Shown here one piece after another: positions 1 to 64,000 of a DNA stretch of 64,000 nt. The stretch is from assembly GCF_009730915.1 (NCBI RefSeq), contig NC_052477.1, forward strand, positions 28,902,420 to 28,966,419, in the 5' to 3' direction. Positions within the stretch are counted from its first letter, which is position 1. Every line of letters begins with the position of its first letter. Under the pieces are notes generated by a model. That model had not been told where the DNA came from and did not search any database. It saw only the letters and a list, made by a program, of their open reading frames with translations. This DNA comes from Dioscorea cayenensis subsp. rotundata (Eukaryota > Streptophyta > Magnoliopsida > Dioscoreales > Dioscoreaceae). A program made the translations under genes and the position numbers.

Positions 1-870
1 CAAAAAAAAGCAAGTGATATGTCTTGTGGATGATGATTATTTTTATTGAAAAAAAAAACATATAATAATTATAAATTACTCCAAGTCATCCTTACACTCC
101 AAACAAGTTAGCAAGTGACAGACAAAGAATCAAGTTAGTCATAAAAATGACACATTCCTTGGTACATGGAACTTCATGGAAACAAGCTTAATTTTCTCAC
201 CAACCAATTACCATCTTATCTATGTTTTCAAACTTTATTGCAAACATTGAAGTTGGTCACTCTGACACGCTACTAACACTTTATTAGGTAAGTGGATGCC
301 AACCATGGCCAATACATCACCATTAACCACCATCCAAACTCAATCAAATGGTCATTAGACCTTTCATAAACTTTTAACAAAGTCTTTTTAAAAAAAAGAA
401 AGGTGCAACTCTTGGGAGTGGAACCATTTGACAAAAGAGCTAGGCCATGTTAATGAGAATGATCCTCATCTAAAACCACTAAAAGTAGATGGATAGAATA
501 AATTAGATGTACATGAGTACATGTCCATTGCTTGCTTTTATTAAAAAAATTAAAACAAACTTTGCAAAAGAATTTTTTTGGAGTTTGGAGTCTTTGGACC
601 CCTACTTCCCTCACCATGTATTATTTCAATACTTTTACAATAGTAATTACAGCTTGCTTTTTTTAACTTTTTATTATTTTTAATTGACATATGAAAATTC
701 TGTGCCATTCCTTTATTGATAACCAATAACTTTTTGCTGTATGATGACAGATGAATTTAAAATTGGAATTGGTGTTTTATGTATTATTATTTCACTGAAT
801 AATGCATTTAAATAACAAATAATTCTTAGTAATAAATATTATTAAATAGAAATGATAATATAATTAGGTG

Positions 871-927
<57 letters not shown>

Positions 928-1632
928 ATGAAACACAATCAAATGAATTTTATTAAAGAATAGAAATAAATGTAGAAGTTAAGCAAATTATAAACCTAAC
1001 TAGGTTGAAAGAAATAGACCTAGACAAGAAATTAATTAGAACAAAAGTTACAATGATTAGTTAATAATTTAGAGAAAAATGAAATTAAATTTAATTTAGA
1101 TTTAAATTATTTCATAATAATATAAAATTAAATAGATGTAAATATATCGTAGTCCATAACATTATCATTTCAATTTCAATACCTCTCAAACCAAAATTTA
1201 AAAGCTCAAATCCCTTTCAACTCAACTACTAAAAATTCATTTAGATATTTATAAAAAAAATTATCAATTTAATCTATGTTGATCTTAATCAATATTTTAA
1301 ATAATATTATTATATGAATTAAATATTATCCATCCTACTTCATACTCCATTAGATGTATATAAATATAAATTTTTTTTAATAAACAAGCAACAAATAGTT
1401 TTCAAAAGAAATCAAAGATGTACATAAACATAGAATAAACTCAGCAAACAATTGTATTATTACTTTATGGAATTCATATTTATTAGTTCAAAAAAGTGTA
1501 TTTTCTCGGGTCTATCATATATGTCATAATTTTTTTTTTTAATGAAAACACATGTAAAACTGTGATGATAGAGCACTAATAAAGAATAGTAACTAAACAA
1601 TATGAGCAACCACTTTATATGGTTTGATCTCG
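1..1632. other. AT-rich intergenic sequence left of AZG1
   Basis: No coding potential was recognised here. The stretch is very AT-rich, with short homopolymers and one long AT dinucleotide run (listed separately). Its right end is the presumed distal promoter of the purine permease gene. Confidence 0.6.
872..924. repeat. (AT)n microsatellite
   Basis: Uninterrupted AT dinucleotide run of about 50 bp, seen directly. It is likely to vary in length between individuals. Confidence 0.9.
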
Positions 1633-1643
1633 GTTTATATAGT
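1633..1643 (+). promoter_or_regulatory. Possible TATA box of the AZG1 gene
   Basis: A TTTATATAG-like element lies about 225 bp upstream of the permease start codon, which would leave a 5' leader of roughly 190-200 bases. The surrounding DNA is so AT-rich that this could be chance. Confidence 0.3.
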
Positions 1644-1866
1644 AGATTTTAGCGTAACGAACACCTAGTGAAGAGACCCATACATCTCTCTCCCATGCAT
1701 GCAAGCAATACACACAGTGAACCAAAGATAAATTTTTACATGATTGTGATTTTCCAACTGTGAAGCTTCTTTACATTCTCAAAGTCAATTCTCATAATTT
1801 ATATATCCACCACCATTCAAATATAACCAACCTCTCTCAATCTCTTCTTACACCCTCTCTTATCTT

Positions 1867-3534
1867 ATGGATCTCCCTAGAACCACCACCACCACCACCA
1901 AACCATCTCACCTTACTCGCCTCAATGCCTTCATGGCCAAATCCTTCATCGGTCGGAGATTCAAACTAACCCAACGACAAACAACCTTCACAACCGAGCT
2001 CCGTGCCGGCACCACCACCTTTCTTACCATGGCCTACATCCTCGCCATCAACGCTTCAATCCTCTCCGATTCCGGCGCCACCTGCTCCATCTCCGACTGC
2101 ACTCACCCTTCTCCAACCTGCAAGTTCCCTCCTGTCGACCCAGGCTACTCTTCCTGCATCTCCACCGCTCGCCGTGACCTCATCGTCGCCACCGCCGCCT
2201 CCTCCGCCATTGGCTCTTTACTCATGGCTCTCTTCGCCAACCTCCCTCTCGCTCTCGCCCCCGGTATGGGCACCAACGCCTACTTCGCTTACTCCGTAGT
2301 CGGCTTCCACGGCTCCGGCAACCTCCCTTACCGCACCGCCCTCGCCGTCATCTTCCTCGAAGGTCTTATCTTTCTTCTAATCTCCGCCATCGGCCTTCGT
2401 GGTAAACTCACTTCACTCATACCAAATCCAATCCGCATCTCCTCCTCCGCCGCCATCGGCCTTTTCCTCGCCTTCATCGGCCTTCAACCCAATCAAGGCA
2501 TAGGTCTCATCGGCTTCTCTCCATCCACAATTTTAGGTCTCGCTGCTTGCCCAGTCTCCGACCGTGCCTCCCTTTCCCCAGTCCTCACCTTCTCCAACGG
2601 CACCACCGTTCTCCTCCCCAACTCCACCGTCTCCTCCCCCATCTTCTGTCTCCACCACCGCATGCTCAGCCCCACCTTCTGGCTCGCCGCCGTTGGCTTC
2701 CTCATTATCTCCTTATGCCTTATCAAACACATCAAGGGAGCCATCATCTACGGCGTTCTCTTCGTCACTTTCATCTCCTGGTTCCGCAACACCTCAGTCA
2801 CCACCTTCCCTAACACTCCCTCCGGCGACGATGCTTTTAACTATTTCAAAAAAGTCGTCGACGTTCACAAAATCCAGTCCACCGCCGGCGCTCTCCGTTT
2901 CTCAGGCATAACCAAACCATTCTTCTGGGAAGCTCTTCTCTCTTTTCTCTACGTAGACATTCTTGACACCACCGGCACTTTATACTCCATGGCTAACTTC
3001 GCCGGCTTTGTTGCCGATGATGGTAGCTTTGAAGGCCAGTATTTTGCATTCATGTCTGATGCTACTGCAATTATCATCGGCTCTTTACTTGGTACCTCGC
3101 CGGTGACTACGTTTCTTGAGTCTTCAACCGGGATTAGAGAAGGTGGGAGGACAGGGTTGACGGCGATGACGGTGGCCGGGTATTTCATGCTGGCTTTCTT
3201 CTTCACTCCATTGCTAGCTTCGATACCGCCGTGGGCAGTAGGACCACCGTTGGTGCTCGTCGGAGTGATGATGATGAAGTCAGTGAAGGAGATAGAGTGG
3301 GGAGACATGAAGGAAGCTATACCGGCGTTTATGACACTGATTCTGACGCCATTGACGTACTCGATTGCTTATGGACTCATCGCCGGCATCGGAACTTACG
3401 TCGTCTTGCATGCATGGGACTGGGCGATCGTCGCATGGCGGTGGTTGGTGATGAAGAGGAAGATGAAGAAGAGGGTGGAAAACACTGTTGCTAGCGGAGC
3501 CAATAATCATAGTGATAAAACACTTGACATTTGA
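1867..3534 (+). CDS. AZG1: Adenine/guanine (azaguanine-sensitive) purine permease, AZG1 type
   Basis: A single intronless reading frame of 555 codons encodes a nucleobase:cation symporter-2/AzgA-family permease. In plants AZG1 imports adenine, guanine and some cytokinins across the plasma membrane. The N-terminal signature [17 protein letters not shown] (about residues 50-66) is the AzgA TM1 region. It is followed by [14 protein letters not shown] (about residues 135-148), the family's substrate-site loop, and later by [20 protein letters not shown], the second signature. About 12-14 hydrophobic segments are visible, and the tail is charged and cytosolic. The plant-specific Cys-rich insertion after TM1 (C-S-I-S-D-C) is present. 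Length matches Arabidopsis AZG1 (about 580 aa) better than AZG2. The gene is markedly GC-richer than its flanks, as often seen for intronless plant genes. Identification is from remembered family sequence; function is inferred. Confidence 0.95.
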
Positions 3535-3853
3535 TTTGCTGAAATCTAGTCAAAACTGATAATTATGATAATCTTATTATCAAATGTATTGGATTGAGTT
3601 ACATGGGGAAAAAAAAACACATATATAGTAAAAAAAAAGTTTTATCTTTTTTTTTCTTTTGTTTTTTCTACTTTTATATATTGTCAAACACCATCTGTGG
3701 ATGTACAGTAATTTTAATAGGATTGAACGACTGCGATTGATTCAGTTACAATGCTGAGATTAATTATATGGTTCATATTAAAATATTGTACATCTCACTT
3801 TTTACTGTGCTTATAAATAGTGCGGAGTGTTACTGTTAATAGAACGGTGTGCA

Positions 3854-3877
3854 GCCGTTGGATTGAAATCCAACGGC
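3854..3877. repeat. Perfect 10-bp inverted repeat, GCCGTTGGAT/ATCCAACGGC
   Basis: Two 10-bp arms are separated by 4 bases, and GGCCCA overlaps the right arm. ATCCAACGGC-type motifs recur near plant promoters and in some transposon ends. Here it sits in an AT-rich background about 320 bp beyond the AZG1 stop codon. Confidence 0.8.
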
Positions 3878-4547
3878 CCATAATCTATGAACGTGGACAG
3901 ACGATGCATCCTCTTTTTATATATATATATATATATATAACAAATATAGACAGACAGTATAAGCACGAGTTCGGATCTCAACACATCTATATACACTCAC
4001 CAGGGTTGAGCTCATCAGCAGGACAAAAAAGCCCTATATAAAAACTCTAAAATTATTTTAAATATTTTAATATGTTTAAATGATTAATATGTTAAATGCA
4101 TTATTGATTTAGACCAAATACCTTATCATCAAAAGTTTATCCAAGTGATAGAAGTAATGTGTATACAAATAATACCCATAGGACAAAATCTACCTTTTAT
4201 AGAACTCTTACCGTTTATTTTAGATTGATTTAGAGCCAATAATTTCTGGAAAATTTGTGGATTAAAAACCTATGAAAACATTTAGGTTGGAACCATCTTT
4301 ATACAAGTTTAAAAATAAATATTTATTTCATAAACCAATCCAAAAACGGACCTATCAAACATTCCTTACTTTGCGGCTTTATGTGAGCTCAATGGGTGGC
4401 ATTGTGCTGCCTTTTAGTGACCTTTTCTAGTTCATTACATAAGTGGACATGAGGTTTATCTTGTTATTCTATGGTTAGCTTTAATGATGCTAGATTTCTC
4501 TCTTCTGTTTTAGTTTGTTTAAGGAATTGCTTTGCCGACCTGTCTTA

Positions 4548-4569
4548 ATATATATATATATATATATAT
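4548..4569. repeat. (AT)n microsatellite
   Basis: Short uninterrupted AT dinucleotide run, seen directly, in the AZG1-CIPK intergenic region. Confidence 0.8.
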
Positions 4570-5287
4570 TTGAAGGAAGTGGGTGCAATAGTTTTAGCTG
4601 ATTTTGATGAAAATTCAACATCTGAGAGGACTTGATGGTCAATTAAAACAACCATTATGATGTTTTTGTTTGAATCTAATGGCCGACATGGAGCACTAGT
4701 AGAACAGTAAGAACCTAACAGTAAATGATTTCAAACCATGCATGAATCTAGCTTAGTTGACAACTAGTTCTATGATTCCACATTCAAAATCCTTGAGGTC
4801 CATCATCCCATGAAAAAAAAGTATCACTAAATGACAATCTAATTGGAGGAAGAGAAGATCCTGTCTGCAAGGCTACCCCATTAGAGGGATATATATGTAT
4901 ATATCCTAATAAACAGGGAATGGTTGGATCAATGGTCCCTCTAATTCTCTTTCTCTCAACTTGCAACTCTAATACTCTTTAGACTATCTGTTTTGCCTGT
5001 CTAGCATCTAGCATGCCTTGTCTACTCATTACTTCATTCTCTCATGTGTTTGCTTGTGTATGATTACAGAATTAAGTAATGAAATGAATAGCATCATTGA
5101 TGGACAAACAAATCTAATTCACATGTGAAAAAGTCAACAAAATTCCATTGCTAAATTATGTCCAACAGCACACGTTTTGGAAGTATCAACATATGCAAAC
5201 AAGCTCACAAGCGCCCACTCAAAAAACATAGACAATAGTAACAACTGAAACATAACAACTGCAAAACAGTAGAATGGTGGAAAGTTT

Positions 5288-6655
<1,368 letters not shown>

Positions 6656-6964
6656 TTACGATATGTATATATATCTCAAACAACAATCAATATATATTGC
6701 AAACAATCCACAAATGCGGGATAGTAGGGAGGTCGATCTCAACCGTCGTCACCAATGTCGTGATCTAGCACGACAGGCTTCTTTAAATTCTGAGCTCCAT
6801 TCAGTTTTTGTGCATGAAGCACCGAGTCTCCAATCTCATCAAGGATAAATAAGGGCAGCTCAAATGGAGCTACGAACAGATAAACCTCACGCGATAAATT
6901 CTCCGCAAGCACACACATCTTTCAGCATTCCCTGGTTTTTTTGGTTCTTCCAATTCTTTTCCCT

Positions 6965-7680
6965 GCAACTTTAATCCAAAATCAACTTGAGATTGTATAT
7001 ATTAGCAAAAGATAGTATATTAGTAACATCTACAACAAGATAAATAACAAAAAGCAGTATGAGATTTGCATCATAACACACTTCCTGAACCCAAATCCTC
7101 TACACAACAATATAAATATGAAAGCCATTAAATTAAATTGTGGACATACTCATAATATTAAAAGAGGAAGTGAATCTAAAAGATACAACTTTAGCTTAAA
7201 AAAATTAGCAGGAATGAAAGACGAGCAGGTTGAAATGGAATCAGTAACTAAGAAAACATACAAATGAAATACCCAGAACCACATCATCAAAAACCAAACC
7301 AATTTAAACTAAAACCATATGATGGACACACAGGAGTTCCTAATTCAATAATTGCGAGATATAATTCACATTAGAAAAATCAAGATATTATGAGGAAATC
7401 AGCCACTTTCTAACATCCACATTACCATGAAGCAAAACAGTAACAGAGAGTATATAAATACATAAATGAGTGGAAAATCCCAATCTTTCGAAATGAAAAT
7501 TTAACAAAAGATCCATAATAGCACACACAAAAAACACACACATAACCATCAGGGCATACTAAAACAAGAAAAGGAACATCCTTTTCAACATCTCACACAT
7601 TCAAAATCAATTTTTATCTATTAAACTTAAAAAAACAAGAACAAAAAGGCCATTCAATTTGTGAGAGGTTAGATCTTTTC
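6965..7680 (-). other. Probable intron in the 5' UTR of the CIPK gene
   Basis: On the minus strand a donor (AAAG/GTGAAA near 7681) and an acceptor (TTGCAG near 6965) bracket an AT-rich stretch without open frames. CIPK genes lacking coding introns are known to carry leader introns. The first leader exon would be about 7681-7850 and the second 6656-6964. No transcript evidence is available here. Confidence 0.5.
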
Positions 7681-7863
7681 ACCTTTCCACGCGAGGAAGA
7701 CGAATAAAAAACCCCCCAAAATCAACCCTCCGGTCGATCAAGAGGTATGAGATCGAAGAAAGAAGAGATTTTTAGAACAATTGAAATCGAAATCGAAGCC
7801 TTCTTCTCAAAACCCACTCTTTTTTACTCTCAGGCGATGCTTTCGGGATTCTCAGACATTCTC

Positions 7864-7880
7864 GTCTTTATATATATATA
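7864..7880 (-). promoter_or_regulatory. Probable TATA box of the CIPK gene
   Basis: On the minus strand a TATATATATATAAAG element lies just upstream of the proposed leader exon and about 1.2 kb from the start codon, consistent with a leader intron. Confidence 0.4.
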
Positions 7881-8214
7881 CACATACATCGCTGTTATCA
7901 AACCCTTGTTCAAGACCTGAAATTACAATAAAGCCCTCTAACATTAGCAAAATTACGTCTTAATAAAGAAAGGACCCTGGAACGATTGGATTCCAGTGAG
8001 CTGTAGTTCAATTTATTTATCAATTTTTAAATATAATAATAGAAAGAAAATAAAATGAAATATTTTGTTTACATATAATTAAAATTTCCAAATACACAAA
8101 GTTAAGCTGAAAATAAAACGCAAGTCATTTTTTTTTCTAATATTTTATTTAATTTAAATTTCCAAATCCTCCTATGAAAGCTGCTCATGCATTTCTTCTC
8201 CAAAGATAATATAC

Positions 8215-8251
<37 letters not shown>
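8215..8251. repeat. (TAA)n microsatellite
   Basis: About twelve TAA/ATA trinucleotide units in a row, seen directly. Confidence 0.9.
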
Positions 8252-9000
8252 TGAATGTTTAAAATTATATAACTCAAATTACAAAGGTGACAAGGTGTTA
8301 TCAAAAGAATATGCAAGTATAAATTATAATAGTTACAGTAGCTTAATGGTTTTTTATAAATGAATTTTTCTGTCATGTAATTTTGGAACGGAGGAAATAT
8401 TATTCTTTCTACATGAGACTCGCATTAAAATCAACAAATAATACTGATAAATAATACTATATCAGAACAATACTATAAAACAAGGTTTCGAACCCTCACT
8501 CCTTTGTGAACTTTGTGATGGTTTACTACTAAATTACTTGTTTCTCAACTTAAATTATATATAACTCAAGTAATAGTGATATTTGTATTTCCATCTCAAC
8601 AAATCAATTTTTTTCCCACAAGGTATTGTCATCTTAGGATATGAAAGAAAAAGTGTATTGAACCTAAGAAAAATGTCGTGAATCCCGATTCTACGAGAAT
8701 TTTTATGAAAGTGTTCCATCTGCTTCTTTTTCATGAAAGTTTCTTTCTTTTTTTTCTGTCGTTAAGGTGGAGAACTGAATAAAAAATTCTCTTTTTTTCA
8801 TCATCAATTGAATGCACTGGAGTATAAATGTATACCATGCACCCGAATACCCATATAATAATATTCATTTATTACCAAAAATACAAACGTTTCTTCCCCC
8901 AAGATAGAAGTAAGTAAACAGGAATTAATTCTAACTCCCACAGGGTGAAAACAGTAAAAGGTTCAAGGAAATCATTTTGGGTTGAGAAAAAGAATTTAAT

Positions 9001-9180
9001 ATGTATATATACAATTAGAAAGTATAATTTGCATAAAAACCCATTTTGCGAAACGGTGGGCTGAGGGCAATCGCGTCCGAATGATAATTAATTTATATAT
9101 ATAATTCAAAAGTATAATTTATTAGCATAAAAAACTCATTTTTTTTGCGGAACGGTGGGCCGAGGGCAATTGCGTCCAAA
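9001..9180. repeat. Imperfect tandem duplication, two ~90-95 bp units
   Basis: Two adjacent copies share AAAGTATAATTT, GCATAAAAA, CCCATTTT-like and AACGGTGGGC-GAGGGCAAT, and both end in GCGTCC-AA. A third partial echo (GAGGGCAATTGC) follows at about 9242. The units differ by substitutions and small indels. Confidence 0.75.
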
Positions 9181-9284
9181 TAATAATAATAATAATAATA
9201 ATAATTAAATTCAAGGAGGTTTTCGAAATATCATGAGAACTGAGGGCAATTGCCGTAGCGGGGGAGGCTTGATGCTCTCGCCAT

Positions 9285-9337
9285 TGACGTCACGTGATTC
9301 CCCCAATATTTAACCAACACGTGTGCCCAATCACGTG
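9285..9337. promoter_or_regulatory. Cluster of ACGT-core (bZIP/bHLH) sites
   Basis: In 53 bp there is TGACGTCA overlapping CACGTG (9285-9296), CACGTG at 9318-9323 and CACGTG at 9332-9337. Such ACGT-core sites bind bZIP (ABF/HY5-like) and bHLH (PIF-like) factors. Density this high is unlikely by chance in AT-rich DNA. It lies about 1.4 kb upstream of the proposed CIPK transcription start. A regulatory role is inferred only. Confidence 0.55.
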
Positions 9338-9672
9338 ATAAATACCACAAATACCCGTCAACGTTTGACAGACTTGCTTACTAACAAGTCATGTTTGGTA
9401 TTATTTTTTTTTGAAATGTTCCTAAAATTTACCCTCGAACTTGCGTTAAATGGCTGATTTGTTAAGTTTTAGCTTGCATGAAGTCCGAGGGCATTTAAGT
9501 CATTTTAAATGAAATCGATGGATCAGCTGTTCGTTTGTGGATCAACGGTTGTGATCAAGATGGGACCCACATTGAATTTTTTTTTTCTTTTTCTAATTAT
9601 TCACCAGTTTTTATTTATAATAATTTTTTAAAAAAATATTTCTGCCTATTTTAGTGGTACCAATGAAAGCCA

Positions 9673-10198
9673 ATATAAGATCCACAATATTTTTATTTTT
9701 TTATTTATTCATTTATTTTTGTTTGGTGAAAATTCACATGATGTGGTTGGGGATATATATATATATATATATATGCTAGGAAATAGGCATAATTAACTTT
9801 TGAAAATATTAAAGAAGAAAAAGTAATTTGAAATTTAAATTAATCGAAAATAAGATTCATAATATTTTTTTTTTATTTATTTATTTTTGTTTGGTGAGAT
9901 GATTCGCATGTTGTGGTTGGAGGTCTATATATATTTATGTTAGGAAATAGATATAACCAACTTTTGAAAATATTAAATAAGAAAAAGTAATTTAAAATAT
10001 AAATTAATAGAAAATAAGATTCATAATATTTTTATTTATTTATTTATTTATTGTTTGGTGAGACCGTGAGAAGATTCGCATGTTGTGGTTGGGTTTATAT
10101 ATATATATATATATATATATGCTAGGAAATAGGCATACTCAAACTTTTGAAAATACTAAAAAGGAAAAAAGAAATTTGAAATTTAAATTAAAAGAATA
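9673..10198. repeat. Tandem repeat, about three copies of a 164-177 bp unit
   Basis: Anchor ATAAGATYCA-AATATTT recurs at 9673, 9850 and 10014. Each unit then has T/A-rich TTATTTA runs, GTTTGGTGA, TTGTGGTTGG or GATGTGGTTGG, an AT microsatellite of different length, ATGCTAGGAAATAGGCATA-like text, and ACTTTTGAAAATA. The copies differ by point changes and by AT-run length. No coding content is seen. Confidence 0.85.
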
Positions 10199-11142
10199 AT
10201 CCCCAACCACATACTACATCTAATTTTGGTGCAACAAGATACCAAATGCACAACTCCAACTTTTGTTTAAAACATACATATTGATTGATCCATTGATTGG
10301 CAATGGCATGGTTGCTTTTGTATATGACACTTGTATAATTTGGTGCCAAGTTTACTCTTCTTTTGTATGTAGGCCCATAATAATTCAATTATTATTTGTA
10401 TACATTTAGAAAACAAGAATGGTATTCTAAAATCTTCTTACAATCTTATGACACTTGTCTTTAATTTATTTATTTATTATTTTGTTTTAAGACAACATCA
10501 ATGTGTGAGTTGCACCATCTTGCTCACTAAGAAAGCTTCCTTTTAAAAGAAATAAATAAATAAAGTGTCCTTGTTCATTGGCTTGATGACTCATGCTTCT
10601 TCTCCAATGAAATGTTTCCACAGCATTGGTTTTTGATGGCTTGGAAGAGCTCACCCTTTTTTCTTTGAAGTCTTCATCATGTCAAGGAATCCAAGAATGT
10701 TTTGCATATTCCTTTTGTTATCATGAAATTTCAACTTATTATCAATAAAGTAAATTTTTAATTAATTAATTAATTAATATATTTTAATATAATAAAAGAA
10801 TTAGAATAAAAACAGCTGAAGTTCACCTTTGGATCTATATTAGATCTAATTACTTATTACTTGGACCTACAAGCTTGTCTACCGTCACCACAAAGATCTT
10901 TCCTTGATAACTAAGAAATCAACATTTATTTATTTATCTATTATTATTAGAGTTTGAATCGATCATCTACATCTGTACGGAGATAACTGTTTATTATAGA
11001 TGTTTATTTATAACTGTTGAATGATCGTCCAACTGTTATTATTCATATAAATACTTCGTAAATTTACTGTACATTATAACTATATAACACTGTTTAAAAT
11101 TGTTGTAAACATTCTTATATTTGTACTTAGATGATGGATACT

Positions 11143-11143
11143 C

Positions 11144-11184
<41 letters not shown>

Positions 11185-11202
11185 ATTATTATTATTATTA
11201 TT
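11143..11202. repeat. (TTA)n microsatellite
   Basis: Compound TTA/ATT trinucleotide array of about 60 bp with one interruption, near the UROD 3' flank. Confidence 0.9.
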
Positions 11203-11431
11203 TACAATATGGTGCATTGGTGATAAAAAATAGCAAATTAATTGGCATCATAATGTTTCGCACTTAAGAATACAAGAAATACCTGAACATTCAAATCCAT
11301 TGCACAAGCAAGAAAATTGTCAGATATTAATATTACACGTTCTCTGAGTTTAAGAATTGAATGCTATTCGCAAACAAAAAATGAGCGCCGAAGAACACAA
11401 TAATTAACAAATGAAACTGAGAAGACAAACA

Positions 11432-14400
11432 CTACATTTGGTATCGGATTCCTTGTGCAACTTCGAAGAAATGTGCGACATTCTCTTCTGGTGTTCCTAC
11501 TTTGATGCCGTGACCGAGATTCAAAATATGTTTACTATTGCCAGCTTTGGCCACAGTATCGTGAATACGTTTCGTTATGAACTCTTTTGATCCAAAGAGG
11601 ACCCCAGGGTCGACATTTCCCTGGACGGCTACATCGAGACCCAACCGTTTCCGGCCTTCTGCCATGTCAACAGTCCAGTCTAAACTAACAACATCGACCC
11701 CAGTCATAGCAAGTCTCTCGAGCAATCCTCCTGATCCACTTGCGTAGAGGATTAAAGGAAGATCCGGATGTGTCTTTCTGACAGATTCAACAATTTGCTT
11801 CAAATAAGGCAAGCTGAATTCCTCAAAATCCACAGGGCTTAATTCTGTTGCCCATGAATCAAAGATCTGGACTGCTTGAGCACCATTGTTCGCTTGGTAC
11901 TTGATGTATTTTGCCATCGAGTTGGCAAATTTCTGTAGCAATGCATGAAGAACCTACCAAAAACAAGAACCAATATCATAATTCAAGGTGATGAGACAGT
12001 GATAGACACAATCTTGATGCATAATATCAGAGGTTCGGATTAGAAAATTCATAGCATGATATCATTAGGGGCAAGAGCAGTTCACTATGCATCAATTTTG
12101 TGATAGCTATTTTTTTGAGTTTAGCTAGATGCTCTCGAGTGTCTATCCATTGATATCATAATAAGCAACTGCAGGTCTCTATCTTGGCACAAATGAAGAG
12201 ACTGATCACTCAGCTGAAATCTTTGATACCCAGATTGGCAATGGACAACTTAACCAATGATGTCCACAAATTGGAAAGAAATACGACATTTTACAGAGTT
12301 TTGATTAATCGTTTTTTGACACTAATGATGTGTTTCTAGATGCGAACAAAAGCTTTATCCAATGGTAGACCCAACCTTTCAAACTTGCAGGAGCCACGGC
12401 CCTATAGGCTCCCATGGTACTGCCATCACTGGGCAGAGTGCAAGGCTGAATAATTCAAGGGGGCATGACCCTTGAATTGAAAACAAAGCGAGATATGAAA
12501 GTTAAGATGTCTGAATCTCATGATAACTTAATTGATAGCATTGCAATCAGTGACAGTCTTGACAAAGATGTAATTGGAGGCTTGGAGCACAAAATTATGT
12601 CAGGTTTAGATCAAAACAGAAAGATATCGGGAAACATAAAAATGGATGGGCAAAAAACACAGACTTGTCACTGCAATTACAAATGATTTTTGGTGGGTTA
12701 TTAATAGATGAACTTAGGTTATTGTATCCAAGATATATTTTGGCAAGTTACTCGTAAACAATACTAAGTAAATGTGGAGAACAGAAGCTAAATGCATTGC
12801 TAGCGAACATAGAATTATTGATAACTAATGAGTAAGCTTTTAAGTTTAAAGTAAGAAAATATAGTTTTATGTTGTACCTCGGGTTGAGAGAAAGCCAATT
12901 GCTTTATTTTGGTGAAGTTCTTGGATGAACCCCCTTCAACCACATATGATGCAAGGGTGAAAGGAGCCCCAACAAAACCAAGAACCGCAGCTTCATCTTT
13001 AACCTGATGAAGAAAGAAATGCTTGGTTAGTAAACCTTGCCCAGCATATCTAAAGAAAAAAAACCTTTGGTAAAGAGTTTTTATCCACTAAGATTTCTAA
13101 CAAATAAAATCATGAACAGCTAAAAACCAATTACTCACAACCAATTAAGCAAAGTCTATGAAATATTGACCTCATCTCTCAAAATAGACAGTGCTTCACC
13201 AACATAAGGAACGAACTCTTCTGGAACAAACTCTCTCACTTGATCAACATCACCTGATGTTCTTAAAGGACTATATATGACAGGACCTTTCCCTTTCACT
13301 ATATCAAATGGTATGTTCATACCCGGGAGAGGAGTCAGGATGTCAGAAAACAAAATAACCTGCCACAAGAAAAATTATGCATAATTAATACACATAAGAA
13401 TTAGGAGCATTTTGGCAAATAATCAAAGAAATAAAGTGCAGCATGGATAAAGAAATTTGTGCTACATAACTTCATGACCAATTTAATTAAGCTTTTTGCT
13501 GATACTTGTTTCTAAAGACAATAAGGAGATGCAACATTGATCCACAAATACTAAAATAGAACAGGAAAAAGGAGAAATAAATAATGCATAGTTGTTCTTT
13601 CAACCAGTACATTGAAACTATTAAGAACAATATAGACATGGAATGAACACAATGTAAGTTAAAATGAAACAATATTTCAGGCAGGTACCCAGCCAAAAGA
13701 ATATATATTGAACATATACGAAGAATTATTGCATTCAAGATGCATTTCCGCATACTGTTTTCATATCTAAAGAGGTTCTTTGACAACAGCTTACTTGCAT
13801 AAGTTTGTAATAATAAGTCCTGAATCACCAAGCTATTATTTCATACTTAACAACAGGATGAAGAAGGTGACAGAAAACTATGGGCAAAAAAGATCTTACT
13901 CCATCAGGTTTGAAAACTTTCCATGGTTGTAGAGAGATTTCAACAACAAGATCTACATTTTCTGATCTTTCACGAAATGAAGGGTACTTCTCACATATCA
14001 TTTGATAACTCTGTAAAGACCAATATAGAATTGATATAAGATTCCTAAGCATAAAAAGTAAACATTTTCTTCCACAGAAAAAAAAAAAGAATAGAGCTTA
14101 ACCATTCAAGAAAACACAACGCGCAAAAACACACACACACACACACACATGCACAAAGATATTAGCAAAGGGAACAAATTTGGAAATTAGACTCTGTTCC
14201 ATCTCCTTCCAGTGCTGGATAAGAAATTTTATAATTTAACCACAACTTTTAGAGACACCTTACACCAAAATGTAAGAACTAGTCTACCAATGTCCCATCA
14301 ATCCTTATGCCCAGGCAATACAACTGGAATAGTGAGCCCACATATTTTCAAATAGCGAAGCTCAGCGGCAAGAATAAACTGAATTCTACTTCACATCAAC

Positions 14401-15037
14401 ACTTGACATATTTCAAACATGAATAGCTTATGGTGTTAAAAATTTTTTTAGCAATTATTAGACCTGCCTTCATGTACCTCCCTGCTTGTCTCATAAGCCA
14501 AACTGGGGGTCTATCGACTTTGCCACCCCGGACAGCATGTAGTAGTAGCGGCTCCGCCAAGTTTGCAACTTTTGGTTCTGCAACAACTTCTTCACAAAAA
14601 AAAAGAAGCTAAATTTAGACCTTTCCAGTGTACAAAACCAGGTTGCATGAGATTCCAGATGAATTCAACCTAATTGGAGATTATAATGAAGACTACAACA
14701 ATTCAGACTCAAATGAATGCTCCAACAAGTCTTATAATGAGTAGTAGCATTTCAAACATGTAGTAGAATGTAGTAGCATTTCAAACAAGTCTCACAACGA
14801 GGACTACAACAATTCAGTGAATGCTCCATTAATGAGAAAGTTCATCTAAAATTCCATCTTTTAAACAGAAAAAAACCAAATTAAGAAACCCTAATTGGAA
14901 AATGACCACATAGATTGAAATAAAAAAGAAGTAATACCTCCAACGACGCATCGGATTGCGAACTGCTTCGATTTGATTCGAGATCTCGCGGAAATCGAAG
15001 GTGATGAGATTGAAAACGGGCTATAAATGCACGCCAT
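11432..15037 (-). CDS. UROD: Uroporphyrinogen III decarboxylase, plastid-targeted
   Basis: The enzyme decarboxylates the four acetate side chains of uroporphyrinogen III to give coproporphyrinogen III, the branch toward chlorophyll and heme. Six exons (minus): 15037-14938, 14577-14468, 14010-13900, 13359-13171, 13003-12878, 11953-11432, joined in phase to about 385 aa. Exon 1 ([12 protein letters not shown]...) is Ser/Arg-rich and acid-poor, a typical chloroplast transit peptide. The enzyme proper starts with [19 protein letters not shown] and the conserved RQAGRYM. The catalytic Asp lies in [12 protein letters not shown] (exon 4), and the conserved His is in [17 protein letters not shown] near the C-terminus. 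Intron 2 uses a GC donor (AAG/GCAGGT at 14467). Exon 2 has three in-frame candidate acceptors (exon start 14589, 14586 or 14577). All exon phases agree. The Arabidopsis HEME1/HEME2 products are the nearest family members I recall. Confidence 0.95.
14130..14149. repeat. (AC)n microsatellite in UROD intron 2
   Basis: Ten AC units inside the intron between exons 2 and 3, seen directly. Confidence 0.85.
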
Positions 15038-15177
15038 TTCAACCCCAAATTCTTTTGCCCTAATTCCTCAAAAAACCTTCGAAATTTCCCAAAATCGAAT
15101 TCTGACCAGAAAGAAGACCTTCTCGCTCCCACAGTCTTCCAGCATGAATTTACTTGACTACCCTTGTAGATGTTGAT

Positions 15178-15189
15178 CTCTATATAACA
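15178..15189 (-). promoter_or_regulatory. Probable TATA box of UROD
   Basis: Minus-strand GTTATATAGAG lies about 145 bp upstream of the UROD start codon, leaving a plausible leader of about 110 bases. The rest of 15190-15960 is AT-rich and holds one fold-back repeat. Confidence 0.4.
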
Positions 15190-15551
15190 GTAGCTCTTTG
15201 TGTCTCCGTTAATATCCATTGATCATGGGGGTGTTTTCGGGATTTACTGGAAATATATCTTATCTTACACCAGTGTTTAGCTTATCCAGATATGGAGCTG
15301 AGTGATTGGATGTGTATATTTCCTACATTTTCTTAAGATAAATTTTCCTTTTTCTCTTTGAAAGCTTATAATTACATGAATAATTTAATAAATTTACCAC
15401 TCTTTCTAATCACCAGAAATGGCAACTACTCATCATTAATTTTTAAAAAATAAAACAGTATGATAAATCTTATCAAATATATATACATATATGAAGATCA
15501 ATTCTCTATAGACATTTATAAAAACAAAAAAATTTATAAATGTTCATTATC

Positions 15552-15684
15552 AATCTGGATCAAAGATCCAACAACTAACATTGATAAATAATAATTACTA
15601 CAGTAATATATATAGTAATTATTATTTGAAATAATATAGTAAATAATAATATTATTCATCAATATCAACCGTTAGATCACGATC
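15552..15684. repeat. MITE-like fold-back repeat between the HMG gene and UROD
   Basis: The left end (GGATCAAAGATCCAACAACTAACATT...) and the right end (...AATATCAACCGTTAGATCACGATCC) are imperfect inverted repeats of about 45 bp. Their centre is ATAATAATTACT/AGTAATTATTAT. The element is about 130 bp with no coding capacity. TSDs were not resolved. It fits a small non-autonomous DNA transposon (MITE), family unknown. Confidence 0.5.
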
Positions 15685-15962
15685 CAGCGTGATCCATCAA
15701 CTAGACGCTCATATTAGATGTAAATTCTATATATATATACATGATCATTTTGAAGTGAACTTTTGAGCATACACTGAGTGTTCACTTCATTCAACAAAAA
15801 CTGGGATTCATTTCATAATATGTTCATTGTATTGTAACATTGGACATGAAGCAGATAAAAGAGGAAAACAGAAAACCAAAAACTTTTGATTTAGAACTTG
15901 AATCTCTATTCACAATATATAGCCAAATGACTTGCCCTGATTCTGATCTTTGTCTCCATTGA

Positions 15963-18007
15963 TCAAGAAGACCATGAATCCCCAATGTACCTGCAATAGC
16001 AAAATACGGGAGTTAGAGGCGCGGCAATCAGAGTATGCAGAGACATTGTAAGAGAAAAGGGTCGGGCGAGACCAATCATCACTTTCAAAGCTCTTGAATT
16101 CATCGAGGTCATCGTAATTCAGTGAGTCTCTAAATCGCTGTGTTTTACAAAAAACCGGAAATAATCAAAACCACGAAATGTGAGTGTTAATTTTGATTAG
16201 AAGAACAGAAGGATTAATAGTTTACAAACCGGATCAAACTTCCCCACCGTTGCTGAATCAGCTTCATCATCAGCCTAAAAGAAATACAACATGTATTAAT
16301 GTGATCTAGATTTGTCATTCGCATTTCAGATAACATTTGTGCACATCTAAATTGTTTATTTTACCAAGCAAAACATTGCTTACCTTTGATATGACACGCC
16401 CCTCTTTTAGCAACATTTTGTGATAAATTGAATTTATCTCCTCAGCTTTGATAATATAAGGACTCCTCTCCTTTAATAAATGAAACAAATCAAGGTCAAA
16501 AGTTAGCTAACATGTTTGGTGGTAGCTTTCATACAGACAAAATTCAGTTAAACAAGCAAGCATTACCTCTTGTGACATATTAATCCACTGATTGAATCCT
16601 TCTTGTTCAATCTTTAATACATTTATGGTCTTGAATGTTTTCTCAAAGCTCTCCCTGCACAACCAGACAAGGATGACATAGCAGGACATACGATAAGTTA
16701 TAAATTAAAAAAAAAAACATTTACATTATGTTGAAATTTTTAAAGAAAAAAAGTGGTTGCATTGTATAGAAAAACAAAGACGATTTCCACCAAATTTTTC
16801 CGTGAAATATTAAATGATGGCTGCTTTTCGACAAGAGGACCACACAGAGTTTGGAAGAGACCAGGTTCATGGAAAGTCAAAATTCAATTAGTTTGATTAA
16901 AAAAACCAAATGAAGACTACTGCAATGCAGTGATGCAATTTCCCAACTCCACCAATGGATTCAATCTCATATGAATACTGTTACCTCTTCAAGAAGTAAG
17001 GAAGTTAAAAAGCATTCAAAAAGCACATCAATCTTATTGCAACTTTTTCTAAAAGAGATTCACATGAACATTCAGATACCATGGCCATGAAATCAATGCT
17101 TGTAAACATTCCAGCAATTGATACAACAGTTTATTGGCAAGAGACAAACCGATACAAAACTTGCCCCACATCAAATTTTATAATAAACATTCTACTAAAA
17201 GTGCAGCAATTTGTACATATGCTTATTTGCAAGTGACAAACCCAAATCAAACTAGAACCTTAAGCTTTAATGACAAACATTCTCCTAGGATCGGAACAGG
17301 GCATGTCAGTACATCGATTTTATTGCCAAGCAACAAAGCAATACAAAACCTACCCAACCTTAAGCATTATCTCAGCATTAAAAATGATACCAATTCAAGT
17401 TTGTGCCAAAACATTAATAGCAGACCAACAATGTGATACTTCCCACAATGGTCAAGTGATTATAATTTAGGTAAAGCAACAAGAACAAAGCTTGTAGAAC
17501 ATAAAAAATTTCCAAAGATGAGTCTTCTATACCACAATAAAAACAAACCAAATATAAAGATAATAATGAATCAATAGACAAAAAAACATGATCTATTCTG
17601 TACCAATCCCAATGTCAATGGAAAGAACTCAAATAACTAATTCATTTGTTCATTAAGAAGAATCAATGCAAAATATATTACATGAAGAAGCGGAAAGGAG
17701 ATCTCGGCTGAAGAGAAATGCCCAAACTTGAAGAATCACGTTTGGCTCTCTTTTGCCCGCAATCATGCATGTCCAGGAGAACAATCGGAACTGAAACACC
17801 ACATCGCTCACTGCCAAAACTCAAAAAGATCCAAACTTTACAAGCTAAACCATGAAAAGATAAAAGGAGATTGAAGAAAGAAATTAGGGTTTAAATTTAG
17901 TGATTGCAAGGAAAAGATGAAGAAAAATACCATTTTTGATAGGCGCTTCCATCTGGAGCTCGACAAGGAGCTCGAACCCTCTTCCGAGCTCTCAGACCAT
18001 TCGCCAT
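15963..18007 (-). CDS. HMG-box DNA-binding protein (plant HMGB7/At5g23405-like group)
   Basis: A small nuclear protein rebuilt from seven exons (minus, last two inferred): 18007-17931, 17810-17682, 16654-16567, 16470-16384, about 16274-16232, 16137-16073, 15990-15963. The N-terminus MANGLRARKRVRAP is basic. Next comes a Cys-rich motif (YQKCERCGVSVPIVLLDMHDC) that I recall from plant HMG proteins of this subgroup. The HMG box spans about residues 60-120: PRSPFRFFMESF, GFNQWINMSQEERSPYIIKA, EINSIYHKML. An acidic Asp/Glu-rich tail follows (ADDEAD, YDDLDEF, FESDD). Splicing an 82-nt intron (16072-15991) ends the protein DDWYIGDSWSS; reading through it gives a longer tail ending at about 15910. 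The likely role is DNA bending or chromatin architecture. Exon 5 edges are uncertain by a few bases. An in-frame upstream ATG at 18127 exists but adds an unlikely Phe-rich stretch. Confidence 0.8.
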
Positions 18008-18957
18008 TGACGATCTCCTGATCGATCTCTGCTCCCCAAATGAAAAGAAGAGCTCAAAAGCCTTCCCAAAAAGAAAAAAATCGAAAAAAAAAAAAGCCTT
18101 TTTTTTCCAGTTAAAATGCTTTTCCATTATATGAAACTCATTAGCCTAAAAAGAAGCGCCAAAAGAAACGAGAATTACTAAAAATAAATAAATACATAAA
18201 TAAATAATGCTCTTATACCCCAGTAAAAGTTGGAAATTGCTAGTGTACCTTTTTGATGATCAATAGTAGTTTATATGATTATGCTTTAGGATTAAAAGTT
18301 AATTTGAAATTTGTATAAATAAATAAATGAATAATTTTTTTTATCGATCTTTTTATTGGTTTTCTCTCTCATCCTAGATGGATGAAGGGGGTTGAGATAG
18401 GCTTGTAACTTGTTTAGTTTTTTGGTTTATTTTTAATTGAATTTATTTATATAGATATATATATAAGTAAATTTTTTATAATTATGTAATTTATAATGAT
18501 CAATTTCCATTTTTCAGTTGAATTTTTTAAAAAATTTCGTTATACGGCTATAAAAGTTGGTTTGTACGCTTAATTTATGCTTTTGAGAATAACTTTTTTT
18601 TTTGTCACTTTGTTGGTTAATGATAGTTAAGAATCTTAAATAAAAATTATAATAATTTACAAAGCTACACAGAAATAATTAAAGATTTTATAGGGGTGTA
18701 AAAGTAATTAAATTTTCACCACCCAAAAACAATTAACCGCGCAGATTTCAAATACCGGTTGTTTTAAGGCGGGAACAAAACGCTTCATCAAATAAAAACA
18801 CGCCACGTGTAAAACATCACTAGTTGACGTCGGTCATGTGACTGTAACGTACCACGCTGCCAGTGATTTGACGTTTGTCCTTAATAAAAAAATAAATTAC
18901 AACAACTTCATTGAAATTTCTCAAAAATTTAAATTAAAAATAAAAAAGGTTTCTAAA

Positions 18958-19425
18958 AAATTTCCTGATATTAACGATGGGATGTAAATGATATATTGTG
19001 AGCTACTCGAGTTTGTTTCAAGAAAAGCTCAAACTTGACTCATTTATGATTGAGTCGAGCTCGAACTCGAATAGTCAAGTGAGCCGAGTTCGAACAGCTT
19101 AATACTTAAGCTCAGTTACGAACTTAATCAAGTAATTATATTTTTGTGTATATATACTATTTATTAGTTTGTTTTATATATATAATTGTGTTTGAACTTG
19201 AGCTCAAGTATAACAATATTTATGAATAAACTGAGTTTTTTAGCTTTTACGAGCTTAATCGAACACACTCAAGTAGCTCGATTTATGTATTGAGTCAAGC
19301 TCGAGTTACAAAAATAAAACTCAATCGAATTCAAACAAAATATCGAGCAACGAGTTTTTAACCGAGCTTCAGCTCGAGTAGTTTGTTGCTGGGCTCGAAT
19401 CAATCGATTCCACCCTTAATAGACA
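18958..19425. repeat. GAGCTCGA-rich dispersed repeat (non-autonomous transposon-like)
   Basis: About 470 bp dense in GAGCTCGA, ACTCGAGT, GAGCTTAA and GTTCGA words on both strands. Its ends face each other (GGGATGTAAATGA...GAGCTACTCGAG at left, CTCGAGTAGTTTG...TCGATTCCACCC at right), giving a loosely palindromic layout. Similar GAGCTCGAGC-type repeats are widespread in plant genomes and are usually treated as non-autonomous DNA elements. Family assignment is not possible by eye, and the copy is decayed. Confidence 0.55.
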
Positions 19426-19686
19426 ATCATTGAATAGTTTAGTGATAAGTCATCCAAATAGCATGCGAGGAATAGAAAGTTAAATCCCTGCATAGATACT
19501 ATAAATATACCATTATTATAAATTTGTGATCTTTAATATATTATCTTAAATGTACGTGATAACCTTTCATTATCCGTATATTACCCCATATCACATAATA
19601 AAACTCCACCAAATTATGAAACTACTGTAATTAATATATTACCATGTCAGGCTATCCCTTTAATAGCCCTTGTCACTTTGTAAAAA

Positions 19687-19712
19687 TATATATATATATA
19701 TATATATATATA
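19687..19712. repeat. (AT)n microsatellite
   Basis: AT dinucleotide run, seen directly. A second, AAT-type array lies at 19881-19909 next to the EPFL stop codon. Confidence 0.85.
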
Positions 19713-19913
19713 ATAATAACAATCCAGAAATAAAAAGCACACAACACCAACACCAAAAATGATTATCTCATGTGTACAACATCATTATTTACAATACAAG
19801 ACCATTCCAAATACCAACATATTTAATTAATAACAATAATAATAAACATTTAAATAAAAAAAACTAAAATTGAAGAAAATAAAATAATAATAATAATAAT
19901 AATAATAAGGTTA

Positions 19914-21239
19914 TTAATTGGAATGGTTAAGCCAAGGCATGTAGTAACGGTTGCCGCACTTGCAACGCCAGGCTTCCGGGTAGTACTCGGCGGGGGTGGG
20001 CGTGCCCGGCGGCACGGTCACGTGCACGGCGAGGCAAGGGGCACAGCTGCCGCACTTAGCTGCGCAACGTGGCGGGTGTGAGCCCGGCCCACCAAGCCTT
20101 CTTCGGCCCAAACCCACTTCATTACTCCATCTCTGCATTAATAAAGAAGCCCGTACAATATAAGTTTCTCTATCGGCCCAAAGCCCATTTAAATGGCCCA
20201 TATGAGCTTTAATTGGTTTTTAGAGATGAAACTTGGGTTATTATGTTATAGAATATCAATTTTATTTATTTTAAAACATAATATCCTTATATTATTTATT
20301 ATTTTTGTTATAAAAATTATAACTACAAGTCTAAAAAAATAAAGGAAATGAGGCCAATTCTAATATTAAATTATATTTAAGTATATATAAACTAAGGCAT
20401 GTTTCATAGTGATAACAATGGCATATATAAGATTGTAAAAGGGCAAAAACAAGAATGCTTGATTCTTATATGAAAGGAATTAATATGCTAATTTCATAAT
20501 TAACCAAGGTTAAACTTAATCAGCATTAAAATAATCAATATTAGTAATGATACTCATACATTTCAATTTTCCCCCAAATATGCTATTTTTTTCTGTAAGC
20601 AAGGAAGAAGTTTAGTAAATGTGTTTTGTTAAAATTTAAATGGATAATACTATTGTTCTTGTGAAGTTGATAGCTGTCAAAATATAACATTACTAATTTA
20701 TTATCTTTCAAAAATCCTACAAACTAGTGGGCATGGTTGTTTTGTGCATCCATATCTTGAATTTTCACTTTAAATAGTAACTTTAAATAACCATCAATTC
20801 TCTGTGATGACATGACAAGCATGTGAATACCTTCACTATCTTCACTGTGGACTCTGAACCACTTGACCAAACACTTTGCAATTGAAATTATAATAATCTA
20901 AATCAAACTAAGTATGTTTTAGAAACTAATAAACTGCAAATTCAAACAATGAATCAAAGAGAAGAATAAACACAGAAAAGATAAGAGAGCACCTGAATTT
21001 GTGAACCAGTTCTCAATCTTGAAATATCTGCAAAACAATGTATATGTATCAACATATGAAACATCATAAAGAAAGAAATAAGTAAATACAGTGATTGAAT
21101 TTAATTACTACTACTCACCAGTTTGAACTAGAAGAGCAGAAACAGAAATGAAGAAAAGAGAAATGCAGAAAATAATTAGAGCAATCTTTTGATGAAGTGA
21201 AGCTTGTTTCCTGCTTTCACTTCTCAACTCCATCCACAT
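19914..21239 (-). CDS. EPFL6: Secreted Cys-rich peptide, EPFL4/5/6 (CHALLAH) type
   Basis: A precursor of 124 aa from three exons (minus): 21239-21119, 21027-20993, 20132-19914, all in phase. An N-terminal signal segment is clear (KIALIIFCISLFFISVSALL, residues 18-37). The mature C-terminal domain has six Cys: RCAAKCGSCAPC, then CKC and the lead Cys counted together. It carries the hallmark stretch VPPGTPTPAEYYPEAWRCKC. That loop separates the EPFL4/5/6 subgroup from EPF1/2 and from EPFL9 (stomagen). These peptides are apoplastic ligands of ERECTA-family receptor kinases that set stem and inflorescence growth and stomatal patterning. Family members normally end shortly after YMP; this one adds WLNHSN. 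The first ATG (21239) and a second at 21233 are both possible starts. Which of EPFL4, 5 or 6 it matches is not resolved. Confidence 0.9.
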
Positions 21240-23238
21240 GAAAGAGGAAAAGCAGGAGAAATGTAGAGCAAGTGATAGGACTTAGATCTCAAGCCATCTT
21301 CTTCTTCTCCTTCTTCTACTTCTCAATCTAGTCCAACAACAGCCAAGATGTTAGACAAGTGTGCACAGATCATAGACACCACCCACTGGAGAAGACAAAC
21401 AGTGTCATTTACTGCCTTTTAATTACTCTCTAAAGGGAGAAAAGTGGAAAACACTTGGACTGGTCCTGTCCTTTTATCTGTGTCTTTGTCTCACTATTGC
21501 TAATGGAATTCAATGGATATTTGACTGCTTTGTGTTTACTGTTGAATTCATGGTTATTTTTTTATTTGAAAAAGTTCAGTTTGGATCAATACTAGTATGC
21601 TGTTTCTGCAGGCCTTACATATTCTCTCATCTGCCATCTCTGCATGCATAGTATCTCAATGTATTAAAGATCAAAGCTAGTGTGAGAGTGAGAGAAAAGA
21701 TGAGTGAATATAGAAACAAAGATAGCTACCACTTCTGTTTTCACTGCTTTTCTGCAGCCTTTTTTTCACTTGTGAGTGCTCTGCATGCATGCATGCATGC
21801 ATCCATGCATGAATTGGTTTTAAGGTTTACTCTTTCTCTTTTATCATTAACACACAAAAATAACAATGAAAATGACTCCAAAGTCCAAATCCATCACATT
21901 CAAAGATGTGCATTAATTATGCATGCTTTGCTAGCATTCCTTATTGGGAAGGGACTGATAAGTGAATTGAAGAAGTGGTCCTAAAGGTATTGTTTGGTTG
22001 CTATTGTTTGAACTTTTAACTTTCAATTCTCATCTTGGAGTACCACATTCTTTGTTAAGTTTTTTTATTAATGTTAATTATGCAATGTATAATAGAAATC
22101 TATAGAGTTTTAGAGTATTAATGAGACATGTATATGAACAGCTGACATATCTGATAGGGCTTGGACCATAATTGAGTGAACTGGCTCCACTTCACCAGCC
22201 TTCCAGCTCTCCCTCTTTTGGAATTCTTACAATGAATACAATTCAGGCTCAAAGTTTGGTGGACCTCTTCTGCAGCTTTGGCTCACATCATCATTATTGC
22301 TTCACTTTGCCTCTTCAAATTTAATCCAGTGGCCTTGGCCTTCTACCCAGAAAAAAAAGTATAAAATTGTGTATGTGTTACTGTAAATAATGCAAATGTG
22401 TATTTCTTAAAAATTTCTAAATTAAATGTGGCTGTAATTTGGTTGTTTGAAATTCTTTTATGGAAACTAAACTCACTGATGAAGAAAAAAATTGTGAGAA
22501 CTGTAAGCCATTTCACACAATATTAATTCACACACAAACTGTCAAAATATTTACATTTCATGCCTATCTCTCATACTCTATTGCACAAAAAAACTTAAAA
22601 ATGAAAGTAAAAACAGTTCTTGAAACATCAAAATTAATAGGCTATGGTTAAGTCATCATGCGCTCATCTTTTCTAAAGTAACAACTAAATATATGATTCA
22701 CAAATAATTAAAATTAAATGCATTTAAACAATCAATTTTTTTATTATTATTTTTTTAATAAATATGGAAAAAAAAAAACAATTCTCAATAGCTAGCGAGT
22801 AAAAAATTTAAACTCTCATCCCCAAAAATCTAACTTTTGCTCCCTCTTAATATATAATTAAAATACAAAAAAAAAATATATTTTTTTAATAAATGCAAAA
22901 CCTTTTTATTTCTCTCGTATCTTAATTAATACCATCTACACTTCTCCAAAAAAAAAAAAAAATTAAAAACTTTTAGCTATTTCAACATTGATTCAATTGC
23001 ACACATCTCCAGAGATACCCTTTCCTCTTTCCCTCTGACTAGTCTAATCGTCAATGCTCCCTGACTGACTCCCCATCATAATTACTCAGCCTTTTTCCAC
23101 CACTATTCATAAACAAAAGTTACAAACCACCCATCCACAAGGCCCACACACACACACACACATACTCATACATACACACAACACCAACCCCACATCACAT
23201 CAAATCACATCAAAACATTATTATTATTATTATTATGA
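21240..23238. other. Region between EPFL gene and the potassium transporter 3' end
   Basis: Holds the EPFL leader and promoter (to about 22 kb), then AT-rich spacer with poly-A/T tracts. A cluster of CATGCA (RY) words lies at 21782-21812. A short (CA)n tract is at about 23145-23162. No convincing coding frame was found. Confidence 0.55.
21782..21812. promoter_or_regulatory. RY-repeat (CATGCA) cluster upstream of EPFL gene
   Basis: Overlapping GCATGCATGCATGCATGCAT followed by CCATGCATG, plus TGCATGCATA at about 21641. CATGCA/TGCATG are core RY elements bound by B3 factors of the LEC2/ABI3/FUS3 class. The cluster sits about 550 bp upstream of the EPFL start codon. It may equally be a simple GCAT microsatellite. 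Confidence 0.45.
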
Positions 23239-26200
23239 TCACAAAACATACACCATTCCAACCTCCAACAACGACGCCGGAGGCACTCGCAACACCACAT
23301 CAGCGCCTCTACAATTCCTCTTCAAAAAATTATACCCAACATCTATCGCCAACTTCTTCATCACTGATGACTCTGGCTTTGCACGCACGTGCGAGTGACC
23401 CAATATAAACGCTGTTCCTGACTCACGTGCCACGTTCAACTCTTCAAGCTCATCTCGTGCACGCTCATCCTCCAAAGCAGCAAACCGAACTCGCTTCCCT
23501 TCTCTAACTCCAACTGGCTCAATAATATCATTTATATTATCAATAGTGTGCCTTCCAACCACTGTGAGCAAGCACTCACTGGAACCACTAGACCTGTGAG
23601 TCCCCAGCTCTGCATCAAGTCTGATGAACTCGGTTAAACTAGCTAGCAATTCGGATTCAAATGAGTCCACATCTTGGTGCACGTCACGGTACCCGTAACG
23701 AACAATGCAACGGTATGACCGGTGACTAGGCGGGCCGACACGGCCGAGTAGATAACGCTCGGCCGGTGGGACGAATGGGACTGGCACGGATTTGATGCAG
23801 ACGAAGACGAGGATGCGGTGGAATGCTGGGAGGTTGGTGACAAAGCGAGAGAAGTTGGCTGGCACGCCGGAGATGAGATCGGTGTAAACGAGACCAATGC
23901 CGGGGACTCGAGCAATGCCGAGACTCTCACCGAGTGCTAGAAGCCAGTCCAGTGATACTTTGTTGTGGAGATCGAATTCGTGTTTCTTGATGGTTGCGTA
24001 GTGCCAGACGAACATTACTGTCATAAGGATTAGAGCGAGAAGGATTGGTAGCCATGCACCTTCTCTGAATTTTATTAGAGATGCTGAGAAATATAGTGCT
24101 TCGAATGAGCCGAAGAAAAGGAGGAATGATAATGCTAGTAATGGTGGTTTGTGCCAGCAGAGGATCATTACTAGAGATGTTAAGCATGTTGTTACTAGCA
24201 TCACACTGATCACTGCTAGACCTGCATGATGTTATGCTATGTGTTAAAAACTTAAAAGTAAAAGATAACATGGTATAAGAGATTGAATTTTTTTTGTGTT
24301 TGATGTGAGATAGATTTGAGCACCTGAAGCATTGCCCATGTGTTTTGTGTCGCGGAAGCCGACCGCGACGGCAATGCAGAGGACCATGAGCATCCAGTTG
24401 ATCTCAGGGATGTAGATTTGGCCGTGGATTTTATCAGAGGTGTGAATTACTTTGACTCTTGGAAAGCAACCGAGAGATAGGCTTTGGTTTATGATTGAGA
24501 ATGTGCCGCTGATAATAGCTTGGCTTCCGACCACTGATGCTAGTATGGCTATTACAAGCACTGGCCATCGGACACTCTCTGTAGGCGTGTTAAGCTAAAA
24601 TCAGTAACATGAACACAAGGGTTGATTGTTTGAACTCAGCACGGATAAATAACTAAGCATACCTGGAACTGAGACGTAAAAGCCAATCTGGTATGTTGAA
24701 TAGATCTTGTGATGTTTGGACAAGTAGGCAGCTTGGCCCATGTATGCTAAAATTAGTGCTGGATATACTAGTGAGGTGAAAGCAATCTACAATTGGAGTA
24801 AAAAATAAGTGGTCATAATAAGGAAATAATACATTTACAACACTAATTTTTTTTTTTTTTTTTAGATTGGCAGTAACAGAAGAAAGGAAGAACCTGTATG
24901 GCAGTGTATGAGAAATGACCAAGATCTGCAAACATTGCCTCTGAGCCTGCAATTTAAGTCATTGTAAAACATTCAGATCTTAACTGCCATCGGATTAAAT
25001 ATAAGTTGTAATTTTACTTTATTCTGCATGAGATATTTAAAGGCTTTCAGATCTAGTCTGAAGCTAATCAGAAAATTCTATGAAGACAGTCTGCAGCCCA
25101 TTGACCTGTAATGTTTGCAACCAACTTTAGGATTTCTAACTTAGAACAGACCTACAAATATTTATGGTAATTTCTAATAAAATATAAAGTAGTCAGCATA
25201 TGCAAAGCAGCAATATGATAAAAATATAAAATCACCTGTTATGCACAGCAGAATTCCTCCCAAGGACATCCAGCCGTTCTTCTTGGTCTTCTTCAAAAAC
25301 TTAAACATGTAATATGGAGAAAGTGCTTCATAAACACGTGGATTCCAATGAACAATGTTGTATAAGCCAAGTGCACTAAGGCATAGCAGCCAAGCAAGAA
25401 CAACCGGTGCGAACAAGAATCCAACTCGATGAGTGCCATAATGTTGTAGTGCAAACAAGCATACTAATATAAAGCAGGTGATTGGAACAACAGCATCTGC
25501 ACATTAACAAGCAGAAAAAACAATGTCATGCAACAGAAGGCGCAAAAGCATATGCTAAGAGAAACACAAGGATCCAACATCTCCAGAAGTCATATCTGGA
25601 TCAGTGATAATATACATTAATTAGCAGTAAAATAATCATGGCATGCTTTCTTGCTCAAAAGAAGAAAAGATAAGCCATTTCAGTTTTACAGCTACAAATT
25701 TGTGTTGAGGACTTCAACGTCCTGTCCTGCCCTGCCAAAGTTCCACCTGCACAGAACATCCTTCTCTACCCTATAATTTTAAAAAAATTACTTTCAAATC
25801 CAAAATAACATCTATTTAGTTTTTTTTTTTTTAATCACATGTATCCCTTCTTTCCCCATTCCTTTTCTCCCGTCTCAAGCAAATTCCACTGGTGGGTGGG
25901 CTCAGGCTTGCTTGTTGACAAGCTGAACTTCAGTTGAGCATGGGCTCACTGGTCAGTGAGTTTTCTGATATTTCTCAATAGAGAAGAAAATAAAGAGGAA
26001 AGTGTAATAGGAATAAGGTTTAAAGAGGGACTATAACGAAATGTTTCAAAAAACAAAGGATTAAGAAGAAATTAGCAAAGTCAATGGCATTTATTATTCA
26101 AAATACCAAAGGACCTGTGAGTCAATTTCCTTGAAAAATATGACAATGACGGAGAGAAAAAATTGAAAAGTTTCAACTCCTTTCATCACTGATCTATCAT

Positions 26201-27635
26201 TAAAGAAATGTGCAATGGATTGTTACTTCAAATATCTTGAGTAAGCATAAACAAGAATGACAACTTTTTGGGAGTATAGATAACAAATTCTGTATAAAAG
26301 CACACCAGGAAAAATTAGTAACTTAATATTTCCTGACATTAAACAAATGTGAAGTCCCATGTACAGTTGAAAGTTTACTTATCAGCCCGTCCTCCACACC
26401 CACCTTCAGAAGTCGGAAGTAACAATCATATGAAAGAAAACAGACAAGAATTTAAAAGCATTTGTTGCAAATATTAAGCTGTTTTATCTTCTGTCATTTT
26501 GGCTAGTAGTTTAGATGGGCCAGACAAGCTGACCCTGATTGTGGGGCAGGTTTTTCTTACCACGCCTATTTGTTTATTCAAAGACTGTTTGGCCTGAGAC
26601 ACAGCCCACTGATCAGAACTTTCTATGCAGTTCGTAGTAAGGAACAAAATTTAATGGTAGAAAATTATATGAGTGGCAAGTTTGGCCAGATGCCAAGTTG
26701 GATAGCCTTTAAGAGACTAACAAACAGAGATGGATAGAGGCAGAGTTAAGGCAGGAGTGCTTACATTCACGGTGATCTTTGGACATCGATAACTCAAGTC
26801 CCGAAACTGCAGAGAAAACTGCACAAAAGATACAAATACAAGGAGAACATTGTTTTATTTGCCAGCCATGAGGAATTATCAAAAAAAGGTTGGAGAATTT
26901 TAGAGGAAAGTTACCTGATATGGCTGGTGTAAGAACACCATCACCAATTACCATGCAAGTGCCAAGCATAACCACTGCTAGCAATGCTGTATGTAAGTTC
27001 TTGTGCTTCTCGAGCCAAGTTTTGACCCTCGAACCATTCTTTGTTTCTGTAGGGCATTCCAGTATGTAAGTAGAGAGTTCTTCATCAACCACCTGTTTAT
27101 TTGGCAGGAGGCTGACGTTAGCATGCCTACAAATTAAAGAGTAAAGGGCAAAAGTGCCACCTGCAGTTCATGAAAAGAATATCATCAGTTACAAGCTTTG
27201 AAGCCTAAGCTTATTCTTGGAAGAAATTTTAGTAGACATAAATCCTACCCTCGCCATTGTCATCAGCTCTAAGAACTATGAAGACGTATTTGAACAGAGG
27301 GATGAGTGTGAGAGTCCAAAAGACAAATGAGAGAACACCAAAAATTTCTTCATTTGTTTCAGAGTGAGTGATATCTTCAGCAAATGTGCTCTTGAAAACA
27401 TACAGAGGGGAGATACTCAAGTCTCCATACACAACCCCCAGGCTCTGATATGCCAAAAGCAAAACAGTCTTCCAAGAATCTTTCTGAAACCAATCAAGCA
27501 TAAAATAATTTATGAGACTCAGGATGTTTGAACATGGACACTAAAATCAAGCCATGCAATCAGAAAGCAGCCATTTTGAAGATGTAAATAGCAAACCTTT
27601 GACGAACTTGAAGTCATCGCTAGCTCAGGATCCAT
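23239..27635 (-). CDS. KUP/HAK/KT potassium transporter, cluster II (KUP6/KUP8/HAK8-10-like)
   Basis: Nine coding exons (minus): 27635-27597, 27483-27249, 27160-26915, 26818-26765, 25496-25236, 24946-24894, 24786-24663, 24578-24324, 24221-23239. They join in phase to 749 aa, close to the usual 770-790. These proteins are potassium uptake or efflux transporters of the plasma membrane or tonoplast with 10-14 membrane spans. The family signature [19 protein letters not shown] lies at about residues 27-45, with [32 protein letters not shown] and FREGAWLP following in order. The long cytosolic C-terminal domain ends [22 protein letters not shown] (rather than GTSPLY) points to the group with Arabidopsis KUP1-4/6/8. 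The intron of 25497-26764 is the largest. A leader intron is likely upstream. Confidence 0.93.
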
Positions 27636-30060
27636 TGTCAGCAAGGAAGCCAATCTTCAGTTGCTACTCATTCTCCTCTATTTCTATTTGCAAATCTGCA
27701 AAACAACTGAACTCTCTCAAGAGATGCACAGTGCAAAGATAACAGAAGAGAAGGAACCCAGAAATATCAATCACATGGAATCAAATAAAGGATCCTTGCC
27801 ACTGACGCGTTCTTTTCCTATCCTATACCTATGAGTGAGACAAGCAGTCACCACAGTTCATCTAATCAAGCCACAGCAGACGGATTTATTTCCAGAGCAC
27901 ACATCATAGTGAATTTTAAATGCAGTCAATCTACCCATGTTCCTTTGCAGTTAGATGCATTAGAACCCATGTTTTGCCTAATAACTCCAATGGTCTAAAA
28001 CGGTAGGGCAAGCCCATGTGGAGCTCAAATCTGCATAACCTAACTTTGCAGAGGAGGTGGTACCAACTTGCCCAACAGTTGCATGGACCATTTTAAATGA
28101 AGGTGGTAAAGTTAGTTAAAGGACAACAGCGAATGAGACTAGAAAATAGTTCGTAAAACAATGGAGAGCCAACAGGGAGTTGTGAGTCCTCGTGACATGG
28201 TGAGATAGAAGAAAAATCAAACTCAAACACCTGCACTACCGCACTACTAAAAGGAAGAAGCCTACTGGTCAGTAACATATTCAATGTGAAACTGAAAATA
28301 TGAATCATTACCAAGATATTTAATTGAAATTCTATAAAGAAGCTCAAGAAAAATTTGCTAAGGTTATTCATTCACATTTATTGTGAAATCATGATAGAAA
28401 TCGAAAATGGCATTTGACAATCCACCGAATGCAAAAAGAAAAAGAAATGGCATTTAATAGCACATGCATGACTGAAAATAGATAACATGATCAGAAAATA
28501 GAATGAATAAATTGACTAAGCTGTAAAACAATGATTTCCAAATCCACTCAGAGATCCTAATTGCATGGATGAATCATTGCGTTGGTTTAACATAAAAAAA
28601 AAATGAAAAAAAAAAACAACCACAGTAGAACAAGACAGGAAACCTGAAGCATATGTCGCTAGAGGAATAGAGAAAATAACGAACAAGATATACCAATTCA
28701 CCTAAAATAAAAATTGCAACAAACCTATGTCTTAGATCACAACAATGATAATAGAATAATAATTCATACACTTTTCAACCAATCCAGCACAATCAGATAC
28801 AATCACAATCAGAGAAGCATTCAAATCAAGAATTTCATAGCTGATACCAACACAAACAGATAAACAACAATCAGAGAATATAAGTTGGTAGAAGACAAAA
28901 CCACAAATGCAAACTTGATACAACTTCAACTGAGCTGTTAGACAAGATACACTTCCAAATCTCTTAGTAGATGCACTAGAAGCAATCAAATCCCCGACAT
29001 AACTAATGACAAAAACACAATCAAGATTTCAGAGCTCACCTCTGAGCAGAGAAATCTCTTCGCTTATCTATTTAACTTAGCACTGACCCTTCAAAATCCC
29101 TTCAAGAATCAAGACCAATCCATCAATAATGGCGAATGAAACAAAAAGAAACCTTCAAATCACTGTTAAAGATTTTGGTTACAATAAAAAAGAAAGAGGA
29201 AGAATAAAAAAAGCAAGTAAAAGAGAATGCACTATAAAAAAAAAACGTTTACTACTTTATCTTCTTAGATCCTTCACATTTTTTGCGTTTTATTTTCCTC
29301 TATTTTCAATCAAGTAAAGCAGTCACATAAATGAACACAAAACAACAAACAAGATTCACCGCATCACAAGCAAGAAAACACATTCCATCCTCCAATCAGA
29401 TCAGCTCCAGCTACAGCTACAGCTCCATCCCTAAAGAACGAAAGGCAACCAAAAAAATCAACTTTTTTCAAGATTTGAAATCATAAAACCAGAAAAAGAA
29501 AACCATTTCCTTCTACCCGGCCAAGAAAAAAAAAAGAGAACCATGTGGTTTTGCATAGCAGTGGGCCACGAGAGCATGTGGGGACTCCTGATTACAAATC
29601 CACGCCGAGGAAAAGGACCGCTACTCAAGCCACATCCTTTCACGCCAAACACCCCTCCCCCACCACTCCCACTGTAGAAACCCCCCCAAATCCTCTCCCC
29701 TTCCCATCTCTTCAACTCCCCCACCCCCCTCTTTATTCTCTCCCTCACGAGTCACAACTCCTTTCACCTACCTCCATTTCTATCTCTTTCAACCCACCAG
29801 CTTCCAAAAAAGCGTAAAAAAAGGCGAAATTCAAGGAAAAAAAAAAACAATCAACAAATCCACTGCACGGCAGCCATTCATAAAACCATTAAAAGCTCAC
29901 CATCACTCCAATCTCAGAGATCCAACTCCTCCATTCCTTTCATAGCCGCTGCGCTTCCACTGCTCCTCCAATTTCGCTATCAATCCGAGATCTTAGAAGC
30001 TGAATTTTAGGGTTTTATTCGGATGGATTGGATTCAAAAGAAGGAGAAAAATGGAGATGA
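27636..30060 (-). other. Probable 5' leader, leader intron and promoter of the potassium transporter
   Basis: On the minus strand a strong acceptor (TTTTGCAG near 27696) precedes the start codon, and a strong donor (CAGAG/GTGAGC at 29039) lies further upstream, suggesting a leader intron of about 1.34 kb. Upstream of about 29040 are C- and T-rich tracts (29640-29740) typical of a leader or promoter. Short frames here have no resemblance to proteins. Confidence 0.4.
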
Positions 30061-30924
30061 ACGAAGTGGGAGACAAATATCTTTTTGATTCGTGAGAATC
30101 AAGTCGTAGGCGGGAAAAAAATTAAAATAATTTAAAATTTTATTTTATTTTTACGATTAAGTCCTTGGTTATATTTTTAATTGGTAATGCTCACCGCCAT
30201 ATCTGAATGTGTCGGAGCGAATGTTCCCCACACCATCATCAATCACGGTGACCGAAAGTTATTATTTTAATTTTAAAAAATAAATGAGTGAAATTTATAA
30301 TAATTATTTAATAAAATTAGAGAAATTTGAGATAGATTATTAATTTTTTTATTTAGGTGTTTTTTATTAAGATCCGATTAATAAGAGCAGATTTGGTGCA
30401 TTTTTATTAAAATAATATTTATAATTTTTTGAGGAAATTTTGATTTATTAGATGAAGAGAATAAAAAAATATATTAGTGGTAACTTACTACCTCGCAAGT
30501 AAAGTTAAATAACGATAAAGTTGAAATAACATGCTATCACAAGATGAAAAGGAGTTTAAAGATCAATTTTTTTAAATGATAAAAAGTGTAAATATTAAGT
30601 TAACCGTGTTAAAAAAATATAATTTAAATTGATCAATTATAAAACATGATCCCAATATTTTGGACATTTCTTTCAGTTGTTTGTCGGTAGGAGCTCTCCT
30701 TCAATCATGAATCCGATTAAAGTCTTTGATGCTAATGATTTTTTTTTAATTATCTTTTGAAAGCTTTACAGCATATTTTCATCCAAAATCACTCAAATAT
30801 GATAACTGGTTTTACATAACTCCTACTCTTTTTACGCTACATATTCTAAATTTTGATCCTAACTCTCCTATTTCTATTTATACTCACTTTTTTTAATATA
30901 TTTTAAATTGCTTTATTTTTTTAA

Positions 30925-30955
<31 letters not shown>

Positions 30956-31803
30956 GAAGTTGACTTACATTCCGGCACCATGACTAAACAAGGAAACAAC
31001 TTAGACTGGTTAACCTGATTATGAACTGAGAAAATTGACACATATAATCCAAACCCAAACTCATTAAGACATGTGTTATGTTATATTGTATTATATTAAC
31101 TTGACGTGTCAAAAATGGCAGGTGCCACGACAAGATAGTTTAAAATTACGCTCAATTTATGAATTCATTATTCACTTGATTTGAACTGTTCTTTGTCTAA
31201 AAAACTGGCAAAAAGAAAAGAAAAAGCAATAGGTTTTCACCAACACAATGACATTTTTGTTTGATTTTTAACTTGTTTTTAATGCCGTTTGGTTGAAAAG
31301 ACTGGAAAAAAGATAAAGAGGAAAACAACTAGTTTTCAACCATGCAACCACATTTTTCTTGAAATATTAAAATAAGACACAATTAAAAAAAAAAAAAAGG
31401 ACAAAAGAAAAAAGCAGTGCATGCACTCCCTTTTCACAGCTTCATGATAAACATTACCTGGTGGAGGTCATATCTTTTGGGAAAAATCAATGTCTCTGTT
31501 GATTTCTTAATTAAAAACAAAGTAATGTTCCTTACAAGGAAAAGAATGTTTATATTAGACAATGTAATTAATGCTCTGATTAGTTACAACTTACAAACTC
31601 ACTTTGAGAAATACGTCGGAATAAAATATATCATATTGTCAAATATTCATACCAACAGTAGGTGTTGGTGTGAAAAATTCAAGCCCAGCGGTAGTAATAA
31701 CAAATCCTTTACTACCAAATCTCCAATTGTGAGTATGGACTGACAATTCAAATTATGTGTTGTTGTGTAAAATCACATAGGCTAAACAATCAATTCTCGA
31801 CTC
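30061..31803. other. AT-rich intergenic sequence
   Basis: No coding or RNA gene recognised. Holds an AT microsatellite (30930-30953) and several homopolymers. Probably the distal promoter of the potassium transporter plus spacer. Confidence 0.5.
30930..30953. repeat. (AT)n microsatellite
   Basis: AT dinucleotide run, seen directly. Confidence 0.85.
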
Positions 31804-32021
31804 GTGTAGATGTTTTTTTTTTGTTTGAGAAAGGCGACAAGTGCCGGAACTCAGGGACGAACACATGAGAGAGCAACACTCACCACCGAACCATGCCTCA
31901 CCTTGTGCGAGATGGGGATCGAACTCGAGAAGCCATGCTCGGCACTCGAGGCAAACAACCTACACGAGGGATCCGATGCCAATAGACCAAATGGTCATTG
32001 GGCTCGTGTGTAGATGTTTTT
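31804..32021 (-). mobile_element. tRNA-derived SINE with 14-bp target-site duplication
   Basis: GTGTAGATGTTTTT occurs at 31804-31817 and again at 32008-32021. The insert between them, read on the minus strand, has an A-box-like TGGTCTATTGG (31989-31979), a good B box AGTTCGATCCC (31925-31915) and an A-rich 3' tail beside the first duplication. This is the standard layout of a SINE moved by a LINE-type reverse transcriptase. The body is about 190 bp and is GC-richer than its surroundings. The A-to-B spacing (about 64 nt) is wider than in a tRNA. Near-identical duplications suggest a fairly recent insertion. The SINE family was not identified. Confidence 0.8.
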
Positions 32022-33070
32022 AACAACACTTATGGCATTTGTCAACAAATAATAAATAAATAAAATGGATCATATTGAATATCATTGGATAATGTTGCAA
32101 GAACCAAGGAAAAAAAAGTAAAAAAACCACACAAACCAAGAAACTATGAATATTCCCCCCTATTCTTCTTCTAATTTTCTCCTTAGCGTTTTGTTGCTGG
32201 TTTCTAGTTCTTCTTCTAGATTCTTCAAAGTTCAAATTACTTAGTGGAGTTGTGAGTCTACAAATCATATATAGTACAGTATATTGGTTGAGTAGCTATC
32301 AAAAAAGATTATGAATAGAAGTGAGGAAAGGCCATATCTGGGACTGGTGTGTATGCTTAATAGTATACTAGCTCTGATGTTCTCATCATGGGGCCAATTT
32401 GGACCAAAATGAGTCAAAGAAATAAGATTGATTCTACTTCTACGTTTCATATTTGGTATACTTCCAATCATCTTTTAAGAATAAAAAAGTGACAAGATAA
32501 GAGCAGAAAAAAAAAAAAGAGTAGCATTGACAATTGAGTGGAGGAGGTGACAATGCTTTTAGAACAAATTGCTTTGATTGGTACACATTTATTTGTTTTC
32601 TTTTTGAGTGGTGTTAAGTCATGGTCTCATCAAACTCATCAATAGACTACTCATTCACTAATGATTGTTTGCTGTTTGATATTTTTTCCCCCATGCTAAT
32701 CCTAATTTAAACTTGAAATGAATTATGCATCCAAATCAAAAACTCTGTTTTCTTGTCAGCACTGATGAAGGGTAACAAAGCATTAAACATGCCATACCTG
32801 ATTGATGTGCACTTCCTCTGCAGATATCATTCTTTTCATCTGTGAAATTTTGGATGAAATCCAAATTGTAATGCTTTCAGTGATTCCATACACCTGATTG
32901 TAGCATGTAGGAATTTCAGCATTTCTCATCCTAATGAGTTCCTACCTTGTATAGAAAACCATTAGAAGTTGAGTATACTTCTTCTGACATATCATAAATC
33001 AGACAATTAGTTATCTTACTCATGAAAATTATTATTTAATAAAGAGTAGTGATCAGCAGGCACTTTAGAT
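32022..33070. other. Intergenic sequence right of the SINE
   Basis: No gene, repeat or RNA could be recognised in this AT-rich kilobase. It contains only short frames without protein character. Confidence 0.45.
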
Positions 33071-33071
33071 G

Positions 33072-33660
33072 TAGTGCCTCATGTTTGCAGCCCATTACTG
33101 TATATAAAGCAGCCCATTACAGTAGTTTTATGGCTAGTGCTATAGTTCTATTACTATAGAGGGTTCTTGTACATTGAAAAGAGTTACTTCATCTCATAAA
33201 GCTTCAAAGTTGAGATTTTCATAGATAAAGATTGAGGGGTTTAGAGGATCAAGATTATACGAGTAAAGAGGATGCACGAGGATGGAAGAAGGGGAAGGCT
33301 AAGAAATTAATGAGAGACTTGTAGAAGAAATTGAAAAAAGATTGGAGAACCTCAAAACTCAAAAGTGAGTGGGCTGTCATTTAATTTGGCTCTATTTCTT
33401 TGAATATTATTTGATTTTATTTGCTCTTTAAACCCCTTTTGAGTGAATTTTATGCTATTGGATTGAACAATGATGTCTCTATACCTTTATAATCTTTATC
33501 CTCTAAAGCTCCAAGCCTTGTCTGTGAAATTTTCAAAGTTCAGAAGCTTTCTGATATTAAGTAACTCTCAGTAACCATCTACAGTAATAGCATTCCAGCA
33601 GATGCCATAAAACTACACTAATGGACTGCAACATATATAGTAATAGACTACAAGTATAAG
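33072..33660. repeat. Large imperfect inverted repeat (fold-back element), arms about 170-180 bp
   Basis: The left arm (about 33072-33252) reads GCAGCCCATTACAGTAG, TTTTATGG, TTCTATTACTATAGA, GAGTTACTT, AAAGCTTC and TTTAGAGGAT. The right arm (about 33487-33660) carries the same words in reverse complement and in mirrored order. The loop of about 230 bp is purine-rich and non-coding. Arm identity is roughly 70-75 percent by eye. It may be a fold-back DNA transposon. Terminal duplications were not resolved. Confidence 0.7.
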
Positions 33661-33679
33661 TCACAGCATTAGATTAATT

Positions 33680-34458
33680 TGCTATTAAGAGCATTTAACA
33701 GCAATATCTTGGCTTGACAACGACAACGTAGGAGTTTGGGGGTGTTTTAAGTTGGCATGTTAGCCAATTGCTAATATCCATCGCTTCTAATTGTAAACCG
33801 TCTATAACGAATTATAAGAGGGGAAGAGGAGTTTGTTACTTTTGCTAACAAAAAATTGTAAGAGAGTTGAGTGAAGTTTAGTAACTTTGACAAGTTATAC
33901 AAAGTGAAAAAAAAATTAACAAATTCTAACGAGTTTAAGAGTTGTTTTGAGAGTGTTTTGATAGAACTGTATGTTATTTATTTTGAGCCAAAAATATTTT
34001 TGAGCTGCACCAACATCTTCACCTGTCTGCCACCAGGGCATGATACTAGATGTGCAGTGGAAGCATGATGGGCTCATAACCCATAGGTCTCAGAATCAAA
34101 ACTTGGCTATGATACTTAGATGTTAGTGCAGTTCAAAAATATTTTTTATTAAAAAAAAAATAAAACACAATTATATTAAACACTCTCAAAACAATTCTCA
34201 ACCTTATTAAAGTTTGTTAATTTTTTTCATCTTATCATCAGCCAAAGTTACTAGACTTCACTCAACTCACTTAAAATTTTTTGTTAGCAAAAATGATGAA
34301 GTCCTCTTGCCTATTTATAATGTGTTATAGGTGGTTCACAATCAAAGGCTGTGGACATGAGCAAATTAGCTAAGTCACTTGCCAACTAAGAAATCTCAAT
34401 CTCCAATCTCCTTTTTGTTGTCAAGACAAGATATTGCTATTTAATACTCTTAATAGTA
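33680..34458. mobile_element. Fossil: inverted pair of LTR-like repeats around an initiator-tRNA-Met-like core
   Basis: Left repeat 33680-34015 (336 bp, TG...CA ends) and right repeat 34121-34458 (338 bp) are inverted copies of each other with about 75 percent identity. Between them, 34043-34115 matches plant initiator tRNA-Met along its full length on the plus strand. Read on the minus strand, the right repeat ends in CA and is followed within a few bases by a sequence complementary to the tRNA 3' end, as in an LTR retrotransposon primer-binding site. The element has no gag or pol, is short, broken and old, and belongs to the LTR/TRIM kin. TAATT flanks the left end, and another copy lies 3 bases beyond the right end, a possible target duplication. 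Confidence 0.65.
34043..34115 (+). other. Initiator tRNA-Met-like sequence inside the LTR-like fossil
   Basis: The stretch aligns along its whole length with remembered plant tRNA-iMet, including the anticodon-loop text GGGCTCATAACCCA and the T-arm region. It is diverged, largely by transitions, so it is treated as an inert part of the fossil and not as a working tRNA gene. Confidence 0.6.
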
Positions 34459-34805
34459 AAGTAATTTGAAGTACTAACTAGTCACTACTTTATTAAGTAA
34501 ACTTCATAAGTAAAAAAACTAATTCTCTGATTTATACTAAATTAAACAAAGCTTACTCAACTTCTAACAAAAACCTGTAATAAAACTAAGAAATTGGGCT
34601 CTCAATATAATGTATGCCATCAGCGTATAATATAAACTTTGCACTACCTGAACACTTAAAAAAGGCAAGGAGTCCGACTTCAGTTGCATCTCATTTACAT
34701 ATGAAGTGCGCTTCTCATCCATCTTGTCAACTCCAAATGCCAATTCCTTAACAAGAGACAGAAACATGAGCATTATCACCAAGAAAAAAAATACCATTAA
34801 CAGAA

Positions 34806-34830
34806 TATATATATATATATATATATATAG
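34806..34830. repeat. (AT)n microsatellite
   Basis: AT dinucleotide run, seen directly, within the uncertain minus-strand locus. Confidence 0.85.
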
Positions 34831-35802
34831 CACGCAAATTTCCTTGTACATCAGAGGAAGGATCTGCAGGAGGTGTCTTAGGTGTTCTCCAAATGCATTC
34901 TTCTTAACGCTCTTCACATCTTTCAATAGTTTCTACAATACCATTGCCTTATGGTTTTGTAGTCTCCAATGAAAGCCAGAATTGGTTGAGATCCAAAGGC
35001 CATGAAAATTCCTTGATTCCTTGATTACCAAAATTTATTATGAATAGCCAACAAAAAATCTTATCAACACCAGATCTGAAATGGCATAAACTCATATTCA
35101 CATTTTAAAAGCTGCCGCTTGATCTATGCTAGTTCCATGCCCTGATTTTTATTCTGGCACCAAGTCATAAGAGCTTGTGTAGGGTGGCTTTGCTCTTTGT
35201 TTATGACAGGATTACTAGCATGCCCATAGAACCAATCCTATAACACAAGTATCACTTAAGGCAAAGAATGTATATAATCAACATAAAAGAAAAGAAATTA
35301 TCCTAATTATAAATTATAAACATGCTGTTAAGAAAAGTACACATCCACTCATATACTCTTGCATAGAAGTGATTTTTATTTTTCTTTATTGCTTCCAATA
35401 GGAAGTCCAATGTTGAGGATGCCCAATTATAGTATGGCACACAGACAGTATCTTCCACAAGATTTAAGAAATGAGAAGTAAGGTTTATAGACCAGTGGAG
35501 GGGACTGGAAAAACAACGAGCACAAGAATGAAGCTTCTTATAAACCATATCCCACCATCAATCTCACATTCAGTATCTCTGACCATAATCTTCAAATCAA
35601 TTCCATCGGATGATACATTGTAACGGTTTACAAGATCAGGGCTCACTTGACAAGAAAAGCTAAATACGATTCTATGTCCTACAGATGGTATTCACAAGAT
35701 GCATGCAATGTCATTTGTGGTAACTTTCAATTCCTCCCATCTAACTGTTGTTGTCCTCTTCATAAAATTGCACCTATCTAAAATACCTAGCACATGGGAC
35801 TT

Positions 35803-35895
35803 TATTAGAAATACTTTCGAGATATGAAGCATGGATCCAAAACTGACTTCATAGACTTTATCATAAATACTTTCGGGATATGAAGCATGGACAGC
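35803..35895. repeat. Direct duplication of about 45-50 bp
   Basis: TTTAT-A-AAATACTTTCG-GATATGAAGCATGGA occurs twice in tandem, about 55 bp apart, with few differences. It lies inside the putative frame of the unidentified locus, which argues that the frame is not under strong constraint. Confidence 0.75.
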
Positions 35896-37055
35896 CACTC
35901 TTTGCGCTGCAGTGAACTTAGTCACCCATATGTGGATGCATGATGACCCAAACCTTGTTTTCCCATTTTCTAACCCCATGTTTCCTAAAAATTGAAAATA
36001 GAGTTGATCAGAGGGGCACCCCAAAAATGTTAACTCGTTTAAACTTCAATGGGGCTATGAAATACTCATTTAGTTCACAATACATGCTCAGAAAATCCTA
36101 GAACAAGTAAAAATAAGATAAACATACTGGATGGAACAAGAAGAAATTAGCAAACGAAAGATAAAAGGAAACAAATACAACACCAAGGTAGAAACAAGAA
36201 CAGCCTATAACACATAATATTCTACACCCAAGCCTTCCATAAGGAATTTGCAGCAATCCTCTAACACCTATACTCATGAATAATATAAAATTGACCCCGT
36301 TCTTGAAAATTGGCTTTCAAACCTCTTATTCTAGATATGTAGAATTATCGTCACCCTGATTAAGCCAAGACAAGTTCACAAGGATTTCAATTATTGGAAG
36401 AACAGAATGAAAATAATCGATTAAATCATCATTCTAGAACTACCGAGCTTCAAAATATGCTTACTCTTTCCAAAGAAGCATGTTTGAGTTCTTCCAAACT
36501 CACAGTTCAAATATCAAAGAACATTTTAACAACATGTTTATATGAAGCATATCTCCACATTCCACAAGCTTTTTATTTAAAAAAAGGATTTTTCCTTCAC
36601 AAAAGAAAAAGGCATGTTGCTCTCTAATTGCCAAATTGAAAACTCAGCTCTTAGCAATAGCATTTACATTTCTACTTCCAATACTTTCATGTAATCATGG
36701 CAATTCAAGCTGTTCCTGTTCAATTTTAAAATCATGAATCAAGTTCCTTCTTCCAATGTAGAACAACATTCATGAAACCATATCCAATTCAAGACATTTG
36801 AAGCATCAAAATGAAAAAAAAAAACAATTTTTTTTTAAAAAAAAAAAGGAAAATCACCTCTGAGCGATGAAGCCTAGCAATTCCTCCAGGCTCCAGAGAA
36901 GGAAGGGGACTCGGAGCTTGTCCTAGCGCTGTTTGTTGTTCATCCCTCCATAGCTAGCTTGAGGAGAACGAATTGGGGCGCCATCGCTACGGCAATTGAG
37001 AAAGGGCACAAAGAACTATAGCGATGAGCCCTAAATCCGCGAATTCATTCATTGA

Positions 37056-38034
37056 TTTGGGATGGTGGCGGGTAAATTACAAAATTAACCTCGTATTTTT
37101 TTGTTAATTAAGTAATAAATTATCTTCTTCTTCTTTTTAATTATTGCTAGGCTTTTTTCTTAAATATCTCCTCTAATTTTATTAAATTGAAAATGCTTGA
37201 GAAATGGACACAAATTCAATATTTATTTAAAAAAATATACATTGAGAGTATTTATTTCTAATTAATTTTTTATGTATTTATTGGTCCATGTTAAACATAT
37301 AATTAGAGTTTTTATTTTAGGCCATAAAATTATTATGTTTTTTAATTTTTATTATTTGCTCCTTTTTTAAACTGGTTGTATTAAGAAACAATATTTAGTA
37401 AAAATCAAATTTTAAAATGTCTAATTTCCTTTTTTTTTTGCTATGAACTCAAAAAACTAGGCATGCTTGGAGCTTTCCAATTAAAAAAAACACATATCAA
37501 AAATAATAAAAAATAAATTAAAAAAATAGAAATAATATTGATTCAAAAAATAATACTGCATACTTTATATCTTTTAATGATTATCTTAACAATATTTATA
37601 ATTTTATTTTATTTATATATTTTTTTAACAAAGACGATAAACCCCTCCTCACAAAGGGTGTTAAATCACATCATCACTCAGCCGATGTACAGGGTCGAAT
37701 GATTTTTTGAGACAGACAAATACATGGTGCAGTCAATTACATCGACTTTAACGAAACTTTTTAAAAATTTATTATGTTTTTCCGAACATTGTATTTTATT
37801 CATTTGTTTATTTTGGTGTATATGAGAAGAGGTGATATTTGTACCTTTATTTTATTCTCAAATCTCTCAATTTATTTCTGAGTAAATCAAAAGACATGTC
37901 ACAACTTTACCATTCTAAAACCATTACACCAAAAACCCACATCACTTACTAAAAAAACATCAAACAAACATAAAATCAAACCCATTCTCTATATAAATGT
38001 AAATTATTCAAGAAAGCACTAAAATAAATAAAAA
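37056..38034. other. AT-rich spacer right of the OVATE gene stop
   Basis: No coding signal. It is the 3' flank of the minus-strand OVATE gene and upstream flank of the uncertain locus. Confidence 0.5.
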
Positions 38035-38595
38035 TCAAGCATGATCTTGAAGCAAGTCCAGAGACTTATCACCACTGCCTCTATCAGAGAACAAGTCCTT
38101 GCATAACTCCCCATAAAACCTTGAAACCAAATCAACAAAAACAGGAGACTTCAAGCTATTCCAACAAGAAAGAAGCTCTTCCACATCCATCAAATCCCTC
38201 ACCTTCCCTTCCTCCACAATCATCTCCACCAAATAATTCTCAAAGCTCCTACATGCTTCCTCCACCTCATTATTTCTCCCACCTTCTGCTTTCATCATCC
38301 TCAACAAAGCCGGAGTTATCGGCGAAGAACACGGCCCTCGATCTCTTAACTCTGTCATGCTCATAAGCTCCACAACTTCATCCATCTCCTCCGGTCTTCT
38401 TCTTCCGAACACCGATAAAAGAAACTTGAGTTTTCTTCTTTGGTAACTCCTCTTCCTAATCCTCCACCTCCACCTCTTCTTCTCTCTTTTCTTGTTTAGG
38501 CCTTGGAAGTGAAATGCTCTAATGACAATGAGTTTTTTGTATGGAAGTTTGATGAGTTTTAGGAGTGTTTTGTATGGCTTCATAAGGGATGGCAT
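38035..38595 (-). CDS. OFP: OVATE family protein (OFP), transcriptional repressor
   Basis: An intronless frame of 186 aa. The N-terminal third is strongly basic (KKREKKRWRWRIRKRSYQRR, residues 35-54), likely for nuclear localisation or DNA contact. The C-terminal OVATE domain lies at about residues 111-166 (VEEACRSFENYLVEMIVEEG, DVEELLSCWNSL, FVDLVSRFYGELC). OVATE proteins repress transcription, bind TALE homeodomain and TRM proteins and set organ shape. The start is placed at MPSLMKPYK (38595) because the frame can be extended upstream to 38904 but that part is low-complexity and reads like leader sequence. The short length and basic N-terminus recall the OFP17/18/20 group, but this is not certain. 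Confidence 0.88.
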   Translation of the reverse strand: MPSLMKPYKTLLKLIKLPYKKLIVIRAFHFQGLNKKREKKRWRWRIRKRSYQRRKLKFLLSVFGRRRPEEMDEVVELMSMTELRDRGPCSSPITPALLRMMKAEGGRNNEVEEACRSFENYLVEMIVEEGKVRDLMDVEELLSCWNSLKSPVFVDLVSRFYGELCKDLFSDRGSGDKSLDLLQDHA

Positions 38596-40453
38596 GGTGG
38601 AATGATTTGAGAGTGAGATTGAAGTAATGTGGGAATAAAGTTGTGGCTTTTTAAGATTGCTTTGGTTGCACTCACTCTTTTGTGTGTTTGCAATGGTGTG
38701 TAGTGTACTTGGTTCGTTAGAGAGGTGGCATGATGGATTGATGGATTGATTGGTTGTATTAAAGAGAGGGAGACGTGTGATTAAGAGAATGATGATTGAT
38801 TGATTGCATGGTTGGTGGCATGCACGTCCGGTTTCATGTTGGTGAAGTTGGTGGCCATTACTATACGGTTGTGAAATTAAAATGATTGAGTGATTTGAAA
38901 TCACGTCTTTGGATTATATGATTTGAATAATCAATTTGAATGGATTTAACTAGTTTGGTTAATTTGGGTTTAGTCACAAAAATTATTATAGTTCTGATAA
39001 TTTTTAAGTTTGGTGGTGGTGGTGGTGGTGTTCATTTAAGAGACTAAGGATGGCAATTCACCTAATTTTTTTAATTATTATTGAGTGATAATACAATAAT
39101 TCATTTAGTCCAATGTGTGTGTGTGTATAGTTGGCACTTGAATTAATCAAAATGTTAATTTTAGTCTTAAGAAAACTAAAAATTATTATTATCATAAACT
39201 ATTAAAAAATGGCATATTTAATTTAATTGATTGGATTTACTTTTTCTAATATAGGTGATCATGATGTTGTATAAATACAGGTACATATACTGATGTACAT
39301 GTGGATATATAATTAAATGAGATAAATTATGATTGTGCTTACCTAGGTATTTGAAAAGAAACAAGAGAATGATGAGAGGTGTTAAGCTTGCACATATTTA
39401 AGTAAATACTCATAATTAAGAGCTCAATATAGCTCTGATGATACCATGCAATGGATTAAATTTGTTTTCTGATTTACATTATAACCTAATATAGGGTACT
39501 TGTGCAAATGTAAAAGTGGTTAGCATAGCTAGTTTAATTTACAATGATTTCAATTAATGAAGTGATAGAGATTAATTAGCAAGAGATAAGTAAGTTAATT
39601 AAAGATTCCCCAAGATTTCATAGTGGATAATTAATACTCCATGAGGCTCTGTGAATAAAAGGGCAGCATTAGGAGGTTCAGTGATCATGAGTCATGACAT
39701 CTACTCTTATTTAAATTTAACCTCTTATTTTAATATCTTTTATTTTTATTGATATAAAAAATATTAATTTTTTAGCATCATAAGAAGAACAAAAGAGTTA
39801 TTATTGGAGGCAACTTCAAGTTTTTAAATTATATCATACGCTCTTATTCTACATTCACAAGGGATTTGATTCTTTATCATCCACAAATAAAGAGACATTG
39901 AGGGCCAACACGCTAAAACTCTTAGCATATAGTTTTATTTGAATTATTTAATCTTTATTTTTAATTTTAATGATGTAAATACACATACAAAACGGGTTGT
40001 CCATATTTATGCATATCTTTAACACGTGAATTATTTATATTTTATTAAAAAATAAAAAAAATACACCACACCACGTTATTAATATATTTATTTGGTCATT
40101 TACCATGTGATGTATTCATTAATTGCTCATGTGTGGAATTGTTAAAATTTTTTGTTTTAAAACCTAAAAATATTTGGAATGAATAAAATCTTAAAAAAAA
40201 TATTATTTATGTAAAAATACAATATATGAATATAATTAAAAAAAACATTTATAAAAAAAATATATAATTCTTTGAAAAGGGTCCTTTATAAAAATATTCG
40301 TATATTTAAACCAATTTGATTTTCTATATTAATAAAACAATATTTTATATTCATTTTCCCTCAAGAGTTATCCATCACCGTCCATCATGAACACGAATCT
40401 AAAAGCGCGTTGATCTCTTGATAAAAAGAGCTCAACCTCATCATTCTCCCGCC
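38596..40453. other. Divergent intergenic region, OVATE gene and TRM1
   Basis: About 1.86 kb between two divergently transcribed genes, so it must hold both promoters. It is AT-rich with a GGT run near 39017 and GT-run near 39117. No element could be assigned confidently. Confidence 0.5.
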
Positions 40454-43400
40454 ATGGCTTCCCTCTCTCTCCACCAAACCCTATCGTCTCTCCCTCTCAC
40501 CCCACAACTCCCAAACCCTAACCCTAACTCTAACCCTAGGTCCAGATCCGTTCCTCTTAGGAAAACCCTAACCCTAAGCAACGCCAAGGAATCCGAGCGC
40601 GGGATCGAGTTCGAGACCGGCGATTCCTTCTTCCGCCGAGAAAGCGCCATCGGCCGTGACCTTGGGATCCTCGCCGCCGTCATCCATGGTCGAAACCTCT
40701 CCCGTGGTCCCCGCGTCCTCGATGCTATGTGTGGATGCGGAGTCCGAGCCCTCCGCTACCTCTCTCAGGCCGGTGCCGGCTTTCGTTTGGGCCAACGACG
40801 CCTATGACGGTTCCCGTGGTCTTATCCTCTCCAATCTCGGTAGCGAGCCTAGGTTCTCTCCGGACGGGGGAGAGGAGGTGGGTTGTCACCCATTTGGACG
40901 CGAATAGGGTTTTGTTTGAGAGTTATCTGCAGAGAAATTTCTTTGATCTTGTGGATGTGGACTCCTTTGGGAGCGATTCTTCGTTCTTGAGGTCATCGAT
41001 GATGGCATTGAAGAAGGGGGGGCTGTTGTATGCGACCTCGACTGATGGGTATTCCTCTGGAGGGACATCGTCCTCAGCAGTAAGTGTCCAGAATTTTGCA
41101 GGTCTATTCTTACTTTATTATGAAAGTATCTATTTTTGTCTGTTTTGAATGATCTCTTCTTTGGTTTGTGGAAGTATTATTTTGTTGTTTTTTTAACTCT
41201 TGTTATATCTGATTGTCAGGATGGCTGGTATATAGATATCTTAAAGTTTGTTCTTAGTAGGCTGAACTACTAGTGATGCTATAATCTATGATTGCCTGTG
41301 TGATCATGCATATTTTGAGAACCATTCATAAGCATGCTAGCATTTTTAGAAACAATTATATTCCTACATATTGTGATTCTCCTGGGTGACCATGTGTAGT
41401 TATAGGACAAGTTTTTAGAACATCTTGAGGAAATAAGCTTTAGAGACCATTTATTATGTAAAAATGGTTTGATGTAGGAAGTGATTGGAATCTTAGAGGA
41501 ATAATGTGATGCATCTAGTTTTTTTTTAACATCACTTAATGTAAAAGAAAGCCCGCAAAAAAGTATGATGTGTTGTAGACTTGTAGTTGATACATTTCCA
41601 TATAGAGAAAGAAGAATCAGAGAAGAGTATTTTTTTCTGTGAAATTTTTTAATGATGTTATAGGATAGGAGACATGAGTAATCATGTAACCTTGTGTGAA
41701 TTAGAGTCTAGTTTTTAAAGTGCTTCATGTTGATTGTTGAGCACTGTTTAGGTTAGAGTATTCATGTTGAGTGCAGATGCTGGCTTACCTTTCAGGTATT
41801 ACTTGATGATGAAGAAACAGAACGATTTGGATGACATTATGTTGGTTTCTGACTGGTTCTTTTTTGCTTCCTTCAAGTTCCTTAGCTTCATATGGGGCAT
41901 ATGTTCGTCCGATGCCATATGCCAATGAGGTTGGGTTGCGGCTGCTAATTGGTGGGGCACTGCGAGAAGCATCTGCCTTAGGCTTTCACATTTCACCACT
42001 TTTCTCTTACTATTCGTACCATGGACCTGTTTTCAGAGTAATGTTTAAAGTTGATCATGGAATGCTTCATGAGAACCTGTGAGGTCTTCAGTAAATATTT
42101 TTCAAGGTGCATGAAACATAAAATTATTGTATGAAACTTATTTCATTCTCCTTTTGCAGTCATTACGGTTTTATTAGCTACTGTCATCAATGTGGAAATT
42201 CTCAAGCCTTTACTTGGGAAAAACTTGGCCAGATTTGTTGTCCTTGCAACAATGGAGGGGTACTTAGACCAATGCCTGAAAAATGATTCATATCATAAAA
42301 TCGTAAGATAAGATTTTAAACTTTCTATGGCATCTGACTCTCTGTTGTGAACTCACTGAGCAAGTGGGTTTGACTCTCCATTTGTGTGGCTTATTAAATT
42401 TTGAAGCAGGTGTATGTCTCCATTTTCAAATTGGCTATCACACCCACCCATTTTCCAACTTAAAAAGGCTCCAATATGTTTTATGTTGCTTTGCCTAAGA
42501 CACTGGCACACCACAAGCCCATTTGAGCACATAACAGGAAGAGACTGCCCTCGCACTTGTCTACTTAGGTAGTTGGTGTAAAATTATCTTCATTGTGTCC
42601 TATAACACTTAGCTGCATTATCCAACATATGCTCTTTTGAAATTACGAACCTTGATGCCATTATGTGCTTTATAAGCATTATGACTTGCAGTGCCTGAGA
42701 TAAGTATACTTAAACATTATCTGAATGTTAATGTTTGACATGCATGGAAACATTTTAATGTCATGATTCGGCCCCAACAAGCACAACTCCTATTTCCCTT
42801 GATGGTTGGCTTGAACTAGAATGGTTTGATTGACATATCTTCTGTACCACACATCATCGTTGAAATGATGGTGCTTCATTGATGTATGAGTTATCTTTTC
42901 AAATTCCTGTTGCGTGGGAAGAGGTCTTGGTTAGTAATATTTGCTATTTGTAGGTCTCTCGTTCTGTGGTTGTGTCTGGTCCCCTATGGACAGGACCTCT
43001 TCACAATGCTGATTATCTGAATGAAATGTTGAAATTAGCTGAAGAATGGGGATGGGCATACACCAAACAAAATGGGATTGATCTTCAGAAACTTCTCAAT
43101 CAAATGATTGATGAAAGCAATCCCCTACTTCCATTTGGATACATCAAACTTGACGAGGTACTGAATAGTTAATTTATTTATCTAGTTCTCTGTAATATTT
43201 GCGTAAATTCAAACTTGCATAAACTTGTATATTAAATTTCTGATAATATTTTCAGGTTGCCAGCCGAGCAAAAATAAATTCTCCACCAGTTTCAACCATG
43301 ATAAATGCTTTACAAAAGGTATGTTTCAATATGCTGTATCAGTTTATTCTATCCTGTTTGATAAATTCCTGTGAAAAGCTGATTGTGGTCCTGAACATCA

Positions 43401-43771
43401 ATGCCACTTGGATGAACATGAAACTTTCACATTGAGTATCCTATAACAGTCTTGTTAGGGAATGAGAAAACTCAGAGACCAGATTCTTGAGCGATTGTTT
43501 TGAAATTGCAAAGTGGGATTTCATTTTCCCAGAAATTATAGAGTTTCATGACTGCCATAACTTCCCTCCTTTAATAACACCTCACTGTAAAAGAACAATA
43601 ATGGATGTGTTTTCTGATTTCCGTCATGTTCTTATATTGCATTCTTTCTTTCTTTCTTCTCAGGAAGGCTATGCTGCAACTAGGTCCCATATTGCACCCA
43701 ATGCAATCAAAACAAACTGCCCTATGGGTTCCTGTATTCAAATCGCCAAAGAACTCCGGCATGCAAACTGA
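40454..43771 (+). CDS. TRM1: TRM1-type tRNA (guanine-26 N2)-dimethyltransferase, probably organelle-targeted; exon 1 frame interrupted
   Basis: The enzyme methylates G26 of tRNAs using S-adenosylmethionine. Six exons: 40454-41079, 41878-42078, 42160-42259, 42954-43157, 43256-43318, 43664-43771, together about 432 aa. Exon 1 opens with a Ser/Pro/Asn-rich leader like a transit peptide, then the SAM site VLDAMCGCGVRALRYLSQAGA, then DLVDVDSFGS and YATSTDGYSSGG. Later exons carry SLASYGAYVRPMPYANEVGL, SPLFSYYSYHGPVFRV, a zinc-finger-like CHQCG...CCPC and PLWTGPLHN. Oddity: exon 1 reads through three frames. Extra bases near 40782 (TTT), 40866 (GGGGG) and 41062 (GGG) explain all shifts, and together they restore the frame into exon 2. 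Later exons are intact and in phase, so this looks like consensus error more than a dead gene. Confidence 0.9.
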
Positions 43772-45420
43772 TCTTATTACGCAGCCAGCTTAAGTAAGGT
43801 AATTCTCTATTGGTCATGTGTTTGTTTTAGGTCCCCTGTTTGGATTGGGCTGGAGGAAAAAAAGTGCTTTTTTTCTTTTTGAAAGTTTGGTAAAATGAAT
43901 TTTTTTTTAATTAAGAAGTGTTTTTTTTAAGTAAGTTCAGGTATAATATGTTCCTTCATTCATATCAACCAATGTAACACTCAAATTGTGTGATTTGGAG
44001 GTGATTATTAAATATTTTTTATAGATCAATGCCCGTTGCCAATGATTTATATGAAAAATAAACATAATTTTTCATTCAGATTGACTTAATAGACACTCAT
44101 ATTAATTAGTTTGTAATTTGAATTACATCATTCTTTTTTATTTGTAATAAAACTCTAATTTGAATCAGACTATTCTAGTGTGATACAAACAACTGTAATA
44201 GATTCTTTCACAGTCATATATCAAATTTTCCACAACAAAAGAATTAATCACATTTTAGGCCAAATCTTGACAATTAACAAAACCTAACATGACATCAGTG
44301 TAGCCAACACGAGAAAGGATCAATGATTTGTATGCTTGATCATTTTTCTCTTACATTTTCACAGTCCACTCCAGTTTCCATAATCTACTACCAGGCTGAC
44401 AAATGTTTGATATCCACCAATTCTGCTTAAAAGAACCCCCAAATTTTTGCTTGAAGATCTTCCTTCCTTTCTTCACTCTGTCACTGAAGTTGCTAATGCC
44501 ATGGGTTTCTATGATATTTCTTACTTGCTTGCTAAATAAATTTAAAGCCAATATTTTATCTCTTGCTGATAAATAGGTTTCTTTGTGTTTTGCCAGAAAG
44601 GATGCAGTTTATAATAGCCTTCATTTTTCACTAGGTGCTAATCCTGTGCTTCCCGGGTTGCATGTCAATTTTATGTTTCTGAATGTGGAAAGTCTTTGCT
44701 TTCAGATTTTGGGTAAACGGGCATCAAAAACAAAAAAAATGAAAGAACCCTGAAAACATGAAACATCAGGCGCGTCTTGTTGATTCAATGAGCAGCTGTT
44801 GTCAATACTATCACTTTGCAGATATTTTTTTGTTGTTGTTTGGATCAGAACCAATTAACCTTTTCAAAACAAAGACTTGATAACAATCACTACAAATATG
44901 CTAATCAATGACAACTGTATTTTTGTAGTAATAAATTTAAATAGAGTTGCACAGATGATGTTAGTTGAAAAGGATTTATATAAACTTTAGTAAGATAGAT
45001 ACATGCCGCTTGCTCCAACTCAACATTTAAAGATACATGTAATTTATACTCAGAATATTAAATATACTTGTTTAAATAAATTCAAAATAAATATAAATAA
45101 AGATATATATATGTATTATTTCAAATAAACAATAATTGAAATAAATTTTAAATTAATTTCAAATAAAAGTTCCCTCCAAAGCAAGCCACGACAGAACACA
45201 ACTAACTGAACAAGCTGATCATCCCAAGCAGACAACCTCCAAAAAAAAAAATAAAAAATAAAAAATAATTAAAGCCCAAAATGTAAGAGGATGAACACAG
45301 CTAATAAAAAGAGATTTAGAATTTAAAAAACAATACAAAAAGCCACTAATTACTTGGTCAACCTAAACAGGAAAATTAATACCATGATCACCGCCAAACA
45401 AAGGGGAACACAACCCAACA
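43772..45420. other. Spacer between convergent TRM1 and eS26 genes
   Basis: About 1.65 kb of AT-rich sequence with the 3' ends of two genes. Several poly-T and poly-A tracts are present. No gene or known repeat was recognised. Confidence 0.5.
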
Positions 45421-47584
45421 TCATTGGCGAGCAGGAGGTGCACTTGCAGTGACACCTGGGCGAGGCCCTTGTCCAGGTCTAGGTGCGTCATCCTGCACAG
45501 CACAGCATGGTGAAAACAGTCAATAAGAAAAATACTGCCTATTAAAAGACTGAGTTAAAAGTGAGGATCAAAATATATGCAAACATATTATCTTTTTGTT
45601 GATTTTCAAATACTTTCAGCAAAAAACCACTGAATAAATGGTAACTTCTCATATTATAATTAGAACGATTCACTTCATAAAAAGCTCGAGAATAAGTTTT
45701 TTATGCTAAGCAATATTCTAACAAATTTACGTGCCTCTTATGATGCAGAATGAGCTTTCAATATTAATCACTTTAACAAATTTACTTTCCAATAAATTAG
45801 TTATTTTTTTACCCTTTCTTGGGGACCTAGTTTGAAGGAAATCATGTGTAAAAAGATTATGAGAATATTAACTACTCTCGATAAAAAAACTAAAAGTTCA
45901 GTCAGGACAATTGAGATTTCACAGAATAGAAATACCACAGCAATAAAAGATAAATATTAATTTTATTAAAGGTTAAAGTGAAAGCACAAACTTGACAAAG
46001 ATTTAAACAGTATAATTCTGATAGATAACATACGGATGAGGTAGGTGCATTTTCATAGTTCTGAGCATGTTCCATCATATTAATAATCAGCTAAAAGTAA
46101 AGATGATTAGCTGACAAATTGAAACATATGATGGCTACATGTAAGGGACGAGTTCATCCCACATGGCACAAAAAGAAAGCCACTGGGGCAGACGTAAGGT
46201 CCCAATAAGTTAAGTCCTCTCTTCCTAACGAGCAAGATTTACAAGATGGGATCTGAACAACTTTAAATTTACTTTAACAAATATTCTAATGCCTTAGCAT
46301 ATATGAGAATCAAGAATATCATTGGATAGAATAATAAATACCATACATCCACAGAATGGTTCCCGGTTTAAAGCTATAAGGATACCAAGTGATATTACAC
46401 ATCAATTTGCATCTTAGCACCTAAATTAGTACAGCTTGAGTTAAAAAAAATTAACTTAATAGGTGGGATGTGAATGAAATCCATAGTTAAAGAATCCGTA
46501 ATTAACCCAAAATAAGAAATACACAAATGATATCATTGACACACATGCCAAAATTATATAATAGTGACCTAATGAGAAAAATAACAGTAACAATGTGCTT
46601 CATATAGTCAACCTAATAAATCATGATTTAATTTTAATTTCTTCGCTAAAGCATATACAAGCTTAAACAAGGGGCTAAGTAGGTACTAATAACTGTTTAA
46701 CCTCTTAACAACCAATAGCTTATCATAAATCACACTTGGTTTAATTAGCCAATGCAAAATTGTGGACATTGTTGTCACTTATGTACTAGGGAAAGCAAGA
46801 AAAAAAGAACAATGACAACTTTCATACACCCTAACAATTCTCATAACCAAAAGAAACGGATTAAAACTACATCTGATCAATTTTAGTAACCAATTCATAT
46901 CATTCAACAAACATAGCATTGTAAAAAATCAAGCATGTAATCCAAGAATGTGAATTTGTTCATACCCTGCGCCTGAAGCGCTGTGGAGGCTCACGGTTCC
47001 TCCTATCAGTGCGAGACCTAACCCTAACCACATGAGAGTGAATCGCGCAAGAAACACAGTACTGCATCTTGGCATACAGCTTCGGAAGAGTATAACCTAG
47101 CCAATAATGCTAATCAACAAAACCCTTCAAAAAGAGAATACCAAAACCAAAATCACAGCAAAAGCAACTAAAAATCAGAGATAAATCCATCCAAAAACAA
47201 TACCATCATAAACACAGGCTTCCTGCACATCCCTAACTGCAGCTTGCTCAACGATATTCCTCACCAAAAATCTCTTGATCGCCTTGTCCTTCAACATACC
47301 AAAAAAAACATCAAATGATCTCTCAGATCTGAGGTTTTCCTTTGTATATATGTTTGTATGATTGCGAATCGAACCTTAGGGCAGCACTTGCCGCAGTTGG
47401 AGCAGCGGATGAAGTTGACATGGCCGCGGCCGTGCTTGTTACGACCGCCATTCCTGCGCTTGAACGTCTGCACGACGGACAAACAAACAAACATGGAGAT
47501 CAGAGATCGGCATTAATGGAAAACGAAGAAGGAGTAGAGAAGTCGAGCAAAAGGAAGAGCTAGGGTTTCAAGCGCTCTCACCAT
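45421..47584 (-). CDS. RPS26: Small ribosomal subunit protein eS26
   Basis: Five exons (minus): 47584-47582 (the ATG alone), 47467-47375, 47288-47204, 47096-46966, 45492-45421, joined in phase to 127 aa. eS26 sits at the mRNA exit channel of the 40S subunit and binds zinc. The sequence opens [20 protein letters not shown] and has the Cys cluster [18 protein letters not shown], then [37 protein letters not shown] and the basic [16 protein letters not shown]. The tail [13 protein letters not shown] is typical of plants. Splitting the start codon off as its own exon is common in plant ribosomal protein genes. Intron 4 is unusually long (about 1.47 kb). Confidence 0.96.
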
Positions 47585-47666
47585 CGGCGGAGAGTGAGGA
47601 GCTCTGATCTCCTTCGAGGGTTTGCGGGCTGAGGGCTGAGGACAGTGTTTGGATGCGAGTATTTAA

Positions 47667-47675
47667 CTATTTATA
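47667..47675 (-). promoter_or_regulatory. TATA box of the eS26 gene
   Basis: Minus-strand TATAAATAG, a canonical plant TATA box, lies 83 bp upstream of the start codon. AAACCCT (telo-box-like, common at ribosomal protein promoters) occurs between it and the ATG, and a full AAACCCTA lies just inside intron 1. Confidence 0.65.
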
Positions 47676-47697
47676 GTATCCAAACCTACGTGCTGGA

Positions 47698-47725
47698 GAT
47701 TATTATTATTATTATTATTATTATT
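47698..47725. repeat. (ATT)n microsatellite
   Basis: ATT trinucleotide array, seen directly. The remainder up to 48412 is AT-rich spacer between eS26 and MnSOD with nothing else recognised. Confidence 0.85.
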
Positions 47726-48412
47726 TTTTAAATTCAAAAATTTAGAAAAATTAAGATTACGTGCTTATTTATAAACAAACCATTTATTTTCCAAGTTTTA
47801 ATAATTTTAAAAAATTCTAAATTACAATAAACATAAAAAAATATATATATATATATATAATTTATAATGAGACTTTAGTTGATTAGTAAGGAGTGTAATG
47901 ATGAAATTGCCCTAGAATTTCTACCGTATTTCAAAAGAAATTCAATATCCTACAACAAAACACAACCCCACAAAGTTATTTTTTTTTTCCTTCAAGATTG
48001 ACAGCTAAACCATTAAAAAAAAAAGACACCTACAAATCTCTGCAGAATAAATGAAGACAAAACAAGACCCACACACATGAACACTAAAACCACCCGCACA
48101 CAACTACTACTAACACTAAAAAAAATATATACCCTCATATTTAAACTCTAATCATTTGTAAAAAATTCTAATAGATTTTAATGAAGACCTGAATACCAAT
48201 ATATCATTTAGTAGTTGGTTGGTAACACAACCTTGCATAATTGAAATGATGAATAAAATAAAAGGGCATGTTTAAGGTTACAGGTAGCTGCTGCTTGGCA
48301 ATAAGAGAAAATCGTTTTACATTGGTAGCAAGAAAGGCCATCTTATTCAATACATAAAACATACAAATATAAAAACGAGCAAGCTAACTTCCGAAGCCGT
48401 GACGAACTCTCA

Positions 48413-50783
48413 TCAGGCAACCTCTTTCTCATAGACTTCACTGGCATACTTCCAGTTGATAACTTTCCATATGTTACTCAGATAGTCTGGTCTAACATTT
48501 TTGTACTGCAAAAATGCAGAGAATAGTTTTCAGAAACACAAGAAAAGGTTTGCAAATAGCATGGTAGCATGTTAAATTAATATTCATTGTATGTTTTGCA
48601 AATAGCATGGTACCATGTTAAGTTAATATTCATTGTATGGTAACATTCAAAAGAAAGACTGGATAATCTACCTGCAGGTAGTATGCGTGCTCCCACACAT
48701 CAATCCCTAGCAAAGGGACTAGCTGTAAGCCTTTGGTTACAAGTGGATCCTGAGATATAAAGCAGGGTTACTTATGGTTTCATATATGAGAAAGAGCTTA
48801 CTAAACATACTTGTGGAAAGAATGAGCAAAAATTGGGAAGAAGATAATAAAACATGTATCACAAGTTGCAACAAAAAAGCAGATCATAAGTCAATGTACA
48901 TAATTATTTCTTGACCTGATTTTCTTATTTATATTCCATAAAATTAGCTTAGCAAAAATGGGTTAAAAATATAACATCCTTGACATTGGAAACTCTCAAA
49001 CTAGGTTGTCTGCAATGCTACCTCCTCATTAGAGATGGGGTTTAGGAAAAAAAAGTTATCCAATGAGCAAAAAAGATTTAATTTGACTAGGAGGCAATTA
49101 GTAAGTTTCATCAACAGACAAGAGATTTGAAGACAAATTGGGAGAATTATTTCTAAAATTTTGGGTGAAAACAATAATAACATGGGTGTTACTTTGTTCA
49201 ATGCTGAAGGAATTACATCGATGTTCATGAAGCTGACAAGTTTGCAGATAATATTCATCAAGTAAATTGGAATAAGTATGGGTTGTCAATTTTCATCATT
49301 TCTCTCATTTGAAAAGAGCATTTTCATGTAATTATTCTCTGACATAAGTATCCTTTTCGAATTTTATGTTGACTTATTCCACCATTTTGTTTGCATAAAT
49401 AACTGGTTGAACTTTACATAATACTTGAAAAGATACAAAGGAAGATCAGGCAAAATCCATACGGAAGGCTGAAGCACAACAACAGTGAAACATGCATGCA
49501 ATAAATCTATCAACTGTAAACATAACATAATGCATCTCTGTTTACCTGGTTTGCAGTTGTTTCAATTCTAAGCTTCTTCAGCTCCTTGTCAAGCGCAAGC
49601 CACTGTTTGTGGTGACAATGGAGGATATAGAGAATCAGAAAGTGTGAAAGAAAACACCATGCATGACCATGGTTGAATAAAATCAAAGGAGTGAATTGCC
49701 TTTGCTAGGAACTGAAAAAAAGAGCACAGCATTGGACAGGAAAAACTTACCACCCATCCAGAACCCTGTAAAGCAGCGCCTTCTGCATTGATTATCTTCA
49801 CCAAAGTTTCCAACGAGCCAAAATTTGTATCAATTGCCCATCCAAGTGCAGCATGTGGAGGCTCTCCTCCTCCCTTCTGCAAGATGATACATTGTTGAAA
49901 ATTATGCAAGCGGTATCATCAAAGTGCGCACTATAAAAAAAAACAACTAAATCAATGTGATCTCACTTACATGAGCAGGAGCAAGATTTTTCCAAAATAT
50001 TGAGTGGTTAACATGACCTGCATGACAATATCAATTTATCAACACTTAAATGCCTTTTGAAATCTGAATTCCTTCTCATAAGCTATATATCTCTTCACCA
50101 TACCATGGATAAACCACAAAAGTTATTACTTTCCCAACTCAAAGCCATATCCACAACCAGACAAATGGTTCCCAAATTGAAAAATAAGCACTAAGATAAA
50201 GCCATGAATTTGCCACCAAATTTATTGGGGGGGAAAAATCAAGCTAATACAACTATCAACATCAATTGGCAGTCAATAAAATTCATAAATGGATTTGCTC
50301 AACAACAATCACTGGCGATAAATCAAGTGAAATTGGCCAAAGACATGCATTACTCTCAAACCACAATACCAATTACCAAACAATTAAATCTAACAAACAA
50401 TAACCACCACCCAGATCTCTATCTCAATTCACAAAGAAAAACAATCAAATTCAGCACAAAAAAACCACAAATTGAAGCAAAACCTAACCTCCGCCATTGA
50501 ACTTGATGGCGCTCTGCAAGCCAACGACCTTGGATGAGTCCCCCTTAGCCATGGCCTCCTCGAGCTGCTCCAGCGCCTTGTTATAGTTAGTGATATACGT
50601 CTGGTGGTGCTTCTGATGGTGGATCTTCATGATTTCCCCGCTGATTGCCGGCTCCAGTTCCCCATAGTCGTACGGCAGATCGGGAAGCGAGAACGTCTGG
50701 AGACCCCGCGCTTGCCGGAGAACCGGAGAAGCGGCGGCGCATCGGATTAGGGTTTGCTTCGAGGCGAGGGTTCGGATCGCCAT
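48413..50783 (-). CDS. MSD1: Mitochondrial manganese superoxide dismutase
   Basis: Six exons (minus): 50783-50489, 50017-49971, 49876-49751, 49602-49546, 48749-48672, 48505-48413, in phase, 231 aa, the usual plant length. It converts superoxide to hydrogen peroxide and oxygen in the mitochondrial matrix. The first ~28 residues ([19 protein letters not shown]...) are Arg/Ser/Ala-rich with no acids, a mitochondrial presequence. [20 protein letters not shown] opens the mature enzyme. Metal ligands are seen: His55 in [11 protein letters not shown], His103 in HVNHSIFW, and Asp and His in [10 protein letters not shown]. The second signature [20 protein letters not shown] follows. The Gln/Gly pattern near [14 protein letters not shown] fits a Mn rather than Fe enzyme. 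Confidence 0.97.
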
Positions 50784-50986
50784 GGCGAAGAGAAGAGCTT
50801 GGCTGAGGACGAAGGGTTGAGCACTAGTGTTTTCATATACTGCGGGCGATGAGCGGTGTTGCTCTTTTACACATTTACCCTTGTATTAGATAGATATTAC
50901 GATTATACCACATTTATAAATAAGGTATGGCGGGTTTTGGACCCGTTAAGGAGTGGGGTAGGGATGGAATTTCAAGTGGAGGAGGC

Positions 50987-51011
50987 TTGGCTTGGCTTGG
51001 CTTGGCTTGGT
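50987..51011. repeat. (GGCTT)n pentanucleotide repeat
   Basis: About five GGCTT units directly upstream of MnSOD, seen directly. Confidence 0.85.
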
Positions 51012-51337
51012 TGGAATTAAAGGATTTATTATTAAATAATAAAATTTGGTTGATTGATTACCATATATTGTATTTTTAACAAAAATAATTGTTGCCTTTT
51101 ACTAAAATATTGACTTAAATTAGTACATCAACAAGTGATATATTTTATTAGTAACACTGTTTAATGAGATATATTACCAAATTTATTTGTTTAGCTAAAG
51201 GAATATTATATTAATTAAAAATATATTTAATTTTTAAAAATACTTAAATGAGGAAACAGAGTTTTTTTAATTAATTGTGCTAGTATTACAATTAAACTAT
51301 TTTAAGGTGAAAAAATAATTACAAAAGAGCAAACCAT

Positions 51338-51342
<5 letters not shown>

Positions 51343-51376
<34 letters not shown>
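51343..51376. repeat. (AT)n microsatellite
   Basis: AT dinucleotide run, seen directly; another at 51769-51795. Confidence 0.85.
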
Positions 51377-51377
<1 letters not shown>

Positions 51378-52740
51378 AGAAGATACCTTCATTTCATCAA
51401 CTTGGTGGAGACCGTACACTAAACAGCTAAGATTATATTAAAGAACAGCACAATTAGCATTATTTTAAAACTTCATTGTATATTCTGTGGAATAAGTTGA
51501 GATTCATGGTCTTATTCAATATCTTTAGTGATTAAGGTATTCAAAATAATCATTTACAATCATCTTTTCAACTAAATTTGTATTTTTTTTCTTCAATAAA
51601 CTTATTTTATGTTAAAAGAATATATTAAAAAAATATATATCATCAAACATATTAAAAGTTCCCATTCGGGCTATTTTGTGAAAGATTTTGCCAGCAAAGC
51701 AAAGAATAATGGTAATTCAATTAATACCTTGCATCTATTTAGATTCTAATTAAAAATCATTTATGTTTATATATATATATATATATATATATATGATCAT
51801 CTACAACTTATATACTCGATGGGGCTAGAATCGAGGATTCCATGACGATCATCAAATGGAGTTTTTACTTTTTTTCTTCTTAGATTTGTGAGAGCTCTCA
51901 TTAATCGAGAACCATATTAAAGATATTTGATTCTTCAAATTGACAGAGACTGATAATCCCTTTGAGTGGTAATTTCTCCAAAGTCTTATTTTTTGCCTCA
52001 CCTTCTCTTCTGTTAAGGTAAAATCATCTAATCATTTTTTTTTAAAGTTATGCGTAATTTTAATTCGTTTGTTCTATTTTATGTATTCAATCATATACTC
52101 TATTTCTTTATGTTTCCATTCCGATCTTTTTTTATTGGTAATCCTTTTCCTTCTAATATATTTAGGGTGATTTATTTAATTTTTTTAAATTGATAGTATC
52201 AACCAAAAAAAATATATATCTAACCAATAAGCCAAATTATACATGTGGACCCTCAAAATCAAAAACCCAAAATATAAAATTAACACAACAAAACATTTAT
52301 AAAATCCCTATCACCACAAGAGAAAAGAGCAAGAGAGAAAAAAAAACATAAAAAGAAAAAGAAACACTAATAATTAATACAAAGTATTGGGTAGTGCTAC
52401 TCTTGTAGGTTTTTGTTCCCTTGTTCTCCCACTCCCCTGCCCTTTTCCCAAAGCACCCTCCCTAACCTCCTTCCAAAGGACAACAGTCTCCAACCTTCCT
52501 CATAAGAAAAAAGACACTACAAAGGGCACTATTGGCACTCATCAACCTTGATGAGATTTATTATAGTTATCTTATAACAAAGACATGCATCCACATTGCC
52601 ATTTAAAACCCTCTTCTTTTGTTTCATTCTCTCTCCATCTGTCTTAACTTCTTTCCCAATCTCTTCCATTATCTTCACAAACCTCCTTCTCTTCCTCTTG
52701 TTCTCATCTCTAAACTTTGTTGATGATATATAGTGCCAAT

Positions 52741-55720
52741 ATGTGCACAAACAAGAAGATGAAGCCACCTCATTGTGTTGAAGAAGATGAAGAAAGAAAC
52801 ACAAGTGATGGTGAGGAACCAAAGTTGCAAAATGGATCCATTCTTTGGCCATGCATAGGAGAGGTAATCAATCCTTTCTTTTTCATTTTTATTTATCTCT
52901 TTTTTATTTTTTAATGAGCTCTTTTTAATGGATCCATGGTTTTTATTTTTGGTCTTTTAAGTTTCTTGAGAAAGAGAGATGTTTTTATTTTTATTTTTAA
53001 AGGATCATGCATGATGGCACTTGGAAACCATTTGTTGTAGTGTTTATCACAGGAGGATATCACCATGCTGTGGGCTTTAGCTGCTGTTTTTAGACAACTT
53101 GACAAGCTTAACCAATTAAGGTTGGGTTGGGTTGGGTTGGGTCTGGTCTAGCTCACTCTAACTTGGAGATGATTAAACATTTAAATCTCTTATTTAGGAA
53201 TTAAAATCAAGCGTTTTAATTGTTTTTGTAGGTTAAATTGTGGAGTAAATCAGCATAATTATTGCATTTATTAATTTAAAATTAAATATTATGACTAATG
53301 TAAAACCAGGCGGATATACTGCTACTATAATAACAGAGTTGGTATTTTATTTTATTTTATTCACATGATATTTTTGGAAAATAGAGATGAATGGATTTTA
53401 TTTTTAATTTTTTTATAAAAAAATTTTAGTATTTAGATTGTGTGGAAATCTTTGTTTCTGCCTTGACTTGAGTTAAAATCACTTGAATGATATGGAAAAT
53501 TCTGGATATAGTTTTTAGGTAAATTCTGGATATAGTTCAACACTGGTTTTTGAATCACTGTCAGACAAACTTTGAAACTCACATTGCTCCAGACAAATAC
53601 AGTCTTATCCAAACTATAAACAAAATTCTTAAAAAATAGTTTATTTTTTATTTTCTTCCCTTTTAAAAAAATATAATCTGAGTAAATGTTACACTTTGAA
53701 AAATTAATAGCAGTGTAAGAATTTACTAACATTATATATATAAAGTCAGTTTTAGAGTGTAAACATTATTAACTTTTTATTTGAATTTAATATTTAATTA
53801 TACAGTGAGCACTAGTGCTGGTGAAAGTGCCCTTTGGAATGTACCAAGAAGCAAAGGGCACAAACAATAAATTTAAACATTTAATTAACAATTATTTTTT
53901 TCCCTTCCAAATAAGAGATTTTTTTTTTTTAGCTTTACCAACCAACTCTCTGCATGTTCCCCAAAGCTGGAAAACCACGTGATTTCACATTTTTATAAAA
54001 ATAATATATATATTTATATTTATTTATATATTTATATACATTGATATTGATTCCAAAAATTTATCCACTTTGATCAGTCCCAATCTACGAGCTTATGCTT
54101 TTCAGGAGTCATTGCAAGGATTGCACTGCAAATGACTGTCAATCTGAGCAACTGAAAAGTCATTACAAGAAATAGGAAACAATGTTGCACTCCTCTTTGA
54201 TCTGAAAAAGATTCATTAGAACCAAACTTTTCCTTTTTATCTTTATTTCTTTTTAACCATTTCAAATGCAGGAGTCATTGTTAATTACTGATGATGTGTT
54301 GATATTGACTGAAAACTGTAATGTAATGCAGGTTGTTGAGGAGCTCACATCTTTAGCACAGATTGTATGGCCAATAATTGTCACAAGTTTCCTACTTTAC
54401 TCAAAGTCAGTAATTTCTATGATTTTTTTAGGCAGACTCGGCGAAGCAGAGCTCGCCGGAGGCTCGCTTTCGATCGCCTTTGCGAACATCACCGGTTACT
54501 CCGTGCTTAAAGGTTTAGCCATGGGCATGGAGCCAATCTGCGGTCAGGCTTACGGCGCGAAACGCTGGGCCATCCTTAGCCTAACCTTTCAGAAAACATT
54601 GCTGCTGCTTCTTCTTGCTGCAATTCCCATTACTTTTCTTTGGCTATACATGGAGCCAATTCTGGTGCATTTAGGCCAGGATTCATATATCACTTCAATT
54701 GCCAAAAACTACATTGTTTTCTCCTTGCCTGACCTGTTTGCACAAGCACTGTTACATCCATTAAGGATCTTTCTCAGAACACAGAGCCTTACAGGGCCTC
54801 TGACTCTTGCTGCAACGTTTGCGCTCCTGCTTCATGTGCCGATTAATTACGTTCTCATCAGTTACTTGGGGTATGGAATCAAAGGAGTGGCTTTAGCTTC
54901 AGGTTTGAACACTATGATCATCAATGTTGGTCTGGTTTTGTATCTAATGTACTCGAGCAAAGCTCTGAAGCCGTGGTCGGGTTTATCGCTTGAGTGTTTA
55001 AAGGGATGGAGCAGGCTTGTGGCGCTTGCTGCGCCGAGTGCTGCTTCAGTGTGCTTGGAGTGGTGGTGGTATGAAGTCATGCTTATTCTTTGTGGTTTGC
55101 TGGGGGATCCGCAAGCCAGTGTCGCGGCAATGGGGGTTCTGATACAGACAACCGGGTTGATCTATGTGCTGCCATCGTCGCTCAGCATTGGGATTTCTAT
55201 ACGGGTTAGTCATGAGCTTGGTGCGCACCGGCCGGGCAGAGCACAGCAAGCGACACGTGTTGGTGTGGCGCTTGCTGTTGCGTTTGGGATCTCTGCTTTT
55301 GTGTTTGCTGGTAGTGTGAGGGGAGTGTGGGGAAAGATGTTTACCGGAGACTTGGAGATACTGAGGTTGACGGAGATGGCATTGCCGATAGTTGGGTTGT
55401 GCGAGCTTGGGAACTGCCCACAGACGGCCGGGTGCGGTGTGCTGAGAGGCAGTGCAAGACCGACAGTAGGTGCAAATATAAATTTTGGGTCGTTTTACCT
55501 AATAGGATTGCCCGTGGCCGCGATGGCAGGGTTCAGGTTCAGGCTGGGATTCCTCGGCCTGTGGCTTGGGCTGGTGGCAGCACAGGCATCATGCGCTTGC
55601 TTCATGCTGTACACTGTCTGGCGCACTGACTGGAAAGCCCAGGTGGAGAGGGCGAAGGAGCTGACTGGAGATGAGACCGGAGAGAAGGGTGATCTTGAAG
55701 CCGGTCTCCTCGTCAGTTGA
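52741..55720 (+). CDS. DTX: DTX/MATE efflux transporter (DTX48-51 group)
   Basis: Two coding exons: 52741-52863 (MCTNKKMKPPHC... to PCIGE) and a second one ending 55720. Exon 2 has two in-frame acceptors 60 nt apart: exon start 54272 (523 aa in total) or 54332 (503 aa). The former has the better pyrimidine tract; the latter gives GEVVEELTSLAQ, which matches family N-termini better. MATE carriers export organic compounds by proton or sodium antiport. Twelve membrane spans are visible, with family motifs MIFLGRLGEAELAGGSLS, FANITGYSVLKGLAMGMEPI, CGQAYGAKR, CLEWWWYEVMLILCGLL, GVLIQTTGLIYV and ELGNCPQTAGCGVLRGSARP. These recall Arabidopsis DTX48-51 (ADP1, BCD1 and relatives), which influence hormone balance, iron and senescence. 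The substrate here is unknown. Exon 2 is GC-rich. ATG at 52723 would add six residues. Confidence 0.93.
53120..53145. repeat. (GGTTG)n repeat in the DTX intron
   Basis: About four to five GGTTG units in the single intron, seen directly. The rest of the intron is AT-rich with nothing recognised. Confidence 0.75.
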
Positions 55721-56174
55721 CAAGATCCTGAGAACAAAACAATGATCTGCAGCAAACAAGCAGCTAGTTTAACTGGTGAGAATACAGCTTTTTAGAAGTC
55801 TTAGAGAAAGGGAAACAAATACAAGTCATGAGCATAAAAATGCATGTATTTGAACCTCACAATGTAAGCAGAAAAGAAACTTCATTTCTGATTTTAGAGA
55901 ATGAAGAATGAGAATGTCATTTAGCCTGCGCAGCTTCTTAACTCAGTATACAACAAACAACTGGTTTTAAAACAGGGATGCGACATGAGATCCTTCATTT
56001 TCTATGAAAATCGATAAAATTAACAGGCAAAACTGCTACAAATGATATAAGTATAATATTATGCAGGTAACTATGGCCTTCATTTGATAGCTAGCTTATT
56101 GAGGGGTCTTTCATTTCAGGCAACTCTTCAATGCCATTTACTCCCAGAGATACAAATCTGCATAGTTTGATAAC

Positions 56175-59100
56175 TCATGCGCGAAGGTCTTTGTCCGAGC
56201 TCCACACCGGGGCTTTGGGTGCAACATTATCAGCCACTAGACCAGTTCCACTTTCCACACTTAGAAGAGGATCAGACTCGGATTCTTTCACCTGAGACCA
56301 ATAACAAGATGATAATAGATTAGCACAAAGAAAAGCCAAGCATGTATAAATATGATTGCAAGATTATAGGAATCAGAGATTAAGAAATTTTATTAAGTGT
56401 TACTATACTGTTACTTCACAAACTTATTTTAGAGCTTGGTTCAACAATCTAAAACTCCAGAAATGGTTTGACTCATACAACGTTGCTTTCTGTGATGGAT
56501 TATGCAAATTTTATAGGTCGTTTAGTGGGATATTAAAATCTCTAATTTATGTGGAATATGGCCAGAAAATAACTAACCATTTGCTAGCAACAAAGTAAAA
56601 CAAAACAATCATCTATGACAAGAGAAAAAACTGAAGCACGACATCTTATATGAAATATGGAATACATAAAAGGTTGAAATAAAAAATACCTGGGGTATCT
56701 GGGATGATGCTTCAGTTGCTTTTTGCTGATTCTCAACAGAACAAAAATAGGAGTAAAGGATCATCCCAACTAATGCAATCAGAATGCCAAATATATTTCT
56801 CCAGCTAAATGGATCATGAAGTAAAACATAGCCAAAGGCAAGAACAAGGCAAGTTTTTAGATGACCCAAAACTTGGTAGGTAACAGGTGATGTCTTGCCG
56901 ATGACAAGGAATGTACTGAAGTTCACTGAGACAGATATAAGACAAGACAGCACAATAAAAACCTGCAACAAAATAAAATATACCCATAAGAGATCCTCAG
57001 AGAAAAGAACAGAAGGGTAGAATTTACAATATTTCCACTTCTTACCAGAACTTGAGGTGTATACTTGAAAGCAAAAACATTCTGGTTTGTCAGAAGGGCA
57101 TCAAGGAATGGGCCAGTGATAAATAGAGTCAGTGCTTGATAAGGGCACGATTGGTACAATAACTGGGTCGAAGAGACCTTAAACCTCTTCTGTATAGTAT
57201 TAGTCATCTGAAGAAATGGTTAAGATCTCAGACAAAAGACAATATAGGAAGTGCAGAAAGTTTTAAAAAAGTCACATGAGAACAACAGTACTCAAGATTT
57301 TAATGAAAAGATTTAAGCAATGCAAGATTTATATGAGTGCAGACCTGTAATTGAATAATATCACTAAGTTATTTTTTCTAAAGAGGCAAAAAAATCCATT
57401 CAATATCTTAAGGAGCAAATAAAGGAATTATGGTATGCAAGCAGTCCAGTATATACTTTCCTAAAAGGATACAATTTGAGCAATGCAAGTTGTAATAACT
57501 GCAAGCAGAGATAAGACGGATCCCAGAACATTTAGTTGCAGATCTGTAACAGTCGCTATGCCAACACCCAGAAGGAGGATGGTGAGTGCAAACTGGATAC
57601 TCCGACTGCAATTACATGTCAAGCAATACTAGTCAAGGAAAGGTTAACAAAATTGCCAAGATACACACACAAGCCAGACGTCATAACTACTAAAAGCATA
57701 TATCAAACTAATGTGGTAACAGGTGCAAACATTTAGACAAGCTGCTGAAGATAATCTCAAAACTATGTCATTGTCTATTACAACAACATATCTTCAGTTT
57801 TAGATGACAGTGTACTTTAAATTCACTCTTTATCCTGTGTTTTAAAATGGAAAACATTATCTAATTCGATAGGAGCATTTTTTTGACCTCTATACAGTAA
57901 CAGCCTAGGAACTTTATGGTAATTGCCTAGAGTTGATAAGGTAATGGAGTTTTATTAAGAGTTGGGTCACAAATTGAGCATTATAGCCTTTCGCTGAATA
58001 TTGTAGTCCATAAAAAAAGCATGAAGTTAAAAATAACTAAACACATACACCAATAACCAGCATTTTTATACCAGAGAACAGAGTATTTGATATTGAAAGC
58101 CTCATCCTACATTTAACATGCACTTATGAATACTGGGATGTAGACATTTGGATACATTATAACTTCAAGAAGAAAATGTGCTTTCTGTTGTCCTTTTTAA
58201 GGCATACCTGAACATCTTCCTGAAGAAAAGAGTCTCCAGCAAAACAGTACAAGGAATAATTGCAAGCTTGGTCATCTGGAGTGAAGGCTAAATGAATAAG
58301 TAAAAGGCATACCGGAGCTCCAAAATTTCATGAATATATGAAAGATACTAGAAAGGTAACATTTCAGCAAGATCCAAATGAATTTTTAAACAGTAATAAA
58401 CAACCAAGTGAAAAAATAAAAAATAAAAATAAAAACCTGTTTCTCACAAATAAAATAAAATACAAATTCTGGCAGCATATATCCAAATGCCAGAAAGAAA
58501 CAACTTTTTTTGGAAACAATCTTGAGAAAAGAAGACACATGTCAGAACCCATTTTCCTTCACAAATAAAAGCAATTGATGTGAAAAAAGGAATATAAGAT
58601 ACCAAAAAGAGAGAATATGTATACTGATGTCATTATTTCCTATATATATATATATATATATGTATGTATATGTGAATCATCAGAATTAATGAAATGCAGT
58701 TTCCTCTTTTATGTGCTAACTGCCACATCCTACATCCAAAATACTCACTAAAATATGAACAAATTAAAAAAGGATATATATATTTTAACATCAGAGTATA
58801 AAAGTATTATTAAGCAAAAAATAATGTCTTCAAATATAAATTAAGTTATTATCTTAATCCAACATTCACTTATAAAATTGAAGAAAATATAAATTAAAAA
58901 AATGCTGAATCCCGAAAGACAAGAAAAAGTACCTGATAGAAACCAACAGAGTTGAAACCCAAACTTAAGTTTAATAAACCGATAGATATTCCATTTAGAA
59001 TTCCGAATCCCATTACTGCCCTTGGATCAAAAGGTTTGTGCTCAAACAATCTCATCCACAACGCCACATGGAGAGAGCAAAATGTGACAAGGAGATGCCA

Positions 59101-59974
59101 GCTTGTCAAAGTAGTGGCTGAAAAACCAAAAGCAAAGTACAAGTTCACGTCAAATATTTACATTCTCGCCAAAAAATAAATCTTTAGTTAACCAAAGCCT
59201 TTTCAAGTTTATACACTGTCTTTACCTTCAATTGTAATTTTAATAAATGAATAAGCATGGGCCAACAATGGGTTGAAAACCACCAACTAACTTTAAATTT
59301 ATTCAAGTAACAAAGGAATTCCAATAAATCCAACACCAGAAGGGGGAAAAAAGACACTATAAAAAGCCATTCTTCTCGCAAGGATTACATAGAAATGCTA
59401 TACATCAATTGTGAAAGAAAAAAATTTCAATTTCCTTTGCCAAATTGCAACTCTAAAGCATCACCAACTTAAATTCATTGCAGTAAAACCCACTTTCCAA
59501 CACTTTAATAACCTTTTGAAAATCCAAATTAAGATGAATCCCAGTGTCTAGGAACAAACAAGAAGTTTTTCAAGTAATATACATAGATCCATAAACAAAG
59601 ACCAAAAGTCCAAATCATACATAAACGTCACCACCAATCAAACAAATTCCGTGCAATTATCCACAACTACAACTAAGCTAAATCACAAAAGATCCATCGA
59701 AGATTTCATCCAATAGTAACGCTTGAAAATATTCAACAATTAGAAAAAAACAGCATTTTTAACCCAACCAAACAAAATTCAGAAAAATCAGTCAAATGCT
59801 CCAAAATTATTCCGAAAAATCGCATTGGCATCGCGAAAAGTTAGATCCCTCACCAAACGTAAACCCAAGGGTGCTGATAAGCGCCTTGTTGCAGATCACG
59901 ATCGACACCGAAGACACCACGGACAAGCTCAGCGCTCCGACAGTCCCCAACTGACATCGCTCGCTCTCCCCCAT
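56175..59974 (-). CDS. UXT: UDP-xylose transporter-like nucleotide-sugar transporter (UXT, NST-KT family)
   Basis: Seven exons (minus): 59974-59854, 59117-58933, 58275-58208, 57605-57473, 57207-57046, 56962-56690, 56291-56175, in phase, 352 aa. The protein resembles Arabidopsis UXT1-3, Golgi/ER antiporters that bring UDP-xylose into the lumen for xylan and glycoprotein synthesis. Ten membrane spans are visible in the triose-phosphate-translocator fold. Landmarks: SVSIVICNKALISTLGF, TTLTSWHLLVTFCSLH, NGISIGLLNLSLGFNSVGFY, MTKLAIIPCTVLLETLFF, QIMTNTIQKRFKVSSTQLLY, SVNFSTFLVIGKTSPVTYQV and GHLKTCLVLAFGYVLLHDPF. The last carries the lysine-threonine (KT) motif of this family. The cytosolic tail is hydrophilic and variable. 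Exact substrate is inferred from family only. Confidence 0.93.
58640..58660. repeat. (AT)n microsatellite in UXT intron 2
   Basis: AT dinucleotide run, seen directly. Confidence 0.8.
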
Positions 59975-61502
59975 TCCTCACTCTTCTGAAGATGATTCAC
60001 AGCTTTTTCGCTCCTTCAAAGCACAAACCCAATCCACCACCACCTTCAGATCGAATGCCCAAACAAAAAACCCATCAAACGAAAACCAGAGCTCGTCCGC
60101 AGAGCAATCGAGATGCAACCCTAGATCTGAACACTGCCGGGAGATTTGAAAGGATCGAAAAGCAACCAATTCGAAGATCAAAAGATGGAGTTTTTCTATT
60201 GGGTTTTGAAGAATCTCAGAGCCGAGGTGGAGAAGAGAAGTGAGATTGGAGATCTGGATGAGCGGCTCCTTCGCGGGGGGCTTCACTTGTTTTTATTATA
60301 ATTATTTTGATTTTTCTTTTGCATTCTTAACCCTCAAAATTAACCAAATCTTACAATCAACCCTTTATAAATGTTACTCAAATGTTTAATTAAAAATATT
60401 AAAATTCACAAATTTAAGTGAATATTCAAGCATGTTGAAATTTTAATTTTATTACATATATATATATATATATATTGCACTCTCAACCCTGAAAGTTGGC
60501 CTAATATCACAATTACCTCTAAACAAAAAATTCATAAATTTATGATATCATTATTTTTTAAAAATAAAATGGATGCTGTTAGTTATTTTTGATCATTATT
60601 CCATAAATAATATGTATTTGGATCTGATTAATTATCAAAATAAAATTTCATTTTTTACTTAAAAGAATTAAAATAAACAATCACATGGTGGAAGTTATGC
60701 TTTACATTGGATATATGTAAGCCTGAGAGAAAAAACTTGTTTTATTATAATTAATTATTTATTTTTTTAGCATCCTCATCTAAAGTCCAAATTTCTAGTG
60801 ATTAAATTTGGAAAAATCATAAACTTAAGGCAATATTCAAAATTATATATATAGTTCTTAGCATTTATAATACTGACTTCATAAAGGACTTGATTGGAAT
60901 TTGATATGCTTCAGGGACGTATATGCAAAAAGACTAATTCTCACCCATTCTTCTCCTCTCCTTCCCTCCCGCCGGCAGCGACGGGCCCAATCTTGGAGTG
61001 TGATAAAAAAACAACAAAATTTTTGGGACCTCAAAATGGGACCCCAAGCTTTACCCAATGGTCAAGAGACACGTGTCCATTGGATGTCCAGGTTAAAAAA
61101 GAAGTCCTACGTTGTGTCCTTTCTTTAGAGTCATGCATGAGAACAAGCGTGGGAACTCGTCGGTGAGCTAGTGGGCCCATCCGTCCGTTGAAATTGATAT
61201 GGTTCTGATCCCAATGAAAATCAACGGTGAGATTGACCCATGATGGCGTGTAAGTTAGGTACACCGATCAGGTGCATCGGACGGTTGGTGAGTGGTTGAC
61301 GTATCTTGATTTTTTTATTTATAATTTCTTGCAAGGACTATTCCACGTATTTTTCACAATGGCCCTTTAAAATTTTTTAATTTCAAATATTTTTAAAAAA
61401 AATCTGAAATTTTTTTTAAAAACCAATAAAGAAAAAGTCGAAGGGGGTTTATGAATATATACATCATGACACCTCGACGACGATCTCCATCGGAGTTCGG
61501 TC
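59975..61502. other. Divergent intergenic region, UXT and reticulon gene
   Basis: The UXT leader probably reaches about 60290. Then comes AT-rich spacer with an AT microsatellite (60460-60476), followed by a GC-richer block of about 370 bp (60900-61300) holding a palindromic G-box (61067-61076). Frames in the latter have no protein character, so it is more likely promoter DNA for the reticulon gene. Confidence 0.5.
61067..61076. promoter_or_regulatory. Palindromic G-box GACACGTGTC
   Basis: A 10-bp perfect palindrome with a CACGTG core, about 430 bp upstream of the reticulon start codon. It is a strong bZIP/bHLH site by known preference; use in this promoter is inferred. Confidence 0.5.
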
Positions 61503-64000
61503 ATGGATGTCAATGCCCTAGAAGGATCGATCCCGGACGGCGGTGGAGATCCGAGGAGGGAGAGGTCGCCGGAGCAGTCGTCTTCCTTGGCGCCGGGGCC
61601 GGCTGGGTACCGTCTCTTTGATCGTGAGCGGAGTATTCACCAAATCATTGGAGGAGGCAAAGGTGATTTCTATTTTATGTAAATAACTTCTTATTAGTGG
61701 CTTCTGCTCTTGATTTTGTTATTTAGAAGTAGAATTCGTGGGTGATTCTCGTGTTCTTGGTGTAATTTTTTTGTCCGTGATTGGTTTTTTGTAGTATTTG
61801 ATGGTGAATTTTGGTTTTCCTGTGGATTGGTTGAAGATGAAAAGCAAAGATTTGATTGGTTTAGCGAGTGTTTATGAATGAGCTCTTGTTCTATAGTGTT
61901 TGGATATAGGAAGGGAGATATGCACAATTGAAGTAGTTCTTTGGGTGTAGAATTTGTTGAAATGATGGATTATTTGGAAGCTTGGTGTTCTACTTTGAAA
62001 CTATATTAAAAACGGAATTTAGTCGCTACTTGTTCTAATAAATAGTTTCTAAACTGTTTGGATTAGAGGAAAATGAAGGCAAAGAAAAGGAGAAAAGATG
62101 ATGCTTTTGGTATGTGAAATTTTGTTCTTGTTTTTGTTGAGAATGAGATTACTATTTTGGGGCTTCTTGCGAAATTTCTTGGATGTTCTTGAATGTTGTA
62201 CAATTTTCCATGCTATGACAGTGGATGGATGCAAAGACCCACCCTTTCATCAGCACCCCTTCCATCAGCAATTTGAAGTAGGTGTATAAGATCCTCTCTA
62301 GCATCTTGATTTGATGATACACGTTATTGAGTAGAAATAGGAATGTTTAATATGTTTATTGCCTTGGTTTGTTTGGAGTTTATTTCATTTAGATAAGAGG
62401 TTGAGATGGAATGAACTATTTTTATTTGTTTCACTACCCAGACATAAAAGGGCATTTATGCAACAAATAAGGACCTATAGGACCTTTACATATTTACAGT
62501 TGACCAAAACAGTGTTATCATGAACGGGGTACGTCTCAGTACGTAGTATAAAATGGGAACATGGTACATAGTTTAGAAATTTAATGGTAGGAAGGAGGTA
62601 GGCTTAATTGGTTATGATTTTTCAAGTCATGGTACGCTTATATTTTCAAATCATTAATACTATATACTATATAATTTGTAAAATCTTTGTAAAATGTAAA
62701 CAATTTTTTTTTTTATGAAATTAAGTTTTAGTTGATTTAATTAACATTAACGTTGAAACAAAACGCCACACAATGCTCATTCTAAGAATAATATTTCATA
62801 AGTTTTAAAATTAATCTAAAAGTTTAAGATAATAAGATAAAAAATAAAAGTTAAAACGAAGTCAACATTAATATTATAAAAATACTTCAAAGTTCAAAAC
62901 TTCAAATATTTTAAAAATAAAGGCTACAACATAAGCCATGCAAAACTTCAATATTCTAGAAACAAAAGTTGCAACATAATTTTGAGTCTCAAACTCTGAC
63001 CATCACACATGTGGGAATAGGATAACTGACAACACCAATAAAGCCCACCCAAAAAAAAAATGCAAAATTATTAAAATTGAAGTTATGAACTGTGAAAGAA
63101 TAGATTGGAAAAAAATTACAAAGTTTAAGATTTAGAGTCTCAAACTTACATGAGTTAGTGGCATTGCTTGGCCATTTTTGCCTTTCGTTTAGTCACATGG
63201 CCTTACTTCGAAAATTTGCTTGAAACTGCCTGATCCTCTTGCATCTCTTCAGTTTTTCTTGGCAGTACCTCATCATCAAACTCACTATCTAAATCAGTCC
63301 ACCTAAGGTCTTCTAACCTTGTTGAATCCTCCAAATATCCATTATCTGGATCAATGTCTTACTTTATAAATGGGCCATTTACATAAGTTTCATTGAATTG
63401 TGTTTGAAGATGAATATGTGAGCAGTGTTGCTAAGGCGTGTGCCTAGGTGTTCAGACGCAGCGCTAAACCTCCTTAGCGCCTCTAAGGGTCTAAGCCAAG
63501 GCTCTTTTAGTCAGGCAAAGGTTTTTTGTACTTTTTGCGCCTTTTTAAGGCGCGCTTGATTAAAAAACTATTGATCTTCTATTGTTTAAAAAAGCCATGG
63601 TTTACTAGGTATGGATATTTGAAAATCTCTAAGTCTATTAAAAAAATAGAATCTAATAACTAAGCTATAAATATATTAAAAACAGAAGTATGGTAGTCTT
63701 CTATGTTTGAAGAGGGAGAGCAACGACCACTACGGGTTCAAATTTAGATGAAGTAGAAGATGATTTGGTGTTTGAAGATGATAAACTGACTTGGGGTGTA
63801 GTGGCAAGTGTTGCTGGTCTTGGAGAACCATCAAGACGAATTAGATTGCAATCAAAATGTAGAAGAAATTTTTCAGTTGTTGAGGAGGAAGATGACAATG
63901 AAGTAGAGCATGATGTAGATGTCTATGATTCTGAACAAGGAAAAGAAGATGAAAACATGAATTTAGAGTTTGACATTAATGATGATGATTATTAGTTGCT
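61503..64000 (+). CDS. RTNLB: Reticulon-like protein (RTNLB), first exon only; gene runs past the window
   Basis: Exon 1 is 61503-61662: 53 codons plus one base, with a good donor (AAAG/GTGATT). It encodes an acidic, Ser/Pro/Gly-rich N-terminus that ends YRLFDRERSIHQIIGGGK. The text R-L-F-x-R-x-R-(S/T)-I-H-x-(I/L)-(L/I)-G-G-G-K immediately precedes the reticulon-homology domain in plant RTNLB proteins, which shape tubular ER. The next exon should begin near (A)DVLLWR, but no such sequence was found in the remaining 2.3 kb, so intron 1 exceeds the window. The intron carries hAT transposon remnants. Only exon 1 supports the call. A transmembrane hairpin domain is expected but not seen. Confidence 0.75.
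62509..63400 (-). mobile_element. Possible hAT-type transposase remnant in reticulon intron 1
   Basis: CAGTGTTATCA at about 62509 resembles a hAT terminal inverted repeat. On the minus strand, about 63360-63203 reads DPDNGYLEDSTRLEDLRW-TDLDSEFDDEV..., an acidic tail like those of hAT transposases, ending in a stop. No dimerisation domain is seen. The family match rests on composition and the terminus only, so confidence is low. Confidence 0.35.
63423..63995 (+). mobile_element. hAT transposon remnant with transposase C-terminal tail
   Basis: CAGTGTTGCTAAGGCG at 63423 looks like a hAT terminal inverted repeat, followed by GC-rich GGCGC words that pair imperfectly (GCTAAGGCG versus CGCCTTTTTAAGGCGCG). 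From about 63730 a plus-strand frame reads GSNLDEVEDDLVFEDDKLTW, then GEPSRRIRLQSKCRR and an Asp/Glu-rich tail ending at a stop at 63995. TW-x-V-x-x-A-x-G-x-x-EPSRR plus an acidic tail is typical of hAT C-termini. Most of the transposase is missing between the terminus and this tail, so it looks like an internally deleted copy. The right terminus is outside the window. Confidence 0.5.

Follow-up and report, generated by a model that had tools for sequence, protein, structure and literature searches.

Head-to-head LTRs around most of an initiator tRNA-Met in plant DNA: a probable fossil of aberrant reverse transcription

Background

How could most of a primer tRNA come to lie in genomic DNA between two LTR-like repeats that face each other? 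The question is raised by a locus in a 64-kb stretch of DNA that was analysed as a whole (the window). An earlier note on this DNA had described it as two facing repeats of ~337 bp enclosing a full-length initiator tRNA-Met (tRNA-iMet), and had proposed copying through the primer tRNA or a later rearrangement as its source.

The window is plant nuclear DNA with a GC content of 0.28-0.49 (2-kb bins). Nineteen ORFs were listed in it, and the six that were scanned for domains matched a NAF-domain kinase (best PDB match, CBL-interacting kinase 23), a K+ transporter, a MATE transporter, URO-D, Fe/Mn-SOD and a permease. Rfam placed a snoR99 H/ACA small nucleolar RNA on the minus strand at 46065-46169, where its score of 66.6 bits exceeded the gathering score of 41. 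Apart from this distant match and that of the tRNA core, Rfam returned nothing over the whole window at E values up to 0.1. Short repeats were also observed: an AT-rich unit of ~170 bp in about three tandem copies, 80-82% identical, with TA-repeat stretches (9672-10196), a tandem duplication of ~90 bp with 80% identity (9001-9187), and a direct repeat of 38 nt, 92% identical, 56 bp from start to start (35798-35891).

Results and discussion

Extent and orientation of the LTR pair

The repeats were delimited by BLAST self-comparison and piecewise alignment. An inverted self-match at 33673-34465 spanned the core (395 bits, E 2e-111, 72% over 817 columns including gaps); the control, 10 block-shuffles of 32000-36000, gave a best inverted match of 36.5 bits. 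Further out, the BLAST self-comparison also paired 32962-33052 with 34482-34567 in inverted orientation (61.7 bits), and piecewise alignment showed that this outer pair prolongs the inner one in the same LTRs. Since the outer pair continues the inner one and a third pair is a nested insertion, the LTR is about 450 bp long rather than 337 bp; only ~337 bp had been noticed earlier because a 596-bp inverted-repeat insertion splits the left LTR. The repeats thus do face each other, but their length of 337 bp did not hold, the right LTR measuring 449 bp and the left one being interrupted. The TG/CA ends formerly placed at 33680 and 34458 are both internal, and the true outer ends are TG on the right and CA on the left. 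The corrected element occupies 32960-34569, with head-to-head LTRs whose U3 ends point outward, that is, inverted and not direct as in LTR retrotransposon insertions. Its parts and flanks are as follows.

32955-32959, no strand: left target-site duplication AAAAC, identical to the right-hand 5 bp
32960-34015, plus strand: whole left LTR, carrying the nested 596-bp insertion
32960-33070, plus strand: outer (U3) piece of the left LTR, aligned to the right LTR; its start, CATTAGAAG, corresponds to TGTTAGAAG in the right copy
33071-33666, no strand: nested inverted-repeat (MITE-like) insertion of 596 bp, from self-comparison and piecewise alignment
33667-34015, plus strand: inner piece of the left LTR, ending in CACCAACA; the 8 bp at its start are taken for the insertion's second duplication copy
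34016-34018, plus strand: TCT after the left LTR, matching the spacer between U5 and PBS at the right LTR, read on that LTR's strand; 3 nt only
34019-34051, plus strand: filler of 33 nt, including the 9 positions where tRNA nucleotides 1-9 would fall
34052-34117, plus strand: copy of tRNA-iMet positions 10-75, 53/66 identical, its 3' end being the PBS, now decayed, that belongs to the minus-strand LTR
34118-34120, minus strand: 3-nt spacer, TCT, between the right LTR and the PBS
34121-34569, minus strand: right LTR, 449 bp, TGTTAG...CTAACA on that strand
34570-34574, no strand: right target-site duplication AAAAC, identical to the left-hand 5 bp

The nested insertion lies wholly inside the left arm and has arms of its own at 33074-33270 and 33477-33664 (~190 bp, 72% identical). 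It starts with GTAGTGCCTC on the left and its right end reads CTGTGACTTATAC in reverse complement; an imperfect 8-bp duplication (CTTTAGAT and CATTAGAT, 7/8) flanks it, ends and duplication being read off the alignment.

The LTR-like ends described earlier were confirmed for the right copy, which is bounded by TG...CA and whose termini form a 6-bp inverted repeat. Within this copy TATAAA occurs at LTR positions 34 and 251, AATAAA at 76 and 420. The left LTR starts with CATTAG and ends with CCAACA, so that its TG...CA boundary has CA at the outer start, which is taken as decayed; a scan of the left pieces revealed no TATAAA, although TATAA is present twice. The two LTRs agree in 338 of the 422 ungapped columns of their aligned pieces (80.1%), with 51 transitions, 33 transversions and 12 gap events (K2P 0.235). 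If plants accumulate 1.3e-8 to 2.5e-9 substitutions per site per year, this divergence would put the age of the pair, as a rough estimate, at ~9 to 47 million years. No coding capacity was seen in 32960-34569, the longest stop-free stretch in six frames being 68 aa, in agreement with the view of an old, coding-free element. A second copy was not found by BLAST in the 64-kb window, where matches elsewhere consisted of just A/T-rich segments of 24-34 columns.

The earlier note had also placed the locus among TRIM elements. These have short direct LTRs of about 100-250 bp, and the Cassandra PBS, TGGTATCAGAGC, is one that we take to be matched to tRNA-iMet. The abstract of PMC6934838 describes TRIM elements with direct LTRs, and TGGTATCAGAGC is given as the PBS of Cassandra in a passage of PMC7215508. 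The locus resembles TRIM and Cassandra elements in being coding-free; unlike them, it has inverted 449-bp LTRs with a near-complete tRNA between, and the TRIM label was therefore dropped.

Matching outer flanks and a single insertion

The 5 bp outside the two outer ends are the same (AAAAC), and this length falls within the 4-6 bp of LTR retrotransposon target-site duplications. Two random 5-mers of the window agree by chance with a probability of 0.0019, which is modest evidence in AT-rich DNA. The element edges were taken from the alignment before matches were counted, yet after the sequence had been viewed. When the edges were shifted by up to 4 bases, AAAAC matched only unshifted or with both edges at +1; the sixth base also agrees (AAAACC on both sides), which leaves one base of doubt about the left edge. 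The inner LTR flanks, TCTTC and TTAGA, match neither AAAAC. Since the outer flanks match and the inner ones do not, the sequence favours a single insertion of the head-to-head pair over two solo LTRs: one integrase-type event, with U3 ends outward, is the likelier history.

Two independent solo LTRs of one family could also have inserted head-to-head, with a tRNA pseudogene or an old PBS between them, and solo LTRs are common in plants; the 20% divergence of the two LTRs would suit such an origin. Each of them should, however, have a duplication of its own, and the flanks differ at either LTR (AAAAC/TCTTC and TTAGA/AAAAC) and agree only outermost, although old duplications can decay. A tRNA 3' end at PBS distance from one LTR would moreover be a coincidence. 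We regard this origin as improbable.

The same flanks bear on a rearrangement, in which an ordinary element (LTR-PBS-internal-LTR) was reshaped after insertion by inversion and deletion. Palindromes and repeats are prone to rearrangement, and the 33-nt filler, which has no found source, could be a repair scar. On the other hand, a breakpoint would have to sit exactly between LTR and duplication to bring U3 against the right AAAAC, and the tRNA match up to position 10 would be left unexplained. The later rearrangement offered as an alternative by the earlier note thus became less likely once the corrected outer ends proved to be flanked by AAAAC on both sides, and we consider it unlikely, if still the best placed of the rival origins.

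Identity and extent of the tRNA copy

The core was compared with eight plant tRNA sequences, positions being counted along a 75-nt tRNA-iMet. Initiator tRNA-Met gave a local score of 84 on the plus strand (z=29.5, 1000 shuffles), and the other seven tRNAs gave z between -0.6 and 2.2, so that the comparison proposed with the first description upheld the initiator identity. The best ungapped placement of tRNA-iMet, at 34043-34117, has 57/75 matches, and nowhere else in the window, on either strand, does a placement reach 42. The Rfam tRNA model scored 30.1 bits on the core (gathering score 29, E=0.03); ARAGORN, in its bacterial setting, reported no tRNA gene there.

The copy is not clearly complete. 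Positions 10-75 comprise 53 matches, 11 transitions and 2 transversions, and positions 1-9 comprise 4 matches and 5 transversions. At the downstream rate, at least 5 transversions in 9 positions have P of about 3e-6, for a 9/10 break picked after viewing and an ungapped comparison; at least 4 chance matches in 9 have a probability of 0.17. Positions 1-9 are therefore not clearly tRNA as judged by the sequence, and about 66 of the 75 nt are clear: the claim of a full-length tRNA held for positions 10-75 and failed for positions 1-9. With tRNA-iMet as the starting point, each of the 11 transitions in positions 10-75 leads from C to T or from G to A, and 4/4 CG sites are lost, a one-directional decay that would fit methylated, long-silenced DNA. 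The terminal CCA reads CTT at 34115-34117; because this matches at 1/3 positions, its presence is suggested by the spacing alone.

These features also bear on a foldback or MITE DNA transposon with a captured tRNA gene. Such an element would have long inverted arms, and a MITE-like insertion is indeed nested in the left one. Still, a captured gene should hold tRNA positions 1-9, which are not recognisable here, and their 4/9 matches argue against copying from a tRNA gene (the CCA site is the CTT noted above, 1/3). The 5-bp duplication, the TG...CA of the right arm and the PBS spacing fit an LTR, and we give this origin very little credit.

The two junctions

On its own strand, the right LTR leads through TCT into the complement of the tRNA 3' end, the ordinary PBS position, which bears out the minus-strand PBS described before. 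This PBS adjoins the right LTR only, in the orientation of tRNA-primed minus-strand synthesis; no recognisable PBS follows the left LTR in the tested segment (34016-34052). The TCT common to both LTR ends is just three bases and may be due to chance. A parent element with this LTR would be expected to carry a PBS resembling TCT-TGGTATCAGAGCC.

The filler was considered as degraded tRNA, as anti-tRNA and as a mirror of the right side. Comparison of 34016-34052 with each revealed no significant match (p=0.11, 0.71 and 0.83, respectively, 2000 shuffles each), and these sources are unsupported.

Probable origin in aberrant reverse transcription

From the observed anatomy, the matching flanks and the identity and extent of the tRNA copy, we infer read-through by reverse transcriptase, a joining step and the action of integrase. 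The locus would then be a fossil insertion of an aberrant reverse-transcription product of an LTR retrotransposon, an origin that we hold to be probable, and probably a one-off. Plus-strand strong-stop synthesis would have copied U3-R-U5, passed the usual stop at ~12-18 nt of tRNA and reached about tRNA position 10. The LTR-tRNA end would then have met, head-to-head and with the 33-nt filler in between, a second LTR that stopped at the U5/PBS boundary (LTR plus TCT), the two being joined either by a template switch between co-packaged cDNAs or by end-joining of two LTR ends at one target. Integrase would have inserted the resulting U3...U3 molecule, giving the 5-bp duplication. In favour of read-through, the tRNA 3' end meets the right LTR across a 3-nt spacer and the match extends from the PBS to position 10, making copying through the primer tRNA, as first proposed, the likely source.

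Evidence on the other side includes the single locus, the filler that matched none of the sources compared, the CA start of the left LTR and the lack of TATAAA in its scanned pieces, and the 1/3 match to CCA. Initiator tRNAs carry m1A58 (canonical 58 being, as we count it, position 57 of the 75-nt numbering) and m1G9, the latter at position 9 beside the 9/10 end of the copy. Methyl-blocked bases, m1A58 among them, should hinder read-through. According to passages of PMC7472051, reverse transcriptases that read through 1-methyladenosine commonly misincorporate; the base at canonical 58 in the copy is A, as in the tRNA. Since m1A58 would have been passed first and reads A despite common misincorporation, a stop at 9/10 near m1G9 is only suggestive.

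A further possibility, self-priming by snap-back from the tRNA acceptor stem, should have left LTR-TCT-TGGTATCAGAGTGG at the left junction, where the 33-nt filler is found; it is less favoured because of this filler and because a closed hairpin offers one U3 end.

Apparent integration as a unit would also be expected of a replicating family of inverted-LTR (hairpin) elements with a tRNA-iMet spacer. By standard reasoning on LTR reverse transcription, however, inverted R regions give normal first-strand transfer no direct repeat, and the 64-kb window lacks a second copy. The chance that such a family exists seems slight to us, and a one-off aberrant product is preferred.

Comparison with known systems

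DIRS elements have inverted terminal repeats and a tyrosine recombinase, and are not known to have a tRNA PBS or a target duplication. The locus is like them in bearing inverted terminal repeats on a retroelement and differs in its tRNA PBS and target duplication.

In the model proposed for Ty1/Ty3, as set out in passages of PMC5371799, plus-strand synthesis first yields a strong-stop DNA that includes a copy of 12 nt of the primer tRNA, and this DNA is then displaced. Later strong-stop DNA ends at U5 after tRNA removal, and the tRNA copy is held as not inherited (passages of PMC5371799 and PMC7472051); Ty3 particles accumulate dead-end strong-stop products (PMC5371799). The dead-end strong-stop DNA of this PPT recycling model is, as far as these passages describe it, like the locus in consisting of U3-R-U5 with copied primer tRNA-iMet, but it has 12 nt of tRNA and is unintegrated, whereas about 66 nt are found here, in the genome and head-to-head with a second LTR. 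By this comparison, the right half resembles a strong-stop product of the first kind in which read-through went far, and the left half resembles an LTR that stops at U5/PBS. On a tentative and, on balance, doubtful reading, the dead-end strong-stop pathway, whose products are otherwise not inherited, has left an integrated fossil at this locus. The left LTR would end at the tRNA-cDNA cleavage point and the right one would carry the tRNA copy to about 9/10, both kinds of end predicted for Ty1/Ty3 having been joined and integrated through two U3 ends.

Inverted two-LTR circles arise through autointegration in Ty elements, and a title cited in PMC4751563 refers to a Moloney MLV circle in which a segment is inverted. 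Passages of that paper report junctions without signs of autointegration and one mosaic read consistent with it. Such circles share inverted LTRs as a by-product with the locus; they are extrachromosomal, and a tRNA spacer and target duplication go unmentioned in those passages. Among the matches listed from the open-licence literature, mostly titles and starts of abstracts, none describes inverted LTRs around a near-complete tRNA, which is not proof that there are none. The words 'inverted LTRs' do occur in a Dictyostelium paper (PMC5633606).

Conclusions

With most of the primer tRNA between outward U3 ends, a genomic insertion would preserve a natural trace of a dead end that is considered not to be inherited in Ty1/Ty3 and, if so, two U3 ends would seem enough for paired integration. 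The arrangement of LTR, spacer, tRNA beyond the PBS, inverted LTR and 5-bp duplication provides a signature by which the frequency of such insertions in plant genomes could be determined. The long predicted hairpin of the locus could feed small-RNA silencing. If the reading as a dead-end fossil is true, plant genomes may contain an unrecognised class of U3-U3 insertions bridged by a tRNA.
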